Positions 1 to 64,000 of a stretch of DNA of 64,000 nucleotides are shown one piece after another; the first letter of the stretch is position 1, and each line of letters opens with the position of its first letter. A program made the translations under genes and the position numbers. Below the pieces are notes generated by a model that worked only from the letters and a program-made list of their open reading frames with translations, was not told where the DNA came from and did not search any database. Source of the DNA: an uncultured Allomuricauda sp. (GTDB lineage: Bacteria; Bacteroidota; Bacteroidia; Flavobacteriales; Flavobacteriaceae); the NCBI RefSeq assembly GCF_947501165.1, contig NZ_CANMUU010000001.1, positions 434,001 through 498,000 on the forward strand, given 5' to 3'.

Positions 1-447
1 TTGATCTATGATAACAAGAAACAACAAGGAGCCTTTCAAATGATAGATAAATTAATGGCAGCAAACCTCATCGATGGAGTGGGGTATCAAATGCATATTG
101 ATTATGCATTCCCGAATAAACGGGCCATTAAAGAGGCAACAGACCTGAGCGTACGACGAAAGCTTTTGGTACACTTCTCAGAATTGGATGTTAGAACCAA
201 TCCAAAAGGAGATATTCAAGAATTAACAGAACAAAGACTTCAAGCACAGGGCAAGAAAGTCTTTGAAGTAGTGGAAGTATTTAATGAAATTCCCGAAGCA
301 TACAAATATGCCTTAACAGTTTGGGGACTTAAAGATGATGATTCATGGGTAACTCCAGAATACGGTCACCCAGATTGGCCCCTTTTATTTGACAGTTCAT
401 TTAAAAAGAAAGAAGCATACAAAGGTTTTGCTCAAGCTTTAAAATGA
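1..447 (+). CDS. GH10 endo-1,4-beta-xylanase, C-terminal part (5' end outside window)
   Basis: This is the last 148 residues of a secreted glycoside hydrolase family 10 xylanase, which cuts the beta-1,4 backbone of xylan. The visible part carries the GVGYQMHID strand, then HFSELDVR, whose Glu (residue 61 of the fragment) matches the GH10 catalytic nucleophile, then WGLKDDDSW and the closing PLLFDSSFKKKEAYKG segment typical of the family's end. The acid/base Glu and the N-terminus lie left of the window, and the TTG at base 1 is simply an in-frame codon, not a start. It heads the xylan/xylose operon that follows 80 bp downstream. Confidence 0.93.
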   Translation: MIYDNKKQQGAFQMIDKLMAANLIDGVGYQMHIDYAFPNKRAIKEATDLSVRRKLLVHFSELDVRTNPKGDIQELTEQRLQAQGKKVFEVVEVFNEIPEAYKYALTVWGLKDDDSWVTPEYGHPDWPLLFDSSFKKKEAYKGFAQALK

Positions 448-527
448 CAGTATAAAAAACATCGAATCAAAAAAGAACATAATCGAATATAATTCAAGCA
501 TTTCATAACCTTGATTAAAACAAACAA

Positions 528-3185
528 ATGACAATCAAAAACTTTATTTTGGGCCTTCCCCTTAGCCTAATTCTATTGGCAGGCTGCTCAGGGTCAATCT
601 CAAAAAACAAAGAGATGGAAATCAGCGATAACACCTCTTTTGATTTTGAAGCTAAAGCAAAGGAACTGGTATCCCAAATGACGCTTGAGGAAAAGGTGTC
701 CCAAATGAGTTATGAATCGCCAGCGATAGATAGACTTGGCATACCTGAATACAATTGGTGGAATGAGTGCCTCCATGGTGTAGGAAGAGCTGGTAAGGCC
801 ACGGTATTCCCTCAGGCAATAGGATTGGCCGCCACATTTGACAAGGACAATATGTCCAAGATTTCAGAAATCATTTCAGATGAGGCTAGAGCCAAGCATC
901 ACGAATTTGCTTCAAGAGGTAAAAGAGGTATCTATCAAGGCCTTACCTATTGGACGCCCAACATCAATATTTTTAGAGATCCTCGTTGGGGCCGTGGCAT
1001 GGAAACCTATGGAGAAGACCCCTATTTGGCAGGAGAATTAGCGGTTCGTTTTATTAAAGGTTTGCAAGGAGATGACCCTAATTACCTAAAGCTGGTGGCC
1101 ACAGCAAAACATTTTGCGGTACATAGTGGCCCTGAAGCAGACCGCCATCGATTTGATGCAGTTCCTAGTCCTCAAGACTTTTTAAATACTTACAGCCCTC
1201 ATTTTGAAAAAGTGGTCAAAGAAGCCGATGTATATTCCATTATGTGTGCCTACAACAGCTTCAACGGTAAACCTTGTTGCGGAAATGAAGAACTCAGTAG
1301 CCTTTTACGTGACGACTGGGGATTTGATGGTTATATTGTTTCCGATTGTTGGGCCATTCGTGATTTTTATGATGAAAATGCCCATAAAATAAGTGCAGAT
1401 GCTAAAGAAGCTTCTGCCATTGCCGTAAAAGCTGGAACCGATTTGAATTGTGGGAATTCCTATCCGGCATTGGTACAGGCTGTTAAAGATGGCTTGATTA
1501 CCGAAGCAGAATTAGATGTTTCCTTAGAAAGATTAATGGTAGCGAGGCTTAAACTGGGATTGTTCGCTCCTGAAGGTGCTGTACCATACGAGAATATCCC
1601 TTATGATGTTGTGGATTCCGAAAAACATCGACTTGCAGCGCTTGAAACGGCCCGCAAATCGATTGTGCTTCTTAAGAATGAGGAAAACACCCTGCCATGG
1701 GATAAAAGTTCGATTAAAAAGATAGCTGTAATAGGTTCAAACGCAGATGACTTGGAGGTTCTCTTAGGAAACTATAACGGATATCCCACTGAACCCATTA
1801 CTCCCTTAAAAGGTATCCAACAAAAGCTTCCAAATACCAAAGTTTCTTATGCTGTTGGATGTAAATTGGCAGAGGGTCTTCCAGTTTTTGAAGCAATACC
1901 AAAATCTGTTTTGTTCACAGACAATACACTAAAAACAAAAGGGCTAAAAGGTGAATATTTTGATAATATTGCCTTTGAGGGGCAACCAAAACATACAAGA
2001 ATTGATGAAAAAGTAGATTTTACGTGGAGGACCACACCTCCTTTTGAAGACATGAATCCGGATACATATTCCATTCGCTGGGCAGGTATCCTATCCGTGG
2101 AGAAAACGGGAAACTATGCTCTGGGCGGTGAAGCCTTCTCTTCCATGCAACTATTTCTGGATGATGAGCTGTTGATGGAACGACAAGATGTGCATCATCC
2201 CAAAAAAATTTATGAATATGTAAAATTGGAAGCGGGCAAGAAATACAAAATCCGATTCGAATGTGTTCAGAACTATACCGACCACTCCATTATGCGATTG
2301 TTATGGGAAGCTCCAAATGATAATTTGGAGGAAGAAGCCATTGCCGTTGCCCAAGATGCTGATGCTGTGATTTTGTGTATGGGAATCAGCCCATTGCTAG
2401 AAGGAGAAGAGATGAAGGTAAAAGTCGACGGTTTTTCTGGAGGAGACCGCGTGCACACCAAATTGCCGAAAACCCAAACCGACTTGATACAGAAAATACA
2501 GGCCATTGGAAAACCCACGGTTCTAGTATTGCTCAACGGAAGTGCATTGTCCGTAAATTGGGAAAATGAAAATATTCCAGCCATCATTGAGGCATGGTAT
2601 CCGGGTCAGGCAGGGGGAACCGCTATAGCAGATGTTATATTTGGAGATTACAACCCATCTGGAAGGTTGCCCGTAACTTTCTACAAGGACATTAACGATA
2701 TCCCCTCATTTAGCAACTACGATATGAAAGGAAAGACATATCGCTACTTTAAAGGAGAGCCTTTGTATGAATTTGGTCACGGTCTCAGCTATTCTACATT
2801 TGAGTATAGTAATTTCGAAATACCTGAAGAGCTCAAAGCAGGCAAGGACCTAACAGTAAAAATCACGGTTAAAAATACAGGAGAGATTAAGGGAGATGAA
2901 GTCATTCAGGTATACATTCAAAACCCCAATGCAGATGAATACAATCCGCATAAGACATTAGCTTCTTTCGATAGGGTTTCTTTTGAATCTGGGGAAAGTA
3001 GAACTTTAACCTTCAAAATAAGTAAAGAACAATTAAGCACAATAAATAGACAAGGTGATAAAGTTGTGGAACCTGGAGAATATGAGATTTCAGTTGGTGG
3101 CGCCCAACCCTCGTTAGACCGCATTCAAAAGGGTTCTGTAGTAGTAAAAAAACTAATTGTTTCAGGAAGTGGGGTAAAAATTTAA
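528..3185 (+). CDS. GH3 beta-xylosidase with PA14 insert, lipoprotein
   Basis: An 885-residue glycoside hydrolase family 3 enzyme, probably a beta-xylosidase releasing xylose from xylo-oligosaccharides at the outer face of the cell. A lipoprotein signal ends in LLAGC (Cys20). The N-terminal TIM barrel has the NECLHGVGRAG motif common in xylosidase-type GH3 enzymes, the KHF-HSGPE substrate loop, and VSDCW with the likely nucleophile Asp273. A PA14-type carbohydrate-binding domain is inserted at about residues 465-605 within the C-terminal alpha/beta domain, and a fibronectin-III-like domain closes the protein. Its place between xylanase and xylulokinase supports xylosidase over glucosidase activity; exact specificity is inferred. 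Confidence 0.93.
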   Translation: MTIKNFILGLPLSLILLAGCSGSISKNKEMEISDNTSFDFEAKAKELVSQMTLEEKVSQMSYESPAIDRLGIPEYNWWNECLHGVGRAGKATVFPQAIGLAATFDKDNMSKISEIISDEARAKHHEFASRGKRGIYQGLTYWTPNINIFRDPRWGRGMETYGEDPYLAGELAVRFIKGLQGDDPNYLKLVATAKHFAVHSGPEADRHRFDAVPSPQDFLNTYSPHFEKVVKEADVYSIMCAYNSFNGKPCCGNEELSSLLRDDWGFDGYIVSDCWAIRDFYDENAHKISADAKEASAIAVKAGTDLNCGNSYPALVQAVKDGLITEAELDVSLERLMVARLKLGLFAPEGAVPYENIPYDVVDSEKHRLAALETARKSIVLLKNEENTLPWDKSSIKKIAVIGSNADDLEVLLGNYNGYPTEPITPLKGIQQKLPNTKVSYAVGCKLAEGLPVFEAIPKSVLFTDNTLKTKGLKGEYFDNIAFEGQPKHTRIDEKVDFTWRTTPPFEDMNPDTYSIRWAGILSVEKTGNYALGGEAFSSMQLFLDDELLMERQDVHHPKKIYEYVKLEAGKKYKIRFECVQNYTDHSIMRLLWEAPNDNLEEEAIAVAQDADAVILCMGISPLLEGEEMKVKVDGFSGGDRVHTKLPKTQTDLIQKIQAIGKPTVLVLLNGSALSVNWENENIPAIIEAWYPGQAGGTAIADVIFGDYNPSGRLPVTFYKDINDIPSFSNYDMKGKTYRYFKGEPLYEFGHGLSYSTFEYSNFEIPEELKAGKDLTVKITVKNTGEIKGDEVIQVYIQNPNADEYNPHKTLASFDRVSFESGESRTLTFKISKEQLSTINRQGDKVVEPGEYEISVGGAQPSLDRIQKGSVVVKKLIVSGSGVKI

Positions 3186-3235
3186 AGAATACCCCTATCT
3201 TTTAAAGTATTGTAACCAAAAGCAACCAAACCAGC

Positions 3236-4729
3236 ATGTTCTACATCGGTTTTGACATAGGAAGTTCTTCCATTAAGGCTTCGTTAGTGGATGCCAATAC
3301 GGGCAAGGCCATTTTTACCCTACAAGAACCCAGTGAGGAGATGCAAATTGTGAGCAGTCATACGGATTGGGCGGAACAGGGCCCTGAAGTATGGTGGAAA
3401 CACATTTGCGCGGCTTCAAGGCGGCTTTTAGGTGAAAACAAAATTGAGTCAGAACATGTAAAGGGTATCGGTATCGCATATCAGATGCATGGCTTGGTCA
3501 TAGTTGATGCAGATGGAAATGTAATCAGGGATTCTATCATTTGGTGTGATAGTAGAGCTGTGAACCTAGGCGAAGAGGCCTTTTCAAAAATTGGTGAAGA
3601 CCTATGCATGGAACATATGCTAAACTCTCCGGCCAATTTTACAGCTTCAAAACTGGCTTGGGTAAAACAACACGAACCAGAAAACTATAAAAGGATTCAT
3701 AAGTTCATGTTACCTGGCGACTATATCGCTTATAAATTTTCTGGGGATTTCACCACAACAATATCCGGTTTGTCCGAAGGGATTTTGTGGGATTTCAAAA
3801 ATTCGGAACCTGCGGGAACTGTCTTAAATCATTATGGAATAGACAAAAATCTTATCCCGACAATAGTTGACACCTTTGGTGTTCAATCCAAAGTTTCGGA
3901 AAAAGGAGCCGAGGAAAGTGGTTTGCAAAAAGGGACTCCCATTTTATATCGAGCTGGTGACCAACCCAACAATGCTTTATCCCTTAATGTATTTGAACCT
4001 GGGGAAGTGGCAACGACTGGCGGAACATCGGGGGTTTTGTATGCCGTTACGGATAGTTTGAAGGCGTCTGAAGGCATTAAATTGAACAATTTTGCACATG
4101 TGAATCACTCCCCAGAAAAACCAAGAATTGGAAAGCTATTGTGTATCAACGGATGTGGAATTCAATACCGATGGTTGAAAGATATATTGAATCTCAGCCA
4201 AAACTCATATGAGGTCATGAATTCCTATGCTTCCAAAGTACCAATAGGTGCAGATAATCTGCAACTCATTCCCTTTGGGAATGGTGCGGAAAGGATGTTT
4301 GATAATAGAACAATAGGTAGTCATATCAGCAATCTAAATCTCAATAAACATGGTCAGGGGCATATACTACGTGCCGCCTTGGAAGGCATAGCTTTCTCTT
4401 TTGTGTACGGCATGGAAATACTGAAAAAAGACAATACCCAAATCAATGTGATTCGCGCTGGTAACGACAATTTGTTCCGTTCAGAGATATTCTCAGAAAC
4501 GGTGGCTACTTTAATAAATCAAGAAATTGAGATGTACAATACAACAGGCGCAGTAGGAGCTGCTCGGGCAGCTGGAAAAGCAGATGGCGCTTTTGATTTT
4601 GGCACCATGGTATCCCAAAATGATTATGTACAAACCTTTACGCCTAATCAAGAAACAAGCAAATATTCCGAAGCCTATGAGCGATGGAAAACAACATTAA
4701 ATACATTACTAAGAAATCCAAAAGACTAA
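3236..4729 (+). CDS. xylB: Xylulokinase
   Basis: A 497-residue FGGY-family kinase that phosphorylates D-xylulose to xylulose 5-phosphate in the cytoplasm. It starts with the family's ATPase fold strand ([17 protein letters not shown]), and contains [12 protein letters not shown] (family MHG motif), the [10 protein letters not shown] region, the TTGGTSG phosphate loop and the FGGY C-terminal signature area. The stop codon overlaps the next start by one base (TAATG), so it is translationally coupled to xylose isomerase, the enzyme that makes its substrate. This context separates it from glycerol or ribulose kinases. Confidence 0.95.
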
Positions 4730-6048
4730 TGGCATTAACTAACGAATATTTCAAATCCATAGGTAAAATAGGTTTTGAGGGAAAGAATTCTGACAATCCT
4801 TTGGCCTATAAGTACTATAATCCTGAACAGGTAGTTGCAGGCAAAACCATGGCAGACCATTTCAAGTTTGCCGTAGCGTACTGGCACTCCTTTTGTGGTA
4901 CAGGGGCGGATCCTTTTGGTCCTGGAACACAGCAATATGCATGGGATGAACCCAAAGATGCCGTTGAAGCAGCCAAAATGAAAGCAGATGCTGCTTTCGA
5001 ATTCATTTCTAAGCTGGGCTTCAACTATTATTGCTTCCATGATTACGATTTAATTCGCGAAGGGGCCACATTTACCGAATCCGAAGAACGTTTGGCGACC
5101 ATTGTATCCTATCTAAAGCAAAAACAACAGGAAACAGGTATCAAGCTATTATGGGGAACCTCCAACTGTTTTTCCAACCCCAGATATATGAACGGTGCAG
5201 CGACCAATCCCGAATTTAATATTCTGGCTAGAGCAGCGGGCCAAGTAAAATTAGCTTTGGATGCCACTATTGCCTTGGATGGTGAAAACTATGTTTTCTG
5301 GGGCGGAAGAGAAGGTTACATGAGTTTGCTCAATACGGATATGAAACGAGAACTGGATCATATGGGCATGTTTTTGACCAAGGCTCGTGATTATGCTAGA
5401 GCACAAGGCTTTACAGGGACTTTTTTCATAGAGCCTAAGCCTATGGAACCTATGAAGCACCAATATGATTTTGATACAGCAACATCCATCGCCTTTCTAA
5501 AACAGTATGGTTTAGATAAAGATTTCAAAATAAACATTGAGGTCAATCATGCTACTTTAGCACAGCATACCTTTCAGCATGAGCTCCAGGTAGCAGCCGA
5601 CGCAGGTATGCTGGGAAGCATAGACGCAAATCGTGGGGATTATCAAAATGGATGGGATACCGACCAATTCCCAAATAACATTTATGAAGCTACAGAAGCT
5701 ATGTTGGTCTTTCTAAATTCTGGAGGGTTACAAGGTGGCGGAATTAACTTCGACGCCAAGATAAGACGAAACTCAACGGACACCGAAGACATCTTTTTGG
5801 CTCATATTGGGGGTGCCGATGTCTTTGCACGAGCATTATTGACCGCTGAAAAAATCATAAGTTCTTCTGCTTACAATGCATTGAGAGAAAAGCGTTATGC
5901 TTCTTTTGATTCAGGAGATGGTGCTTCTTTTGAAAAGGGAGAGCTTGACTTTGAGAGCCTGTACTCCATTGCCAAAGAAAATGGCGAACTGCCTTTAATC
6001 AGTGGAAAACAGGAGCTGTTCGAGAACATCATAAACCAATACATATAA
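4729..6048 (+). CDS. xylA: Xylose isomerase
   Basis: Converts D-xylose to D-xylulose. From the ATG at 4729 the protein has 439 residues, the usual length of class II xylose isomerases. An upstream in-frame ATG at 4684 lies inside xylB and would add a tail foreign to the family. Visible family features are [13 protein letters not shown], the catalytic-His region [17 protein letters not shown], the metal-binding FIEPKPMEP stretch, [10 protein letters not shown] and the GSIDANRGD loop near the end. It overlaps xylB by one base and is followed 3 bp later by the sugar symporter. Confidence 0.97.
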
Positions 6049-6051
6049 TCT

Positions 6052-7719
6052 ATGGAGTCCGTTCTTGAGTTTGGGGATTGGATAGTTTTAGGCATCTACT
6101 TTTTGGCGTTGATTGGTGTCGCCGTTTGGGTAGTCCTACAAAAAAATAAAGATACCGAAGACTATTTTTTGGCAGGAAGAAATGTAGGATGGTTCGTGAT
6201 AGGAGCTTCCATATTTGCCTCCAACATTGGCTCCGAACATGTAGTGGGATTAGCTGGGACCGGATTTGAGTCCGGAACACCCATGGCACATTATGAACTC
6301 CACGCATGGATTGTACTACTATTAGGGTGGTTGTTCTTGCCCTTTTACATCAGAAGTGGTGCTTTTACCATGCCAGAGTTTCTGGAGAAAAGGTTTGATA
6401 GCCGGTCAAGATGGTTCTTATCCATTTTCTCGTTGGTAGGTTATGTGATTACCAAAGTTTCGGTAACCATCTATGCCGGTGGTATTGTAGTATCGGAACT
6501 ATTGGGGGTTTCCTTTTGGGGTGGAGCAATCGGCATTGTAATCTTTACAGGAATTTATACCATTATAGGTGGGATGAAAGCCGTAATATATACCGAAACC
6601 CTGCAAACTATTATTTTGATTTTGGGCTCCATCATTATTACTGTTTTAGGTCTGAATGAAATCGGAGGATGGACTGCAATGACCGAAACTGTGAAAGAAG
6701 TAAGTCCAGAACACTTTAATATGTGGCGACCTATGAGCGACCCCGACTTCCCATGGACCGGACTGTTGATTGGAGGCACAATTGTAGGTATTTGGTATTG
6801 GTGTACCGATCAATACATTGTGCAAAGAACCTTGGCCGCAAACAATATCAAAATAGGACGAAGAGGGGCTATTTTTGGAGCTTATCTGAAGTTATTGCCC
6901 ATTTTCATATTCCTTATTCCAGGAATCATTGCCTTTGCCTTGACCATACAAAATCCTGAAATATTTAGTGTAGAAAAAGCGGACCGGGCGTTTCCTATGT
7001 TGGTAAAAACCTTACTGCCTGTTGGATTAAAAGGATTGGTAGCAGGAGGACTTATTGCTGCTTTAATGAGCTCATTGGCATCGGTTTTCAATTCATGTTC
7101 CACCATTTTTACCATTGACATTTATAAAAAGATAATGCCAGACAAGGAGGAGAAACAACTCCTACGAATCGGTAAGACCGCCACTGCGGTAATTGTTGTT
7201 CTAGGTATTTTCTGGATTCCGATAATGGAAAAGATTGGAGGTGGTGTTATGTACCAGTACTTGCAGAATGTACAATCCTATATTGCCCCACCGGTCACAA
7301 CTGTTTTCCTTCTTGGAATTGTTTGGAAAAGAGTGAACTCAACAGCCGCTATTACAACCTTGATGACCGGATTGGTTTTGCTTGTTGCAAGATTAAGTGC
7401 AGAGATTTACTATCAACCTGATATTGAACATTTTCGTCAAACTGGCGAGCAATTGACATCCGGATTTGCCTATACATTTGCGACTATAAATTTTGCCCAT
7501 ATGGCCATTTTTATGTTCATTTTTTCCCTAGCCCTTTGCATAGGGGTTTCATTGGCAACGACTGCTCCAGACTATAAAACCATTAAAGGGCTATCTTTTG
7601 GAACCTTGGGTGAAGATGATAAACAATTGGCCAAGAAGAGTTATGACACCATTGATGTTGTACTCTCCATTTTACTGGTTGTAATTGTTATTGGAATACT
7701 AACCTATTTCACCGGATAA
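6052..7719 (+). CDS. Sodium/sugar symporter (SSS family), probable xylose uptake
   Basis: A 555-residue integral membrane protein of the solute:sodium symporter family, close in pattern to SGLT-type sugar transporters. It has about 14 hydrophobic helices. Motifs include the first-helix region DWIVLGIYFLALIGVAVW, the family signature DYFLAGRNVGWFVIGASIFASNIG, the GMKAVIYTETLQ segment and WYWCTDQYIVQR. It begins 3 bp after xylA and is followed by an aldose epimerase, so D-xylose or short xylo-oligosaccharides are the likely substrate. The substrate is inferred from context. Confidence 0.92.
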   Translation: MESVLEFGDWIVLGIYFLALIGVAVWVVLQKNKDTEDYFLAGRNVGWFVIGASIFASNIGSEHVVGLAGTGFESGTPMAHYELHAWIVLLLGWLFLPFYIRSGAFTMPEFLEKRFDSRSRWFLSIFSLVGYVITKVSVTIYAGGIVVSELLGVSFWGGAIGIVIFTGIYTIIGGMKAVIYTETLQTIILILGSIIITVLGLNEIGGWTAMTETVKEVSPEHFNMWRPMSDPDFPWTGLLIGGTIVGIWYWCTDQYIVQRTLAANNIKIGRRGAIFGAYLKLLPIFIFLIPGIIAFALTIQNPEIFSVEKADRAFPMLVKTLLPVGLKGLVAGGLIAALMSSLASVFNSCSTIFTIDIYKKIMPDKEEKQLLRIGKTATAVIVVLGIFWIPIMEKIGGGVMYQYLQNVQSYIAPPVTTVFLLGIVWKRVNSTAAITTLMTGLVLLVARLSAEIYYQPDIEHFRQTGEQLTSGFAYTFATINFAHMAIFMFIFSLALCIGVSLATTAPDYKTIKGLSFGTLGEDDKQLAKKSYDTIDVVLSILLVVIVIGILTYFTG

Positions 7720-7756
7720 TCAATGCTCCAATGCTACTAAAGAAAATAGACCAATT

Positions 7757-8743
7757 ATGATGGAGGTAATCAAACTTACCAATTCCAAAGGAATGGAAAT
7801 GGAAGTATGTAGTTACGGCGCCACCCTGATGTCCTTAAAAGTCCCCGACCGTAACAATGATTTGGTTAACGTGGTTGTAGGACTGGACAATGCTGAAAAT
7901 TACACATGTCCAGAATTTCAAGAACATAGTTTATATCTGGGATGCACAGTAGGCCGATATGCGGGTCGTATTTCCAAGGGCTTTTTTGAGTTGGAAGGAA
8001 AAAAATATTATATAGAAAATGAAAACGAAGTACACTTACACGGCGGTAGCTCTGGATTCCACAAAAAATATTGGGAGGTAATATCTACCGAAAACAGTCG
8101 CAGCAACAATGTAAAATTCTGTTTACTGAGTGAGCACATGGAAGGTGGTTATCCCGGGAACATTAAAGTCACTGTGGAATACGAACTTCTTGAATCCAAT
8201 GCATTAAGAATTTTATATAAAGCGACCACAGACCAGACCACGGTGCTCAATCTAACCAATCATGCCTATTACAATCTTAATGGGGAAGGAAGCGTATCCG
8301 ACCATTATCTTCAAATTAACAGCAACAAAATATTGGAATTGGATAAGAAAAAACTTCCAACAGGAAAAATATTGAACTGTTCCAAGACGCATTATGATTT
8401 TGTCAACAAGGCCAAAATCAAAAAAATAATGGAATCAGGACTTGATACCGTTTACGTGCTTTCACCTAAGCCATTTTCCGCTGCGCTCTATTCAGAAAAG
8501 AGCGGAATTTGTATGAAAGTGCTCTCCAAACAGCCTGCGGTGGTGATATACACTCCACCTGAGTTCCCGCACGTGAATTTTAAAGATGAAGCAACCTACA
8601 GTGTATTCCCAGCCATTTGCTTTGAGACACAAAACTTTCCGGACGCCCCCAATAACAAACATTTTCCAAGTTGTGTACTAAGGTCCGGGGAAACCTACAC
8701 AAATGAAACGGTACTGGATTTCAAAACACTAACAACAAACTGA
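7757..8743 (+). CDS. Aldose 1-epimerase (mutarotase)
   Basis: A 328-residue galactose mutarotase-like enzyme that interconverts alpha and beta anomers of aldoses, here likely feeding xylose isomerase. Visible motifs are the early GATLMSLKVPDR strand, LGCTVGRYAGRISKG, HLHGGSSGFHKKYW with a family-typical His, NLTNHAYYNL with the catalytic His, and FETQNFPDAPN with the catalytic Glu. There is no signal peptide, so it should be cytoplasmic. Two start Met codons are adjacent (7757 and 7760). It is the last gene of the xylose operon. Confidence 0.93.
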   Translation: MMEVIKLTNSKGMEMEVCSYGATLMSLKVPDRNNDLVNVVVGLDNAENYTCPEFQEHSLYLGCTVGRYAGRISKGFFELEGKKYYIENENEVHLHGGSSGFHKKYWEVISTENSRSNNVKFCLLSEHMEGGYPGNIKVTVEYELLESNALRILYKATTDQTTVLNLTNHAYYNLNGEGSVSDHYLQINSNKILELDKKKLPTGKILNCSKTHYDFVNKAKIKKIMESGLDTVYVLSPKPFSAALYSEKSGICMKVLSKQPAVVIYTPPEFPHVNFKDEATYSVFPAICFETQNFPDAPNNKHFPSCVLRSGETYTNETVLDFKTLTTN

Positions 8744-8767
8744 CCTTTTTCACTGATTCTTTTTCTT

Positions 8768-8789
8768 ACACTTAGCACTAGTGTTTTTT
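8768..8789 (+). terminator. Weak hairpin terminator after the xylose operon
   Basis: Five-base arms ACACT and AGTGT surround a seven-base loop and are followed by a run of T. It lies 25 bp after the aldose epimerase stop. The stem is short, so the call is modest. Confidence 0.4.
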
Positions 8790-8922
8790 GCCCTTTTTGA
8801 GATTTTAGGCAAAAGGTATCTAGCAAAACTATGGTACCCCATCAAAGCTTAAGAAAAACACTTGCTTCAACGTGAGTATCTCAAAAAAACCTTGTAGCTA
8901 GGACATCTTTACGTACCAAATA

Positions 8923-9684
8923 CTATTTTGTTACCTCTAACTCTTTTTTCAAAATATTTTTAAACCGAGTTGCACTTAAATAGTGGTCGTCCAGTAACCG
9001 ACCGTTATGTAAAAGACTGAACACCCCAAATCCAGATGGTGCGCTTTTGGCTTCCTTTACAGTCTCTATTTTGGAAACTTTTAAATCCACTTCGTAATCC
9101 ATGGCAACGTTTAAGATTGCTGCCGCCGATTTCTCATTCCAAGGACACTGGTCCGCATAAATTAGGTGCCACCCTTTGTACTTTTTTTGTTGCCGATGCC
9201 AGTCCAACAAACTTGGTTTTCTAGCATCTTTGTTCCAGGTTTTCGCCAATAACTCAAATCGGTCTTTGGATTCAATTTGTTCAAATCCATTTTTTTCAAA
9301 AACGCTTTTATTTGCCAGCCATCCGCCCTTGCTTGTCATTACACACACTCCGTCCAAACCCGTTGCTTTCCCTTCTTTTTCGGCATCTTCAATAAGCATG
9401 GCACCATACCCTTTGTTCCTCTCCTTTTTCGAATAAACATAAGTACAATGAATGAATATATAGTTATCCGCATTAATAGGACGCCAGGCATATTTGCCTG
9501 GAACATACTCGATAAAGCCTATCATTTTGTCCTCGTTGTTCTTAAGAATTTTTATTCTCAAGCCTTCTTGAAAGCGCTTTTCAAACCACTCTAGTTTGTC
9601 ATTAAAGCCTTGCCTTTTTGTATCCTTGATACAAAAAAAAGTCTCTTTCATTGCATTCTCCGGTGTAACCTCAACAATTTTCAT
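8923..9684 (-). CDS. GNAT acetyltransferase with C-terminal YoaP-like domain
   Basis: A 253-residue cytoplasmic protein. The first 150 residues form a Gcn5-related N-acetyltransferase domain, with the acetyl-CoA loop seen as ERNKGYGAMLIEDAEKEG. The C-terminal 85 residues (from the YADQCPWNEKSAA segment) match the thioredoxin-like YoaP extension, with a single Cys in QCPW rather than a CxxC pair. The substrate is unknown. It ends the minus-strand group 11215-8923 and lies 15 bp after the NTF2-like gene, so the two are probably co-transcribed. Confidence 0.8.
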   Translation of the reverse strand: MKIVEVTPENAMKETFFCIKDTKRQGFNDKLEWFEKRFQEGLRIKILKNNEDKMIGFIEYVPGKYAWRPINADNYIFIHCTYVYSKKERNKGYGAMLIEDAEKEGKATGLDGVCVMTSKGGWLANKSVFEKNGFEQIESKDRFELLAKTWNKDARKPSLLDWHRQQKKYKGWHLIYADQCPWNEKSAAAILNVAMDYEVDLKVSKIETVKEAKSAPSGFGVFSLLHNGRLLDDHYLSATRFKNILKKELEVTK

Positions 9685-9699
9685 AATCCCTTTTATTCG

Positions 9700-10083
9700 T
9701 TATTTAAAAGTGGCGGTATGTGATACAGGGATATCCCAAGCTTCTTTAATCTTACCATCAATAATACACCATAAAACAACCGCTTCTATTTCCATAGATT
9801 CGCCATCCAACATCATAGTATCCCTGACATGTGTGATGACCAATTCATCCCCCATGGGAAAAGCGGATATTGGGTTTACCTTAAAAGAACCGTTGGTGCC
9901 AACTGCCAATTTTTTAAAAAAATCAATTAACCCCGATGAGCCATAATAGTCTCCTTCAACCTCAGGCAGCTCAGGGTTAATATAATGCCAAACAAAATCT
10001 TCAGCCAACATTTCTCCAATAGTGCTTGAATTAGAAGGGTCGAACTTGTTTAGAATTCTAATATTGGGATGTTCCTTTTCCAT
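9700..10083 (-). CDS. NTF2-like / SnoaL-type fold protein
   Basis: A 127-residue protein whose pattern (helix, then DFVWHYINPELPEVEGDYYG, GLIDFFKKLA, then a run of beta-strands ending in GKIKEAWDI) fits the nuclear transport factor 2-like fold found in many small enzymes and ligand-binding proteins. No clear catalytic set can be named. It lies 4 bp after the bactofilin-like gene and 15 bp before the acetyltransferase, so it belongs to the same transcript and shares the Crp/Fnr-type promoter at 11240-11282. Confidence 0.72.
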   Translation of the reverse strand: MEKEHPNIRILNKFDPSNSSTIGEMLAEDFVWHYINPELPEVEGDYYGSSGLIDFFKKLAVGTNGSFKVNPISAFPMGDELVITHVRDTMMLDGESMEIEAVVLWCIIDGKIKEAWDIPVSHTATFK

Positions 10084-10087
10084 ACTA

Positions 10088-11215
10088 TCACTTTTTCACT
10101 GGCACTATTTTGAAGTTGATTACCTTCAAGGTGAGTGCTCCGTAAGTAATTGATAGAATAACCACTGAAAGCAATATGCCAACGTAAGGCAACATGGTGA
10201 ACAATCGAAGTACTATGGCAAGGCATAAAGCAAGGAAGGTAATACCCCAAAAGTTCCATTTTTTTGTCTTTTTATCTTTGTAGTAGTAAACCAACAACAG
10301 TGCAGCAATTAGATGACCAAACAGAAGGCTGAACAAAAAAATACCGGTAGCAAAGAGTCCTATGGGAATACCAATAACAATCAAGAAAGCAAGAATTATC
10401 AGCAAAGGAATACCGAACAGATAGATTAGGCCAATCCCGAAGCTTTTAAACCAGTTCTTTTCCAAACCTTCAACAGCTTCTGAAAATGTATTTCTAAAAA
10501 GTGAATGCAGTATGAGGATAACCAAAAAAGCGGATAAAATATAAAACACCCATAATGAAGGGGATTTTGTACCGAATGTAGTTGCTGACAACTCCGAGTT
10601 TTCTTCACCTAAAGATTCATTAAACGTAGCTTCCGTGTTAACAAGCGCTTCCTTAAAGTCTATTTCCCCATCGCTATTCCAATACTCAACTTTCGAGTGG
10701 AATTTTGCATTAGGTCCAACAGTGAATTCCTCACTTATTATTTTTGAAGTTTCATTGAAAACTCCATTGATGCTTACATCTGTCCCTTTAATTTCGGCTT
10801 TTCCATTTACCTCTCCATTTATTTCAACATTTCCGCCAAAACACTTGAGATTTCCATTTACTTTGGCATTTTCTGTGAGGATTACTTCACCGCCAAAGAC
10901 GATTAAGTCATCCTCAATTTCTGAGTTTATAGTGACTCTACCCACAGCCAGTCGCACATCATCAGCGATGTAACCATTTACATATAGTTCACCACCAGCT
11001 GCAATTAAGTCTCCATTTATGCTGTCATTTATTACAAGGTTTCCTCCGGCAATTACCAAGTCCCCCTGGACAACTGAATTCACCTTGATACTCTCCCCAG
11101 CCCGATAGGTGTCATCCGTCTGGGTAGTGTTAATTAAGATATCTCCTGTCTTCTCTGTTTGACCAAAAGAAAACATAGCGCAAAGTACTGTTAGCAAAAA
11201 AGTAGTTGTTTTCAT
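10088..11215 (-). CDS. Bactofilin-like polymer-forming membrane protein
   Basis: A 375-residue protein. A signal peptide (cut near SFGQ, residue 19) precedes about 150 residues of short beta-helical repeats of the type 'V-x-G-D-L-x-x-G-G-x-x', as in polymer-forming cytoskeletal proteins (bactofilins). The second half has at least four hydrophobic helices around residues 220-370. The repeat part would therefore lie in the periplasm, unlike the cytoplasmic classical bactofilins. Its role is unknown; anchoring or envelope scaffolding is a guess. It is first in a three-gene minus-strand group and has a well-formed TGA-N6-TCA promoter. Confidence 0.78.
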   Translation of the reverse strand: MKTTTFLLTVLCAMFSFGQTEKTGDILINTTQTDDTYRAGESIKVNSVVQGDLVIAGGNLVINDSINGDLIAAGGELYVNGYIADDVRLAVGRVTINSEIEDDLIVFGGEVILTENAKVNGNLKCFGGNVEINGEVNGKAEIKGTDVSINGVFNETSKIISEEFTVGPNAKFHSKVEYWNSDGEIDFKEALVNTEATFNESLGEENSELSATTFGTKSPSLWVFYILSAFLVILILHSLFRNTFSEAVEGLEKNWFKSFGIGLIYLFGIPLLIILAFLIVIGIPIGLFATGIFLFSLLFGHLIAALLLVYYYKDKKTKKWNFWGITFLALCLAIVLRLFTMLPYVGILLSVVILSITYGALTLKVINFKIVPVKK

Positions 11216-11239
11216 ATGTGTTTATTTTTGGAATACCGA

Positions 11240-11282
11240 CAAATGTATTGTCAATCAGGAGCTTATAAAATGATGCAAATCA
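11240..11282 (-). promoter_or_regulatory. Crp/Fnr-type site plus -7 box for the bactofilin-like gene
   Basis: On the minus strand TGATTTGCATCA (11271-11282) is followed 23 bp later by TACATTTG (11240-11247), a perfect TAnnTTTG box. The start codon at 11215 lies 25 bp below the box. Confidence 0.7.
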
Positions 11283-11510
11283 GCGGAAATGCTTTAACAA
11301 TGCCAGTTCCAAATACCGGACACACCACTTTGAAGCATGTATCAAGGAGAAGGATACCGTGATAACAGCTGATTAAAATCATTGTTCCACCATCCTAACA
11401 GAGTTAATTTGGACGAAGAATGATTTGTGGGTCTGATCGGAAAAAATATGTGCTTTTGATATTCCTAGAATATGTATCCAACATTTTACAATTGATAAAA
11501 CCCTTGCCTC

Positions 11511-12335
11511 ATGATATTTCTAACTCCCCAATCCAGTGTTTTCTTTATACTGCTGTTCGTTTTATTTGTTTTTGTATTACCGGGCGCCATTTTCTACGCG
11601 TATTATCACTTTAGCAAACGGGTAAACAAACAGGTCGAATTTCTTTTCAATCTTAGTGGTAATACCGAAAAACCAGCAACCCAAGAAGACCTCAATCATT
11701 TACCACAAATTGTGAGACAATACGTATTGAAAGTTGGGGTATTGGGAAAGTGTAAGGATTGCCATGTCATTTTGAAACAATCAGGAAACATTAGACAGGA
11801 AAAAAATAAACGCTGGATGACTTTTACCGGAAAGCAGTTCATATCTGCGAAACCTTTAGGTTTTGTTTGGGCAGCAAGAAGCTTTCCCTTTTTTGTAATA
11901 GATAAAAGTATAGAAGGTGAAGGTGAGACGAACGTGAGTTTTCTAGGTTATTTTTCGTTAGGTTCAGATAGTTCAGCGAAAACCCATCAAAGTGCTCTAG
12001 CAAGATGTCTCGGAGAATTGGCTCTGTACCCAATATGTTTTCTCAATGAAAAGATAAACTGGGAAATTCTTGATGATAAATCTGTAAAAGCCAAAATAGT
12101 ACAAAACCATACTTCTGCCGAAGGTGTGTTTTACTTCAATGATAAGGGATTGATAGACCACTTTGTTACCCATCGTTATAGGGGTGATTCGCTGGAAGAA
12201 TTTACAGGGAGATTTAATGCATATGAAAAAAAGGATGGCTTATTGGTCCCTACAGAATTAAGTGCCACTTGGAACTTAGCCGAAGGAGACTTTGAGTATT
12301 TCAACTGTAAAATAACCGATTATAAAACTGAATAA
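11511..12335 (+). CDS. DUF6544-like membrane-anchored protein
   Basis: A 274-residue protein of unknown function resembling the DUF6544 family. An N-terminal membrane helix spans about residues 8-32 (FFILLFVLFVFVLPGAIFYAY). The soluble part contains the family-like LPQIVRQYVLKVGVLG segment, then a mostly beta domain with MTFTGKQFISAKPLGFVWAAR and the late EGVFYFNDKGLIDHF. No catalytic residues can be proposed. It stands alone between divergent and convergent neighbours. The ATG at 11511 begins just before the membrane helix and is the only sensible start. Confidence 0.7.
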   Translation: MIFLTPQSSVFFILLFVLFVFVLPGAIFYAYYHFSKRVNKQVEFLFNLSGNTEKPATQEDLNHLPQIVRQYVLKVGVLGKCKDCHVILKQSGNIRQEKNKRWMTFTGKQFISAKPLGFVWAARSFPFFVIDKSIEGEGETNVSFLGYFSLGSDSSAKTHQSALARCLGELALYPICFLNEKINWEILDDKSVKAKIVQNHTSAEGVFYFNDKGLIDHFVTHRYRGDSLEEFTGRFNAYEKKDGLLVPTELSATWNLAEGDFEYFNCKITDYKTE

Positions 12336-12379
12336 GTATCCCAGCACAAAGCATGAATTAAGCTATATAAAAAACGATA

Positions 12380-12652
12380 TCAAGCTTTGAGTTTGGTACT
12401 CCCACTCACCCTTCTTTTCGGATAAATACGGAGCACAAACAGACCCATTTTTCTCAACTCGCAGATAAGGGTATCCAAATCCCTAAATGTGGAATATTCA
12501 AAAAATATCGTGTTGTGATTCAGGTCTAACCTTACCTTTTGTATATGTCCCAAAGCGTTCAGCCTATTCTCCACTTTCTTTGGCGACTTGAGACCTGAGA
12601 GCTCTTTTACTTTTATCCTTCCAATTATCATATTTCTTCTTTGATTTTGCAA
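12380..12652 (-). CDS. Small HMA-fold-like protein lacking the metal-binding CxxC
   Basis: A 90-residue protein. From MIIGRIKVKEL on, the order strand, helix (SPKKVENRLNALG), strand (VRLDLNHNTIFFEY), helix (LDTLICELRKMG), strand resembles the heavy-metal-associated (HMA) fold, but the CxxC metal pair is absent. The true start may be Met8 (12631). Function unknown. Its likely promoter contains the TGA-N6-TCA site at 12719-12730, so it would be co-regulated with the divergent Usp gene. Confidence 0.6.
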   Translation of the reverse strand: MQNQRRNMIIGRIKVKELSGLKSPKKVENRLNALGHIQKVRLDLNHNTIFFEYSTFRDLDTLICELRKMGLFVLRIYPKRRVSGSTKLKA

Positions 12653-12687
12653 TACAGGACCTCATCAAACATGGTTTCCATTGCTAA

Positions 12688-12730
12688 ACAACCTACCTAA
12701 TGTATTCCACTCGGAAAATGATTTACGTCA
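12688..12730 (-). promoter_or_regulatory. Crp/Fnr-type site upstream of the HMA-like gene
   Basis: TGATTTACGTCA (plus-strand reading) lies at 12719-12730. On the minus strand a weaker -7 match, TAGGTTGT, begins 23 bp downstream (12688-12695). The core is identical to the site at 30981. Confidence 0.5.
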
Positions 12731-12797
12731 TCTGAAAAGAAGTTCTTCTACCATTTTTAGATAAAAAAGGTCCTGATTCATCCAAATCCATTAACCC

Positions 12798-12840
12798 TGA
12801 CATAGGTCATTTGCCATGGTATTCCTATGAAATAACTTTA
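12798..12840 (+). promoter_or_regulatory. Crp/Fnr-type site plus -7 box for the first Usp gene
   Basis: TGACATAGGTCA (12798-12809) is followed 23 bp later by TAACTTTA (12833-12840, seven of eight matches to TAnnTTTG). The start codon at 12863 is 22 bp below the box. Confidence 0.7.
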
Positions 12841-12862
12841 TGAAAATCCAAAGACAAGTGTT

Positions 12863-13759
12863 ATGAAAACATTACTCTATGCCACAGATTGTACTCCAAC
12901 TACCTCGGCCGCATTAAAATATGCCCATAGGCTGAGCAGGGTACTAAACGCCAATCTGCACATTCTACATGTATACGACCTACAGCCCTTTACAACGGCT
13001 AATGTTAGGTCAAGGGGTATTTTGGAAAAAAACTATTTTCTAGATCAACTTGAGGTACTTAAAAAGTATTGTAAAAATCAGTTAAAAAATGAGCTTGGAG
13101 CTGTGGATGCAGATTTTCATGCAGTAAAAAGCACCAATATTTCAAAAGCTATTTTAAAAACCGCTGAAGAAATCAATGCTGATTTGGTCATGGTAGGAGT
13201 CAAAAGCACAAAATCATTAAGAGGATTCTTTACTGGCAATATAGCGGAGAATTTAATGGACAAACTTAAATCTCCATTGCTCATTCTACCTGACGACCAT
13301 CATCTTCATGATATTTCCACCGTGCTTTACGCAACAGATTTTGAGCCTACGGATGTCTTCGCCCTTAAACGTGTGGCAAAACTGGTTGAATCTTATGGTG
13401 CCTTGATCAAGGTCTTTCACATTCCTCTCAAAACAGAGGTTAATGTTGAGGAGAAAATGGAAGTATTTAAAGAAGAGGTATTAAAAAGGATTGATTATCC
13501 TGAGATTATTTTCTCCATTGAATATGCCGATGACGTGGAATCAGGGATTCATAACAGTATTAAGGAAGAAATCCCCGAAATGCTTGTGATGATGGAGCGT
13601 GAGCAACCTTCTTTTTTTGATAGGCTTTTCTGCAAGGATACCGTGGAAACCATAGAAGGCAAAATATCCATTCCACTGCTGGTCTTCAACAAAGAAAGTA
13701 TAGTGGACATGTTCGCTCGGGATTCCAACGATACATTAAAAGAGCAAACAATAAATTGA
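12863..13759 (+). CDS. Universal stress protein, tandem domain (divergent)
   Basis: A 298-residue cytoplasmic protein of two UspA-fold halves (about 1-150 and 151-275). Universal stress proteins bind ATP or act as stress sensors in arrest, low oxygen and oxidative stress. Here the N-domain loop (VGVKSTKSLRGFFTGN) departs from the G-x2-G-x9-G-S/T nucleotide motif, and the C-domain has lost it, so ATP binding is doubtful. It is the first of eight Usp genes in the window and has its own TGA-N6-TCA promoter. The gene is monocistronic; the next gene faces it. Confidence 0.88.
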   Translation: MKTLLYATDCTPTTSAALKYAHRLSRVLNANLHILHVYDLQPFTTANVRSRGILEKNYFLDQLEVLKKYCKNQLKNELGAVDADFHAVKSTNISKAILKTAEEINADLVMVGVKSTKSLRGFFTGNIAENLMDKLKSPLLILPDDHHLHDISTVLYATDFEPTDVFALKRVAKLVESYGALIKVFHIPLKTEVNVEEKMEVFKEEVLKRIDYPEIIFSIEYADDVESGIHNSIKEEIPEMLVMMEREQPSFFDRLFCKDTVETIEGKISIPLLVFNKESIVDMFARDSNDTLKEQTIN

Positions 13760-13785
13760 AAAGCACGTCTAGGAACCAAATCAGT

Positions 13786-14463
13786 TTATTGATGTACAAT
13801 ACGTCCATCCTCCATTTGAATGATGCGGTCCGTTCGTTTTGCAAAGTCGCCATCATGCGTAACCACCAAAAGGGAAAGTGCCTGTTCCTCTTTTAATTGT
13901 TTAAAAATCTGAAACACATTTTCCGCATTAAAACTATCCAAGTTGCCCGTTGGCTCATCTCCCATTAGAATGGTAGGGTTGTTTATCAATGCCCGTGCTA
14001 TGGCCACCCGCTGCTTTTCCCCTCCGGAGATCCTAGAGGCCTTTTTAGTGGCCAGATGTTCAATATGTAGCATATTAAGCTTTTCAAGAGCATCATGCTC
14101 TATTTCATCATATGATTTTTCCGCAAGTTTCTTTGCAGGAAGCATCACATTCTCAAGAACGCTGAACTCCGAAAGCAAGTAATGAAATTGAAATACGAAA
14201 CCGATGCTTTTATTTCGTATTCGGGAAAGCTCTTGATGCTCTTTGCCCGTTACCAAGCCTCCATTTAAAAAAAGTGAACCCGAATAATCGGTATCCATGG
14301 TGGAAAGTATATATAGGAGCGTCGATTTACCAGAACCTGATTTACCCATTATTGATACAAATTCACCAGCCTCAATGCCAAATGAAATATCTTTTAGCAC
14401 TTGAAAATCCTTAGGTTTATAAAAGTGCTTGTTTATGTTTTTTGCTTCCAGAATAAGGCCCAT
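13786..14463 (-). CDS. ABC exporter ATPase, MacB/LolD type
   Basis: A 225-residue cytoplasmic ATP-binding subunit. It has the Walker [10 protein letters not shown], the Q-loop [12 protein letters not shown], the signature [16 protein letters not shown], Walker [11 protein letters not shown] and the H-loop VVTHD. The signature's close spacing and the ...[12 protein letters not shown]... segment place it in the LolD/MacB group. It sits 10 bp after the FtsX-type permease and works with it and the membrane fusion lipoprotein upstream. Confidence 0.93.
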
Positions 14464-14473
14464 ATCAAACTGT

Positions 14474-15736
14474 TTATGTCCCCCGTATTATTTGAACAGG
14501 ATCAATGCGACCTGCTTTTCTTGATGGTAAATACCCTGCAATGATGGTTGATAACAAGGCAAAAAAGAATCCAATCATATAGTAACCAAGTTTATAGTTT
14601 ACAGGATAGGTTGTAATCGTAGGTAATGCTTCGGTCTCAAAAGGGGCTCCGTCAATAAGCTTGGATAACAGAAACCCAATGCACAAGCCCAACACCCCAC
14701 CGATAAAACCAATTATTATGGCCTGGCTCATGAAGATGTATTTAACATCTCGTCCTGAAAAACCAGTGGCTTTCAAAATGGCGATATCCTTCATTTTTTC
14801 GTAGATCAGCATATTCAGAATGTTATAGATACCAAATCCTGCAACTATCAAAAGAGTAACGGATACCGCATACGTAATAAGGTTCCTAATATTTGAACCC
14901 GTTTCAAATTGTGCATTCGCTTCATTGATATCGATGGCTTCAATATCAAATTGTTTCTCCAACCGGTTGGCCATTTGTTCCGCTTCATTAATTTGGAAAA
15001 GTTTGATATTGATGTCGGTCACATAATTTTCCGCTTCCCCCAGAACACGTTGCACCGTTTTTAATTTTGCAAAGCTTTGAATATTGTCTATCTCTGCTAT
15101 TCCACTTTGATAGATGCCCACTATTTTGAGAGGAAAAATATTCCCCTCAGCGGTACTGACCTGTACCCTATCGTCAACAGAAAGTGACATTTTTTTTGCC
15201 AGCCCAGCTCCCAGAAGGATACCATTTTCAGAATTTTTCAATGCTTCCGGAGTTCCTTCGACTATGTTGTCTCGAATATTCGAAAGTCGTACCTCTTCCA
15301 TAATATCCACGCCAACAAGATTCCCGCCCAATTCAATAGATCCTGATAAGTAGAATATTTGAGCCTGCAACTGAGGAGTAGCCCCTCTAACATTTTCATC
15401 ATTTCGTAAATAGTTTAATATAGGTAGGGCGTTATGTATTTTTCGCTGCCCTTGTTTTGGTTTTATGGAGTGTACCACATTGAAAGCTTCGTCCAAATTT
15501 TCAATAAGGGTTATTGGCTGTTTTTCAGAAGGTTTTATTTCATTGTAGATATGAACATGGGGCGTTTGGTTCAGTACCAGATCGTCAAGCATTTCATTGA
15601 GACCGGTCATAAAGCTCACTAAAGTGATGTAGGCACCAATACCGAAGGTAACCCCTAAGGTTGCTGTAATCGTTGACTTCTTCTTTGTAACCAAATGGGT
15701 TTTGGCAATTTCTAAAATGACCTTCCAGTTTATCAT
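14474..15736 (-). CDS. ABC exporter permease, MacB/FtsX type
   Basis: A 420-residue membrane protein with the MacB/LolC layout: one N-terminal helix (about 20-42), a large periplasmic domain (about 45-275), and three C-terminal helices ending near residue 405, followed by the terminal AGRIDPVQIIRGT signature common in FtsX-like permeases. It probably drives export of a substrate by a piston-like movement rather than by a channel. The start codon overlaps the stop of the membrane-fusion gene by one base, so the two are coupled. The substrate is unknown. Confidence 0.92.
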   Translation of the reverse strand: MINWKVILEIAKTHLVTKKKSTITATLGVTFGIGAYITLVSFMTGLNEMLDDLVLNQTPHVHIYNEIKPSEKQPITLIENLDEAFNVVHSIKPKQGQRKIHNALPILNYLRNDENVRGATPQLQAQIFYLSGSIELGGNLVGVDIMEEVRLSNIRDNIVEGTPEALKNSENGILLGAGLAKKMSLSVDDRVQVSTAEGNIFPLKIVGIYQSGIAEIDNIQSFAKLKTVQRVLGEAENYVTDINIKLFQINEAEQMANRLEKQFDIEAIDINEANAQFETGSNIRNLITYAVSVTLLIVAGFGIYNILNMLIYEKMKDIAILKATGFSGRDVKYIFMSQAIIIGFIGGVLGLCIGFLLSKLIDGAPFETEALPTITTYPVNYKLGYYMIGFFFALLSTIIAGYLPSRKAGRIDPVQIIRGT

Positions 15737-16830
15737 CAGTTGGGTTTTAGTATGGCCGTATTCTCATCTATTCCATCCAGTATCTCTACCTTATCCAAGC
15801 TCTGTATGCCAATTTTGACAGGCACTTCTCCTTCATTGGTCAGTACTCTGGAACCATCTATTAGATATTCTTTCATTATGGTCAAAGTCTCATCCTTTTC
15901 CGCAATAACAATATTTGCTTCACCCGATAGACCGGGATAGAGTTTTTTAGGGGGCAATAAAAACGTGGCCTCTACTTTGAACGTTTGCGATCTTTCGTCC
16001 TTTTTTGGATAGATCTTGGATAATTTCGCTTCAAACACCTGGTCGCCATATGCATCCAATAGGATCCATGTTTTTTGGCCTATATCCAATTTCACGATAT
16101 CGACTTCATCTACAAGCAACTCTATAAGAAATCTATTGCTATGACCTACCGCCGCTACTGGCTCATTTGTGCTCACAATTTCACCTGGATTTTTATACAG
16201 GGCATAAACGGTACCATCAATCTTGCTAGCTATGGTAAAATCTCTTGATATCTTCTGAGCGGCCTTAACATCGTTTTCAGCTTGCATCACCTGTGTGGAC
16301 AATTCATTTTGTGTCCGCTCGTATTTCCTTTTCAATAATCTTAGGGTATTCTGCGAAAGATCATAAGCCAATTGCCGGTTGTCAAACTCAATCTTTGAAC
16401 CAATGTTTTGCTCCCATAGATTCTTTTGCCTGAAGTAATTTATGGAGTCATTTTTAAGCTGTAGAAGTGCTGTTTTGATTTCGTCTTGAATTTCCCTCAA
16501 AATAGCCGCTTCCCCTTCATAATTATCACGCGCCAATCTTAATGATAACTGAACGTTTCGTTTGTTCATCTCAGTTTCCAAATTCCCTATTTGGACAATA
16601 GCCTGGTCTTTTTTCACCATTTCGCCTTCTTCCACTAAGTTGTAATCTAAAATTCCCGACACAGAAGAATAAGCCTCGTAAAGGCTATCTGGTTGAATAG
16701 TTGCAGAAGCGTAGACCGATTCGGTTAGCGGTACTTTTTGTGGATATGTTCTTTGGTCCTTTTTAGTACAACCAACAACCCATAAAAATGAAATAAAACA
16801 AACTAGGTGGTATTTATTGATGGTTTTCAT
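15736..16830 (-). CDS. Membrane fusion (HlyD/MacA-type) lipoprotein of the exporter
   Basis: From the ATG at 16830 the protein has 364 residues with a lipoprotein signal ending in LWVVGC (Cys21); the ATG 36 bp upstream would bury this signal. It has the biotinyl-lipoyl halves (GILDYNLVEEGEMVKKDQAI and TIASKIDGTVYALYKNPGEIV), a long coiled-coil hairpin between them (about residues 75-170) and beta-barrel domains after. It links the permease to an outer-membrane partner, which is not encoded here. It follows the OB-fold gene by 56 bp. Confidence 0.9.
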   Translation of the reverse strand: MKTINKYHLVCFISFLWVVGCTKKDQRTYPQKVPLTESVYASATIQPDSLYEAYSSVSGILDYNLVEEGEMVKKDQAIVQIGNLETEMNKRNVQLSLRLARDNYEGEAAILREIQDEIKTALLQLKNDSINYFRQKNLWEQNIGSKIEFDNRQLAYDLSQNTLRLLKRKYERTQNELSTQVMQAENDVKAAQKISRDFTIASKIDGTVYALYKNPGEIVSTNEPVAAVGHSNRFLIELLVDEVDIVKLDIGQKTWILLDAYGDQVFEAKLSKIYPKKDERSQTFKVEATFLLPPKKLYPGLSGEANIVIAEKDETLTIMKEYLIDGSRVLTNEGEVPVKIGIQSLDKVEILDGIDENTAILKPN

Positions 16831-16886
16831 AAAAGTCTTTTTACTACTGTTTTGGATTATAACCATTCAACTTTTCAATTTTAGCA

Positions 16887-17321
16887 TTAGTTGGGTTTAG
16901 AGTCCTTGCGACATTCCTGCCACAAGGGACATCCTTTTTCATTTCTAAGTGGAAGGATGCTTCCGTTCTTTTCAATCTGCATAGCTATGATAAGTTCCTT
17001 TCCTTCATAGATGATTCTAGAACCGGTAACCTGTAGCACGTCTCCCCTTTTCAGTTCAAAACGCTTTTCTTCCAAATACCAATCTGGTCCAACATGTATG
17101 TTTACTTTGCGCTCATTATTCTCAAGTTGAAGGTGTATACAACAATAGTCCTTATCCGAAGTCAAAATAGTCTCAACTTTATATATCATACCATTAACTG
17201 TTTCAACAGTATTAATGTCAAATTTCGTTTCAAACAGATGCAATTTGGAAGTGTTTTTTTGAGCGGAAAGAATCCCGATACCGAACGCAATAAACCATAC
17301 GAACAAGTGTACTTTTTTCAT
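16887..17321 (-). CDS. Secreted OB-fold-like protein, exporter operon
   Basis: A 144-residue protein with a signal peptide (MKKVHLFVWFIAFGIGILSAQ). The mature part is a string of beta strands including GMIYKVETILTSDKDYCC, HLQLENNERKVNIHVGPDWYL and RGDVLQVTGSRIIYEGKELIIA, which resembles an OB fold of the type found in periplasmic proteins. A CPLWQEC pair ends the chain, and a CC pair lies mid-protein. Function unknown. It is first of the exporter group and carries the group's promoter, so it is likely co-expressed with it. Confidence 0.65.
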   Translation of the reverse strand: MKKVHLFVWFIAFGIGILSAQKNTSKLHLFETKFDINTVETVNGMIYKVETILTSDKDYCCIHLQLENNERKVNIHVGPDWYLEEKRFELKRGDVLQVTGSRIIYEGKELIIAMQIEKNGSILPLRNEKGCPLWQECRKDSKPN

Positions 17322-17346
17322 GACAAAAACGACTTATGGACCTTGG

Positions 17347-17420
17347 CAAAACTACTTTCCAAACACAAGGCGTAAAATGATTACAGTCATTGTACAGGGG
17401 TGATTATTATACTTCTTTTG
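17347..17420. promoter_or_regulatory. Shared, two-way Crp/Fnr-type promoter region
   Basis: The palindrome AATGATTACAGTCATT contains TGA-N6-TCA at 17378-17389. Leftward, TAGTTTTG (17347-17354, perfect TAnnTTTG) sits 23 bp away and drives the exporter group. Rightward, TTCTTTTG (17413-17420, six of eight) sits 23 bp away and can drive the YtfI/YtfJ-like pair. Confidence 0.7.
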
Positions 17421-17431
17421 CCATTAAAAAC

Positions 17432-17962
17432 ATGATATTCCTTATTCTTTTGTCTTTGCTTATTCTGGTATTGATAGGTTTTTTATTCCTACCTATGGAG
17501 TTGACAATAAACACTTTCAACAATCAGTACCAAATAACCTTTAAAGGTTTGGCAAAAATGTGGTTGGAGGCGGACAAGGATTCAATACTAAAAATTGGAT
17601 TGAAGGTGTTCTTTTTCACCCGTTATTTTTCTCCTTTTGATAAAAGAAAGAAACAAGTTCAAAAAATGAAAAAAGGAGTTAAGAAGAAGGAGAGCAAGAA
17701 AAAAGGTTGGTCTTTGGGCCAGATAATAGCCTTGCTGAGAACTTTTAGGCTCAAAAGATTTAGGCTTGATATCGATACAGGGGATTACATAACCAATGCC
17801 AAACTATATCCGGTTTTCGCTTTGATCAATTTTTACGGATTGCCCTGTCAAATCAATTTTAGAGATACCAATGGTCTGATTTTGCAGATACAAAATAGGC
17901 CAATTCACTTATTAAAATCATTTATTAATTATAAAACAAAAAGTCATGGATTTACAATTTGA
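17432..17962 (+). CDS. DUF2953/YtfI-like membrane-anchored protein
   Basis: From ATG 17432 the protein has 176 residues: an N-terminal membrane helix (MIFLILLSLLILVLIGFLFL), a beta strand region, a very basic linker (about 80-105) and a C-terminal RLKRFRLDIDTGDYITNAKLYPV segment that resembles DUF2953 (YtfI) proteins. The upstream ATG at 17390 falls before the predicted transcript start, so the internal start is preferred. The following gene overlaps by 17 bp and encodes a YtfJ family protein, the same pairing as in Bacillus. Function unknown. Confidence 0.6.
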   Translation: MIFLILLSLLILVLIGFLFLPMELTINTFNNQYQITFKGLAKMWLEADKDSILKIGLKVFFFTRYFSPFDKRKKQVQKMKKGVKKKESKKKGWSLGQIIALLRTFRLKRFRLDIDTGDYITNAKLYPVFALINFYGLPCQINFRDTNGLILQIQNRPIHLLKSFINYKTKSHGFTI

Positions 17963-18317
17963 AGAATTACTGAAACAGATTACGGATTTTATTAAAACAG
18001 AAGCTACAACAGATACCATAGTTGGAGAGCAATTTCAACTGGGTGAGTTCAAATGCGTACCTGTAATTAAAGTGGGTATGGGATTTGGTTCTGGAGGTGG
18101 CGAAGGTGTTGATGGAAAAATACGCAAAGGTGAAGGTCTTGGTGCAGGTGCGGGAATGGGCATTGAGCCTATTGGGTTTTTGGTAACCAAGGATAACGAA
18201 ATATCTTTTTTGGAAGCAGGAAAATCCCATGGACTTGCGGCGGCCTTTGAAAAAGTTCCTGAACTGATAGAAAAAATCGTTACAAAGAAACAACAGGCAG
18301 AAAAAGAAACGGTTTAA
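17946..18317 (+). CDS. GerW/YtfJ family protein
   Basis: A 123-residue cytoplasmic protein of the YtfJ (GerW) family. It shows the family's core: TIVGEQFQLGEFKCVPVIKVGMGFGSGGG, the glycine-rich stretch GEGLGAGAGMG and PIGFLVTKDNEISFL. In Bacillus the family is linked to spore germination, but here the host should not form spores, so the role must be different. It overlaps the DUF2953-like gene by 17 bp and is probably translated together with it from the Crp/Fnr-type promoter. Confidence 0.85.
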   Translation: MDLQFEELLKQITDFIKTEATTDTIVGEQFQLGEFKCVPVIKVGMGFGSGGGEGVDGKIRKGEGLGAGAGMGIEPIGFLVTKDNEISFLEAGKSHGLAAAFEKVPELIEKIVTKKQQAEKETV

Positions 18318-18366
18318 TTGTATTGTTTAAAAAGAATTATTGATTTTGAATATTTCTTTCTTAAAC

Positions 18367-18409
18367 TGATCTAGGTCATTTCAGGTGTTAGGGACTCTTT
18401 ATACTTTAG
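18367..18409 (+). promoter_or_regulatory. Crp/Fnr-type promoter with no ordinary gene behind it
   Basis: TGATCTAGGTCA (18367-18378) is followed 23 bp later by TACTTTAG (18402-18409). Transcription should start near 18415 and run into a region without a normal gene that ends in the terminator at 18650-18681. Confidence 0.65.
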
Positions 18410-18414
18410 CACCA

Positions 18415-18681
18415 TTAATGACGTTCATGAGAATTTTTGATAAAGACCGGAATGATCTTTACGGCAGTGTAAAGAGGAAGAGTTCATTGTAGCTTATCCG
18501 CATACCGGTTGGTCTTTGAACCGATAAGGAACAGAGGCCTGGTGGAAAATTGACTTCATCAAGTACTGATGTTTTGTCTTAGATATTTTGGCAACAGAGT
18601 ATTGAAAACAAGGTGATGGTATAAAAATGAAATCGGTTTTTTTATAGCGGAACAGGAGGTGCAAACCTCCTGTTCTTTTTT
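18415..18681 (+). ncRNA. Candidate small RNA of about 265 nt
   Basis: Inferred from a Crp/Fnr-type promoter at 18367-18409 and a strong terminator at 18650-18681, with no ORF longer than 24 codons in between. A 10-bp stem with an 8-nt bulge lies at 18493-18528 (CTTATC and GGTT pair with AACC and GATAAG). A short ORF of 24 codons starts at 18418 (MTFMRIFDKDRND..., stop at 18492), so a small protein or a dual-function RNA is also possible. The nearest real gene downstream starts 51 bp after the terminator. Confidence 0.55.
18650..18681 (+). terminator. Rho-independent terminator
   Basis: Perfect 11-bp arms GAACAGGAGGT and ACCTCCTGTTC around a GCAA loop, followed by a T-run. It ends the candidate small RNA. 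Confidence 0.85.
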
Positions 18682-18732
18682 ATAGCCACCCCAGTTATCC
18701 GAAGACGTTCCTTCCAGAATCTTGATGAACCT

Positions 18733-19356
18733 ATGGAAACTTTTTCTTGGCATAATTCTATTTCAAGAAAGACCATTCCCAAAATGGCCTTGGCTGTTTT
18801 CATTGTTTTCTATTTGATCTCCATACTTATCCATGTTCATTCATTGGCTTTACTTTCCCCAAATAATACAATTTCAATTTGGGACGGTTATCTCTGTGAT
18901 TTGATTGAACCCAGCATCCCAGGCCTATATAGAAATACAGCCAGACCATTTGCAGTTGTGGCCTTATGGTCTATATGTTTTGGATTGTTGTTCTTGTGGA
19001 GAAAACTGATTACGGTGTTAAGACCAAATTATGGATGGTATCAAATAATCTGGCATGGGCTTGGTCTGTTTTCCATTTTTTTGATGCTATTGCTACCGTT
19101 CGGAAATCATGATCGTATCATTTTTTTCTCAGGAATGTCAGGTATTTTTTCCGTTCTTTTTGTGTGTTTGGACCTTGCGAAAAACAGGTGCTACGAACAA
19201 TTATGGGCAGGTATATTGTTTTTGGTTGCACTCACTTCCAACAACCTCTTGTACCTTATTGACTTTTGGGTAGACCTATTACCCATGATACAAAAGTTCA
19301 CACTTCTTTCGTTTGTTGTTTGGTATCTGCTCCTTGACAAATTAACCCCCAAATAG
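18733..19356 (+). CDS. Hypothetical integral membrane protein
   Basis: A 207-residue protein with five or six hydrophobic segments (about 20-45, 80-95, 113-130, 138-150, 162-178 and 185-200). I recognise no family. There is no signal peptide before a charged N-terminus, so it is probably an inner-membrane protein with loops on both sides. It begins 51 bp after the small-RNA terminator and has no clear Crp/Fnr-type site of its own. It is followed by a convergent gene. Confidence 0.6.
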   Translation: METFSWHNSISRKTIPKMALAVFIVFYLISILIHVHSLALLSPNNTISIWDGYLCDLIEPSIPGLYRNTARPFAVVALWSICFGLLFLWRKLITVLRPNYGWYQIIWHGLGLFSIFLMLLLPFGNHDRIIFFSGMSGIFSVLFVCLDLAKNRCYEQLWAGILFLVALTSNNLLYLIDFWVDLLPMIQKFTLLSFVVWYLLLDKLTPK

Positions 19357-19387
19357 ACATCAAACTAGGGTCAAGATTTAATGATAG

Positions 19388-20014
19388 CTAGAAATCTATC
19401 TTTTGTATTTGCCATTCATTATGCGTTTTGACAGCTATCAACTGATCATTTAATAACTTAGAATTAATCATGGGTACTTTGTAGCGATCCTTTCTCATTT
19501 GAATATTATATCGTCGTCTTAGAAATTTCACAATATCACCAGAAGTATCCATCAAGACCTCGTGAAACTTGTATTCATAAATATTCAATTTAAACTCGTT
19601 CTGTCCCCTCAATACTTTCTCATAAACAATGCCAATGGTATACCCATTTTTAAAAGGGTTTACATTTAAAAACTGATGTTCAATTGCCAATTCTCCTTTG
19701 GGGTTTATAAAACCATATATGGGAATATCCTCAACATAGGTCATTACCATACATAGGCCATCTGAAAAATGTGGGTATTCAATGGCATGTATCCCATTTG
19801 AATGCTTTTTCGCTTCCATATTCCAATAAACATCCTTGCGGAAATCAATGGCAAGAGCTCCTGAATCATCAATAAAAGCCCATTCGTCTCCTTTTTGTAC
19901 TGCGGCCATGCCTTCGTTAAATGGTGCTACTTTATCAAAAGTTTCAGGCAACTGCGCCATAAGGCCCGATAACATAAAGAATGCAGCTAAAGTTGATTTT
20001 ATTTTTAGTCCCAT
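19388..20014 (-). CDS. Secreted WG-repeat-like protein
   Basis: A 208-residue protein from the ATG at 20014, which gives a clean signal peptide (LAAFFMLSGLMAQ). A reading from 20104 would put 30 non-signal residues in front. The mature part contains WG-type repeats, seen as VAPFNEGMAAVQKGDEWAFIDDSG and IPIYGFINPKGELAIEHQFLNVNPF. Such repeats form small beta modules of unknown role. It follows the DUF2267 gene by 16 bp and is probably in its operon. Confidence 0.72.
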   Translation of the reverse strand: MGLKIKSTLAAFFMLSGLMAQLPETFDKVAPFNEGMAAVQKGDEWAFIDDSGALAIDFRKDVYWNMEAKKHSNGIHAIEYPHFSDGLCMVMTYVEDIPIYGFINPKGELAIEHQFLNVNPFKNGYTIGIVYEKVLRGQNEFKLNIYEYKFHEVLMDTSGDIVKFLRRRYNIQMRKDRYKVPMINSKLLNDQLIAVKTHNEWQIQKIDF

Positions 20015-20030
20015 TGTTCTGATTTTTTTG

Positions 20031-20483
20031 TTAAAACATGATATTGGAGTAGACCATATCCTTAAGGTCTTTTGGCAGCGAATCCCGTATATCCTCCAAT
20101 TCACCTAGAGATACATACTTTCTCAAAAAAATAAAGGTTGTTTTGATGTATTGTTCAGCCACCTCCTCGCTATACTCAAAATCATTTATTGCCGCTGCCC
20201 CATCATGTTTGCGTACCAAATCAATGAACTCGGGCATACGCTTGATTTTTGGTTTTTTCTTTCCGACACTCCAGCCATGCACATAAACCCCTTTCAAAAA
20301 CATGGGCAATTGCGCCATAAATTGACACGACTCCTGAATTGGGATGATATCTCGTAATGCATACAGAACAGAAGTCAATATTCTGCCCGCCTTATCTGTA
20401 TTATCCCCCAAATTCATCTGTTTGGCATATTCCTTTAAGAACTTGTTGCCTTCTGAAGCATATTGATTGAAATTTAGTGCCAT
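20031..20483 (-). CDS. DUF2267 protein
   Basis: A 150-residue cytoplasmic, helical protein that matches DUF2267. Typical features are FLKEYAKQMNL, AGRILTSVLYALRDIIPIQESCQFMAQLPMFLKGVYVHGW, and the C-terminal VSLGELEDIRDSLPKDLKDMV. The function is unknown in general; DUF2267 genes often lie near stress and Usp genes in other bacteria. The promoter at 20503-20576 places it in the predicted Crp/Fnr-type regulon and opposite a Usp gene. Confidence 0.86.
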   Translation of the reverse strand: MALNFNQYASEGNKFLKEYAKQMNLGDNTDKAGRILTSVLYALRDIIPIQESCQFMAQLPMFLKGVYVHGWSVGKKKPKIKRMPEFIDLVRKHDGAAAINDFEYSEEVAEQYIKTTFIFLRKYVSLGELEDIRDSLPKDLKDMVYSNIMF

Positions 20484-20502
20484 AACCTAGGATTTATAAG
20501 AA

Positions 20503-20576
20503 CAAATATGCTAGTAGTACACTTCATACAAAATGACGTGGGTCATAGTATCTGCCATAATCCACCATTACTTTTA
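20503..20576. promoter_or_regulatory. Shared, two-way Crp/Fnr-type promoter region
   Basis: TGACGTGGGTCA lies at 20534-20545. Leftward, CATATTTG (20503-20510) is 23 bp away and serves DUF2267. Rightward, TACTTTTA (20569-20576) is 23 bp away and serves the Usp gene, which would have a leader of almost 90 bp holding the palindrome GGGACATGTCCC (20606-20617). Confidence 0.65.
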
Positions 20577-20669
20577 ATCCAACATATTCCTAGACTCAAT
20601 AACGGGACATGTCCCATACTGAAACTGTGTGCAGTCTTAAATAAAATAACCTAGATAAACATCAAAAAA

Positions 20670-21497
20670 ATGGAAATGAAGCAATTATTGGTACCTGTAG
20701 ATTTTTCCGATTGTTCGGAATATGCTTTGGAGGTCGCCGCTCAATTGGCCAGGAAACTTAACGCAACTATTACCATTTTTCACATGATGGGTGTTTCCGA
20801 ATCTGTATTGGCTAAATCTGAATTGTATGAACAAGAAGAGGCCAAATACTATATGAATTTGGCCAAAGAAAAAATAAATGAATACACCAACAAGTCGTAT
20901 TTAATGGGGATTCCTGTAAAGACGGTTATTCAAAACTATAAGGTCTTTGAGGAAGTAAACAAAGTGGCACAAGAACAGCAAATAGATTTGATAGTTATGG
21001 GTTCTCACGGTGCAAGAGGATTCAGCCGGCTATTTGTTGGCTCCAATACGGAAAAAGTGGTCCGTTCTGCAGAAGTCCCGGTGTTGGTCATTAAAAAACC
21101 TCATCATGACTTTAAGATAGAAAATGTGGTCTTCGCCTGCAATCTTGAAGCCGAAAATCGTGCAGCCTTTAAAAAAGCACTTGATTTTTCCAATCTTTTT
21201 AATGCCGAACTTCAACTGGTTTATATTAATACGGAAGGTTCCAATTTTTTGAACAGCCGACAAATTGCCGAAAAAGTAGCCGATTTCACATCGATAATCG
21301 GGAACACTCACAAAGTGAACATCTATCATGATTTTAATGTTGAGCAAGGCATATTCAACTTCGCGGAATCCATTTCTGCAAATATGGTAGTGATTCCCAC
21401 GCATGGCCGAAAGGGCATTGCCCATTTCTTTAAGGGGAGCATAGGGGAAAAAATGGCCAACACGGTAAAACTACCCTTAATGACCATTAAGATTTAG
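20670..21497 (+). CDS. Universal stress protein, tandem domain (canonical N-domain)
   Basis: A 275-residue cytoplasmic protein with two UspA domains. The N-domain has the full ATP-binding motif IVMGSHGARGFSRLFVGSN, and the C-domain keeps a partial one (VVIPTHGRKGIAHFFKGS), so this is the Usp in the island closest to the classical type. It should bind ATP. It is transcribed alone, with a Crp/Fnr-type promoter shared with DUF2267, and its end abuts the convergent TerB-like gene. Confidence 0.93.
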   Translation: MEMKQLLVPVDFSDCSEYALEVAAQLARKLNATITIFHMMGVSESVLAKSELYEQEEAKYYMNLAKEKINEYTNKSYLMGIPVKTVIQNYKVFEEVNKVAQEQQIDLIVMGSHGARGFSRLFVGSNTEKVVRSAEVPVLVIKKPHHDFKIENVVFACNLEAENRAAFKKALDFSNLFNAELQLVYINTEGSNFLNSRQIAEKVADFTSIIGNTHKVNIYHDFNVEQGIFNFAESISANMVVIPTHGRKGIAHFFKGSIGEKMANTVKLPLMTIKI

Positions 21498-21905
21498 TCA
21501 GGTCTTAAAGAGTAGCTCCAACCTACCAAGTCTAATCAATTCGGACTTATTTCTTCCAGAAAATGCAGAGGCTATGGACCTAGCCGTTGCCATAATCAAA
21601 TATTTGATTTGATCATTAAAACGAGCCTTATGATCCGTATAAAACCTTTCAAAATCTTCGTAGCACTCAACTGCATCCTTTTCATTCTCCAACAACCAAT
21701 CAAACACAGTCTCAATTTGAAAAGCGGCATCCGTACCGTATTCATCCTCAACTTCATCCACTTCCAACCAATGCTCTCTAACCATTTCCTTAAGCCTGTC
21801 TATCTCCTTTATGTGAACACTATGGTCCGCTTTTGCCACAGCATAAAACAGCTTTCCAAGACTTTGATAAAACGCTTTTCCTATATTTTTGTTGGTAACC
21901 ATCAT
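21498..21905 (-). CDS. TerB-like protein
   Basis: A 135-residue, all-helical cytoplasmic protein with the TerB-like pattern: LGKLFYAVAKADHSVHIKEIDRLKEMVREHW with Asp/His at the positions of TerB metal ligands. TerB in tellurite operons binds metal, but no other ter gene is present here, so a role in tellurite resistance is not implied. It has a Crp/Fnr-type promoter and stands opposite the histidine kinase gene. Confidence 0.75.
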   Translation of the reverse strand: MMVTNKNIGKAFYQSLGKLFYAVAKADHSVHIKEIDRLKEMVREHWLEVDEVEDEYGTDAAFQIETVFDWLLENEKDAVECYEDFERFYTDHKARFNDQIKYLIMATARSIASAFSGRNKSELIRLGRLELLFKT

Positions 21906-21931
21906 GACAGTTATATTTAGTATTACAAGTA

Positions 21932-21973
21932 CAATGTATCACCTTTGGATGTATTGTTAAATGACCAAGATCA
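21932..21973 (-). promoter_or_regulatory. Crp/Fnr-type site for the TerB-like gene
   Basis: TGACCAAGATCA (21962-21973, plus-strand reading) with a partial -7 match TACATTGT (21932-21939) 22 bp away on the minus strand. The site also lies about 24 bp before the kinase start, where binding could block kinase transcription. Confidence 0.5.
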
Positions 21974-21996
21974 GCAATTTAAACTACCTTTAAGAG

Positions 21997-23496
21997 GTGA
22001 AACTCTTCGAGCAAAATAGTATTTTCAAAATCCTATCTGAGGCCATTTCGGAAGGTATTCTTATAGTTAATGACAAACAAACCATTGTTGCCAGCAATAG
22101 TGTGGTCAATGCAATGTTTGGGTATCCTGAAGAAGGTTTGAATGGAGAATGCCTAAGTGTTTTATTACCAACAAATAGTAGAGTAGTCCATGAATCGCAT
22201 TTTAAGGATTTCCTCGCCAAAGGCAAAAAGCGAAGTATGGGACTTGGGCTAGATTTAGAAGGAGTTAGAAAGGATGGCACCAAATTTCCCCTCGAAATCG
22301 GGTTGAACCCCTTTAAATTACTTCGCAAGGATTACATAATGGCCTTGGTCGTGGACATAACCGAACGAAAAAGAGCAGAGCAGGCCATAAATCACTGGTA
22401 TAGGATTTTCAATGAATCACGCAACGAAATATTTGTGTTCGATGTGGAAAGCTTTAAGTTTTTAGATGTGAATTATGGGGCTCGATTGAACTTGGGCTAT
22501 ACCACTGAGGAGTTGGAAGAGAAATCCATTCTGGATATAAAACCCGAGCTCACACATGATAGTTTGACCCGTTTGATTAGACCTTTGCTCAATGGTATCA
22601 AAGAAAAGATAGAGTTCGAAACCATCCACCGCAGAAAAGATGGCACCACCTATCCCGTGGAGGCACACTTGCAGTTATCAACCATTGGCAAGAAAAGGGT
22701 TTGCGTTGCTATTGTATTGGATATCACGGAACGTAAAAACTATACCCAGACTCTTGAAAACAAGGTTGAGCAGCGTACCATGCAACTTAGCGAAGCATTA
22801 AAAGCTGAGAAAAAACTAAACGAGCTAAAGACCAAGTTTTTGTCTCTGGTATCCCATGAATTCAAAACACCCCTGACAAGTATACTTACCTCAACATCCC
22901 TTTTATCAAAGTATACGGAGGGAGATCAACAGGACAAACGTGATAAGCATATCGAAACCATTAAAACAAAAGTTAGGTATCTGGACAACATCCTTACTGA
23001 TTTTCTGTCCATAGAGCGTTTGGATTCCGATAAGGTAAAGTATAATTCAACCAACTTTTCTTTGAGCAAAGTGATCAATGAGGTTGTTTACAATGCAAAT
23101 ACCCTTTTAAAGGAAGGTCAACACATAATTTATCCCAAGGACATAGATGGAATTTCCATTTCATTTGATGAGAAAATAATGGTTTTGGCCCTTTCCAATC
23201 TTTTGCACAATGCCATTAAATATTCCCCTGAAAATACAAATATTGAACTCTTGGTTGAAAAAGACCAAGATCACTTGACAATCAAGGTCAAAGACAAAGG
23301 ACTTGGCATACCCGAAGAAGAACAACCTTTTGTTTTTGATAGGTATTTTAGGGCAAGCAATGTACTTACCACTCAAGGCACAGGGATTGGGCTGAATATT
23401 GTAAAACAGCATATGAACAACCTTGGCGGAATAGTAGCTTTTGAAAGTGAATTGGACAAAGGTTCCTCCTTTATGGTAAAGATTCCCATTAAATAG
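21997..23496 (+). CDS. PAS-PAS sensor histidine kinase
   Basis: A 499-residue cytoplasmic kinase without membrane segments. Two PAS domains (about 8-130 and 135-250) end with the DITERKRAEQ and DITERKNYTQ motifs, a coiled coil follows, then HisKA with FLSLVSHEFKTPLT (phospho-acceptor His287), and HATPase_c with LSNLLHNAIKYSPEN, VKDKGLGIPEEE and GTGIGLNIVKQHM. The start is GTG at 21997; a stop lies in frame just above. The response regulator follows after 7 bp. No haem ligand is obvious, so its signal is unknown. Confidence 0.93.
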   Translation: MKLFEQNSIFKILSEAISEGILIVNDKQTIVASNSVVNAMFGYPEEGLNGECLSVLLPTNSRVVHESHFKDFLAKGKKRSMGLGLDLEGVRKDGTKFPLEIGLNPFKLLRKDYIMALVVDITERKRAEQAINHWYRIFNESRNEIFVFDVESFKFLDVNYGARLNLGYTTEELEEKSILDIKPELTHDSLTRLIRPLLNGIKEKIEFETIHRRKDGTTYPVEAHLQLSTIGKKRVCVAIVLDITERKNYTQTLENKVEQRTMQLSEALKAEKKLNELKTKFLSLVSHEFKTPLTSILTSTSLLSKYTEGDQQDKRDKHIETIKTKVRYLDNILTDFLSIERLDSDKVKYNSTNFSLSKVINEVVYNANTLLKEGQHIIYPKDIDGISISFDEKIMVLALSNLLHNAIKYSPENTNIELLVEKDQDHLTIKVKDKGLGIPEEEQPFVFDRYFRASNVLTTQGTGIGLNIVKQHMNNLGGIVAFESELDKGSSFMVKIPIK

Positions 23497-23503
23497 GCAA
23501 CCC

Positions 23504-24553
23504 ATGAAAAAGATTTTACTTGTAGAAGACGATGCATCACTACGTGAGAACATAGCGGAACTTCTTGATTTATCAGGATTTTTGGTTTTTGACGCAGCCC
23601 ATGGCAAAATAGCTGTGGACATTGCAAAAAAGGAATTGCCCGATATAATCCTGTGTGACATTATGATGCCCGAGCTTGATGGTTATGGTGTTTTGGAAGA
23701 ATTATCCTCACACCCTGAAACCAGACACATACCCTTTATCTTTATTTCAGCAAAAACGGAGCGGCAAGACGTACGCAAGGGCATGAATCTTGGAGCCGAT
23801 GACTACTTAACAAAACCATTTGAAGAAGAAGAGCTTTTAAACGCAATCCACTCTCGACTGCAAAAAGCAAAGCTTATTGATTCCTTAATATCACTAAAAC
23901 ATCAAAAGCAAGGAACAAGGAACCAAATACGCTCATTGCATCAGTTGAAAAACTTTTTTGATGATTATGGTCAAATAGTTTCATTTAAGAAAGAGGAAAC
24001 GGTATATAGTGAAGGTGAGCACTCGAATACCATTTATTTAATACTAAAGGGCGTAGTAAAATGCTACAGACTGGATGAACAGGGCAAAGAACTGATCACC
24101 GCTCTCTATGGAGCTGACGAGTTTTTGGGATTTACTTCTCTCTTGGAAAATCTACCCCATCAAGAATACGCAGTGGCCATTGAGAATGTTGAAATGGCCG
24201 GTATAGCGAAATCAGAACTGAGAACCATCCTGGAGGATAACAAAAATGTCTCCCTTGAGCTGATGGAAGTACTTGCCGGCAACATTACCGAGATAAAAAA
24301 GCAATTATTGCAAATGGCATACAGTTCTGTTCGAAAGAAAACCGCCCAAACTTTATTGCAGTTCGAAAAAGCCATGGGAAAAGGGCCAAAAAAATGTTTG
24401 CAAATAACTCGTAGTGACCTGGCCCATGTAGCAGGAGTGGCCACCGAAAGTCTCATCCGGACCTTGTCAGATTTCAAGCATGAGGGATTGATTGAGGTTG
24501 AAAATAGGGACATTAGAATATTGGATAGGGAAACCTTGATGCATATTCAATAG
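23504..24553 (+). CDS. Response regulator with cNMP-binding and Crp/Fnr HTH domains
   Basis: A 349-residue hybrid: receiver domain 1-120 (acidic pocket near residues 8-10, phospho-acceptor Asp52 in LCDIMMPELDG, Lys104 in TKPF), a cNMP-binding-type barrel (about 150-255, GHSNTIYLILKGVVKCY-like segment) and a Crp-type winged HTH at the end. The recognition helix reads ESLIRTL, keeping the Glu and Arg that in Crp and Fnr read TGA half-sites. This fits the many TGA-N6-TCA sites around it. No Fe-S Cys cluster is seen. It is paired with the kinase 7 bp upstream. Confidence 0.93.
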   Translation: MKKILLVEDDASLRENIAELLDLSGFLVFDAAHGKIAVDIAKKELPDIILCDIMMPELDGYGVLEELSSHPETRHIPFIFISAKTERQDVRKGMNLGADDYLTKPFEEEELLNAIHSRLQKAKLIDSLISLKHQKQGTRNQIRSLHQLKNFFDDYGQIVSFKKEETVYSEGEHSNTIYLILKGVVKCYRLDEQGKELITALYGADEFLGFTSLLENLPHQEYAVAIENVEMAGIAKSELRTILEDNKNVSLELMEVLAGNITEIKKQLLQMAYSSVRKKTAQTLLQFEKAMGKGPKKCLQITRSDLAHVAGVATESLIRTLSDFKHEGLIEVENRDIRILDRETLMHIQ

Positions 24554-24581
24554 TTTTCAGACCCCCATTGTTCCCATTATC

Positions 24582-24624
24582 TGATATTTGTCATTATATA
24601 ATATTCTGATCCACTTTAAATTAG
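24582..24624 (+). promoter_or_regulatory. Crp/Fnr-type promoter of the Usp gene at 24644
   Basis: TGATATTTGTCA (24582-24593) is followed 23 bp later by TAAATTAG (24617-24624, seven of eight matches). Confidence 0.68.
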
Positions 24625-24643
24625 TGACGTTATTCCCTTGGTG

Positions 24644-25489
24644 ATGAAGAATATTTTGGTCCCAATAGACTTTTCTGAAAATGCTGAAAACGCATTGCGA
24701 TACGCACAAATAATCTTTAAAGAAAATGATTGCAACTTTTACCTACTTCACGTAGCACCACTCTTAAGCACACAAAAGAACACCACATCCTCCAAAAAAT
24801 ATGAAGCATCCAAACTTCATATGTCTCAATTAAATGCAAGGGCCAAAAAATGGAGCAATGGTGCCAATCACAGATTCAACTTTGTAGTTGAACAAGGGTT
24901 TTTTATAGAGACCATTAAGAAGCAATTTGAAGAAAAGCAAATTGATCTTATTGTTATGGGCACAAAAGGCGTCTCCGGTTTACGCGAAAAAGTAGTGGGT
25001 AGTAATGCCGGCGATGTGATTACCAAAGTACAGTGCAACACCTTGGTGATTCCTAAGGATGTGGCATTTCAAATGCCCACGGAGATAGCATTCCCTACGG
25101 ATTTCAACATTTTTTATACTCACGGCATTTTGAATTCCATTTCGGAAATGTTGAAATTAAATTTTGGCAAAATACGGGTCATGAACGTATTGAAAAGAGA
25201 TACTGAGTTAAATTCAGAACAATTGAAAAATAAAGAATACCTGAAGGATTTCTTGATTGAATCATTTTTGGAGCGATACAGTTTTCATACGATTACCAAT
25301 AGAAAAGTAAAGGCGGCCATCCAGTGTTTTGTTGAGAGCAGGGATGTTGATATGATCATTATGGTAGCCAAAAATTTAAATTTTATACAGCAAATTCTGT
25401 TTGACTCCATTGTCGAAAAAATCAGTTTTCATACCACGGTTCCCTTCTACGTGGTGCATGAACAAAAACAAGTATCCAGAGTTCCATGA
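24644..25489 (+). CDS. Universal stress protein, tandem domain
   Basis: A 281-residue tandem UspA protein, starting at the ATG at 24644 (MKNILVPIDFSENAENALRYA); TTG and GTG codons just above are less likely. The N-domain carries the canonical ATP loop IVMGTKGVSGLREKVVGSN. The C-domain has lost it and ends instead in the IIMVAKNLNFIQQILFDS pattern. It has its own Crp/Fnr-type promoter and is followed by another promoter, so it is a single-gene unit. Confidence 0.92.
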   Translation: MKNILVPIDFSENAENALRYAQIIFKENDCNFYLLHVAPLLSTQKNTTSSKKYEASKLHMSQLNARAKKWSNGANHRFNFVVEQGFFIETIKKQFEEKQIDLIVMGTKGVSGLREKVVGSNAGDVITKVQCNTLVIPKDVAFQMPTEIAFPTDFNIFYTHGILNSISEMLKLNFGKIRVMNVLKRDTELNSEQLKNKEYLKDFLIESFLERYSFHTITNRKVKAAIQCFVESRDVDMIIMVAKNLNFIQQILFDSIVEKISFHTTVPFYVVHEQKQVSRVP

Positions 25490-25490
25490 A

Positions 25491-25533
25491 TGAGGAATAT
25501 CATTTTATGTGTTGACTCAGGCCCATATTTTTA
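25491..25533 (+). promoter_or_regulatory. Crp/Fnr-type promoter of a three-Usp operon
   Basis: TGAGGAATATCA (25491-25502) starts one base after the upstream stop. TATTTTTA (25526-25533, seven of eight) lies 23 bp later. Confidence 0.65.
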
Positions 25534-25549
25534 AGGTTAAAATTAGACC

Positions 25550-26395
25550 TTGAAAACAATCCTGATTCCAATTGATTTTTCCAAGAATGCACTGCAGGCC
25601 CTACAATATGCGCAAGAACTGTACAAGTGCAACCGAGCAGAGTTTTATCTTTTGCATGCTTTTGCCGAAGAGGTATATGGCCCGTACAAAACCACAACGG
25701 TTGAAACACGAAAAACCTTAGAGCGTGATATTCGCAAAAAAGTTGAGGAAAAACTTAATAAACTTGTTTCTTCCATAGAAGGTACCCCACCCAACCCGTT
25801 ACATAAGTTTATCACCGTAGCTGCTTTTGACAGTTTGGTGGATGCAGCGAATGATTTGGTTGAAAAACATAACCTGGACCTTATCATTATGGGCACCCAT
25901 GGTGAAAACAGTACGAACAAGACTACCTTCGGAAGCTATACCATAGAAGTGTTCAAGTATGTAAAGTGTCCAGTGCTCGCTGTCCCTTCTGATTTTGAGT
26001 ATAAACAACCCAAAGCCATTCTATTTCCCACAGATTATATGCTCCCGTTCAAAAGAAGGGAATTAAAATTGCTATCGGAGCTTGCAGGGAACTTCAAATC
26101 AGAAATCCACTTTCTATATCTATCGGATTTCAATGTTTTGAGCGCGCGCCAAGTAGATAACCAGCTTTTTCTAAAAGGCAATCTGACCAAAGCCTATCTA
26201 TTTTTTGAAACAGCTCCAGTAAAGAACAGAGTTGAAACCATATTGGAATATATAAAAGAACACGAAGTGGATATGCTTACCATGGTAAATTCCAGACACT
26301 CTTTCTTTGAGGATATGCTGTATAGTTCTACGATTGACCAACTGGGTCTAAAGATTAAAATTCCATTCCTGGTAATGCAAAATCTGCCCAGATAA
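25550..26395 (+). CDS. Universal stress protein, tandem domain
   Basis: A 281-residue tandem UspA protein starting at TTG 25550 (MKTILIPIDFSKNALQALQYA, the normal start of the family here). The N-domain has IIMGTHGENSTNKTTFGSY, a slightly altered ATP loop. The C-domain has LTMVNSRHSFFEDML, the altered form of this group. First of three Usp genes spaced by about 10 bp, so an operon. Confidence 0.9.
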   Translation: MKTILIPIDFSKNALQALQYAQELYKCNRAEFYLLHAFAEEVYGPYKTTTVETRKTLERDIRKKVEEKLNKLVSSIEGTPPNPLHKFITVAAFDSLVDAANDLVEKHNLDLIIMGTHGENSTNKTTFGSYTIEVFKYVKCPVLAVPSDFEYKQPKAILFPTDYMLPFKRRELKLLSELAGNFKSEIHFLYLSDFNVLSARQVDNQLFLKGNLTKAYLFFETAPVKNRVETILEYIKEHEVDMLTMVNSRHSFFEDMLYSSTIDQLGLKIKIPFLVMQNLPR

Positions 26396-26406
26396 ACCGA
26401 TACATC

Positions 26407-27258
26407 ATGAAAAAAATACTCCTACCGACAGATTTTTCGAAAAACGCCCTTAACGCCATACTATATGGTTTGGAGCTTTTTAAAAATGAGAAATGCTTGT
26501 TTTACATATTGAATACCTATACCCCAAATTTCTACCGTCTGGATTACCTCATTGGGGGGCCTGCGGTAAGCACTATTCCAGATAAAGGGGTTGATGCCTC
26601 TCTGGAAGGCTTGGAATGGACTTTGGACCATATCTCTAAAAAGTACCTAAACCCATTGCATCAATATGAAACCGTATCAGCATTCAATACCCTAACTGAC
26701 CATGTCCAAGAAATCTGTTCCAAGGAAAACATAGACATGATCATTATGGGAACTCAGGGAGCTTCGGGTGCCAAAGAATTCTTCTTGGGCTCCAATACAG
26801 TTCATGTTATACGAAAATCAAATACTCCGGTTTTGGCCATACCTGAAAACTATCAATTTAGATCCATTGAACATATCCTGTTCCCAACGGATTATGCCAG
26901 AAAATACAAGTCAAAAGACATAGGCCTTATAAAAGAGTTGGCCATTAAATGGGATGCTACAATCCATATTGTACATGCGGCTGAGGAGGATGAAAAATCT
27001 TCAGCCCAATTACAGAACAAAGAACATTTGAGGAAACTTTTTGAAGGAAGAAAAGTATTGTTTGAAGATATCACTGAACAATACAAACCCAATATTGTCC
27101 ACAGTTATGTGGAAGACAACCAAATAGATTTGATTGCTATGATGAATAAAAAGCATGCATTCCTTGAGCGTTTGCTTGTCAAACAAAATGTGGATGCCAT
27201 AGGGTATAGCTCAAACGTGCCTTTTTTGGTGATTAGGGACACTTCTGAAAACACTTAA
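26407..27258 (+). CDS. Universal stress protein, tandem domain
   Basis: A 283-residue tandem UspA protein. The N-domain has the complete ATP motif IIMGTQGASGAKEFFLGSN. The C-domain has MMNKKHAFLERLL in place of the loop. It lies 11 bp after the previous Usp and 10 bp before the next, with no promoter in between. The likely role is ATP-dependent stress or low-oxygen survival, as known for the family. Confidence 0.92.
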   Translation: MKKILLPTDFSKNALNAILYGLELFKNEKCLFYILNTYTPNFYRLDYLIGGPAVSTIPDKGVDASLEGLEWTLDHISKKYLNPLHQYETVSAFNTLTDHVQEICSKENIDMIIMGTQGASGAKEFFLGSNTVHVIRKSNTPVLAIPENYQFRSIEHILFPTDYARKYKSKDIGLIKELAIKWDATIHIVHAAEEDEKSSAQLQNKEHLRKLFEGRKVLFEDITEQYKPNIVHSYVEDNQIDLIAMMNKKHAFLERLLVKQNVDAIGYSSNVPFLVIRDTSENT

Positions 27259-27268
27259 ACTGGAAAAC

Positions 27269-28120
27269 ATGAAACAGCTTTTAATGCCCACTGATTTTTC
27301 CGAAAACGCATGGAACGCGTTTTTTACCGCTATAAAACTTTATGGGGATTTTGAATGCACCTTTCACTTATTACATGCTTACGAGCCAAAAATTCAAAAT
27401 ATTTCAGGTTTTAAAAGTTCCGTAAGAACTGGATATTCCCAGCAATCGTTAGAGGAACATTCCAAGACGGAGCTCGCTAAGATATTGTCCTATATCAAAC
27501 GTAATCATCATAATACAAAACATCATTTTCAAACCCATTCCATACAAGGAGAATTGGTGGAAACCATAAAACTGCAAATTTCGAAATTGGATATTGATGG
27601 TATTATAATGGGTACCAAAGGAGCAAGTGGCGCCAAGGAAATATTTATGGGAAGCAATACGGTAAGGGTACTCAAAAACATTAAAAATTGCATGCTGCTC
27701 GCAGTGCCAAGTTCTTTTGAATTCAAGTCACTTGAAACGGTTGTATTTCCCACAGAGTATGCACATTTCTTTCCCAAAAGCATCCTCAATCCCCTAATAG
27801 AGCTGATGGAACATTGGAAATCTGAAATCAGAATCTTTCATGTAGCTCAGGAATTTGTTCTAGACGATATACAAAGATCCAACAAACAAATCCTAAAACA
27901 ACGTTTTGGCGAAATACCCTTTAGTTTCTACAAAGAAGCTATCAAAACCACTGTTTCCAAAGCTATTCGCAACTTTTCAAAAGAACAGGGAGCAGATCTC
28001 ATTGTTCTTACAAATTACAAGCACACCTTTTTTGAACAGTTGACACAGGAACCCATAGTAAAAAAAGTAAGCTTTAAAAGTGAAATTCCTTTGTTGGTAC
28101 TACCTGATTTTGAGGGATAA
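27269..28120 (+). CDS. Universal stress protein, tandem domain
   Basis: A 283-residue tandem UspA protein, last of the three-gene Usp operon. The N-domain has IIMGTKGASGAKEIFMGSN (complete ATP motif). The C-domain has TNYKHTFFEQLT at the former loop. A short imperfect hairpin (TTTCC and GGAAA) follows at about 28130. The sequence similarity to the other genes suggests recent tandem duplication. Confidence 0.92.
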   Translation: MKQLLMPTDFSENAWNAFFTAIKLYGDFECTFHLLHAYEPKIQNISGFKSSVRTGYSQQSLEEHSKTELAKILSYIKRNHHNTKHHFQTHSIQGELVETIKLQISKLDIDGIIMGTKGASGAKEIFMGSNTVRVLKNIKNCMLLAVPSSFEFKSLETVVFPTEYAHFFPKSILNPLIELMEHWKSEIRIFHVAQEFVLDDIQRSNKQILKQRFGEIPFSFYKEAIKTTVSKAIRNFSKEQGADLIVLTNYKHTFFEQLTQEPIVKKVSFKSEIPLLVLPDFEG

Positions 28121-28188
28121 TTGAAATGTTTCCTTTACGGAAAAAAATAATTTCAGTCGAAGAGGCCTTAGATGGATATCACCTAAAG

Positions 28189-28527
28189 TTAGGTTTTGAT
28201 TAGACTTTCCAATACTCTTTCCAGAGAATAGGATTCCGATTCAAGACCCGCAAGTCTGCGGGATAAAATAGAAAAGCTTCGGCCCGTCTCCATGGTATTC
28301 GAAAATTGTTGCACCAAGGATTTATGCTTGAATCTAAGCTCTTGGATGGACCATGCAATCTCGCGGGTTTCCTCAAGATGAGGTATTGTAGAATTCATGT
28401 TTAGATAATTGGTGAGGATTATCTGTAGCTCACTGAGCTTTTTCCTGAAGTCTTCAAGTTTTTTCGAAGTCTCCATTGTGGATCTTTTTGGGTTTAGAGT
28501 GCTTCTGATTGTTTCAATTTGTTCCAT
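28189..28527 (-). CDS. Small coiled-coil protein
   Basis: A 112-residue, fully helical protein without Cys or membrane segments (for example TSKKLEDFRKKLSELQIILTNYL and AWSIQELRFKHKSLVQQF). I recognise no family. It is the only minus-strand gene among the Usp genes and has its own Crp/Fnr-type site, so it is likely induced with them. Confidence 0.65.
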   Translation of the reverse strand: MEQIETIRSTLNPKRSTMETSKKLEDFRKKLSELQIILTNYLNMNSTIPHLEETREIAWSIQELRFKHKSLVQQFSNTMETGRSFSILSRRLAGLESESYSLERVLESLIKT

Positions 28528-28542
28528 TTTTTGGCTTTTTGA

Positions 28543-28585
28543 ACAAATTAGGTTGACCCAAAGTTCTGGAAAATGACCTGTGTCA
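28543..28585 (-). promoter_or_regulatory. Crp/Fnr-type site for the small coiled-coil gene
   Basis: TGACCTGTGTCA (28574-28585, plus-strand reading) with a weaker -7 match TAATTTGT (28543-28550) 23 bp downstream on the minus strand. Confidence 0.52.
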
Positions 28586-28677
28586 GTAAGAACAAAAATT
28601 CATGTTAGGCGATATCCTCTGTTCGGCAGACTCTCTTCGCATCATCTCACTATTTGCCCCTAAATACTTTTTTAGGT

Positions 28678-28720
28678 TGATACATATCATGGTAAACCTT
28701 GTCTCGCCCATTTATTTTTG
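28678..28720 (+). promoter_or_regulatory. Crp/Fnr-type promoter of the Usp gene at 28740
   Basis: TGATACATATCA (28678-28689) is followed 23 bp later by TATTTTTG (28713-28720), a perfect TAnnTTTG box; the start codon is 19 bp below it. Confidence 0.75.
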
Positions 28721-28739
28721 AAGTTATAAATATGATGTC

Positions 28740-29582
28740 ATGCTAAATATTCTCTTACCCACGGATTTTTCGGAAAACGCGCAGAATGCCATTGAATATG
28801 GTCTCCAACTTTATAAAGACACTACTTGTGTATTCCATCTGATGCATGTCTACACCCCTGCGATTTACCGTATAGATTACGCCCTTGGAAGTCCCGGTCA
28901 AATTGGTTTCCCGGATGACTATAAATATTACACAGAAAGTCGTTTGGAAAAAAAACGGGAAGAGATAGAAGCGAAATTCAACAATCCCAGACACACGTTT
29001 ATCATCCATTCGGCCTTTAATCATCTAGTGGATAAAATATCTGAAATGGTAGAGAACAAAACGGTGGATTTGGTTATAATGGGGACCCAAGGAGCTACCG
29101 GTGCAAAGGAAATCTTCTTAGGTTCGAACGCCGTACACGTGATAAAAAAATCTAAGGCACCGGTTTTGGTCATTCCACAAGAAAGTATTTTCAAGGCCCC
29201 AAAAAACATTTTGCTTCCAACAGATTTTGAAATCGACTATAACTTAACCGATATTCATTTTCTGCGCGATGTAATGAAATTGCATGGTTCAAAACTTCAT
29301 ATCATGCATGTTGCTGTACCCAAAGGACTTACTGCTGAGCAGGAAAAGAACAAAACGGTTCTTTTCAACAAGATGAAGGGTACAGATTACGTGTACCATA
29401 ATTTGCCCGATCAAGAATTAATTGAAGCCATAAACAGTTATGAAACCGAACACAACATAGAACTTTTAACTATGGTTCGGAACAAGCATACATTCATGGA
29501 GCGCATTTTCATAGAACCCACTATAAAGAAAATCGGTTTTCATACCATAGTTCCATTTATGGTACTCCCATACCATAATTAA
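28740..29582 (+). CDS. Universal stress protein, tandem domain
   Basis: A 280-residue tandem UspA protein. The N-domain has VIMGTQGATGAKEIFLGSN (complete ATP motif). The C-domain has MVRNKHTFMERIF in place of the loop. It is closest in pattern to the protein at 26407, and both share YxPxxYRxDYxxGxP-type residues near positions 38-50. Transcribed alone from a well-formed Crp/Fnr-type promoter. Confidence 0.92.
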   Translation: MLNILLPTDFSENAQNAIEYGLQLYKDTTCVFHLMHVYTPAIYRIDYALGSPGQIGFPDDYKYYTESRLEKKREEIEAKFNNPRHTFIIHSAFNHLVDKISEMVENKTVDLVIMGTQGATGAKEIFLGSNAVHVIKKSKAPVLVIPQESIFKAPKNILLPTDFEIDYNLTDIHFLRDVMKLHGSKLHIMHVAVPKGLTAEQEKNKTVLFNKMKGTDYVYHNLPDQELIEAINSYETEHNIELLTMVRNKHTFMERIFIEPTIKKIGFHTIVPFMVLPYHN

Positions 29583-29621
29583 AATTGACCAATCAATAGC
29601 GAAAACTATTTTAAGTCAAAT

Positions 29622-29664
29622 TGACTAAAATCATAGTGGACAAAAGACGCTTGAAGTAGTTTTA
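29622..29664 (+). promoter_or_regulatory. Crp/Fnr-type promoter of the Usp gene at 29681
   Basis: TGACTAAAATCA (29622-29633) is followed 23 bp later by TAGTTTTA (29657-29664, seven of eight). Confidence 0.65.
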
Positions 29665-29680
29665 ATGAAAAGTCAAGACT

Positions 29681-30535
29681 ATGAATAAAAGAGTTCTGCT
29701 CCCTACCGATTATTCCAAAAATGCGCTTAATGCCATCAGGTATGCCCAAGGTCTTTACGCGAATATTGATTGTGATTTTTATCTTCTGAATGCATATCAG
29801 GTTTCAGGATACAATCTGGATAGTATGATGGTGCCAGAGCCCGGTGAACGTTTTTACGAAATGGGAAAAAAGGCTTCTGAGGACGGGATGGAAAAGTTAA
29901 TGGCTCAAATAGAGATTCATCCTGAAAATCCAAAACACAGATTTCACAGTATCTGCACCTTTAATAGTCTGGTAGAAGCTATTAGAAATCTAATTGCCAA
30001 AAAAGACATTGACATTATAGTAATGGGAACCAAAGGTGTCACCGCTGCCAAGAATCGGATTTTTGGTACCAATACAGTTTCCGTAATGGAAAAAATAAAG
30101 GTATGTCCCGTAATTGCAGTCCCTGAAGGTCATTTTTATTGTAATCCAAAAGCAATTGCTTTTCCAACGGATTACAAAACTGCATTCAAGAAAAGTGAAA
30201 TAAAACACCTATTGGAAGTGGCTAAGTTGCATAATGCATTGATTCATGTAGTACATATAGATAAAAACAAGGATGGGAAGTTGAGTTCCAAGGAAAAAGC
30301 CAATAAACAACTCCTTGAGGACATACTGCATGGAGCAGACTACGAATCGCATTTCTTACCAGAGGTGGATGTGGCAAAGGGGATAAACGTTTTTGTTGAA
30401 AGCAAAAATTGTGATATGATTTCATTTATGAATCGTAGACATCTGTTTTTTGGCAGCATTCTATCCAATCCGCTTATAAAGGAAATTGGATATGACCCCA
30501 AAATTCCCATCCTAGAATTAAATGATAATAAATAA
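29681..30535 (+). CDS. Universal stress protein, tandem domain
   Basis: A 284-residue tandem UspA protein. The N-domain has IVMGTKGVTAAKNRIFGTN, in which the loop's final Ser is Thr. The C-domain has MNRRHLFFGSIL. It is followed 9 bp later by the small eRF1-like gene, so the two form an operon. Confidence 0.9.
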   Translation: MNKRVLLPTDYSKNALNAIRYAQGLYANIDCDFYLLNAYQVSGYNLDSMMVPEPGERFYEMGKKASEDGMEKLMAQIEIHPENPKHRFHSICTFNSLVEAIRNLIAKKDIDIIVMGTKGVTAAKNRIFGTNTVSVMEKIKVCPVIAVPEGHFYCNPKAIAFPTDYKTAFKKSEIKHLLEVAKLHNALIHVVHIDKNKDGKLSSKEKANKQLLEDILHGADYESHFLPEVDVAKGINVFVESKNCDMISFMNRRHLFFGSILSNPLIKEIGYDPKIPILELNDNK

Positions 30536-30544
30536 TACAAGAAG

Positions 30545-30949
30545 ATGAAGAAAATTGGAATATGGATGGATAAACAAAAGTGCGATTTTGTCATGTTTGA
30601 AAATGGTTTGGAGCGCTCTTCAACTATTGCTTCCGAACTTGAATTCTTTAACCCCAAAGGAGGAGCCCGATCAAAGACTAAGTGGGGCCCTCAGGATGTT
30701 GTCCAGGACAGTAAATACCTTGAACGTGAAAAGCATCAGCTGAGAAGATACTTTGAAAACATTGTCAGTTTGATTAAGGATGCGGACCAGATTGCACTCT
30801 TTGGCCCAGCAGAGGCTGCGGATAGGTTTTTTCGTGATATCAAGGAGAACAACCCAGACCTGGCAAAAAAAATCAAGAGCAATGAAAGGGTTGACAGCAT
30901 GACCCATAACCAGTTCAAAGCTCTTGCCAGGGAGTCCTTGAACATTTGA
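30545..30949 (+). CDS. eRF1-domain-like / BaeRF-like small protein
   Basis: A 134-residue cytoplasmic protein. The layout (KKIGIWMDKQKCDFVMFEN, then RYFENIVSLIKDADQIALFGPAEAADRFFRDI) resembles the middle domain of archaeo-eukaryotic release factor 1 and its bacterial relatives, where a conserved 'GPAExR' region follows the helix. A role in rescuing stalled ribosomes is a guess. It is the second gene of the operon that begins with the Usp at 29681. Confidence 0.6.
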   Translation: MKKIGIWMDKQKCDFVMFENGLERSSTIASELEFFNPKGGARSKTKWGPQDVVQDSKYLEREKHQLRRYFENIVSLIKDADQIALFGPAEAADRFFRDIKENNPDLAKKIKSNERVDSMTHNQFKALARESLNI

Positions 30950-30980
30950 TGGTATTTTAACAGGTTTTGGGTAAATGTCA

Positions 30981-31023
30981 TGATTTACGTCATTTTATTT
31001 GAGGTCCTCTTTCAATACATTTC
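30981..31023 (+). promoter_or_regulatory. Crp/Fnr-type promoter of the helical protein gene
   Basis: TGATTTACGTCA (30981-30992) is followed 23 bp later by TACATTTC (31016-31023, seven of eight). Transcription should start near 31028, below the first possible TTG codon at 30999. Confidence 0.65.
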
Positions 31024-31046
31024 CTATTAATCAATTTGAATCCGTT

Positions 31047-31466
31047 TTGAAAAAAAAAGCTTCATATCAAGGAAAAAACCCAGAAGAACTTTACTGCGAC
31101 CTTCAAAAATGGAAGTCTAATATTGAATTTATAGATGATGAAATGACTTTTATAAATGGGCTTTTGCACTCCTATGTATTTGAACCGAGAACCCCGAACC
31201 TTTTTGAACGTTTGGAGCTTTTCAAGGTGGCATACAAAAAATCAATACGGGAAAAGGAAAAAATAAAAGGGCTCATATATAAACACGAAAGTACTATAGG
31301 GGGTATTTTGGAATGTACCACTTCCGCTTGTGATTCGGCTTATTACCAAAAACATGAAGAACTAAGCGAACGTGTATCGAAACATCTTACTAACTATATC
31401 AAATTGAAGTCCGATATCTACAACTATGCGGGTTCAATTTTGAAACGTAAGAAGCCTTCCAAGTAG
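31047..31466 (+). CDS. Small helical protein, paralogue of the one at 32053
   Basis: A 139-residue helical protein from TTG 31047. The longer reading from TTG 30999 starts above the predicted transcript start, while 31047 gives a length matching the paralogue. Shared pattern with the gene at 32053: WxSxxEFIxDExxFxxxLxxxx near residues 20-40, a middle helix with Leu/Phe heptads, and a C-terminal helix ending in a lysine-rich tail (LKRKKPSK). Unknown function. It precedes Hsp20, with the paralogue after it. Confidence 0.65.
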   Translation: MKKKASYQGKNPEELYCDLQKWKSNIEFIDDEMTFINGLLHSYVFEPRTPNLFERLELFKVAYKKSIREKEKIKGLIYKHESTIGGILECTTSACDSAYYQKHEELSERVSKHLTNYIKLKSDIYNYAGSILKRKKPSK

Positions 31467-31484
31467 CCCTAAAAGTGTTCCGGT

Positions 31485-31527
31485 TGATTTACATCATTTG
31501 CGGAAGCTTAAGTAAGATTTAAATTGT
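31485..31527 (+). promoter_or_regulatory. Crp/Fnr-type site for hsp20
   Basis: TGATTTACATCA (31485-31496) with a weaker -7 match TAAATTGT (31520-31527) 23 bp later. The start codon at 31564 lies 36 bp further on. Confidence 0.55.
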
Positions 31528-31563
31528 TCCAAATCAAATTCATTAATCTTAAATATTATAATT

Positions 31564-32004
31564 ATGTCACTTGTTAGATTTAACAGAAACAGATTCCCTT
31601 GGAATGAAAACCTAGTTGATTTTTTTAATCGCGACACCTTTATCAACGATGATTTCTTCAATCTAGAAAAATCGTTGCCGGCAATGAACGTTAAAGAACG
31701 TCAAGATGATTTCGAAATTGAACTTGCGGCACCAGGCTTCGATAAAAAGGATTTTGAAATCACCATGAAAGATGATCTTCTTGAAGTCTCTGCTCAAAAA
31801 ACCAAAGAAGAAACCAAAGAAGAAGAGGCTTACACTCGACAGGAGTTCAACTACAATAGTTTTAGACGAAGTATGCAACTTCCTAGTGCGGTAGATCAGA
31901 GTAAAGAGGTAAAAGCCACCTATAAAGACGGGATTTTGAAAATGCACCTTTTTAAAATGGAAGAAGCGAAGGAAAAGCCCAAGCGGATTATTGAAGTTGT
32001 TTAA
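31564..32004 (+). CDS. Hsp20/alpha-crystallin small heat-shock protein
   Basis: A 146-residue ATP-independent chaperone. An N-terminal arm rich in Phe/Asn (RFNRNRFPWNENLVDFFN) precedes the alpha-crystallin domain (about 42-140), which starts with PAMNVKERQDDFEIELAAPGFDKKDFEI, contains the FRRSMQLP segment, and has the AxYKDGILKM motif as ATYKDGILKM. The C-terminal motif is absent or degenerate. It binds unfolding proteins in the cytoplasm. Expression should follow the stress/low-oxygen regulon. Confidence 0.95.
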   Translation: MSLVRFNRNRFPWNENLVDFFNRDTFINDDFFNLEKSLPAMNVKERQDDFEIELAAPGFDKKDFEITMKDDLLEVSAQKTKEETKEEEAYTRQEFNYNSFRRSMQLPSAVDQSKEVKATYKDGILKMHLFKMEEAKEKPKRIIEVV

Positions 32005-32052
32005 TTAATCAAGGCGGTGAATGAGGGTATTTACCGCCTAAATCTTGCAATC

Positions 32053-32499
32053 ATGGAAAAAATCGATAGAAAAGAACATTATCAAGAATGGTTCAGTGCG
32101 GATGAAATGCATAAAGAATCAAAGCGCTGGTTGTCCCAACTTGAATTTATCAAAGATGAACAACAGTTCCTGGATAATGTTGTAAAGGATTTTACGCTGG
32201 ATTTGTTGGACGGTAACTTTTTCAATCAGGTGAAAGATTCTTTTGACGCGCTTCTTACCGCTAAGAAAAATACGCAACTATTGCACAAAAAGATACAATT
32301 GCATGAGAATCAATTAATCATTATGGTTGATGCTGTTGATCAAATCAAAATGGAAAATGCCTATTTGGAAACGCACAAAAGATTAGCCAAAGAGATGGTA
32401 ACGCACCTGGAAAAATATCAAGTTGCCAAGTCGTACATCTTCAAGGTGATATCTGAAATCATGAAGAAGAAAAAAAAGCATAAAAAACTGCTGAGTTAA
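32053..32499 (+). CDS. Small helical protein, paralogue of the one at 31047
   Basis: A 148-residue all-helical protein starting at ATG 32053 (a GTG at 32017 is in frame but sits close to the Hsp20 stop). It shares the pattern WLSQLEFIKDEQQFLDNVV with its paralogue (KWKSNIEFIDDEMTFINGLL) and the basic tail (EIMKKKKKHKKLLS). It follows hsp20 by 48 bp, likely in the same transcript. No family is recognised; the basic tail could bind RNA or membrane lipids. Confidence 0.68.
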   Translation: MEKIDRKEHYQEWFSADEMHKESKRWLSQLEFIKDEQQFLDNVVKDFTLDLLDGNFFNQVKDSFDALLTAKKNTQLLHKKIQLHENQLIIMVDAVDQIKMENAYLETHKRLAKEMVTHLEKYQVAKSYIFKVISEIMKKKKKHKKLLS

Positions 32500-32546
32500 C
32501 CTAGGGCAACAATTGGACCCACCAAAATAAACCCAATACCATAAAC

Positions 32547-33203
32547 ATGAAAAGACTTCTTTCAATACTAGCAATGCTTATATCGGGTTGTACATCTACC
32601 AGTTTGGTCAACAACTGGAAGAACCCGGAAATCGTAATTTTCGACGCCAATAAAGTATTGATTGTGGGAATGACCGCCAATGAGGAAGCACGCGTCAAGT
32701 TTGAAACCAAGCTCCAGAAGGAGTTTGACAAAAGAAACATAGAGTCTTTCCGAAGTATTGACCTTTTTGATGTAGAATTCACCTCATCAGAAAAATCCGA
32801 AGAAGAATTGTCCAAAGTTGAAATACAACTTCTTAACAAGGATTTTGATGCTATCCTGTTCACAAAAATCATTGGTTCCGAAAGCAAGCGGTCATTCAAA
32901 AAACGAATGTCAGATACGGATAGGTTCTTTGATACCTTCAGCTATGATTATTTGGAACATCAATCCATTTATTACGAGAATGGGTATTACGATGAATATA
33001 CCGTCTATCAAGCCGAAACCTCCTTGTACTGTATTTGTTTTGGCAAAGAGCGACAACTCATTTGGAGGGGAAATATAGAAATTACGGACCCGGTGGATAT
33101 TGATAAAACTGTAGACGACTATGTGAAACTGGTTGTGTTCGCTTTAAAAGAGCAGGATTTAATTTTTCGTAAAAAGCTAGCAAATGAAATTACTGGTTTA
33201 TAG
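32547..33203 (+). CDS. Lipoprotein, DUF4136-like
   Basis: A 218-residue protein with a lipoprotein signal ending in LISGC (Cys15). The mature part has a Rossmann-like alternation (VLIVGMTANEEARVKFETKLQKEFDKR, IQLLNKDFDAILFTKIIG) and a later STxxKIW-like strand set that resembles DUF4136-type proteins, though only loosely. It lies 47 bp after the helical protein and overlaps the dehydrogenase gene by 20 bp, so it is part of the hsp20 transcript. Confidence 0.68.
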   Translation: MKRLLSILAMLISGCTSTSLVNNWKNPEIVIFDANKVLIVGMTANEEARVKFETKLQKEFDKRNIESFRSIDLFDVEFTSSEKSEEELSKVEIQLLNKDFDAILFTKIIGSESKRSFKKRMSDTDRFFDTFSYDYLEHQSIYYENGYYDEYTVYQAETSLYCICFGKERQLIWRGNIEITDPVDIDKTVDDYVKLVVFALKEQDLIFRKKLANEITGL

Positions 33204-34191
33204 CACAAAGGAATTTGAAAAAGAGCCATTGCTAAAAGCAAATGATGGCAAACATAAAGTTAGGTTCATCAAGGAATCTTTGGATAGCACAACAGCTGTT
33301 TTAGCGGCTGGGTATGATGCAATCTCCATTTTCTCTGGGGATGATGCTTCCCTAGTTGTACTGGAAATACTCAAAGACCTAGGAGTAAAGTATATTAGTC
33401 TAAGATCCACGGGTTACAACAACGTTAGTTTAAAATCGGCAAAACGAATAGGACTTAGGGTGGCAAATGCTCCGGACTACTCTCCTCATGCCATTGCAGA
33501 GCATGCCATGGGCTTGCTCTTGGCGTTGAACAGAAAAATAATACAAGCCAATGACCAGGTAAACAAAAACAATTTTCTTCTGGACCAACTCATGGGAAGT
33601 AATCTTCATGGTAAAACGGTTGGTGTGGTGGGCACAGGAAGAATAGGCTCAATTTTGGTAAAATTATTTCACGCATTTGGTTGTAAGGTAGTTGCCAATG
33701 ACCTCAAGGTCAACCACTATTTGGAAAGTGAATACGATTTGGAGTATATGGATTTGAATACACTCTGTAGCAGTGCGTCAATTATTAGTATCAATGTTCC
33801 ATTGACCTATGAAACCCATTATATGTTTGACGAAAAATTGTTCCAAAAAATGATGAAGGGGACTATTTTGGTAAATACGGCTAGAGGGGCAGTTGTGAAG
33901 ACAAGGGCACTGCTTGAAGCACTCAAAAATGAAACGCTTAAAGCGTACGCAACAGATGTTTATGAATCCGAAAGAGGTGTTTTCTTTAGAAACAACACCA
34001 AAACCGGTATAAACGACCCACTTTTATTGGAACTATTGGAACTTCCAAATGTTTTATTGACCCCACATCAAGCATTCATGACCAAAGAAGCCATTGGCAA
34101 CATAGCTGAAACCACAATCTATAACATCAATTGTTGGGAGGAAAACAAAGGATGTAGAAACGAGTTAGGTTTTGAGACTTTAATTTCATAA
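33184..34191 (+). CDS. D-lactate/2-hydroxyacid dehydrogenase
   Basis: A 335-residue NAD-dependent D-2-hydroxyacid dehydrogenase, most like fermentative D-lactate dehydrogenase: pyruvate to D-lactate with NADH. It has the NAD-binding GVVGTGRIGSIL motif, catalytic Arg in NTARGAVVKTRAL, the Glu in VYESERGVFF and the catalytic His in LLTPHQAF. The TGYNNVSLKSAKRIGLRVANAPDYSPHAIAEH segment is typical. It overlaps the upstream lipoprotein by 20 bp and its end overlaps cardiolipin synthase by 6 bp. It would allow redox balance at low oxygen, in keeping with the island. Confidence 0.9.
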   Translation: MKLLVYSTKEFEKEPLLKANDGKHKVRFIKESLDSTTAVLAAGYDAISIFSGDDASLVVLEILKDLGVKYISLRSTGYNNVSLKSAKRIGLRVANAPDYSPHAIAEHAMGLLLALNRKIIQANDQVNKNNFLLDQLMGSNLHGKTVGVVGTGRIGSILVKLFHAFGCKVVANDLKVNHYLESEYDLEYMDLNTLCSSASIISINVPLTYETHYMFDEKLFQKMMKGTILVNTARGAVVKTRALLEALKNETLKAYATDVYESERGVFFRNNTKTGINDPLLLELLELPNVLLTPHQAFMTKEAIGNIAETTIYNINCWEENKGCRNELGFETLIS

Positions 34192-35592
34192 CAACGGGCT
34201 CATTAGTTTTGCCGTCCCTTCCAGTATCTTGCTTGGCCAACCTCTGTTTTTATACGCCTTATAATTCAGTCTAATGGATTTTTCACAGTCCACTAAAAAC
34301 TGTTCCTTCATTTGTTCGCAAATCCGTTTGTCATAGACCAGAGCGTTTACTTCATAATTCTGATGCAAGCTCCTATCATCAAGGTTTGCGGTTCCAACGC
34401 TGACCAAGTTATCATCACAAATAACAACCTTGCTGTGCATAAAACCCTTTGGGTATAAATAAAGCTTTATTCCAGCCTTTAAATACGATTCAAAATATGC
34501 CCTGACACACCAGTCCACAAGTTTACTGTCCGTAGTCTCTGACATTAATAGTCTCACATCCAATCCACTTAGGGCAGCAGTTTTCAAACTCTGTAAAATT
34601 GCGTAATTCGGGATGATGTATGGGTTAGATATAAAAACACTTTGTTTGGCACTATTAATCATTGAAAAGTATACTTGTTCCATTGTGTCGAAATCATCGT
34701 CGGGACCGCTAGGTACTATTTGCACATAACTGTCCTCTACAGTTCCCTTCAAATTTTGTTGAGGGCCGTCAACAGCTACTTTGTCTCCTGAAGCTAAGTG
34801 CCAATCTGCCATAAATACTGTATCAAGTAGAAAAGCCGCTTCACCATCTATTCTTAAGTGAGTATCCCTCCAATTTCCTTCAACATCTTCGCCCCGAAGA
34901 TATTTATCGGAAATATTAATACCTCCGGTAAACCCGATTCCGCCATCAACACTAATTATTTTTCTATGATTTCTATAGTTGAGTGAAGACAAAAATCTTC
35001 CAAATCTAAAGGGTAAGAATTGGTAGACCTCAACGCCAGCCTTTTTCAAGACCTTTATATAGCTCTTGCTTAAAGAATAGCTTCCAATGCCATCATATAA
35101 AAGTCGAACCTTTACACCTTCTTGAGTCTTAGCCCTGAAAACATCCAACAACCTACTGGCCAATTGGCCTTCCTCAAAAATGTAATACTGAAAATGGATG
35201 TGTTCCTTTGCATTTTCCAAGGCAGAAAATATAGATTCAAATGTTTCTTGCCCATTAGTAAGAATTGTAATTCTATTCCGTTGAGTTAAAGGATACTTGC
35301 TTGTCCTATTGATTAATTTTATGGTTTTATCCACAATATCAGGATGATCAGTGTCCTTTAGAGTGTATTTAAAACCCGCCTTTTTAAGGAAATCATCTTG
35401 TAGTGGAAACAACTTGTTCTTTCTACGATTTCTTCCCAAGAGAAGATAAAGTAGGATTCCACCAACGGGTATGGTAAATATTGCCAGTAGCCATGCTAAG
35501 GTTTTAGTGGGTCTGACCCCATTCATCAAGATACCTATCACTAGCACAAGGGAGATGAAAATGTAAACAATAATTAGAATTGCCAGTACCAT
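34186..35592 (-). CDS. cls: Cardiolipin synthase
   Basis: A 468-residue phospholipase-D-family membrane enzyme joining two phosphatidylglycerol molecules into cardiolipin. Two N-terminal helices precede the domains, which carry two HKD motifs: NHRKIISVDGGIGFTGG and MHSKVVICDDNLVSVG. The start at 35592 (Met18 of the longest reading) is preferred because the promoter box at 35614-35621 would put the transcript start near 35608, below the ATG at 35643. It has the best-formed site in this set. Confidence 0.93.
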   Translation of the reverse strand: MVLAILIIVYIFISLVLVIGILMNGVRPTKTLAWLLAIFTIPVGGILLYLLLGRNRRKNKLFPLQDDFLKKAGFKYTLKDTDHPDIVDKTIKLINRTSKYPLTQRNRITILTNGQETFESIFSALENAKEHIHFQYYIFEEGQLASRLLDVFRAKTQEGVKVRLLYDGIGSYSLSKSYIKVLKKAGVEVYQFLPFRFGRFLSSLNYRNHRKIISVDGGIGFTGGINISDKYLRGEDVEGNWRDTHLRIDGEAAFLLDTVFMADWHLASGDKVAVDGPQQNLKGTVEDSYVQIVPSGPDDDFDTMEQVYFSMINSAKQSVFISNPYIIPNYAILQSLKTAALSGLDVRLLMSETTDSKLVDWCVRAYFESYLKAGIKLYLYPKGFMHSKVVICDDNLVSVGTANLDDRSLHQNYEVNALVYDKRICEQMKEQFLVDCEKSIRLNYKAYKNRGWPSKILEGTAKLMSPLL

Positions 35593-35613
35593 AAAAATAA
35601 AGGAAAGTTCTCC

Positions 35614-35656
35614 CAAATATAAGGTCCCCCGATTATCACTCATCTGATATATGTCA
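35614..35656 (-). promoter_or_regulatory. Crp/Fnr-type promoter of cls
   Basis: TGATATATGTCA (plus-strand reading 35645-35656) is followed on the minus strand by TATATTTG (35614-35621), a perfect TAnnTTTG box, 23 bp away. This lies inside the longest cls reading, showing that the real start is at 35592. Confidence 0.72.
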
Positions 35657-35805
35657 TTAAACCTTAGTCTTAGGAAAAACTAGAAGATCAAAACAATGGT
35701 AGTCGTGATTTGTGATAAAAAAAGTTGAAATAAAGCGTATGAATCTATATAATCGAACCTCTAAAGCTGAGAAAAAAATAAATTTGAGAAAAAATCCAAA
35801 GAGCT

Positions 35806-36921
35806 ATGGAGAATTATAATGTGGTTGATATATTTCTGCTTCTTGGAATAGCACAAGGTCTCTTTTTAAGTTTTTCCCTTCTCATCATTCAAAAAAGAAA
35901 TGCAGCGGCAAACAAAGTTTTGGCACTACAGTTATTGCTAAGCTGCTTTGTTCTATTAACTCGAATGATGATTCATAAGGCCAATGAAGCATGGATAATA
36001 CAAAGATTGGCTCCATTGGAATCGCTAATTTTTGTTCTTGGACCTTTGGGTTACATTTATTTAAGGCGTCTTTTGGAAAAAGGAAAAGTAACCTTTGCGC
36101 TAAACCTATTTCATTATATCCCTGCTTTAATTTATCTGACTTTCTTAATCCATTTAAACACCTATACGAATCAAGAGTTTGGTCAGAAGTTAATGTCTGG
36201 AGATTTTAATTACTTTTTTTTAATAGCAGAATTGGTGGCCATAGTATTTAATCTATACTATTGGTTTTTAAGTCTTCGTTTTGTTCAAAAGCTTCAAAAA
36301 AAGGAAAAAGAGCAACTCTCTTTTACACAATCCACGCTCCCGTATTCCATTGTCCTATTAACAGCCTCTGGTATAATTTTAACCGCTTGGGGGTTTAGCT
36401 TCCTAAACATGTATGTTTTAAAAATTAGGGTTCCGGTTATTACCTATAATATGGTATGGATTGCAATTCCTGTGCTAATTTACATTGTCGGATTTTTTGC
36501 TGTTAGACAGCCAGAAATATTTAGGCTGGCAATTGAAAAACCAAAAACTAACTTGAGAAGGTTGATGGATGAAAAAAGCATTGATGATTTAAAACAGAGA
36601 CTGCACAAACTCATGAATGACGAAAAACTTTATCTGGACAATGAACTGACCTTGGCATATCTTTCAAAAGAGTTAAACACATCAACAAATAATCTATCAT
36701 GGCTACTGAATTCCATATATGAGACCAATTTCTATGATTTTATCAATGAATATAGAATCAGAGAGTTCATTTTTAAGTTGGAGCAAGACGAGCACAAGAT
36801 AAAAACCCTTCTTTCCCTGTCCATGGAAGTGGGCTTTAATTCAAAATCCACATTTAACAAAGCCTTCAAGTCCCTTCTGAAAGAAACACCCAGCAGTTAC
36901 ATTAAGAGATTGGCAGGTTAA
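35806..36921 (+). CDS. AraC-family regulator with N-terminal membrane domain
   Basis: A 371-residue protein. The first 230 residues hold about seven hydrophobic helices (for example VVDIFLLLGIAQGLFLSFSLLII and YNMVWIAIPVLIYIVGFFAV). The C-terminal 100 residues are a two-helix AraC DNA-binding domain: LAYLSKELNTSTNNLSWLLN and SLSMEVGFNSKSTFNKAFK with KETPSSYIKR. Such membrane-tied AraC regulators sense an extracellular or membrane signal. It may control the following lipoprotein gene. Confidence 0.86.
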   Translation: MENYNVVDIFLLLGIAQGLFLSFSLLIIQKRNAAANKVLALQLLLSCFVLLTRMMIHKANEAWIIQRLAPLESLIFVLGPLGYIYLRRLLEKGKVTFALNLFHYIPALIYLTFLIHLNTYTNQEFGQKLMSGDFNYFFLIAELVAIVFNLYYWFLSLRFVQKLQKKEKEQLSFTQSTLPYSIVLLTASGIILTAWGFSFLNMYVLKIRVPVITYNMVWIAIPVLIYIVGFFAVRQPEIFRLAIEKPKTNLRRLMDEKSIDDLKQRLHKLMNDEKLYLDNELTLAYLSKELNTSTNNLSWLLNSIYETNFYDFINEYRIREFIFKLEQDEHKIKTLLSLSMEVGFNSKSTFNKAFKSLLKETPSSYIKRLAG

Positions 36922-37006
36922 TCCAATTGTTCGAAGATATATACACGGTCGATTGCCAGACGGGTTCTACTTAAGATTGTTATCTAAACCTTTAAATAGC
37001 AATTTT

Positions 37007-37984
37007 ATGAAAACAGTCTTTAATCTTAAAAAGTATATTACATACTCTTTAATACTAGCTTTGAGCGTCTTTCCCATATACTCCTGTTCATCAGAATCTG
37101 ATGAACCACCCGTAGAGCCAGATGGGAGTGAGAATCCAGATCCTGTCCCTCCAGAAGAAATTAAGGTGCAAACACTAGTATCGAATTTTGGGGCAACTGA
37201 TGGGCTTTCTATAGATGCTAATGGAATTGTTTATGGTAGTAATTTTAACCAATTCATGGGTACTCAAGTCGTGAGCTTCAATCCAGAATCTGCATCTGTC
37301 GAAGTAGCAGTTGATAACCTTGTAGCACCTTTAGGAAATGTTATTGACAGTTCTGGAAATACATTTGTTGTGCATAACGTACGACCTATTGAACCCGGGT
37401 CCAATCAAACCATTGGAGATGTTATCAGAATCGATTCTGAAAACAATAGAACAACCCTAGCCACATTACCTGGTTTTCCTGCAGGCATTACACTGGACGA
37501 AGAGGGTAACGTTTATGTTTCCAATTTTTCTTTCCCAGGGATACATAAGATAGATACGGATGGAGAAGTAAGCGTATATGTTCAAGATGCCCTACTTGCC
37601 GGAGGGGTAGGCATAGCTTTTGATAGCTCGGGAGATTTATTTGTAGGGAATTTTGTAACTGGTGCCATTTTGAAAATCAGTACGGATAAATCTATTGAGA
37701 CAATAACGACCATACGTACTATACGACCGGGTTTTGTAATTGGGTATATAACTATTTTGGATGATGTTATCTACGCTACAGCAGTAGAAGAACATGTAAT
37801 TTATAGGGTGTCTTTGAGTGGCGAGTCATCAATACTTGCAGGTTCTGGAACAAAGAGTACAACAGAAGGTAGTCTTTTAGGGGCTACTTTCGACACACCA
37901 AATGGCATTGTTGGGGATGCCAACAAAAATGTACTGTACATTACACAAACTAATGGAGCCCTTCGCCAAATTGATTTGGATTAA
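37007..37984 (+). CDS. NHL/SMP-30-like propeller lipoprotein
   Basis: A 325-residue lipoprotein from ATG 37007, whose signal ends in PIYSC (Cys27). Next comes an acidic, Pro-rich linker (about 28-50). The body has repeated strands such as GLSIDANGIVYGSNF, GITLDEEGNVYVSNFSFPGIHKI, GVGIAFDSSGDLFVGNF and GIVGDANKNVLYIT, which fits a six-bladed NHL or SMP-30-type propeller. It may bind a small molecule or act as a lactonase; no substrate can be named. It lies 85 bp downstream of the AraC regulator. Confidence 0.78.
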   Translation: MKTVFNLKKYITYSLILALSVFPIYSCSSESDEPPVEPDGSENPDPVPPEEIKVQTLVSNFGATDGLSIDANGIVYGSNFNQFMGTQVVSFNPESASVEVAVDNLVAPLGNVIDSSGNTFVVHNVRPIEPGSNQTIGDVIRIDSENNRTTLATLPGFPAGITLDEEGNVYVSNFSFPGIHKIDTDGEVSVYVQDALLAGGVGIAFDSSGDLFVGNFVTGAILKISTDKSIETITTIRTIRPGFVIGYITILDDVIYATAVEEHVIYRVSLSGESSILAGSGTKSTTEGSLLGATFDTPNGIVGDANKNVLYITQTNGALRQIDLD

Positions 37985-38025
37985 AAACCCATTTAACTTG
38001 ATAGTAAAATGGTACATATAGTCTT

Positions 38026-38059
38026 CTTGGGAGTTGCTTACCGACTCCCAAGCTTTTTA
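38026..38059 (+). terminator. Rho-independent terminator
   Basis: Nine-bp arms CTTGGGAGT and ACTCCCAAG around a 9-nt loop, followed by CTTTTTA. It ends the AraC/propeller unit. Confidence 0.8.
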
Positions 38060-38172
38060 GTATTACTTATTGACTTTGATTCCAAAACAAGAAAACCTAA
38101 AAATGGGAGTTAAGTGTTGAAACTCAACCTTAAAATTTTTGAAGAAAAAGAGCCTACTTGTGTGCTTTTGTC

Positions 38173-38727
38173 TCATAGGCCCAACTCCTTTACTATTTGC
38201 TTTTTGTCAAGATTGGAAATTAGGTCTATTACATTTGGATACCATTTTTCATGGTACCCGAGCTCAGGTTTTCTCAACTCGGAAATGGCATCCTCTTTGG
38301 ACCAGTTTTCGAAAACTACACGATATGCTGCCATTATTGCCCCAGTTCTATCCGAGCCATGCCAGCAATGAACCAAAACCGGTTTTTTAGCATCTTTTAT
38401 GGCTCGCAATGCATTTACAATATCTCTTTCCGTGAGTTCAGCGGTTTTCAGCGGCATATGAATTAATTCCAAAGCGGTTCCCTTAGCTTTCTTTACATCA
38501 TCTTTATTTCTACGAAAATTAATTGAGGTTTTTATGCCCAAGGCCTCCAATTCTTTAAAACCCTTTTTACTTGGTTGTTCCGAACGATAAACCGAGTCAT
38601 TTAGCCGATGCAATCGTTTAAATTGAGTGGATTGAATTTTTTCAAGCTTTGTATTTTGAGCTAGGCAACAAAAACAGTGGGTGAATAGAAAAAAAGTCAA
38701 TAATATCAGGGGTCGCTTTTCTTTCAT
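38173..38727 (-). CDS. Dual-specificity/tyrosine-phosphatase-like exported protein
   Basis: A 184-residue protein from ATG 38727 with a signal peptide (LILLTFFLFTHCFCCLAQ). It has the Cys-phosphatase loop VHCWHGSDRTG (HCx5R) with the Asp loop upstream (a LPLKT-type segment) and the LGIKTSINFR motif of DSP-like enzymes. It would remove phosphate from proteins or inositol phosphates, probably outside the cytoplasm because of the signal. A 194-residue reading from 38757 is possible but lengthens the signal. Confidence 0.78.
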   Translation of the reverse strand: MKEKRPLILLTFFLFTHCFCCLAQNTKLEKIQSTQFKRLHRLNDSVYRSEQPSKKGFKELEALGIKTSINFRRNKDDVKKAKGTALELIHMPLKTAELTERDIVNALRAIKDAKKPVLVHCWHGSDRTGAIMAAYRVVFENWSKEDAISELRKPELGYHEKWYPNVIDLISNLDKKQIVKELGL

Positions 38728-38871
38728 AGTTTCCAAAAAAAATACAGAATCACGCATATTGCTGGTTTTTTTTAGCCATGGGCAAAGGTATCGTTTAAAC
38801 AGCCTTCCGTTTTTTCGTGGTTTCCTATGATGAAGATTTGTGAATTATCATAATGATTCTTTTCACCTTTA

Positions 38872-40629
38872 CTATTTGTTATTATACGGAATATAGTTTG
38901 ACCATTCCCAAGGCGTATAAATATCTGCTAAAGCAATCTCCAATAATTCTTTATATATACTCTCTCCGTTATCACTGTTGGTCATAATTAACATTCCTTT
39001 ACCTGTTTCAGGAAATAAAATTGAATAATGCTGAAATCCATCCCCATGACCACTTTTAGTAACTGCCCTTCCATAAGGTGTATCAAAATATAACCAGGTT
39101 AACCCACAACTCAAATTAATTCTGTCATATTTATTAGTTATAGTTTGGGCATTGGGGCCAAAATGTGCTAAAGATTTAATTCTAATTTGAGGACTGAACA
39201 TTTCTTCATAAGAGGCTTTACTTAATATTTGTTCATTCAATACAGCAGTAAGAAATTTTGTATAATCCCTTGCCGTTGTTTCCATAGTACTGGCAGACCT
39301 AGGTTCATTATCAATGTCTTTGCCATAAGGTTCACCTTTGGCATTATGTCCATGGGCAAAGTCCTTTTCAAATCTTGGTTGCCATTGATAAGACGTGTTG
39401 TTCATTTGCAAAGGTTTGAAAATATGTTCTTGAGCCAATTCATCAAGACCTTTGGCTGTAATCTTTTCTAAAACAACTTGAAGAAATACTAAGCCTTCGC
39501 CACTATAGAAGTACTTCGTGCCAGGCTCAAAATTCACTCGTAATTTTCTGTCAGATTCAAAAAACCTCCAGTTATTGAATCCTGTGGTATGCGCCAGACA
39601 CATTCTTGCCGTAATCTTATGGTATAAACTGTCCGTTTTTAAATCGGAATAGTTATCGTGCCAGCGGGTTTCTGGTTCGTATTCATACATCTTTTTGGGC
39701 AAATAGGATTCAAGGGGTGTATCTAAATCAATCACCTTATCTTCTGCTAATTTCATAACAAGTACACCAAATACAGCTTTGCTTAAAGAAGCCCCATAAA
39801 TATTTGTGGAATCCGTAAGTGCAAGTTGTTTTGGAACATTTCTGTATCCAAATGCTTTTTGGTATACCGGTACGTTATCATTAAATACTGAAACAGCTAT
39901 TCCAGGAACATTGGCATCCTCCATCAACTGATTTATCTTCTGAGTTAAGGAATCCTTTGAAATTTCGGTACCATCCAGACGAATTATTTCATCATTCCTA
40001 AGAGGTGTACAGCTAACAATCCCCAACAATGGGATTAGGAATAAAAATGCTTTAGATGTTTTTCTTGCTTTACTTTTCAAAAAGGGAATTGACAAAGGAT
40101 AATAGCATTTATGTTCTTTAACCGCATATATAATGTTTGCCATAACAATCAACACACACAATGGAATAACTGAGACAAAAAATACAAAGCCCCATTTTTC
40201 AACCGTCAATAGTGCCACAAATGCTAAAACATATACTAACAAAACAGTGATATGAAAATTAATCACTTTGGCCCCATGGTTATCATACAAGGAATTATCC
40301 TCTCTTTTGTGAATCCATAAAAACAAAGGGAAAAGCACATTACAAAAGGGAATTACAAACCCCAAGAGTGGTGTGGCGTGCATAAGTAAGAGCCATTTTT
40401 TTTGAATGGCTTCTTCTTTAGGGTTTTCCAATGGCAAAAGGTCTTCAACCTCAATCTCAAGAGCAGTTGCCAAAAGATTAATGGTTTGTAAATGTGGACT
40501 TACCTCTCCTTTCTCTATACGCTGAATGGTACGCACCGTGACTTCTGTTCTAGCTGATAGTTCTTGTTGCGTAAAACCTTTTAATTTTCTTTGATAGACT
40601 AAGTTTTTCGCTATTGATTTATTGTGCAT
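38872..40629 (-). CDS. Fusion: XRE-type HTH, membrane domain, class C beta-lactamase-like hydrolase
   Basis: A 585-residue protein with three parts. Residues 1-70 are an XRE/Cro-type HTH (LKGFTQQELSARTEVTVRTIQRIEKGEVSP). Residues 80-190 contain three to four hydrophobic helices (DUF4870-like). From residue 215 the rest is a class C beta-lactamase/DD-peptidase-type serine hydrolase with SLSK as the S-x-x-K motif and a GHGDG-type third motif; YSG replaces the usual YxN. The hydrolase would be outside and the HTH inside, so the fusion could report wall fragments to the genome. I see no frameshift between the parts. Confidence 0.85.
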   Translation of the reverse strand: MHNKSIAKNLVYQRKLKGFTQQELSARTEVTVRTIQRIEKGEVSPHLQTINLLATALEIEVEDLLPLENPKEEAIQKKWLLLMHATPLLGFVIPFCNVLFPLFLWIHKREDNSLYDNHGAKVINFHITVLLVYVLAFVALLTVEKWGFVFFVSVIPLCVLIVMANIIYAVKEHKCYYPLSIPFLKSKARKTSKAFLFLIPLLGIVSCTPLRNDEIIRLDGTEISKDSLTQKINQLMEDANVPGIAVSVFNDNVPVYQKAFGYRNVPKQLALTDSTNIYGASLSKAVFGVLVMKLAEDKVIDLDTPLESYLPKKMYEYEPETRWHDNYSDLKTDSLYHKITARMCLAHTTGFNNWRFFESDRKLRVNFEPGTKYFYSGEGLVFLQVVLEKITAKGLDELAQEHIFKPLQMNNTSYQWQPRFEKDFAHGHNAKGEPYGKDIDNEPRSASTMETTARDYTKFLTAVLNEQILSKASYEEMFSPQIRIKSLAHFGPNAQTITNKYDRINLSCGLTWLYFDTPYGRAVTKSGHGDGFQHYSILFPETGKGMLIMTNSDNGESIYKELLEIALADIYTPWEWSNYIPYNNK

Positions 40630-40926
40630 GGAAATAAATATTTGACAGGGATAAAACTATTACTATCTATTTGAAATCTTTACGACATTTGGATGTCACC
40701 TATATGTCATTTGCCCATGTAATTTAAGTTAATCTTCTAAAAGGAATAAATCTGCTTAGGTCAATACTGGAAAACTCCAAACAGATAGAAAATAGAAATA
40801 GGAATCAATCTGATTGAATATGTCTACACATCTAACCCCAATTTTAATTGTCAACAGTTATTGACCCCCTAACTAAAGTCAGATACTGTTTTATAAAAAT
40901 AAGAGGTGGGTAACACTACTATCTAT

Positions 40927-41709
40927 TCAAAAATCTTTACGATTCGCTTTATATTGCAATCTAAGAATTGGAAGGACTATCCAAAGCGTCAAAACCAAAA
41001 TGGAAATCCAAAACCCTATTTGAGTGCCAAAGAATTTTCTAAACACGGCTCCAGTATAGCCTAAAAGAGCGGAAATATCAAGCTTCAAAAGAATTAAGGT
41101 TCTTGAAAGGTCTATTGGGTTGAATGCGGTGGCGACCATTGAAAAAGTATCCAAAGGATATTCTTCAAAAACAATTAGAGAGAGTAGGAAGATACCATCA
41201 TAAATCACTGCCATGAACAACCATAAAAGTACCGCGTAGCCAAAACCCTTTATTTTGTTCTCATTGCTTATAGCAATATTAAATGCCAAAGCGGTGAAGA
41301 TAAGAGTCAGAAACACCCCGGTAACCAATAACAATGTAAAATCAAAAATTGCATTGCTTTTTAGCAACCCATATGCAACAAAGGGAATACCCAATCCTAA
41401 GGCTAAACTAAAAGAGAGAGAACCTGCTACGCCCAAATATTGACCCAAAAAAATATGCGAACGTGTAATGGGTTGTGCCAGTAGGAGTTCAGTAAACTCT
41501 TTGGAGTTATAATAATACATGGTCCCAAAAATGGTTCCAATTAGTGGCACAAGAACTATAATTATGTTCATTAAAGTGATGACTGCTTTTGAAAGATCGT
41601 TGTTCAAAAACAATAGCACAAAACCAAGAGCGAGATAAAAGAGAAAATAGATATAGCTCCATCGGCTCCGAATCAAATCATAGAAACTATACTTTAAAAC
41701 CTTACCCAT
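40927..41709 (-). CDS. nosY: NosY-type ABC permease
   Basis: A 260-residue six-helix membrane permease that works with NosF and NosD in the maturation of the copper centres of nitrous oxide reductase. Hydrophobic helices run at about 18-38, 52-68, 95-115, 125-145, 155-180 and 235-250. It begins right where nosF ends, with no gap, the usual order in nos clusters. A 25-bp near copy of its last codons lies 250 bp downstream at 40660-40690. Confidence 0.9.
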   Translation of the reverse strand: MGKVLKYSFYDLIRSRWSYIYFLFYLALGFVLLFLNNDLSKAVITLMNIIIVLVPLIGTIFGTMYYYNSKEFTELLLAQPITRSHIFLGQYLGVAGSLSFSLALGLGIPFVAYGLLKSNAIFDFTLLLVTGVFLTLIFTALAFNIAISNENKIKGFGYAVLLWLFMAVIYDGIFLLSLIVFEEYPLDTFSMVATAFNPIDLSRTLILLKLDISALLGYTGAVFRKFFGTQIGFWISILVLTLWIVLPILRLQYKANRKDF

Positions 41710-42411
41710 TTATTTCTTTTTGGTCAATGCTGCAACAGCATGTTCTACATTGGTTTGTTGGGTCTTTTCCATTAATTCGGTCAGGGTACCTTTGAAGTAA
41801 ATATTTCCTTCCAAAAGGTAAATGACCTCATCGGCCACTTCTTCCACAAATTGCATCACGTGTGAGGTGATGAGCAAAGTCTTTCCTTTCTCTTTTTCCT
41901 TTTTAATCAACGCTTTCAGTTGTATTAGTGCATTGGGGTCCAATCCCGTATTGGGTTCGTCCAAGATGAGTAGCTGACTTTCAAACATAAAAGCAATCAC
42001 TAAATTGACTTTCTGTTTGGTACCGCCTGAAAGATTGGCCAATTTCTTGTCCAAATGAGGCTGAAGGGCAAAAATCTCAATCAGTTCTTCAGCTTCACCT
42101 TTATCATTTCGAAGGTCCTTTATCATTGCCATAAGCTCCTCAACCTTTAGGTTGCCTGGGAAGTTGGCTATTTGAGGAAGGTAATCAATTTGTTTTCGGT
42201 ATTTCCAACCCTTCTTTATGGATTCACCCAAAACCTCAATGGACCCCTTATCCGGAATCACCATGCCCAGAATACTTTTAATCAAAGTAGTCTTTCCCGA
42301 TCCGTTTGGGCCAAGAATTGCATAGATTTTACCTGGGTCTATGTTAAGGTCAATACCTTTTAAGACATCGTTTTTTCCAAATTTTTTATGTAAACCAGCT
42401 ATCTGTATCAC
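41710..42411 (-). CDS. nosF: NosF-type ABC ATPase
   Basis: A 233-residue ATP-binding subunit with Walker A GPNGSGKTTL, signature NLSGGTKQKVNLVIAF, Walker B LLILDEPNTGLDP and H-loop LLITSH. It pairs with NosY for the assembly of the NosZ Cu centres. It overlaps nosD by 4 bp (ATGA) and joins nosY directly, so it is within the operon. Confidence 0.93.
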   Translation of the reverse strand: MIQIAGLHKKFGKNDVLKGIDLNIDPGKIYAILGPNGSGKTTLIKSILGMVIPDKGSIEVLGESIKKGWKYRKQIDYLPQIANFPGNLKVEELMAMIKDLRNDKGEAEELIEIFALQPHLDKKLANLSGGTKQKVNLVIAFMFESQLLILDEPNTGLDPNALIQLKALIKKEKEKGKTLLITSHVMQFVEEVADEVIYLLEGNIYFKGTLTELMEKTQQTNVEHAVAALTKKK

Positions 42412-43646
42412 AGGCGTTTTTTCATCAAGGGTTGAGCATCCTTCAAATTATCTGGTGTAAAAACTGGGGATACTTTTTCAGAAAAATCGATAATATCCAT
42501 AAAGAGGGAGCGTAGCAAAATAATAGTTTCTGGTGTTCTGTTGGCAATGTAGGAAAACAGTTTTACGGGTCTGTAGGGAACGTCTCCAATGCCATCTTTG
42601 TCCAAGTCGTATCCAGTATAGTTGCTCCAATAGTTGGAACGAAATTCATTGTCGTTCAATCTACTGTTATAGGAAACATCAAAGGAGTTGTGCAAAAAAT
42701 TATTGCCCATGAATGAATTGGTGTAACAGGCACCGATAACTCGAATGGCCCATCCGTTCTTTACAAAGTCATTATTTTGATATGTAATCCGGTTAGACCC
42801 CTCAATGCTAATGGCAACGGTATTTTCCTCGAAAGTATTGTTGCGTATTTTAGCATCATTAATCTCCTTTAACAATAAGCCGTAGGCCGAGGTACCCCAA
42901 TTTTTCTTGAAGGTATTGTTAACCATATCAATGTTTCGAGAAAACATCACGGCTACACCAGCGCCATTTCCCTCAAATGTATTCTCCGTATACACATCGT
43001 TATCTGAGAACATAAAGTGCAGGCCATATCGAAGGTTTTTTGTGCTGGTATTCTTAGTGATGGTAATATTATCCGAAAACTCCAAATAAATGCCATCGCG
43101 AGTACCTTGAACATGGTTATGGCTAACATTCACAAAGTGAGAGTACCATAGTTGTATACCGTTACCAGAATTGTATTCGTCTTTGGCATTACCGATAATC
43201 TTATTATGATATACCGTACCATGTGACGACTTTTCTAGATAAATACCAAAGAACAGTTTTTCAAGTACAACATTTTGAATGGTGAAATTTTCACTTTTGG
43301 TTACTCTGATAGCTGCAAAATCGGTAGTGTAACTAACCCCTACGTTAATAATAAAAAGTCCATCAATGGTAACATTATCTGAAATGATTTTTAGTATCTC
43401 CCCTTTTTTCTGACCATCAATAATGGGATAGTTTTCGCCTTTTAGGGTTAAGGGCTTGTCCACATGAATGTTATACTCGTAATAGGTTCCCTTTTTTACC
43501 AGAACTGTATCATATTCCTTGGCGACCGTTATACCTTCCTGAATCGATTTTATAGTGCATGATGAGCATACCATAACGGTATCAGCAATCGCCTCGCCAG
43601 AAAATAAAACGAATAGGAATGTCAGGAATACTAAGTTTCGTACCAT
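42408..43646 (-). CDS. nosD: NosD, periplasmic copper-loading protein
   Basis: A 412-residue secreted protein starting at ATG 43646 (a longer reading starts inside the cupin gene). The signal peptide is MVRNLVFLTFLFVLFSGEAIA. The rest is a right-handed beta-helix of CASH/PbH1 repeats (for example HGTVYHNKIIGNAKDEYNSGNGIQLWYSH and NTFEENTVAISIEGSNRI), as known for NosD, which helps to load copper into NosZ. Its start overlaps the cupin stop by one base. Confidence 0.93.
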   Translation of the reverse strand: MVRNLVFLTFLFVLFSGEAIADTVMVCSSCTIKSIQEGITVAKEYDTVLVKKGTYYEYNIHVDKPLTLKGENYPIIDGQKKGEILKIISDNVTIDGLFIINVGVSYTTDFAAIRVTKSENFTIQNVVLEKLFFGIYLEKSSHGTVYHNKIIGNAKDEYNSGNGIQLWYSHFVNVSHNHVQGTRDGIYLEFSDNITITKNTSTKNLRYGLHFMFSDNDVYTENTFEGNGAGVAVMFSRNIDMVNNTFKKNWGTSAYGLLLKEINDAKIRNNTFEENTVAISIEGSNRITYQNNDFVKNGWAIRVIGACYTNSFMGNNFLHNSFDVSYNSRLNDNEFRSNYWSNYTGYDLDKDGIGDVPYRPVKLFSYIANRTPETIILLRSLFMDIIDFSEKVSPVFTPDNLKDAQPLMKKRL

Positions 43647-43945
43647 CAACGAATGATAAGAAATTTGGAATCTTCCGTTGCTTCCACCCAATGTTCAGTA
43701 TGTTTCGGAAAACTGAACTCCTGCTGCTCCGTTAGATTGACAGGGTTATTTTCAATGTAGAAAACAATTTGTCCTTGTAACATAATGAGGTGGGCATCTT
43801 CATTGGATTCGTGAGGTGGAAAAACGGCATTTTTCGCCAAACTAATACTTAACACCTCAAATTTTGGATTTTTCACTAATTGTGTGATTTGTAACCCATC
43901 AAAAGCTTGATTGGCTATTGTGTTGTCAATGTTTATGGTATACAT
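43646..43945 (-). CDS. Small cupin protein in the nos operon
   Basis: A 99-residue single-domain cupin (FPPHESNEDAHLIMLQGQIVFYIENNPVNLTEQQEFSFPKHTEHWVEA) with His/Glu residues in the two cupin motifs (HESNEDAH and HTEHW). The metal and substrate are unknown. It sits between NosL and NosD, overlapping nosL by 20 bp and nosD by one base, so it is certainly co-translated with them. A role in metal handling or denitrification is inferred only from position. Confidence 0.78.
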   Translation of the reverse strand: MYTINIDNTIANQAFDGLQITQLVKNPKFEVLSISLAKNAVFPPHESNEDAHLIMLQGQIVFYIENNPVNLTEQQEFSFPKHTEHWVEATEDSKFLIIR

Positions 43946-44393
43946 GATTATGACTTATTTCTGGGTTCTTTTCAAATCGTACTCGTAATTCTTCCCATGT
44001 GAATAACTCTCCATGATGTTCTGCCAAAGCAGTTTGCGCCTCTCCTACAGTTTGAAAAGCCGTCAAATAGGCTCCCATAGGGCTCGGAATGCCCTCACTA
44101 ATCAAGAATGTACAATTTTGAACTTCTGTCAAGACTTCAGGTTGATGGTACGTATTGGTTAAAAGTAGACCTATTTCTTGCACTTCAACTTCACTGAGGT
44201 AATTAATCATGCATTCCAAGGCATCAAAATTGAAAACTTTCCCCTTGGCCGTAACCAATTGTGCAGCATGTTGCTTGTCAACCACTGTCATACTACAAAA
44301 ATTACATGAGGTTTCTCCATAAACTATAGGTTCAGGAGCGACCTTGCACGATAAGATTAAAATCAACAAAAAATAGGCGCTACCTTTCTTCAT
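43926..44393 (-). CDS. nosL: NosL, copper chaperone lipoprotein
   Basis: A 155-residue lipoprotein (signal LILILSC, Cys16). NosL delivers Cu(I) to NosZ for the assembly of its catalytic centre. It has the family copper site as ETSCNFCSMTV (Cys-x2-Cys-x-Met), then HAAQLVTAKGKVFNFDALECM and a C-terminal His-rich tail (HNHVYHKH). It overlaps the cupin gene by 20 bp. Confidence 0.93.
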   Translation of the reverse strand: MKKGSAYFLLILILSCKVAPEPIVYGETSCNFCSMTVVDKQHAAQLVTAKGKVFNFDALECMINYLSEVEVQEIGLLLTNTYHQPEVLTEVQNCTFLISEGIPSPMGAYLTAFQTVGEAQTALAEHHGELFTWEELRVRFEKNPEISHNHVYHKH

Positions 44394-44399
44394 TATTTT

Positions 44400-45047
44400 C
44401 TAGTTAGTTGCCAATTTACCTTTGGTCATAGATTGTACTTTTTTACTTCGGCTTCGCATTCCGACATAGCCAGCTAAAACGGTTAAAACCATCCCTACGA
44501 ACATGAGGTATGCCCCTAGTCTCGGGTATGAGTATGCATCAAAATTCAACATTTTCTGATGCCCTAAAAGAGGTGGCTTATAGCTCATTGGGGTGCCATC
44601 TGGGTTTTGCAGTTTCATAATAGCCTTAGGGTCTAAATTGGTTCCGTAGTCTACCATCCAGGCATTAAAGTCATACATACCCAATACGCCTAAAATTGAC
44701 ATCAGAACAAACCACCCGAAAAACCATCCGTAACCTAGTTTGTTGAAATACCCTAAAAGACCAATCAAAACACCTAATGCCACCATTGAACCGATAACAA
44801 TTGGAAAAACTGAAAACTCCCACATATCTTCGGGTTTGGGCAAGGTTTTCATCCCAATATAATGGTTTAATCCATCTATATTTTGAATGTCAAATTCACT
44901 CTGTCCTTGAAGTCCATCTATATGAATGTTCAGTCCCAAAGGTTCAGGATATTGTGGAGCTCCTAATTCTATATTCCAAAGAGGAAAAACAAATAACCCT
45001 AATAAGAACAGCGGTCCAATACCCATTAAAAAACTTGCCTTTTTCAT
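44400..45047 (-). CDS. Conserved membrane protein of the nos cluster
   Basis: A 215-residue protein starting at ATG 45047; a longer reading runs back through the terminator into nosZ. It has an N-terminal helix (MKKASFLMGIGPLFLLGLFVFPL), a periplasmic stretch, then three or four helices (VIGSMVALGVLIGLLGYF, GWFFGWFVLMSILGVLGM, AYLMFVGMVLTVLAGYVGM). I know such proteins only as neighbours of NosZ in Bacteroidota; the role is unknown. It follows the intrinsic terminator and precedes nosL. Confidence 0.7.
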   Translation of the reverse strand: MKKASFLMGIGPLFLLGLFVFPLWNIELGAPQYPEPLGLNIHIDGLQGQSEFDIQNIDGLNHYIGMKTLPKPEDMWEFSVFPIVIGSMVALGVLIGLLGYFNKLGYGWFFGWFVLMSILGVLGMYDFNAWMVDYGTNLDPKAIMKLQNPDGTPMSYKPPLLGHQKMLNFDAYSYPRLGAYLMFVGMVLTVLAGYVGMRSRSKKVQSMTKGKLATN

Positions 45048-45081
45048 ATCTCTTAATCTAGTGTTACGGCCTATTTTTTGT

Positions 45082-45110
45082 AAAAAGCGGGTCGGTCTAG
45101 ACCGACCCGC
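45082..45110 (-). terminator. Strong intrinsic terminator behind nosZ
   Basis: A 24-base perfect palindrome (centre TCTAGA, outer GCGGGTCGG arms, 45087-45110) followed by TTTTTA on the minus strand. It lies 20 bp after the nosZ stop and 35 bp before the next gene, so it likely lowers but does not end the transcription of nosL-nosY. Confidence 0.85.
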
Positions 45111-45129
45111 ATGTTTATTGTAGAGGTTG

Positions 45130-47088
45130 TTATTCTCCCAATGACCAGGATAATTCAATATTTGAATTGGCTGGCGATACCCGCACATACCCTTGCATTT
45201 CTTGGTGCAGTGCGGAACAGAAATCAGTACAGTAAAATGGCCATACTCCTACTTGTTTGGGCTCCCAAATCGAGGTTTTAGTTTGCCCGGGCATAACCAA
45301 TAACTCTGAGGTGTTTTGACCAATAATGGAAAAACCATGGGGTACATCAAAGTCTTGTTCGTGGTTTGTGATATGGAAATATACCTTATCCCCTACCTTG
45401 ACTCCTTCAATATTATCCGGAGTAAAGTGACTACGAATCGTACTCATATAAATATGAACTTCATTACCGTTACGTTCAACCCTAGCTTCTGAAGGATTAT
45501 TGATGCCATAAGGATGCTTGTTTTCATCCAGACGATAGATTTTCTTTGACTTTGGAGCCAAAAGTTCCGCAGGGCATCCAGCGGCATAATGGGGTTCTCC
45601 ATGGGTTGGAAAATCATATATCAACTCCATCTTTTCTCCTGAGATATCATAAATCTGTGCAGAGTGTTCCATTTCGGGGCCTGTGGGTAGGTAACGGTCC
45701 TTAGTGATTTTATTCATCGCCACAACATATTTGCCAAAAGGCTTACGTGAGTTTCCACCGGGAATCATCAAGTGACCTACGGAATAGAACGTAGGTTTTC
45801 TATCCACTACATCCCATGTTCCCAAACGCCATTTAACTACTTCTGATGAAATGAAGAAGGTTGTATAGGCATTGCCGCTGGCATCAAACTCTGTGTGTAG
45901 GGGCCCTAAACCGCCACTTTTTACAATACCCGCCATTACATCGTCAAAACTCAGGATAGGAATACCATAAGCCTCCCCGTCAAACTTTTCTGCTTCAATA
46001 GCAGCCAACATTTTGGTGAAGGAGTGAACGGTAAGGTCTGCTGAAAGTTTACCAGAGCCAATAATATATTCCCCACTTGGGTCTACATCACAACCATGCG
46101 GTGATTTAGGTGTTGGTAAGAAATAGATAGCACCTGGCACTTCGTTAGGGTCAACGGTCAAAACTTCTTTCTTCATTGTTGATGTTCCAGTATGTGTCTC
46201 ATGGCTATACACGTTATGAGCGTAATTGGCTGGCATTTTTGTACCACCACCGTTATCTACATATTCTTCAATTTTCTTCCAGTTAATCGCAGCTATGAAG
46301 TCTTTGTCATTTTGAGAAGAGTTTACTTCCATTAAAGAGTTTGCCTCCTCCGTATTATAAGTACTGAAGAAATGCCACCCATGTGATTTACCACGCCCAG
46401 GGTGGGAAAGGTCATAATTGAACCCAGGCATCAATACCTGAAATTTTATATCCAACCTACCTGTCTCAGGTGCTACGCTTATAAAGCTTAACGCACCTTT
46501 AAAGTTGCCTTTATATTCATTAATGGGCATATCCCGTTGCGGAACAGGGACAGAAAATCGTGTACCCGCTATTACATATTCCGTGTTCTCTGTAATGAAT
46601 GAAGAACTATGGTTACCAGCACTATTGGGGATTTCAATGATTTCCTCAGTTTCAAATGTCTCAAGACTGATCCGTGCTATCCTTGGAGTGTTGTTGCCGT
46701 TTATAAAAATCCATCGCCCGTCTAATTCCCCATTCGTCTGAGAGATATCCGGATGGTGGCTATCATCCCATGGAACAAAACCAAAAGAGGTATTTAACAT
46801 GGGTTTCGTTTCTTCTGAATACCCATAACCCGAAGTAGGGAATTGGGAAAATACAGGGATTTCCTTAAACATACGACCAGAAGGGAGGCCATAAACTGTT
46901 AAGTTTCCGCTATACCCTCCTGAAAGAAAGGCATAAAATTCATCTTGCTCACCTGGTGCCACATACACTTTCTCCGCAGCGGATGAAGCCAGTGCACCAT
47001 TGGTATTGGTTCCAGCAGCCTGATTACATCCAATATACAGTAGTGTTGCCGCCAAAAGACCGCCAATTACGTAATAGATTTTTTTCAT
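45130..47088 (-). CDS. nosZ: Nitrous oxide reductase, clade II (Sec-type), lipoprotein-like start
   Basis: A 652-residue periplasmic enzyme reducing N2O to N2. The signal is of the Sec/lipoprotein type (LLYIGC, Cys21), without a Tat motif, which marks clade II NosZ. The seven-bladed propeller holds the CuZ histidines (DDSHHPD, SPHGCDVDP, LHTEFD, GEPHYA). The C-terminal cupredoxin has the CuA motif as FYCTDFCSALHQEM. Length fits the clade. Neighbours encode its maturation proteins and a likely electron donor. Confidence 0.97.
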   Translation of the reverse strand: MKKIYYVIGGLLAATLLYIGCNQAAGTNTNGALASSAAEKVYVAPGEQDEFYAFLSGGYSGNLTVYGLPSGRMFKEIPVFSQFPTSGYGYSEETKPMLNTSFGFVPWDDSHHPDISQTNGELDGRWIFINGNNTPRIARISLETFETEEIIEIPNSAGNHSSSFITENTEYVIAGTRFSVPVPQRDMPINEYKGNFKGALSFISVAPETGRLDIKFQVLMPGFNYDLSHPGRGKSHGWHFFSTYNTEEANSLMEVNSSQNDKDFIAAINWKKIEEYVDNGGGTKMPANYAHNVYSHETHTGTSTMKKEVLTVDPNEVPGAIYFLPTPKSPHGCDVDPSGEYIIGSGKLSADLTVHSFTKMLAAIEAEKFDGEAYGIPILSFDDVMAGIVKSGGLGPLHTEFDASGNAYTTFFISSEVVKWRLGTWDVVDRKPTFYSVGHLMIPGGNSRKPFGKYVVAMNKITKDRYLPTGPEMEHSAQIYDISGEKMELIYDFPTHGEPHYAAGCPAELLAPKSKKIYRLDENKHPYGINNPSEARVERNGNEVHIYMSTIRSHFTPDNIEGVKVGDKVYFHITNHEQDFDVPHGFSIIGQNTSELLVMPGQTKTSIWEPKQVGVWPFYCTDFCSALHQEMQGYVRVSPANSNIELSWSLGE

Positions 47089-47119
47089 CTTTTCTTAGTA
47101 TTTATTGATATACAGCTAT

Positions 47120-47704
47120 TTATTCTTCAGACGGAGGTAAGATGACTTTATCAACAACATGCACAATACCGTTTCCAGCAGTCACACTACCTATGATTTT
47201 GGCTCCTCCCACGTATACATCATCTCCTTTTACTTCAACCATGGCATCTTGACCATTGGCTTGTCCTACCTTTTTGAACTTTTTCAAAAAGTCTTTGGAA
47301 TAATTACCGGGGGTTACATGATACTTTAAGATATTGGCCAAAGCATCCTTATTTTCTGGTTTCAACAAGTTCTCCACAGTACCTTCGGGAAGGGCATTAA
47401 AAGCCTCATTGGTGGGAGCAAAAACCATTAGCGGTCCTGCATTTACCAAAGCATTTTCAAGGTGAGCAGCTTGTACGGCAGCTACCAAAGTAGTATGGTC
47501 AGGGGAGTTAATGGCTACAGCCAATACGGTTGAGCCTACATCACCCTCTATAAAGGCTTGGCCTGATTCTTTGTTGGCCTCAGTGGCATTGGTCACTTCG
47601 TTGGATGTAGCTTTTTCTGTCTTGGCATTGGTATTACAACCCACTACTAAAAACAAGCATAGAAGTGAATAGACCAAAGTTTTAAGTTGGATATTCGATT
47701 TCAT
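47120..47704 (-). CDS. Fasciclin-domain lipoprotein
   Basis: A 194-residue lipoprotein (signal FLVVGC, Cys23). After a Thr/Glu-rich linker comes one fasciclin domain (about 55-190), with the family segments HTTLVAAVQAAHLENAL, GPLMVFAPTNEAFNALPEG, LKYHV and ADIKIIGSVTAGNGIVHVVDKVILP-like ends. Fasciclin domains bind other proteins or extracellular surfaces. It lies between the cytochrome and nosZ, 32 bp before nosZ, so it may tether or support the electron chain. That is inferred. Confidence 0.88.
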   Translation of the reverse strand: MKSNIQLKTLVYSLLCLFLVVGCNTNAKTEKATSNEVTNATEANKESGQAFIEGDVGSTVLAVAINSPDHTTLVAAVQAAHLENALVNAGPLMVFAPTNEAFNALPEGTVENLLKPENKDALANILKYHVTPGNYSKDFLKKFKKVGQANGQDAMVEVKGDDVYVGGAKIIGSVTAGNGIVHVVDKVILPPSEE

Positions 47705-47714
47705 ATATTTTGGT

Positions 47715-48221
47715 TTAAAGTGTTCTAAAAAATTCCAGCAATGAACGTGTTTGTTCCACAGTTAAGTTCTGATTGGACATGGCCGCGCCATTGAACTCAA
47801 CCAACAAATCCTTAGCACATTGGTCTTCTTCCGTCATTAATTTGGGGTCCAAAATCATATTCATGACCCATTCTGGACTTCTACGTTCTAAAATGCCCTG
47901 CATTTTTGGACCAATAAAACGTTTGTTTTCTCTGTGACAAGCGGTACAATTGGTTTTAAACAATTCGCCACCTGCAGTTGCCATCTCTTGATTTATTTCT
48001 GGGTCCAAGGCAATCTCTTTGATTTGTCCCACTCCTTTGTTATCAAGGGTGATTCGCTGAGAGGCAGGTACTTGACTGGTTTCAGATGCTTCTTGCTCAA
48101 CCTTTTCCGAAGACTTTTTACGGTCAACAGTAAAACTTTCGTCTTTTTTTTCAGTTTTTCCCCCACATCCTATCATTAGAAGAGCGAGTACGAACACAGA
48201 AATTGCAAATTTGATTTTCAT
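47715..48221 (-). CDS. Lipoprotein cytochrome c
   Basis: A 168-residue lipoprotein (signal LLMIGC, Cys19) with a linker, then a class I cytochrome c domain (about 90-165). The haem site is CTACH and the axial Met lies in the late MSNQNLTVEQT stretch. It is the first gene of the nos operon and is probably the electron donor to NosZ. The linker may let it reach NosZ on the membrane surface. Confidence 0.9.
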   Translation of the reverse strand: MKIKFAISVFVLALLMIGCGGKTEKKDESFTVDRKKSSEKVEQEASETSQVPASQRITLDNKGVGQIKEIALDPEINQEMATAGGELFKTNCTACHRENKRFIGPKMQGILERRSPEWVMNMILDPKLMTEEDQCAKDLLVEFNGAAMSNQNLTVEQTRSLLEFFRTL

Positions 48222-48245
48222 GGCCTTGTTTTTTTAACAATTGTC

Positions 48246-48310
48246 CAAAAGTAAGCTCGATTAATTGTGGAAAACATGATTATTGTCATATAAAGGATAA
48301 AAATGTCTTT
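48246..48310 (-). promoter_or_regulatory. nos operon promoter with Crp/Fnr-type and Rrf2-like sites
   Basis: On the minus strand, TGACAATAATCA (48277-48288, symmetrical with ATGA/TCAT) stands 23 bp above TACTTTTG (48246-48253), a perfect TAnnTTTG box. Upstream lies GATA-AAAA-TGTC (48296-48307), an inverted-repeat element shared with the copper operon and overlapping the likely rrf2 promoter on the other strand. Confidence 0.75.
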
Positions 48311-48342
48311 TAATCTTTAACTTTCAAGAAAAATAATTTGCT

Positions 48343-48774
48343 ATGTTTTCAAACTCGTCCAAATATGCTATCAAAGGGGTGCTATATTTAGCCGTAAATG
48401 CCAGAGAAAACCGTAAGGTTTTAGCAAAAGACATTGCCAAACCCATCAACGTTCCACCACATTACATTGCCAAACTGTTGCAAGAATTAAAGAGACATGG
48501 TATTGTTTCCTCAGTTAAAGGACCGCATGGAGGTTTTTATTTGAATGAAGAGAATATGAAAACCCAGTTGATGAAGATTGTGGATGTAATTGATGGAGAG
48601 CAAAAACTCCGTTCTTGCATGTTGAGCATTCGGGAGTGTGATAATGAAAACCCTTGCCCGCTTCATCATTTAGTAGGAGAAACTAAAACCGATTTTATAA
48701 AGAATTTAGAAAACACCACTATCTCTGATTTGGTCGCCAATATTAAAGAGGGTAAGTCAATTCTTCCTCTTTAG
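48343..48774 (+). CDS. Rrf2-family regulator, NsrR/IscR-like
   Basis: A 143-residue winged HTH regulator of the Rrf2 family: AKDIAKPINVPPHYIAKLLQELKRHGIVSSVKGPHGGFYL is the standard HTH and wing. Three Cys (92, 99 and 105; C-x6-C-x5-C) match the Fe-S cluster arrangement of NO- or redox-sensing members such as NsrR. It is divergent to the nos operon and only 121 bp away, so it probably senses NO or Fe-S status to control it and itself. Whether the protein is an activator or repressor cannot be told. Confidence 0.88.
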   Translation: MFSNSSKYAIKGVLYLAVNARENRKVLAKDIAKPINVPPHYIAKLLQELKRHGIVSSVKGPHGGFYLNEENMKTQLMKIVDVIDGEQKLRSCMLSIRECDNENPCPLHHLVGETKTDFIKNLENTTISDLVANIKEGKSILPL

Positions 48775-48777
48775 AAA

Positions 48778-48812
48778 AAAAGAAGACCACTCTAAACGAG
48801 CAGTCTTCTTTC
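48778..48812. terminator. Bidirectional terminator
   Basis: AAAGAAGAC and GTCTTCTTT arms with extra ACTC/GAG pairing and flanking A- and T-rich runs. It lies between the convergent rrf2 and lipoprotein genes and can serve both. Confidence 0.7.
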
Positions 48813-48833
48813 CTAAGTCATCTTTTAAAAGAA

Positions 48834-49688
48834 TTAGAATTCCATTTCGAAGAACAAGCTACTAGCTTCATTTTCTTCGGTCACGTCCTCACCTTTAAGT
48901 ACTTCTCCAGCCGTATTTTTTACTTTAAGGTTGATTTTCCAATAACCGGTCATGGTCAACGATAATTTTCCCTTATACATGGCATTGGAAGTATCAAAAA
49001 CTAAATGCTCATTGTTCGGTGAACTATGATTGCCCATTCCAGGCATGCGAGGGTCAATTTCTATACTGTATCCTTCCACTACTGGAAAGGTCATCATGTT
49101 TTCCATTTTAAAGAGCATGGCCGAGAAGTCATTGACCTTAACATCCGGTGTCATCGGCATCATGGCCAGCACATATCGTGCTTCATCCAATCCCGTAAAA
49201 ACATTAACTCTCTTCTTGCCATCGGCAGGGGCTTTTACCTCAATACGCTCTGCAAGATTATAAGTCTGTCCATCAATACCATATTCAAGGTTCAACTCCC
49301 AATATTCAGTGGCATTACCCGGCATTTGAAAAATACTGAAGCCTTTATAGACTGAATCTTCATTAGTTTTTAAAATGGTCGATTTTGGACAGGAGTGCGA
49401 CATCATTTCCATATGCATCACAGGGTTCATTGATAGCGTAGCATTAGAAACATAACTGTCCGTTTCATTATCCTTTATTCTAAAAAAGAGTTCGTTATAG
49501 CCAGTGGTATACTGGTTTTGGTCAGAATAGACCTCCAAGGTGTGACCATTGACATTAAAACTTGACAATAGATTGAATTCGGCCAATGGATTTTCATCAA
49601 TCACAATTGGATCATCGGTGTTATCCGAGCAAGCTGTAAACAATACAGCGATAAAAAGTGTCAGGGTATAAAATTTAATTATGTTCAT
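48834..49688 (-). CDS. Met-rich YtkA/FixH-like lipoprotein, probably copper binding
   Basis: A 284-residue lipoprotein (signal LFTAC, Cys20). Two beta-sandwich repeats of the YtkA/FixH type run at about 40-150 and 165-280. They carry many Met/His clusters: MNPVMHMEMMSHSC, LAMMPMTP, ENMMTFP and MPGMGNHSSPNNEH, each typical of Cu(I) sites. It lies 29 bp downstream of the TonB receptor, in the same operon. It likely takes copper from the receptor for delivery to NosL/NosD; this path is inferred. Confidence 0.72.
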   Translation of the reverse strand: MNIIKFYTLTLFIAVLFTACSDNTDDPIVIDENPLAEFNLLSSFNVNGHTLEVYSDQNQYTTGYNELFFRIKDNETDSYVSNATLSMNPVMHMEMMSHSCPKSTILKTNEDSVYKGFSIFQMPGNATEYWELNLEYGIDGQTYNLAERIEVKAPADGKKRVNVFTGLDEARYVLAMMPMTPDVKVNDFSAMLFKMENMMTFPVVEGYSIEIDPRMPGMGNHSSPNNEHLVFDTSNAMYKGKLSLTMTGYWKINLKVKNTAGEVLKGEDVTEENEASSLFFEMEF

Positions 49689-49717
49689 ATTTTAATATTT
49701 CAAAAGTTGTTATTGTC

Positions 49718-51787
49718 TTAATTGATATTGTAGGTCAAGGTGGCATAAATGTTTCGTCCCATTCGAGGTATGTTGGCCCAATCGGTAAAAGTGGAATACC
49801 AGGTGTCAAAAAGGTTTTCGACACCTATTTTGGTATACATAAAATTTTGATTTCCCAGCTTAAAGGTCTTACCCATGTTTACTGAAAAAACCGTGTAGGC
49901 GGCTGTTCTGTCCTCACCAAATTCAGGGTTGAAATTGACCTGATCTGCCGCACCCGAAAGCCGAAACGCCGCCGTGAAGCTTTTCTTTGCATATTCTAAT
50001 GAAGCACTATAAGCCAAAGGACTAATAAAAGGCAGGTTTCTACCATCGTTATCAAAGCCTCTATGATAACCAACAACTGCATTACAGATTAAATTGGAGG
50101 AAACATTCCATTTAGACTCCAGAGTAGCATTGTACTGCGTGGCATACTCCAAATTTGTATACGTTTTTACGCCCGCAGCCCCAATGGTCATGGTACTTAG
50201 CCCTTGAGTTATTTCGCCAATTATAAAATTGGGCATATGAAAATAGTTTCCGTTTAAAGAGACATTGACCTTGTTACTCTCCCAAGATAGCTTTCCATTG
50301 ATTTCATAGGATTGCTCATTTTTCAGGTTAGGGTCGCCAATGTAATCATGGTTGTCAAAGCTGTTGAATAAGTAAAAACCAAATCCTTCGGAAACAGAAG
50401 GTGCCCTTTCTCCAAATGAAACTCCCGAGGAAACCTCAAAATCCCCTAATTTCCTATAATACCGTGCAGATATACTTTTGAGAAACCGTGTCTGAGACGC
50501 TTCTAAATCTGGGTAAAAAATTCGGAGGCTGTTCAAACCAAATTCATCAGCTACCCGGAAGCCTTGATAGGCAATCCTTGCGCCCAAATTCAGTTGACCC
50601 TCTTTTAGTTCGAACTCATCCTCTAAGTAAATCCCAGTATTCAGAGTTCTAACATCCGGCCAAGTCAACATAAACATAGGTATCTGATTTGGGTCATTAG
50701 GATACATGGTCATTTCTGCCAAGGAGCGATTGTAAAACCCATCCCATTTCAATTGAACGCTATGCTTCCCCGCCTCTAGCTGAGCTTGATTAATAAAACC
50801 GTACGTATCGCTCCAACCGGGCATGTCCATACGGATGGGGACATCAGGTCTTTGCGAATCGTCCATCATGTGGGTAATGGTATTGAAATAGAGTTTGCTT
50901 TTAAAATCATCCAATCCCATAAAACCCTGGTTTTTATATTCGGCCGAACCAATAATACCCCTTGCTAAAGAAACATCCATGGGTAGTGCTGGGTAGCCCA
51001 CATTCCTTGCCTCATCGTAGATGAAAGATGCCTCAATAGATTCTTCCTCGTCTAGTTGTATGCCACCATTAGCCGAAAGATTGTATTTCTCGAATTGCGA
51101 AAAGGCAACTTCTTCTCCTCCACCTGCTGTGTAGTTTTCAGCTTTTCTATAAATAACATCAGCATCTATATAGCTACTTTCATTAGAGTAGTTAATTTCC
51201 GAACCTAAAATGCGTTGCATATTATTTGCTTCAAAGCCTGATTCAAAACTGGTTCGCCATCCTCGATTTTCAAAACCTGATTTATCCAATTGCAGGTCTA
51301 TTCCACCACCTATGGTTGAGCCTAATTCAGCTCCTTCTTGTCCAGAGGTCACCTTAGCGTAATGAAGGTTAGAGACATCTACATATGAAGTGATGGGGTC
51401 CATTTTATCTGTACAAGCAGAAAAAATCCGCATACCATCGATGGTCACGGTCAATCGTTCGCTAGTCATAGAATTGATCATTGGCTCCCAGGCGTAAGCA
51501 CCGCGTTTCATCATATTGACCTTATGACTCTTTTCAAGATAATCATCAATAGAAGCTAGGGGCTTGGCCTGCTTTTGATAATCTTCGGGCATACGTGACT
51601 TGATTAGGATTACCTCGTCCAATTGAACAGTAAGAATACTATCTGTAGCAAATGGATTTTCAGTTTGACCATAGACATTGGTAAAGGTGAACACCATAAG
51701 GACAAGTGCACTCCAGATAACTGAAACTTTCTTGTTTTGATGTCCTTTAGTTACCTGTTCAGGTAGGCAACCTTTATGAAATTTCAT
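49718..51787 (-). CDS. TonB-dependent copper receptor, OprC/NosA-like
   Basis: A 689-residue outer-membrane receptor from ATG 51787 (Met17 of the longest reading), which gives a signal peptide ending near NVYGQ. The plug carries KRGAYAWEP and then ACTDKMDP, with Cys125 and Met129 as CxxxM. This is the Cys/Met copper-site motif known in OprC; a HMM triplet later (THMMDDSQRPD) could supply the second part (HxM). NosA is the homologous protein needed for copper supply to NosZ. The operon's promoter looks like that of nos. Confidence 0.85.
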   Translation of the reverse strand: MKFHKGCLPEQVTKGHQNKKVSVIWSALVLMVFTFTNVYGQTENPFATDSILTVQLDEVILIKSRMPEDYQKQAKPLASIDDYLEKSHKVNMMKRGAYAWEPMINSMTSERLTVTIDGMRIFSACTDKMDPITSYVDVSNLHYAKVTSGQEGAELGSTIGGGIDLQLDKSGFENRGWRTSFESGFEANNMQRILGSEINYSNESSYIDADVIYRKAENYTAGGGEEVAFSQFEKYNLSANGGIQLDEEESIEASFIYDEARNVGYPALPMDVSLARGIIGSAEYKNQGFMGLDDFKSKLYFNTITHMMDDSQRPDVPIRMDMPGWSDTYGFINQAQLEAGKHSVQLKWDGFYNRSLAEMTMYPNDPNQIPMFMLTWPDVRTLNTGIYLEDEFELKEGQLNLGARIAYQGFRVADEFGLNSLRIFYPDLEASQTRFLKSISARYYRKLGDFEVSSGVSFGERAPSVSEGFGFYLFNSFDNHDYIGDPNLKNEQSYEINGKLSWESNKVNVSLNGNYFHMPNFIIGEITQGLSTMTIGAAGVKTYTNLEYATQYNATLESKWNVSSNLICNAVVGYHRGFDNDGRNLPFISPLAYSASLEYAKKSFTAAFRLSGAADQVNFNPEFGEDRTAAYTVFSVNMGKTFKLGNQNFMYTKIGVENLFDTWYSTFTDWANIPRMGRNIYATLTYNIN

Positions 51788-51866
51788 TGTAATGTGGTTT
51801 AAGTTGTGATACCAAAAGATTATGGAACTTCTCATTGAAGCCCACTATCAGATACTTACGGTTTTC

Positions 51867-52247
51867 TTAAACCCATGTTTTAGGAGGCGGTGTAGGTTTG
51901 TTAATAAATGGAGGTGTATTCATTTGGTCAAAGTATGACCAAAGTGTTATGTTCTGCTCTATATCTACTAGGGTGGGTTGTAAATCGCTTTGAGGAACAT
52001 AATATACCAATTGAATCAACTCGTTGTTCTGTTGTTGATTTTCAAAAGGGTTATCTTCTTGTTGTCTGTTTTCTTCGGCCAATAATTTGAACAGGTAACA
52101 TTTACCATTGCATTGAAGCTGTGGTTGTTCCCTATTCTCACAAAGATTAGTGACAATGTAATTGTAATTGATAATATACTCCGCAATGGGCCATAACGGC
52201 TTCACTAACATAATGAAGATGAATGGTATGACCAACAATTGTTTCAT
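51867..52247 (-). CDS. Small membrane-anchored CNGKC protein, copper operon
   Basis: A 126-residue protein with an N-terminal helix (LLVIPFIFIMLV) and a mature part holding LCENR...QLQCNGKCYLFKLL (three Cys), a Gln/Asn-rich linker and a Pro-rich end (PPFINKPTPPPKTWV). The CNGKC pattern recurs near TonB copper receptors in Bacteroidota, as I recall. The start codon is only 4 bp below the -7 box, so either translation is leaderless or the start is Met13 (52211). Confidence 0.65.
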   Translation of the reverse strand: MKQLLVIPFIFIMLVKPLWPIAEYIINYNYIVTNLCENREQPQLQCNGKCYLFKLLAEENRQQEDNPFENQQQNNELIQLVYYVPQSDLQPTLVDIEQNITLWSYFDQMNTPPFINKPTPPPKTWV

Positions 52248-52251
52248 ACTT

Positions 52252-52315
52252 CAAAAGTAGCGGGTGTACTGGAGGGAAAACCTGATTTTTGTCATAAAAG
52301 GACAAAAATGTCTTT
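52252..52315 (-). promoter_or_regulatory. Copper-operon promoter, twin of the nos promoter
   Basis: On the minus strand TGACAAAAATCA (52283-52294) stands 23 bp above TACTTTTG (52252-52259), the same -7 box as at nos. The element GACA-AAAA-TGTC (52301-52312) lies upstream, 18 bp centre to centre from the Crp/Fnr site (19 bp at nos). Confidence 0.75.
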
Positions 52316-52729
52316 TTAAGAATAAGATAGTTGGCTTATAGCGTTAAGAAATGTATTGAATTTATGACATTAACATCGGTATAACAACTATTGAAATGGC
52401 TTAACATTTTTGATTTAATGCCTGTAGGAGACCATTGAAAGATGTGGTATTAGTAATGGATTTTGATGATACCTTGCAAAAAAGTAGCCCCGGCAAGAAT
52501 CGAACCTTTGCCCTAGACCTCTCTGTTTAAAAGGTTTTCAGCTTTCAATGAGTTTCAATGTTGACGATTTGTGAACTTTTATGGTGTTATTTTTCCGTCA
52601 TTACAAAAGTAATCGAATGATGATAAATGATTGCATTTTATGAGTAGAAAAAGATAAATCATGGTTTGAGATTATAATTTTTGTTGGATTGCTTGTCCCA
52701 TATCTTACCCCTAAACTTTGCGCATGGAT
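52316..52729. other. Gene-free stretch with a tRNA-like fragment
   Basis: No gene seen. It contains the tRNA 3'-like fragment at 52484-52516 on the minus strand, and AT-rich sequence of no clear function. It separates the copper operon from the mobilisation module. Confidence 0.5.
52484..52516 (-). repeat. tRNA 3'-end-like fragment, possible att remnant
   Basis: Read on the minus strand it has GGTTCGATTC (T-arm-like) and then CCGGGGCTAC (acceptor-like), but the T-stem does not pair cleanly and no 5' half is present. Integrative elements often leave such 3' fragments at their ends. The mobilisation genes lie beside it. Confidence 0.35.
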
Positions 52730-52785
52730 CCTATTCCGATTTTATAGCGTTCCGGGAGATAAGCGTATAGTAAAATCGGAAAAGG
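52730..52785 (-). repeat. Hairpin A bounding the mobilisation module
   Basis: Perfect 11-bp arms TTCCGATTTTA (52734-52744) and TAAAATCGGAA (52771-52781), plus outer CCT/AGG pairs. The loop on the minus strand reads TACGCTTATCTCCCGGAAC, matching the loop of hairpin B (54598-54653) in inverted orientation. Confidence 0.75.
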
Positions 52786-52792
52786 GCGCAAC

Positions 52793-53170
52793 CTACTGTT
52801 GATTTTGAAGTTCAACTTTTTCTTTCGTCGAGATAGCTTTCTCCTTTTTGTTCAATTGGACCACTTGGAAACTCAAATATCCAATTACCATACTCAGTAT
52901 GATTAGCAGAGATAGAAAGATTACCAACAACCATTTGGGGATAAGCTTGGCCCGTTTCAGCTTTTTATTGATATCATTATATGTTACTTTATTCAGCGAC
53001 TGAATCCTTTCCTGGCGCCTAAGGTGTTCCTTTAGATGATATTCCAATTTTGAAGTATCCGCTTTTACCTCATTTAGACCCTTGGATAGGCCTTCCAACT
53101 TTTTGATCGAATTCTGGAACCCATTGATTTCGTCCGTCAATAATTCCATGATGTCATCCAATTTTTTCAT
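52793..53170 (-). CDS. Coiled-coil, single-helix membrane protein of the mob module
   Basis: A 125-residue protein with a long coiled coil (about 1-75, LTDEINGFQNSIKKLEGLSKGLNEVK) and a membrane helix (WLLVIFLSLLIILSMVIGYLSF). Similar small proteins (DUF6730-like, by memory) follow relaxase genes in Bacteroidota mobilisable elements. It lies 12 bp downstream of the relaxase, in one operon. It could anchor the relaxosome at the membrane, but that is a guess. Confidence 0.65.
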   Translation of the reverse strand: MKKLDDIMELLTDEINGFQNSIKKLEGLSKGLNEVKADTSKLEYHLKEHLRRQERIQSLNKVTYNDINKKLKRAKLIPKWLLVIFLSLLIILSMVIGYLSFQVVQLNKKEKAISTKEKVELQNQQ

Positions 53171-53182
53171 TGTTCCCTGTTT

Positions 53183-54052
53183 TTAAATTCCGATGCCCTG
53201 GTCAATGGCTCTTTTAATGGCTTTCTTCGCAAACCGCTTTGCCAAGGCAGTTGCGATATTGGTGCTCAGTTCGATTGTTTTTCCAACAAGTTTTAAGGCC
53301 GGGACTTTTGATTTGTCCATTACCTTTTTCGCGTTTTCCGAGATTTGGGCGATTATTCTTCCTCCCGACATCGAACGGTGTACCTCGCTACCTTTAAGGT
53401 TCTGTCCCTTGTACTCAAACCGAAAGCCCTGAAGTTTCTGTTGTCTGTTGATACTTGGGATTACTTTGATTCCCCTTTCTTCCATTGACTTGATATAGGT
53501 ATCTAGACTTTTCGGTCTATCCGATCGTATCACTTCTTCATGTACCCGCTTTATCTCGTTTCTTATCTGTTTGGTTTTATCAAGTCTTTGGTGTTGGATG
53601 TCCTTGGCATTGGTAAGTCCCATTTCCTTTGCCACTTCATGGGCCCTTTGCTGGCTCCTCTTTCCGATGAAGCTGTCCTTATATGCTTTTCCATCAAATC
53701 CAATCCTATTCGCATATAGATGGATATGGGTATGTTCCTTGTCCCTATGCACAAATGCAATGGCCTGCCTTTCTTTTAGCCCCATGGCCTTGATGAACTT
53801 TTTGGTAAGTTCACTTAGTTCTTGTTTTGACAATCGCTTTCCATCCTCGATACTAGGGCTCAGCACAAAGCTCAGAGTGTTCTTCTTGGTCCGTGGGTTC
53901 TGTGATTGTACGATCTTGAATTCTTCCGTAATTTCCCTTGGGTTCTCCCCGGCCAAATGTTGGCTGTGGATGATTTCTGCACCCTTTTCCTGGTTCCATC
54001 CATAGGCGATGGAAGCCCTGGTATGTGATATGGATTTTCCCTTTCCAATCAT
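53183..54052 (-). CDS. MobA/VirD2-type relaxase
   Basis: A 289-residue DNA-nicking relaxase. The N-terminal motif is SHTRASIAYGWNQEKGAEI, with Tyr17 as the likely nicking Tyr. The metal-binding motif is HRDKEHTHIHLYANRI (H-x5-H-x-H). The C-terminal 100 residues are basic and helical. Compared with full relaxases (above 400 residues) it is short and has no helicase or primase part. It overlaps mobC by 4 bp (ATGA). No integrase or replication gene is near it, so the element may be a remnant. Confidence 0.9.
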   Translation of the reverse strand: MIGKGKSISHTRASIAYGWNQEKGAEIIHSQHLAGENPREITEEFKIVQSQNPRTKKNTLSFVLSPSIEDGKRLSKQELSELTKKFIKAMGLKERQAIAFVHRDKEHTHIHLYANRIGFDGKAYKDSFIGKRSQQRAHEVAKEMGLTNAKDIQHQRLDKTKQIRNEIKRVHEEVIRSDRPKSLDTYIKSMEERGIKVIPSINRQQKLQGFRFEYKGQNLKGSEVHRSMSGGRIIAQISENAKKVMDKSKVPALKLVGKTIELSTNIATALAKRFAKKAIKRAIDQGIGI

Positions 54053-54345
54053 CTATTGAAGTTATGTAGATGGTTTCTTATCTCATTTGCCAGTTCCACA
54101 ACTTCCTTGGTAAGCCTTGGATCCCTTTTCTTGAATATGTTGCTTATCCGTTTGAAATTGTTTTTGTATTCCACTAGTATGGAATAGTATTTCAGTTGTT
54201 CTGGGGTCAGGCGTTCAATGATGCTATGGCCAAGGGCGGATCCACGGCAATATTCGGAAAGTGAGAGCCCCGCCCTTTTAGCCTTTAGTTTCAGCATCTT
54301 CTTTTCATAGATACTGCACCTGAACTGGATGTGTTGCTTTTTCAT
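54049..54345 (-). CDS. MobC-type relaxosome accessory protein
   Basis: A 98-residue DNA-binding protein from ATG 54345 (KKQHIQFRCSIYEKKMLKLKAKRAGLSLSEYCR), the ribbon-helix-helix type seen in MobC, followed by LVEYKNNFKRISNIFKK-type helices. An upstream reading to 54429 adds an odd hydrophobic piece and the basic KGKKK; the start is uncertain. It helps the relaxase to open oriT, which is likely near the start of this gene. Overlaps the relaxase gene by 4 bp. Confidence 0.82.
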   Translation of the reverse strand: MKKQHIQFRCSIYEKKMLKLKAKRAGLSLSEYCRGSALGHSIIERLTPEQLKYYSILVEYKNNFKRISNIFKKRDPRLTKEVVELANEIRNHLHNFNR

Positions 54346-54597
54346 TTTCTTTTTTCCTTTTGCGACCACGGGGAGAAAAAGCAAGATTGTCATGACAATG
54401 ACACATCTTGAATTGCTACCCAACTTCAAAGTAGCCGAAAAACCAACTAGGGATAAAAAAGGTTCTCAGTTTTTAACTATTGACAAGGAATCCTTTTAAA
54501 AGAATCTCAATAGATAGTGGGAAACAATACAGTTTTAAGAAAAGAAAATAATCAGTCCAATGAAAAAGCACGACTCCAAAAGGGCATAAGTAAAGGC

Positions 54598-54653
54598 CCT
54601 ATTTGATTTTTGGTTTACGCTTATCTTCCCGAACCCTACAAAAATCAAACAGG
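54598..54653 (+). repeat. Hairpin B bounding the mobilisation module
   Basis: Perfect 11-bp arms TTTGATTTTTG (54602-54612) and CAAAAATCAAA (54639-54649), plus outer CCT/AGG pairs. The loop TACGCTTATCTTCCCGAAC matches hairpin A's. The arms differ but stay paired, which is covariation, so the folded form seems to be what is kept. Confidence 0.75.
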
Positions 54654-55197
54654 ATCCAGCGCAGGTAAGTCATGGTAGGATTTGGGATACTTAATATGTC
54701 AGTTAGCTAATATCTAAATAAAGTGTCCCAAAAAAGGTCAATTAACGATACTACTAAAAAAGACCGGGAACGGGACTTGTATTTTTAAAGGATGTTCGAT
54801 TCTGGAAGTTGTCCTATGAAACGGCCTTTTAATGAAGCATCAAGAAATATCAACAAACTGTATATTCATCCTATTACGCCTTTTGGTATATTATCTGCAC
54901 CTTATATCTTAAAACATTGAATATCAATATTTAACATATAGTTGGGGAATATTGCACAAATTACGGGTACCTTTGCCATGTAAAAATCAGAAAGCCCAGA
55001 TTCATTTAGTCTTACCCAATTCTCGATTTATTTTCAGCTCTCTTCTTTTTAAGGTAATTATTAAATAACATTCTAAGCCCAACGTTCAGGGTGTTGAAGC
55101 TTGCCGTCTTAATCTACTAATATTAAGTAGCTCCAGGACAGTATAATCGTTCAACATATCATAAACAGATTGCGCTTGCTAGTATCCTTTAAATCAC
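54654..55197 (+). other. Long leader region of the desaturase gene
   Basis: No gene seen. After hairpin B, homology with hairpin A's flank continues to about 54695. The desaturase promoter lies at 54942-54975 and leaves a 5' leader of about 215 nt, which holds a small stem (CTACT and AGTAG, 55114-55130). Confidence 0.5.
54942..54975 (+). promoter_or_regulatory. Likely promoter of the desaturase gene
   Basis: TTG at 54942-54944 and TACCTTTG at 54968-54975 (perfect TAnnTTTG) stand 23 bp apart, as expected of a Bacteroidota -33/-7 pair. Confidence 0.55.
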
Positions 55198-56331
55198 ATG
55201 TGGACAAAAGATCAAACCACAATTGACGGCATCAATAGGCCAAAATTTTCAAAAAGAACAAACTCTGATTTCTCAAAAACAGTTAGGAACAGGGTAAACC
55301 AATATTTCAAAACAAACAATATCAGCAAGCATGCGAACAAAAGCATGGTCGGTAAGACCGTTCTGATGTTAACAGTGTTCTTTGTTCCCCTTGTTTTTAT
55401 CAATATTGGCGCCATTGCGTCCCCATGGCTGCTTTTTGCCTCATATATAACCAGTGGAATTGGTATGGCCGGAATCGGCATGGGCATCATGCACGATGCC
55501 ATTCATGGTTCGTACTCCAAAAATCAAAAAGTGAACAAATACCTTGGTTATACCATGAACCTCATAGGTGCGAACGCCACGGTTTGGAAAATCCAACACA
55601 ATGTACTGCACCATACCTATACAAATATAGAAGGAGCGGATGACGATATAAACGCCCCCTTTTTCCTTAGGTTTTCTCCAAATGCAAAGAAAAATGCGCT
55701 GCATAGATTCCAACATTGGTATGTGTGGTTCTTTTATGGCCTATCCACCATTTCATGGGTGACGGCCAAAGACTTTGTTCGACTTGTACGCTACAGGAAG
55801 ATGGGATATCTGAACAAAAAGAATGAATTCAGGGATGAAGTTATGAAGATAATTGGTTGGAAGCTGCTTTACTATTCGTATGCCCTGATCATACCTTTGC
55901 TAATGGTACCCTTGGCGCCGTGGATTATTATCTTGGCCTTCCTTAGCATGCACTTTGTCACTGGACTGCTCATCAGTAGTATATTTCAGGTGGCACATAT
56001 TATGCCCGATACGGAGTTTCCCATACCTGATAAAGACGGAGTGGTCGAAGGCGATTGGTTCGCGCACCAATTGGCCACCACAACCAATTTTGCGCCCAAA
56101 AGCAGGTTTTTTTCCTGGTTGATCGGGGGGCTTAACTATCAAATAGAACATCATCTACTTCCCAACATCTGTCACGTACACTATAAAAAAATATCAAATA
56201 TCGTAGCGGAAACCGCCAAGGAATATGGGATGCCCTATAATACAAAACGAACATTCGTTAGTGCCATTAGAGACCATGTCAGCGTTTTGCGCAAATTGGG
56301 AAAGCTGCAGACTATCGTGGTGAGGCAATAA
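55198..56331 (+). CDS. Fatty-acid desaturase
   Basis: A 377-residue membrane di-iron acyl desaturase, of the acyl-lipid/acyl-CoA type, introducing a double bond into membrane fatty acids. It has the three His boxes: MHDAIHG, HNVLHHT and QIEHHLLPN (as NYQIEHHLLPNICHVHY). Helices at about 52-70, 75-95 and 225-265. Such enzymes keep membranes fluid in the cold; the cold-shock gene follows 79 bp after it, which supports a cold-induced role. Confidence 0.93.
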   Translation: MWTKDQTTIDGINRPKFSKRTNSDFSKTVRNRVNQYFKTNNISKHANKSMVGKTVLMLTVFFVPLVFINIGAIASPWLLFASYITSGIGMAGIGMGIMHDAIHGSYSKNQKVNKYLGYTMNLIGANATVWKIQHNVLHHTYTNIEGADDDINAPFFLRFSPNAKKNALHRFQHWYVWFFYGLSTISWVTAKDFVRLVRYRKMGYLNKKNEFRDEVMKIIGWKLLYYSYALIIPLLMVPLAPWIIILAFLSMHFVTGLLISSIFQVAHIMPDTEFPIPDKDGVVEGDWFAHQLATTTNFAPKSRFFSWLIGGLNYQIEHHLLPNICHVHYKKISNIVAETAKEYGMPYNTKRTFVSAIRDHVSVLRKLGKLQTIVVRQ

Positions 56332-56410
56332 CGAAATTTTAAGACAAAAAAATAAGATGAATATTTTAAAACGAGTATTGAACAAAATAGTAAACAATAA
56401 ATATAAAGTA

Positions 56411-56602
56411 ATGAAAGAAGGAACAGTAAAATTTTTCAATAGCGCCAAAGGGTTTGGTTTTATCAAACCTACAGATTCCGATGAGGATGTCTTCGTGCAC
56501 CAAAGCGGTCTTATTGACAAGATTCGTGAAAATGACAATGTCAAATTTACAGTGGAAAGAGGAGAAAAGGGAATGAATGCGGTAAATGTGGAATTGGCCT
56601 AA
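56411..56602 (+). CDS. cspA: Cold-shock domain protein
   Basis: A 63-residue single cold-shock domain protein from ATG 56411. It has the RNA-binding motifs GTVKFFNSAKGFGFI (RNP1) and DVFVHQSGL (RNP2). An in-frame ATG at 56357 would add 18 residues (KRVLNKIVNNKYK), unusual for the family. It melts structure in RNA at low temperature. It lies 79 bp after the desaturase and is closed by a strong terminator. Confidence 0.94.
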   Translation: MKEGTVKFFNSAKGFGFIKPTDSDEDVFVHQSGLIDKIRENDNVKFTVERGEKGMNAVNVELA

Positions 56603-56626
56603 AAACAATTTATTTCCATATCAGTT

Positions 56627-56655
56627 AAAATGCCACCTTTTAAAGGTGGCATTTT
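56627..56655 (+). terminator. Rho-independent terminator after cspA
   Basis: Perfect arms AAAATGCCACCTTT and AAAGGTGGCATTTT with no separate loop, followed by A/T-rich sequence. It can work both ways. Confidence 0.85.
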
Positions 56656-56809
56656 ACATCTTTCTTATGGTTTCTTTGTCAGTTCCCCAATCAAACTTCT
56701 CTTAGTAAAGACAAGTATAGCAAAATAGACCTGAGATCTTAAAGACAGAAAGGTATTTGAACTTAAATCCCAACAATCAAACTTTCGATCAAGGGACATA
56801 AAAATTACT

Positions 56810-57148
56810 ATGCGAACGCTATTCTTTATATTTCTGACCACACTGGCCATTTTCCCTCCCCAAGGGACAAGTCAAATAAAAAAGGTAGAAGGGATTTTTC
56901 TTGGGCGTGTTGAGGATGGGTATTCATTTTGTGGCAAAACAGCATTAGGTGTGGAAGAAATAGTTGTCTTCGATGAAATTCTTTCGGTTATACTTGAAAA
57001 GTATCCACTACATGAGGATAAACACATTGGGGAAAACTTTATCATCTCGTTTGTTGAGAATGTTAGGGTTTGGGAAGATAATAGCGAGGAAACATCCACT
57101 GTGATACGCTTACAAAAGCTTATACCAGGGCAACACCTTCAAGAGTGA
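56810..57148 (+). CDS. Small secreted protein of unknown function
   Basis: A 112-residue protein with a signal peptide (TLFFIFLTTLAIFPPQGTSQ). The mature part has KVEGIFLGRVEDGYSFCGKT with a single Cys, then acidic and helical sequence. No family recognised. It is alone between terminator and convergent gene. Confidence 0.55.
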   Translation: MRTLFFIFLTTLAIFPPQGTSQIKKVEGIFLGRVEDGYSFCGKTALGVEEIVVFDEILSVILEKYPLHEDKHIGENFIISFVENVRVWEDNSEETSTVIRLQKLIPGQHLQE

Positions 57149-57344
57149 TGTTTCAAAATTGTGGCATCAACTTTTTCACCATAGATTTTATAGTAGACAG
57201 ATTTTTCAATTTCACCGAAGAATCAGAAGAACAATATCTTCCGGTTTTGAGCATCAGGTATTTTGGAGCACATGCCGATATAACTTCCTGTCCAAGAGAG
57301 AATGAATTCCAAGAATAATTTTTCTTTTCGTTTTATCTCATCTT

Positions 57345-57596
57345 TCAAAAGAATAAAAAAAGCATTACCGTAATGGAAGCTGAAAGGAAAAAAGTGGTCG
57401 AACTCAAAGTACCGGCCAACCAATTGTGTGCGAGTTTGCCAAAAATATTCATGGGAGGGTCGGCATAATAATTGTGTTGATGTTTTTCAATCATTAGATG
57501 TCTATATAGTCCTCGAACACCACCTAATATAAGGTGGACAAACAACAACACCATAATTATGGATACTGTATTAAAATCCCAAGACATTCTCATCAT
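57345..57596 (-). CDS. Small two-helix membrane protein
   Basis: An 83-residue protein with two membrane helices (SIIMVLLFVHLILGGVRGLY and TTFFLSASITVMLFLFF) joined by a polar loop (HLMIEKHQHNYYADPPM). It starts directly at the stop of the prohibitin-like gene (shared base 57596), so it is coupled to it. No family recognised. Confidence 0.6.
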   Translation of the reverse strand: MMRMSWDFNTVSIIMVLLFVHLILGGVRGLYRHLMIEKHQHNYYADPPMNIFGKLAHNWLAGTLSSTTFFLSASITVMLFLFF

Positions 57597-58441
57597 TAGT
57601 TTTTAATTGCACCACCTACTCCAATAAATGGAATTGCACCTGCACCAGTCACTTCAGGTAAAATCCCGTTCCATTTTTCTATGGCCTTAAGGTTAGCTTC
57701 TATCTTTCTTAGCTCAATAAGATCAGGAGAAATATTCATTTTTTGTAACCGTAGCGCTTCGGCTTCGGCTGTTGCCGCAGCAATGGTTTGTTGGGCTTCG
57801 ACCTTTATCCTGTCCAAGTCTCTTTTTGCCTTCAGAGCATTTTGCTCCGCGGTCTGTTTTGCCTCAATGGCATCGGTAAACGTTTGGGAAAAACTAAATG
57901 AGATAATCGAAAAAGCGTCAACTGCTATGTTCGATGCCAGCAATCTTGAAGTGAGTGCTTGTTGCATTTCGGTACTGACTGCAGGCCTCTTGGTAATCAA
58001 TTCCTCGGCAGTGTATCTGGCTGACACAGCTTTCATTACCTCTTGAATTGCAGGGTCAATGATACGTTCTTTGAATTCAACCCCAATGGTTTGATATACC
58101 AAATTGGCTTTATCAGGTATGATATGATAATTGAGGGCAACAGATAGGTCTACATCCTGCAGGTCAGAAGATGAAGAGGCAGCATCTGTCATTGCCTTCT
58201 GAATTTTTACGTCCATCAAGATTACCGTTTGTACTATCGGTATCTTGAAGTGTATTCCTTCATTCAAAACATGGTCTTGTACGGCTCCAAAATTCTGGAC
58301 AACCCCCCGCTCGCCTGCGCCAATTTGAACCCATGGTTTGAACGCAAAAAGCAATACAACCAATGTGGCAATAATGATCAGGTTTCTCCTTTGCCCTTTT
58401 TTCAATATATTTTTCAACTCACCCATAGGGCTATTATCCAT
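57596..58441 (-). CDS. Prohibitin/SPFH-domain protein
   Basis: A 281-residue membrane-anchored protein of the prohibitin type. It has an N-terminal membrane helix (RNLIIIATLVVLLFAFKPWV), the SPFH domain with GERGVVQNFGAVQDHVLNEGIHFKIP, then a coiled coil (FTDAIEAKQTAEQNALKAKRDLDRIKVEAQQ). Prohibitin-like proteins form rings that order the membrane and guard proteases. It is followed by the tiny membrane gene, which may be a partner. Confidence 0.9.
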   Translation of the reverse strand: MDNSPMGELKNILKKGQRRNLIIIATLVVLLFAFKPWVQIGAGERGVVQNFGAVQDHVLNEGIHFKIPIVQTVILMDVKIQKAMTDAASSSSDLQDVDLSVALNYHIIPDKANLVYQTIGVEFKERIIDPAIQEVMKAVSARYTAEELITKRPAVSTEMQQALTSRLLASNIAVDAFSIISFSFSQTFTDAIEAKQTAEQNALKAKRDLDRIKVEAQQTIAAATAEAEALRLQKMNISPDLIELRKIEANLKAIEKWNGILPEVTGAGAIPFIGVGGAIKN

Positions 58442-58922
58442 AGTAATTAGGTTTAATTATAAAGATAGGATTTCCCATGCCCGAGCATGTTATACCAATT
58501 CATGGAAATCTTACATAAATCACACATGGTCTGGAGCGATAAAAGGTCATTAAATGGCTTTCCGTTAATTTTGAGGTTCATCGCTATGCAAAAAAGTGTT
58601 TTTAAAGAAAAATAGGGCATGGGAACTTTGGCCTTTTGCAAAAGGATGTTCCATGAACAAGATGTGTTTTAAGCCACTATGAATCGTTCTAAAGGTGTTT
58701 CCCTGCGATACGTTGTTCATACTTTAAATGGACAATGCCCACAGGAGGGAGATTTCAAAATTTCATACTATCAAATAGCCTGCACCTCGCATTTTATCTG
58801 TCTTAGCATCGTGTTAAACTCACCCTCTTACCATTAAGTTTCGACTACCTTTACCTCCAACTGTGAGTGTAGATAAGGGAGCCTATTGCACCCATCACAA
58901 GTAGTTAAATAGAGAAGGAATT
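58442..58922. other. Gene-free stretch
   Basis: No convincing gene. A TACCTTTA (58853 region) box precedes the small gene at 58923 and could be its -7 box. A CCTTTTGCAAAAGG palindrome lies near 58632-58645. Confidence 0.4.
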
Positions 58923-59045
58923 ATGAAGCAGACAAAGAGTATAACTAAAGACAACAATCCAAGTATTGACAGGCCAATTACCCGTCATGAGAGCTGGAGA
59001 AATCACCGGAGGCATACTGCCTTAAAATTAATACGGTTTTCTTAA
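58923..59045 (+). CDS. Small basic protein, 40 residues
   Basis: A 40-residue ORF (MKQTKSITKDNNPS...) with a purine-rich GAAGGA ahead of its ATG and a strong terminator 16 bp after its stop, so it forms a full short transcript unit. It is rich in Arg, His and Lys (RHESWRNHRRHTALKLIRFS), as in nucleic-acid-binding peptides. The same unit could also be a small RNA. Confidence 0.5.
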   Translation: MKQTKSITKDNNPSIDRPITRHESWRNHRRHTALKLIRFS

Positions 59046-59060
59046 GGAACAAAATTGTCA

Positions 59061-59084
59061 AAGAGGGCAGGAGCCCTCTTTTTT
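59061..59084 (+). terminator. Rho-independent terminator
   Basis: Arms AAGAGGGC and GCCCTCTT around AGGA, then a T-run. It ends the small gene at 58923. Confidence 0.85.
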
Positions 59085-59163
59085 GGTTTTAACTGGGAGG
59101 TTAATCAAGGGATTTTGCAGATAGCAAACAAACCCTTGCTCTTCATTCGGTGAGTCGGCACAT

Positions 59164-59838
59164 CTAAGTTATGGGTCCATAAATGGCATATTCCTTTTCT
59201 TTTTCAATAGCCCAAACTACATTGCCGTAATCAAAATGCCAATATTCCTTCAAATCACATACAAAATCTTCGTCTTCAAATAGACCGATCAACAAGGCCC
59301 TATTTTTTTTCGCTTTAGCACTAATATCTGGATGGTAGGGATAACATTTTTTTGAAAGGTCGATTTCCAAACCATTGTTAGTTCCAAAATCCATCACACC
59401 ATCCTCAAGTTTGTCATAAATCAAGGCATCTACTGCTCCACCTGTCGCATGCATCGACATGGTCGGGGGAGCGATAAAATAGCTTATGGTTTCTTTGATT
59501 TCAATGTTCGATTTTTCGGGATGTTTTTTCTGGTGGTGTGCAAATTTGGAATCCCATAAAAGCTTTTGATGTTCGGAAGATCTCCAGGCAGAACGGACAA
59601 TCAACATTTTATTTTGTCTATCCAATTGTTTGCTAATTCGGCCAATTTTTTCAATGATATCTTCTCTGATCAAATATTGGTAATCTTCCAAAATACAAGG
59701 TTCAAAAATCAAATTAAAATCCGTGTCCATCAAACTCACCATTTGTGAATGGTTTTCCCGTATCCAGATTGAGGGGGCCAAAAGTTTATTCTGTAGGTCT
59801 TTTTTCTCGACCTCCTCACAGTATGCTTTCACATTCAT
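59164..59838 (-). CDS. VanX-like D-Ala-D-Ala dipeptidase
   Basis: A 224-residue zinc peptidase of the VanX/M15D type starting at ATG 59838 (a longer form starts at 59862). The zinc motifs are SMHATGGAVDALI (SxHxxGxAxD) and EYWHFDYG (ExWH), with the basic pocket Arg in RSAWRSSEHQ. It cuts D-Ala-D-Ala or related dipeptides. Its start overlaps the racemase gene by 23 bp. No signal peptide is seen, so it is cytoplasmic, suited to recycling wall fragments. Confidence 0.88.
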   Translation of the reverse strand: MNVKAYCEEVEKKDLQNKLLAPSIWIRENHSQMVSLMDTDFNLIFEPCILEDYQYLIREDIIEKIGRISKQLDRQNKMLIVRSAWRSSEHQKLLWDSKFAHHQKKHPEKSNIEIKETISYFIAPPTMSMHATGGAVDALIYDKLEDGVMDFGTNNGLEIDLSKKCYPYHPDISAKAKKNRALLIGLFEDEDFVCDLKEYWHFDYGNVVWAIEKEKEYAIYGPIT

Positions 59839-60901
59839 ATTGATTGATTGTGTTTTTTGCAATGTAAGGGGTGCTAAATATTCTTAACAGTGCGCTATAA
59901 TTCAGGTCAAACGCCATAGTATCTCCGACCTTTAGATTTGTTTTGGTATTGTCTAACAACAAATGATCACTGCTGGCACCCAGCACGGTTATTTTTTGTT
60001 TTGGAGTAATTCCTGAAACTATAACGTCCTGCGTTCCAATAGCAAGAATCGCCCTATCCATCAAGCCTTTATTTTCAAACTTAGGGATATCACCATTCGC
60101 ATTTTGATATACTTGGCCATAGGGTTGTGATGGTTTTCGTTTTGCTTCGATGATCTCAGCCATCAAAGTAAAAATATCGGTAAAAAGTCCCGGTATTGGT
60201 TTTCTACAAAGTGCCTCTCTTCCTAAGAAAATAGATTCCCCTAATCGTAGGCTGTTTATTCTGCCCACATCTTTTGAAGACGTAACCCAGTTGTAATTTG
60301 CGGAGTTACCGCCGGACACCATTGCTAGGGTAATTTGGAACTTTTCTTCCAGACGAACGGCTATTGAAGACAACTCGTTCATTTTGTCCGCATCAGGACT
60401 TATTCCGCCAAAGCATGCAAGATTCGTTCCTATGCCCACCAATGCCAAGCCTTGCAAATTGAGCACCTCTTTTACAATGGTATCCATTTCCGAGGGCATG
60501 ATTCCTTCCCGCAAGTCTCCAAGTTCCACCATGAGAACAACTTTATGTGTGCTTTGGTTTCTCAAAGCACATTCCGATAGTTTTTTTAGAACTTCCAATT
60601 CAGAGTTTAGGCTTATGTGGGTGTGAATAACGACTTCTTGTACCTGGCTGAGTGCTGGTGTTCGGAGTAACAGGTATTGTGCCTTTATGCCTGCTCTTCG
60701 CATTTTTATTATATTCGAAATTCGAGAGTCTGCAAGGATTTTAATACCATTCTTGACCAATACATCAGCGATTATCGGATTGCCCCCGATTACCTTGGTC
60801 ACCCCTATTATATCAATGCCTTGGGAGCCGTACAATTTTTTCAACTGTCGGATGTTGTGGGCAGTCTTTGCCAAATCAATATCGATTCTGGGAAGGTTCA
60901 A
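59816..60901 (-). CDS. Alanine/ornithine racemase-like PLP enzyme
   Basis: A 361-residue fold-type III PLP enzyme with the N-terminal domain of alanine racemases (IDLAKTAHNIRQL, then VTKVIGGNP with the PLP Lys). It resembles the alanine/ornithine racemase (Orr) family. The C-terminal domain is shorter than in Alr. It changes the stereo form of an amino acid, likely ornithine or alanine. It overlaps DgcN-like by 4 bp and VanX-like by 23 bp. Confidence 0.87.
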   Translation of the reverse strand: MNLPRIDIDLAKTAHNIRQLKKLYGSQGIDIIGVTKVIGGNPIIADVLVKNGIKILADSRISNIIKMRRAGIKAQYLLLRTPALSQVQEVVIHTHISLNSELEVLKKLSECALRNQSTHKVVLMVELGDLREGIMPSEMDTIVKEVLNLQGLALVGIGTNLACFGGISPDADKMNELSSIAVRLEEKFQITLAMVSGGNSANYNWVTSSKDVGRINSLRLGESIFLGREALCRKPIPGLFTDIFTLMAEIIEAKRKPSQPYGQVYQNANGDIPKFENKGLMDRAILAIGTQDVIVSGITPKQKITVLGASSDHLLLDNTKTNLKVGDTMAFDLNYSALLRIFSTPYIAKNTINQYECESIL

Positions 60902-61977
60902 ACCAACACCGACTCTCTTTCCAACTCTGGAAATGCTTTGATCAATTCTTTAATCAGCTTATCGCATCCGTGTAGTAAGACATCCGAAACAGGCAAATCA
61001 TATTCTGATTCGTACTGATTTATTATTTGATTCAACTCTTCTTGGGTCATGTTTTCAGGGTTAATGGTAATGGCGATAACTTTTGATTTGGAGAATACCT
61101 CTATCATTTCAATCTCATCTACCAAATCCAACAAAGGAATTCTAGGGTAGTCACAATAACTTTTCCGCTTCGGGGAATGTTGTATTATGATTGCATCTGG
61201 CATTGCCCCACGAATAATGGCACTTGAAGAAGTAAATGCAGGGTGGCTCAATGCTCCCTGTCCTTCCACAACGATGATATCAGGTCCTTCCTGATTATAG
61301 GCATTTAAGATGGCGTTTTCAACCTCACCCGTGGCAAACCCAGAGGTTAAGACATCTATTGCCACCCCATATTTGGAGCCTTGGAGCAAGCCCGTCTGAC
61401 CGGTGGTCACAAAGACAGCATTAATACCTACATTCCTCAAGGCTTCCACCAATACCAATGATGTGGTTCTTTTACCCACCGCACAATCAGTACCCATTAC
61501 CGTAATTATCGGAACCTTCACCTCTTGAATACGTCCCGAAAAATTATGGAGATTTTCACGTTTTGGAGGTTTTCTGACATCCAGTATGGTTATTCCATAA
61601 TTACGGGCCATACGGGCAAATTGAGTATTCTCACTGAGAAACTCAGGAAGACCGTTAACTATATTCATTCCACCCTTCATAGCACTAAAAATAACTTCCC
61701 TTTGCTCATCACTTAAGAAGGCAGCGAGTGGGGCGACACCATAAATAAAATATTCAGGGATAGCGTTTAATTCTTCTAAAGCCACTGCTATACTTTCGAA
61801 AATGGGAATTGCATTTTTTACACCTTCAAGATATTCTCCCGCATCCTGACCAGCCTTAGAACTATCAATGACCCCGACGATTTCATAGGTCTCCGATTGC
61901 CGAATGAGTCCATTGGCCACTTTACCGTCTATACGGCCAAATTCATTTTCACAATAAACCAAAGCTTTAGCTTTCAT
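60898..61977 (-). CDS. DUF1611 / DgcN-like protein
   Basis: A 359-residue protein of the DUF1611 family, now linked to D-glutamate N-acetylation (DgcN). It has a P-loop (MGTDCAVGKRTTSL), the VEGQGALSHPAFT motif, and an N-terminal Rossmann-like half (GRIDGKVANGLIRQSETYEIVGVID). With the racemase and VanX-like genes it forms a coupled unit for D-amino acids. The exact substrate is uncertain. Confidence 0.85.
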   Translation of the reverse strand: MKAKALVYCENEFGRIDGKVANGLIRQSETYEIVGVIDSSKAGQDAGEYLEGVKNAIPIFESIAVALEELNAIPEYFIYGVAPLAAFLSDEQREVIFSAMKGGMNIVNGLPEFLSENTQFARMARNYGITILDVRKPPKRENLHNFSGRIQEVKVPIITVMGTDCAVGKRTTSLVLVEALRNVGINAVFVTTGQTGLLQGSKYGVAIDVLTSGFATGEVENAILNAYNQEGPDIIVVEGQGALSHPAFTSSSAIIRGAMPDAIIIQHSPKRKSYCDYPRIPLLDLVDEIEMIEVFSKSKVIAITINPENMTQEELNQIINQYESEYDLPVSDVLLHGCDKLIKELIKAFPELERESVLV

Positions 61978-62119
61978 AAGTTGTATTATTTAGTTGTCCG
62001 CGTCCATAGTGCTACTTTCATAAGGGTTTGATTGTCTATCAGAATAGACCAGTGCATTAGCGTTAGCTTGATTCTGAAGCGTTTTGTCATTATACCAATT
62101 ATCTATTCATACACTATAG

Positions 62120-62449
62120 TTAGTCCTTAATGGTAGTACAAATCATTTTGAACTTATGATTTGCTTCGATAGAACTAAACGTATATGTAGGAACAATAAT
62201 GGAATCTCCCATTTGCATAAAAGTGGAATTATTGTTGATTACCATTTCAGCTTTTCCCTCGATTATGTGAATGAAGCGAGAGTAAGGAGATTCTTCAAAA
62301 GATTGAACTTTGCCAAAATCAAATACAAACGCCTGTATGATACAATTATCCTGAACCATTATGTTTTTGACTACTATGTCATTGGAACTGTATTCCAATA
62401 CATCTACCAGATTAAACGTTTTTAATTCTTCAAATTCACCTGGTTCCAT
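62120..62449 (-). CDS. Small cupin protein
   Basis: A 109-residue cupin from ATG 62449, with FIHIIEGKAEMVINNNSTFMQMGDSIIVPTYTFSSIEA (cupin strands). Only one typical His is retained, so metal binding is doubtful. It begins 2 bp after the small basic gene's stop, so the two are coupled. Confidence 0.75.
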   Translation of the reverse strand: MEPGEFEELKTFNLVDVLEYSSNDIVVKNIMVQDNCIIQAFVFDFGKVQSFEESPYSRFIHIIEGKAEMVINNNSTFMQMGDSIIVPTYTFSSIEANHKFKMICTTIKD

Positions 62450-62451
62450 AA

Positions 62452-62589
62452 TCAAGTCTGTAACTTATTGTTTTGTTCCGCTCTTTTTTTAGCATCCCGT
62501 TTTGCTCTTTTTGCGGCTTTTTTCTCTTTCGGCGTGCTTGATGGCGCTGTTTTTCCTGATTTCTGTTTTCCTTCTTTTTCTCTCGACAT
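62452..62589 (-). CDS. Small basic protein, 45 residues
   Basis: A 45-residue ORF (MSREKEGKQKSGKTAPSSTP...) very rich in Lys, Ala and Arg, ending in ...RAEQNNKLQT. Its stop is 2 bp from the cupin start. Similar short lysine-rich proteins occur in Flavobacteriia, as I recall. It may bind nucleic acid. Confidence 0.65.
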   Translation of the reverse strand: MSREKEGKQKSGKTAPSSTPKEKKAAKRAKRDAKKRAEQNNKLQT

Positions 62590-63160
62590 AATTTTATTTT
62601 TTATTGCTTTATGAAAGTGAAATGGCGACCCTTAACATTATTAAAATAAGCGCAAAACAGATAGCGCATTTTCTTATGGTGTTTATTTCATAATTGCTGC
62701 TTGCGATATAAAATTGCTTAACCAAAACAATGGTTGCTACAATACCAGCCCATTTGGCTTTTCACAAAAAAAGAGCAGTGTTTTTTAGTTCCTGCTCTTT
62801 TTTGGGCCTTTAAATAATCTAAAAGCACTAATCAATAAACAAAATTAAATTCTCTTTCTCCCAGTTTTGTTCAGGCCATGTACTTGAAATTTCCCAAAGT
62901 CATTTCTCGATTCTGATTAAATTGGGTTTTAGATTTTTCTCCAATTCCTACCGCATTGCAGTTTCTTGGCTTTCATTATCGAATACAGTTCTAAAGACAT
63001 CTCTTAATTTTTTGAAAATACCGCAAACCAAATTGTCCCTTTCGAATATGTCCATAAATGTTTTGTATTTAGTCTTGTTCATTAACATCATAACAGCAAG
63101 TAAAGATGCGACAGAACCAAGGGAATTTTGCTATATAAATATTTGTGAAACTTACATATA
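62590..63160 (-). other. Gene-poor stretch
   Basis: No firm gene. It holds the terminator at 62767-62803 and a weak minus-strand ORF of about 47 codons (63089 to 62946, MMLMNKTKYKTFMDIFERD...) that I cannot support. A plus-strand ORF at 62922-63245 overlaps the AraC gene and looks false. Confidence 0.4.
62767..62803. terminator. Bidirectional terminator-like hairpin
   Basis: Twelve-bp perfect arms AAAAAAGAGCAG and CTGCTCTTTTTT around a 13-nt loop. It could end a transcript from either side, most likely from the AraC gene or a small gene after it. Confidence 0.7.
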
Positions 63161-63721
63161 TCACAGGTTTTCAAGATTTTGCTGTCTTCTTTTCTTCATT
63201 TTTTTGAAAAAAGATGGTGTGAGACCAGTAACTTTTTTAAATTGATTTGACAGGTGAGATGGGCTGCTGTAGTGAAGTTTATAGGCAATTTCCGCCAAGT
63301 TAAGCTCATCATATAGCAATAATTCTTTCACCTTTTCGATTTTATGTTTGATAATATAGTGCTGTATGGTGATTCCTTGCACTTCAGAAAAAGTATTGGC
63401 CAGATAGGTATAGTCGTATCCCAGTTTTTCGCTTAAATAACCTGAATAGTTTGTTTTTGGAATTTCATCATGATAATGAACCATTTCAACTATTACATTT
63501 TTTATTTTTTCGATTAATATACTCTTCTTATCATCCAACAATTCCAATCCGGACTTGAGCAGATTATTCTTGAGTTGGACTCGTTTTTCATGGGTAATTT
63601 CCCCTATAGTTTCAACCATGCCTAGATTCAATTTAACGTAATCCAGTCCCAACTTTATCAATTCTTCCTTTACCAACATTTTACAACGAAGACTGACCAT
63701 GTATTTTATGTATAATCTCAT
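63161..63721 (-). CDS. AraC-type regulator
   Basis: A 186-residue regulator. The C-terminal AraC domain has LSEKLGYDYTYLANTFSEVQGITIQHYIIKHKIEKVKELL (first HTH) and NLAEIAYKLHYSSPSHLSNQFKKVTGLTPSFFKK (second HTH). The N-terminal part (LGLDYVKLNLGMVETIGEI) is short and has no known sensor. This compact type is common in Flavobacteriia. Start at 63721 keeps the RLYIKYMVSLRCKMLVKEE lead known in homologues. Confidence 0.85.
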   Translation of the reverse strand: MRLYIKYMVSLRCKMLVKEELIKLGLDYVKLNLGMVETIGEITHEKRVQLKNNLLKSGLELLDDKKSILIEKIKNVIVEMVHYHDEIPKTNYSGYLSEKLGYDYTYLANTFSEVQGITIQHYIIKHKIEKVKELLLYDELNLAEIAYKLHYSSPSHLSNQFKKVTGLTPSFFKKMKKRRQQNLENL

Positions 63722-64000
63722 ATCCTTAGTTTAAAAGTAAAGGTGGTCACCTAGCAGGCACATAACGATCAATGGATTTTTACATTTTAAATCCTGGATA
63801 GTTAAAACAGATTTTCTGCCTGAACAATAGGAATCTAATACCCTTGAGGAAAGTGAAAGTAATTGCTTCTTAAAGGTAGTCAATAAATGGTGTTTTAAGC
63901 ACAAAATCATTGTGTAACCTTTGAATACAACACGAAAAGATATTAGAAAATAAAAAATGGGATATGGTCTTATTGATAAATCGTCTGTTCAAAAACAGAA

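Follow-up and report, generated by a model that had tools for sequence, protein, structure and literature searches.

What does a regulon-type promoter transcribe when no gene stands directly behind it? The question is raised by positions 18367-18681 of a 64,000-nucleotide stretch of DNA from an uncultured Allomuricauda sp. (hereafter the window, with coordinates counted from its first base), which a preliminary description had presented as a small RNA gene under a Crp/Fnr-type promoter. FnrS of E. coli is an sRNA switched on at low oxygen by a Crp/Fnr-type regulator. In our judgement, the regulatory RNAs of Bacteroidota outside the gut are little charted, and keyword searches of open-licence papers returned no Crp/Fnr-driven sRNA in this phylum among the matches listed. 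The observation as a whole was confirmed, in that the promoter, its spacing, the terminator and the absence of a gene could all be recovered. Both sequence statistics and one related genome give good support to the view of the locus as a non-coding transcription unit driven by a Crp/Fnr-type promoter, and it is this part of the earlier interpretation that stands; nothing was found in favour of the proposed nos or stress mRNA targets, and a bulged stem is absent from the predicted fold. Our best reading, to which we give somewhat better than an even chance (about 0.55), is that 18367-18681 is a stand-alone, young, lineage-restricted regulatory RNA gene of a Crp/Fnr-type regulon.

A Crp/Fnr-type promoter at the regulon spacing

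The locus begins with a candidate activator site, TGATCTAGGTCA, on the plus strand at 18367-18378, which fits the pattern TGAYNNNNRTCA and is followed, exactly 35 bases from its first base, by a -7 box, TACTTTAG (18402-18409, plus strand), that matches the Bacteroidota TANNTTTG at five of six positions. With each near-palindrome scored on both strands, the window holds 44 strand-sites of this pattern, against a mean of 11.15 and a maximum of 22 in 40 shuffles whose length was within 12 bases of the full window. At the exact offset of 35, 15 of these 44 strand-sites, that at 18367 among them, have a box of at least 5/6, while only 0-2 sites reach 5/6 at each of the other 34 offsets tried (20 to 54). 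Where the best box at offsets 34-36 was taken, 16 sites reached at least 5/6, 15 of them at 35, compared with a mean of 0.375 and a maximum of 3 in shuffles. The regulon promoter previously placed at 18367-18409 is therefore upheld, its site and box lying at exactly the regulon spacing. Since the -7 box of Flavobacterium psychrophilum spans positions -12 to -5, according to the excerpts of that study used here (PMC9723704), the predicted start falls at 18414 and the centre of the site at -41.5. Within the promoter predicted for the RNA itself, the site stands where an activator would act. A sigma-70 scan reported no plus-strand promoter at 18367-18409, as expected of a scan that does not cover Bacteroidota promoters. 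We take the -41.5 centre to be a class II position, and, judged from the DNA, 18367 is a real Crp/Fnr-type promoter.

The site type and the neighbourhood suggest that the regulator is probably a REC-cNMP_binding-HTH_Crp protein encoded 5 kb away (23504-24553, plus strand), next to a PAS histidine kinase (21997-23496, plus strand), both assigned through Pfam. At E<=1e-40, 51 of the 71 genus genomes encode a relative of this regulator, and some have a second copy (37-55% identity). The neighbouring genes encode universal stress proteins (Usp), HSP20, DUF2267 and Spore_YtfJ proteins, with NosD and nos_propeller proteins at 42-47 kb of the window, and these neighbours point to low oxygen or stress as the signal to which the RNA may respond.

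A promoter without a nearby gene

Genome-wide, the combined pattern of site and box, with at most one mismatch, has 44 matches, compared with 6 for the reversed pattern. In 29 of the 30 loci in the first set read, an ATG-initiated ORF of at least 60 aa begins 0-89 nt from the predicted start, at distances of 0-53 nt in 27 cases and 0-21 nt in 24. The exception is 18367, where the first downstream ORF of this size starts at +319 (18733), in agreement with the earlier statement that no real gene lies within the unit. Of the remaining 14 matches, nine have an ORF of at least 60 aa within 100 nt, one precedes a 48-aa ORF at +16, and four are embedded in long open frames, two in the same and two in the opposite orientation, and hence may be chance or intragenic. 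On these ORF lists, which are mechanical and no proof of genes, 18367 is the sole one of the 44 that lies outside long open frames and is not followed within 100 nt by an ORF of 48 aa or longer. Five relatives together contain 102 exact pattern matches, 30 of which were read as loci. One of these (L120) carries the same RNA, in Flagellimonas meridianipacifica (G027). At four more (L103, L111, L121 and L126) the first ORF of at least 60 aa lies beyond 100 nt, so that the genus does contain long leaders or small genes.

The predicted transcript and its fold

Initiation at 18414 would yield a structured transcript of 268 nt (18414-18681, plus strand), close to the product of about 265 nt expected previously, as delineated by folding, a two-species consensus, and DNA and covariance-model searches. 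It ends in an intrinsic terminator at 18649-18681 on the plus strand, in which the terminator scan recognises 12 pairs (18649-18676) around a 4-nt loop, followed by a T run to 18681, with a hairpin energy of -20.8 kcal/mol; the 11-bp stem earlier drawn from 18650 is correct, the twelfth, outermost pair of the scan being G-T. The intrinsic terminator and the lack of a gene-sized ORF both fit a Crp/Fnr-regulated sRNA. The full transcript folds to -83.3 kcal/mol (z -4.67), an energy equalled by none of 200 shuffles. Without the terminator the z-score is -3.08 (1/300 shuffles as good), and that of the antisense strand is -1.23. The upstream segment 18320-18413 also folds below its shuffles (z -2.37), which counts against the RNA reading.

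The predicted folds arrange the plus strand into a three-way junction of helices 1-3 (18445-18510), a hairpin of helix 4 (18511-18539) and a long hairpin of helices 5-6 (18542-18645), ahead of which the 5' part is partly open, with mean unpaired probabilities of 0.71, 0.38 and 0.65 over its first three tens of bases. The bulged stem once proposed at 18493-18528 does not survive this analysis: folded alone, the segment forms just the inner five pairs and one more, and full-length folds in both species place its bases in the 18445-18510 junction and the 18511-18539 hairpin.

Conservation between two species

Flagellimonas meridianipacifica belongs to the same genus as the window genome. All four of its differences within 18367-18409 spare the consensus: its activator site, TGACCTAGGTCA, keeps the pattern, and its -7 box, TATTTTAG, is changed at an N position. 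Across 18410-18648, 11 of 239 bases differ, one being a deletion, and the terminator has no differences. The changes are clustered, with 1 in the 129 bases of 18405-18533 and 10 in the 115 bases of 18534-18648. Relative to the third codon positions of the flanking genes (26/332), the latter segment changes at the neutral rate (p 0.84) and the former is conserved (Fisher p 0.0017), a conservation weaker than this value suggests, because the borders were picked after seeing the differences; a scan test of the invariant stretch was marginal (p 0.06).

The two-species consensus fold contains 86 pairs, all formed in both species, with five one-sided changes and none affecting both sides. As this consensus is derived from the very two sequences on which it is scored, a control was made with an equal number and mix of random changes, of which 4 in 400 reached the observed consensus energy, or 6 in 400 with the terminator spared. 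Within the three-way junction the single substitution, T18456C, occupies a column unpaired in the consensus; the helix 4 hairpin has one pair-keeping change, G18534A; and four one-sided changes in pairs of helices 5-6 all keep a standard pair. The check on relatives thus returned conservation of both sequence and fold, without the covariation also sought, which could not become visible because the RNA occurs in 2/71 genus genomes as two near-identical sequences.

The conserved 5' part also contains the 24-codon ORF to which attention had been drawn (18418-18492, plus strand; ORF list), with a second in-frame ATG at 18427 that would leave 21 codons. It is improbable, in our estimate, that the unit is the mRNA of such a 21-24-aa peptide followed by an extended structured 3' region, or that it is an RNA with two functions. 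The ATGs at +4 and +13 would suit the usual short leaders of the regulon (24/29 at 0-21 nt), small proteins do follow such promoters, for example the 48-aa ORF in L129, and the sole substitution between the species within the ORF falls on a third codon position. However, a single difference carries no statistical power, and the conservation continues past the stop codon, with no differences in 18493-18533.

Restricted distribution and probable arrival behind ytfJ

DNA searches of 99 relatives gave nine genomes at E<=0.01, with full matches solely in the window's own (G000) and F. meridianipacifica; the pieces of 20-46 bases in the other seven were taken as chance. Likewise, DNA searches found the RNA in 2 of 60 genus genomes, and 12 of 397 family genomes had matches at E<=0.001, of which one is the window's own while the other 11 contain pieces of 25-40 bases. 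A covariance model of 18414-18540 found the RNA in two of the 71 genus genomes and, among the 397 family genomes, in that of the window alone, under strict filters that lose weak matches and, in the family search, with eight candidates per genome scored. Rfam covariance models had no matches above the gathering score across the whole window. Assignment to a known RNA family was rejected for 18300-18760, where eight Rfam matches had E values of 1.1 to 4.8, all far below gathering scores. The RNA is probably new and lineage-restricted, unrecorded so far but in all likelihood a regulatory RNA of an ordinary kind.

Upstream, a ytfJ-like gene (Spore_YtfJ, Pfam PF09579; 17946-18317, plus strand) reads toward the RNA, which could make the latter a mere extension of the 3' untranslated region of the ytfJ transcript, the 18367 promoter being decayed or idle. 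The terminator scan finds nothing between ytfJ and 18366, and the ytfJ operon has its own regulon-type promoter at 17378, both of which favour such a tail. We nevertheless rate it the least probable of the explanations considered, given that the promoter consensus at 18367 is kept in both species despite four changes, and that at each of the 24 other ytfJ loci in the genus the ytfJ stop is followed, 13-34 nt on, by the start of a hairpin, under a loose rule (at least 8 pairs, G-T allowed) that in the window itself reports a loop-10 hairpin, 66 nt past ytfJ, and none in F. meridianipacifica. Hence a long tail behind ytfJ is an addition, not the rule.

In 7 of these 24 loci a WG-repeat gene stands convergent directly behind the hairpin, with the membrane-type gene absent between them, and two further WG matches (L033, L035) are on the other side of ytfJ. 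In the window and F. meridianipacifica, the RNA and a 207-aa gene both sit between ytfJ and the WG-repeat gene. This arrangement suggests that the RNA and the 18733 gene probably arrived behind ytfJ as one piece.

The downstream gene as an alternative destination

The 18733 gene (18733-19356, plus strand) encodes a product that is membrane-protein-like by virtue of its six hydrophobic stretches, and that has no Pfam family at E<=0.001. Its differences from F. meridianipacifica by codon position number 3, 2 and 16, a distribution indicating that the gene is under selection. Thirteen (13) other genus genomes encode relatives of the protein with 20-31% identity, and F. meridianipacifica has one as a second copy. 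For one of them (G106, 31% identity) a regulon-type site lies 108 bases before the start of the match, with TACATTTT 35 bases on, a spacing read by eye. In three others (G049, G039 and G035) the relative sits after an ORF, the end of which presumably resembles B12-dependent ribonucleotide reductase.

This gene supplies the main rival to a stand-alone RNA gene, namely that the RNA is a long 5' leader of the membrane-type gene, in which read-through is restricted by the terminator and early termination leaves the short RNA as a by-product. Such a leader is favoured by the absence of another visible promoter for the gene, there being no -7 box of at least 5/6 between 18682 and 18733, and would be consistent with their probable joint entry, with the selection on the gene, and with the regulon-type promoter before its relative in G106. 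Set against this are the strength of the terminator and the lack of a competing fold. A fold lacking the terminator would be less stable by 15.6 kcal/mol in one species and 17.4 kcal/mol in the other, which gives no sign of a built-in antiterminator switch, and the best upstream pairing of the terminator's 3' arm differs between them; an attenuator fold was rejected as too costly in its terminator-disrupting form and not conserved in its competing pairing. Furthermore, other promoters of the regulon lie close to their gene (27/29 at 0-53 nt), and no known riboswitch was matched in Rfam. A protein- or ligand-driven switch may nonetheless exist in the RNA. On balance we consider a leader unlikely, if a serious contender, and prefer the stand-alone RNA gene.

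Proposed action and relation to known RNAs

As a stand-alone gene, the locus would operate as follows. An activator of the Crp/Fnr type, with the REC-cNMP-HTH_Crp protein as the best candidate, would bind at -41.5, transcription would start at 18414, and RNA polymerase would stop at the 18649-18681 terminator, releasing an RNA of 268 nt in which a partly open 5' end is followed by a three-way junction, two more hairpins and the tail formed by the terminator. Other transcripts would then be its targets, probably recognised through base pairing with its conserved 5' region, in analogy to GibS in Bacteroides, and some polymerases may read through into the 18733 gene, for which no clear separate promoter is seen. 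The DNA itself contains the promoter, its spacing, the terminator, a predicted fold kept in one relative and no gene-sized ORF; transcription, the identity of the bound regulator, a low-oxygen or stress signal, and the RNA's mode of action are inferred.

A trans-acting role is possible. The preliminary description had suggested nos or stress mRNAs as targets, an idea that found no backing within the window: pairing of the RNA's 5' part with the window's 59 translation-initiation regions reached -12.8 kcal/mol at best, and 99 of 100 shuffled seeds did at least as well. As seed pairing was no better than that of shuffles, we propose no target. A profile search of the genome for Hfq (PF17209) did not find it, the same search being positive in 5 of 14 control genomes; this absence counts against a regulatory RNA.

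Two of the closest parallels are found within the phylum. In the excerpts of its description used here, GibS is a trans-acting sRNA of Bacteroides thetaiotaomicron, a genus reported to have no obvious Hfq or ProQ (PMC7366714). Like the predicted RNA, GibS belongs to the Bacteroidota, is intergenic, starts and terminates independently, has an open 5' part that is conserved, and acts in a host without an obvious Hfq, just as none was found in the window genome; in contrast, it is 145 nt long, largely unstructured and induced by N-acetylglucosamine, and those excerpts describe no Crp/Fnr-type promoter for it (PMC7366714). Rfp18 and other Rfp RNAs of F. psychrophilum, also of the Flavobacteriia (Flavobacteriaceae), are portrayed in the consulted parts of their report as independent, often structured and condition-dependent; in contrast to the window RNA, with its 2/71 genus genomes, Rfp18 is conserved in further species, and it influences protease mRNAs (PMC9723704). 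PaiI of Pseudomonas aeruginosa is reported to be a low-oxygen sRNA induced through a two-component system (PMC5703892). Both FnrS and PaiI come from another phylum, and for the window RNA control by oxygen is putative; it matches no Rfam family, FnrS and 6S included.

More tentatively, and at somewhat less than even odds, the RNA may be recently born: promoter, RNA, terminator and membrane-type gene would have entered behind ytfJ in one Flagellimonas lineage. In a genome in which Hfq was not found, the RNA would then be the sole non-coding output of a Crp regulon that is governed by a two-component system and comprises about 40 promoters. If real, the RNA would add a post-transcriptional arm to a regulon with which marine flavobacteria respond to stress or low oxygen and, as it is found in just two species of the genus, would offer a chance to watch a new sRNA being recruited to an old regulon.

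Other promoters of the regulon

Several other promoters merit record. Within the window, regulon-type promoters stand back to back over one palindrome at 17378-17420 (plus strand) and 17389-17347 (minus strand), facing the ytfJ operon and the minus-strand gene at 17321. A further regulon-type site with a 4/6 box (28585-28543, minus strand) precedes a 112-aa minus-strand ORF starting at 28527, which falls below a 120-aa cut-off. In relatives, L103 from 1501 (G045) and L126 from 2176 (G106) each have a regulon promoter, a leader of about 160 nt and then a long ORF, the L103 leader holding a run of nine T. Finally, L129 (G000:C1:502628, minus strand), 4.6 kb to the right of the window, has a regulon-like promoter followed by its 48-aa ORF, which contains one hydrophobic stretch.
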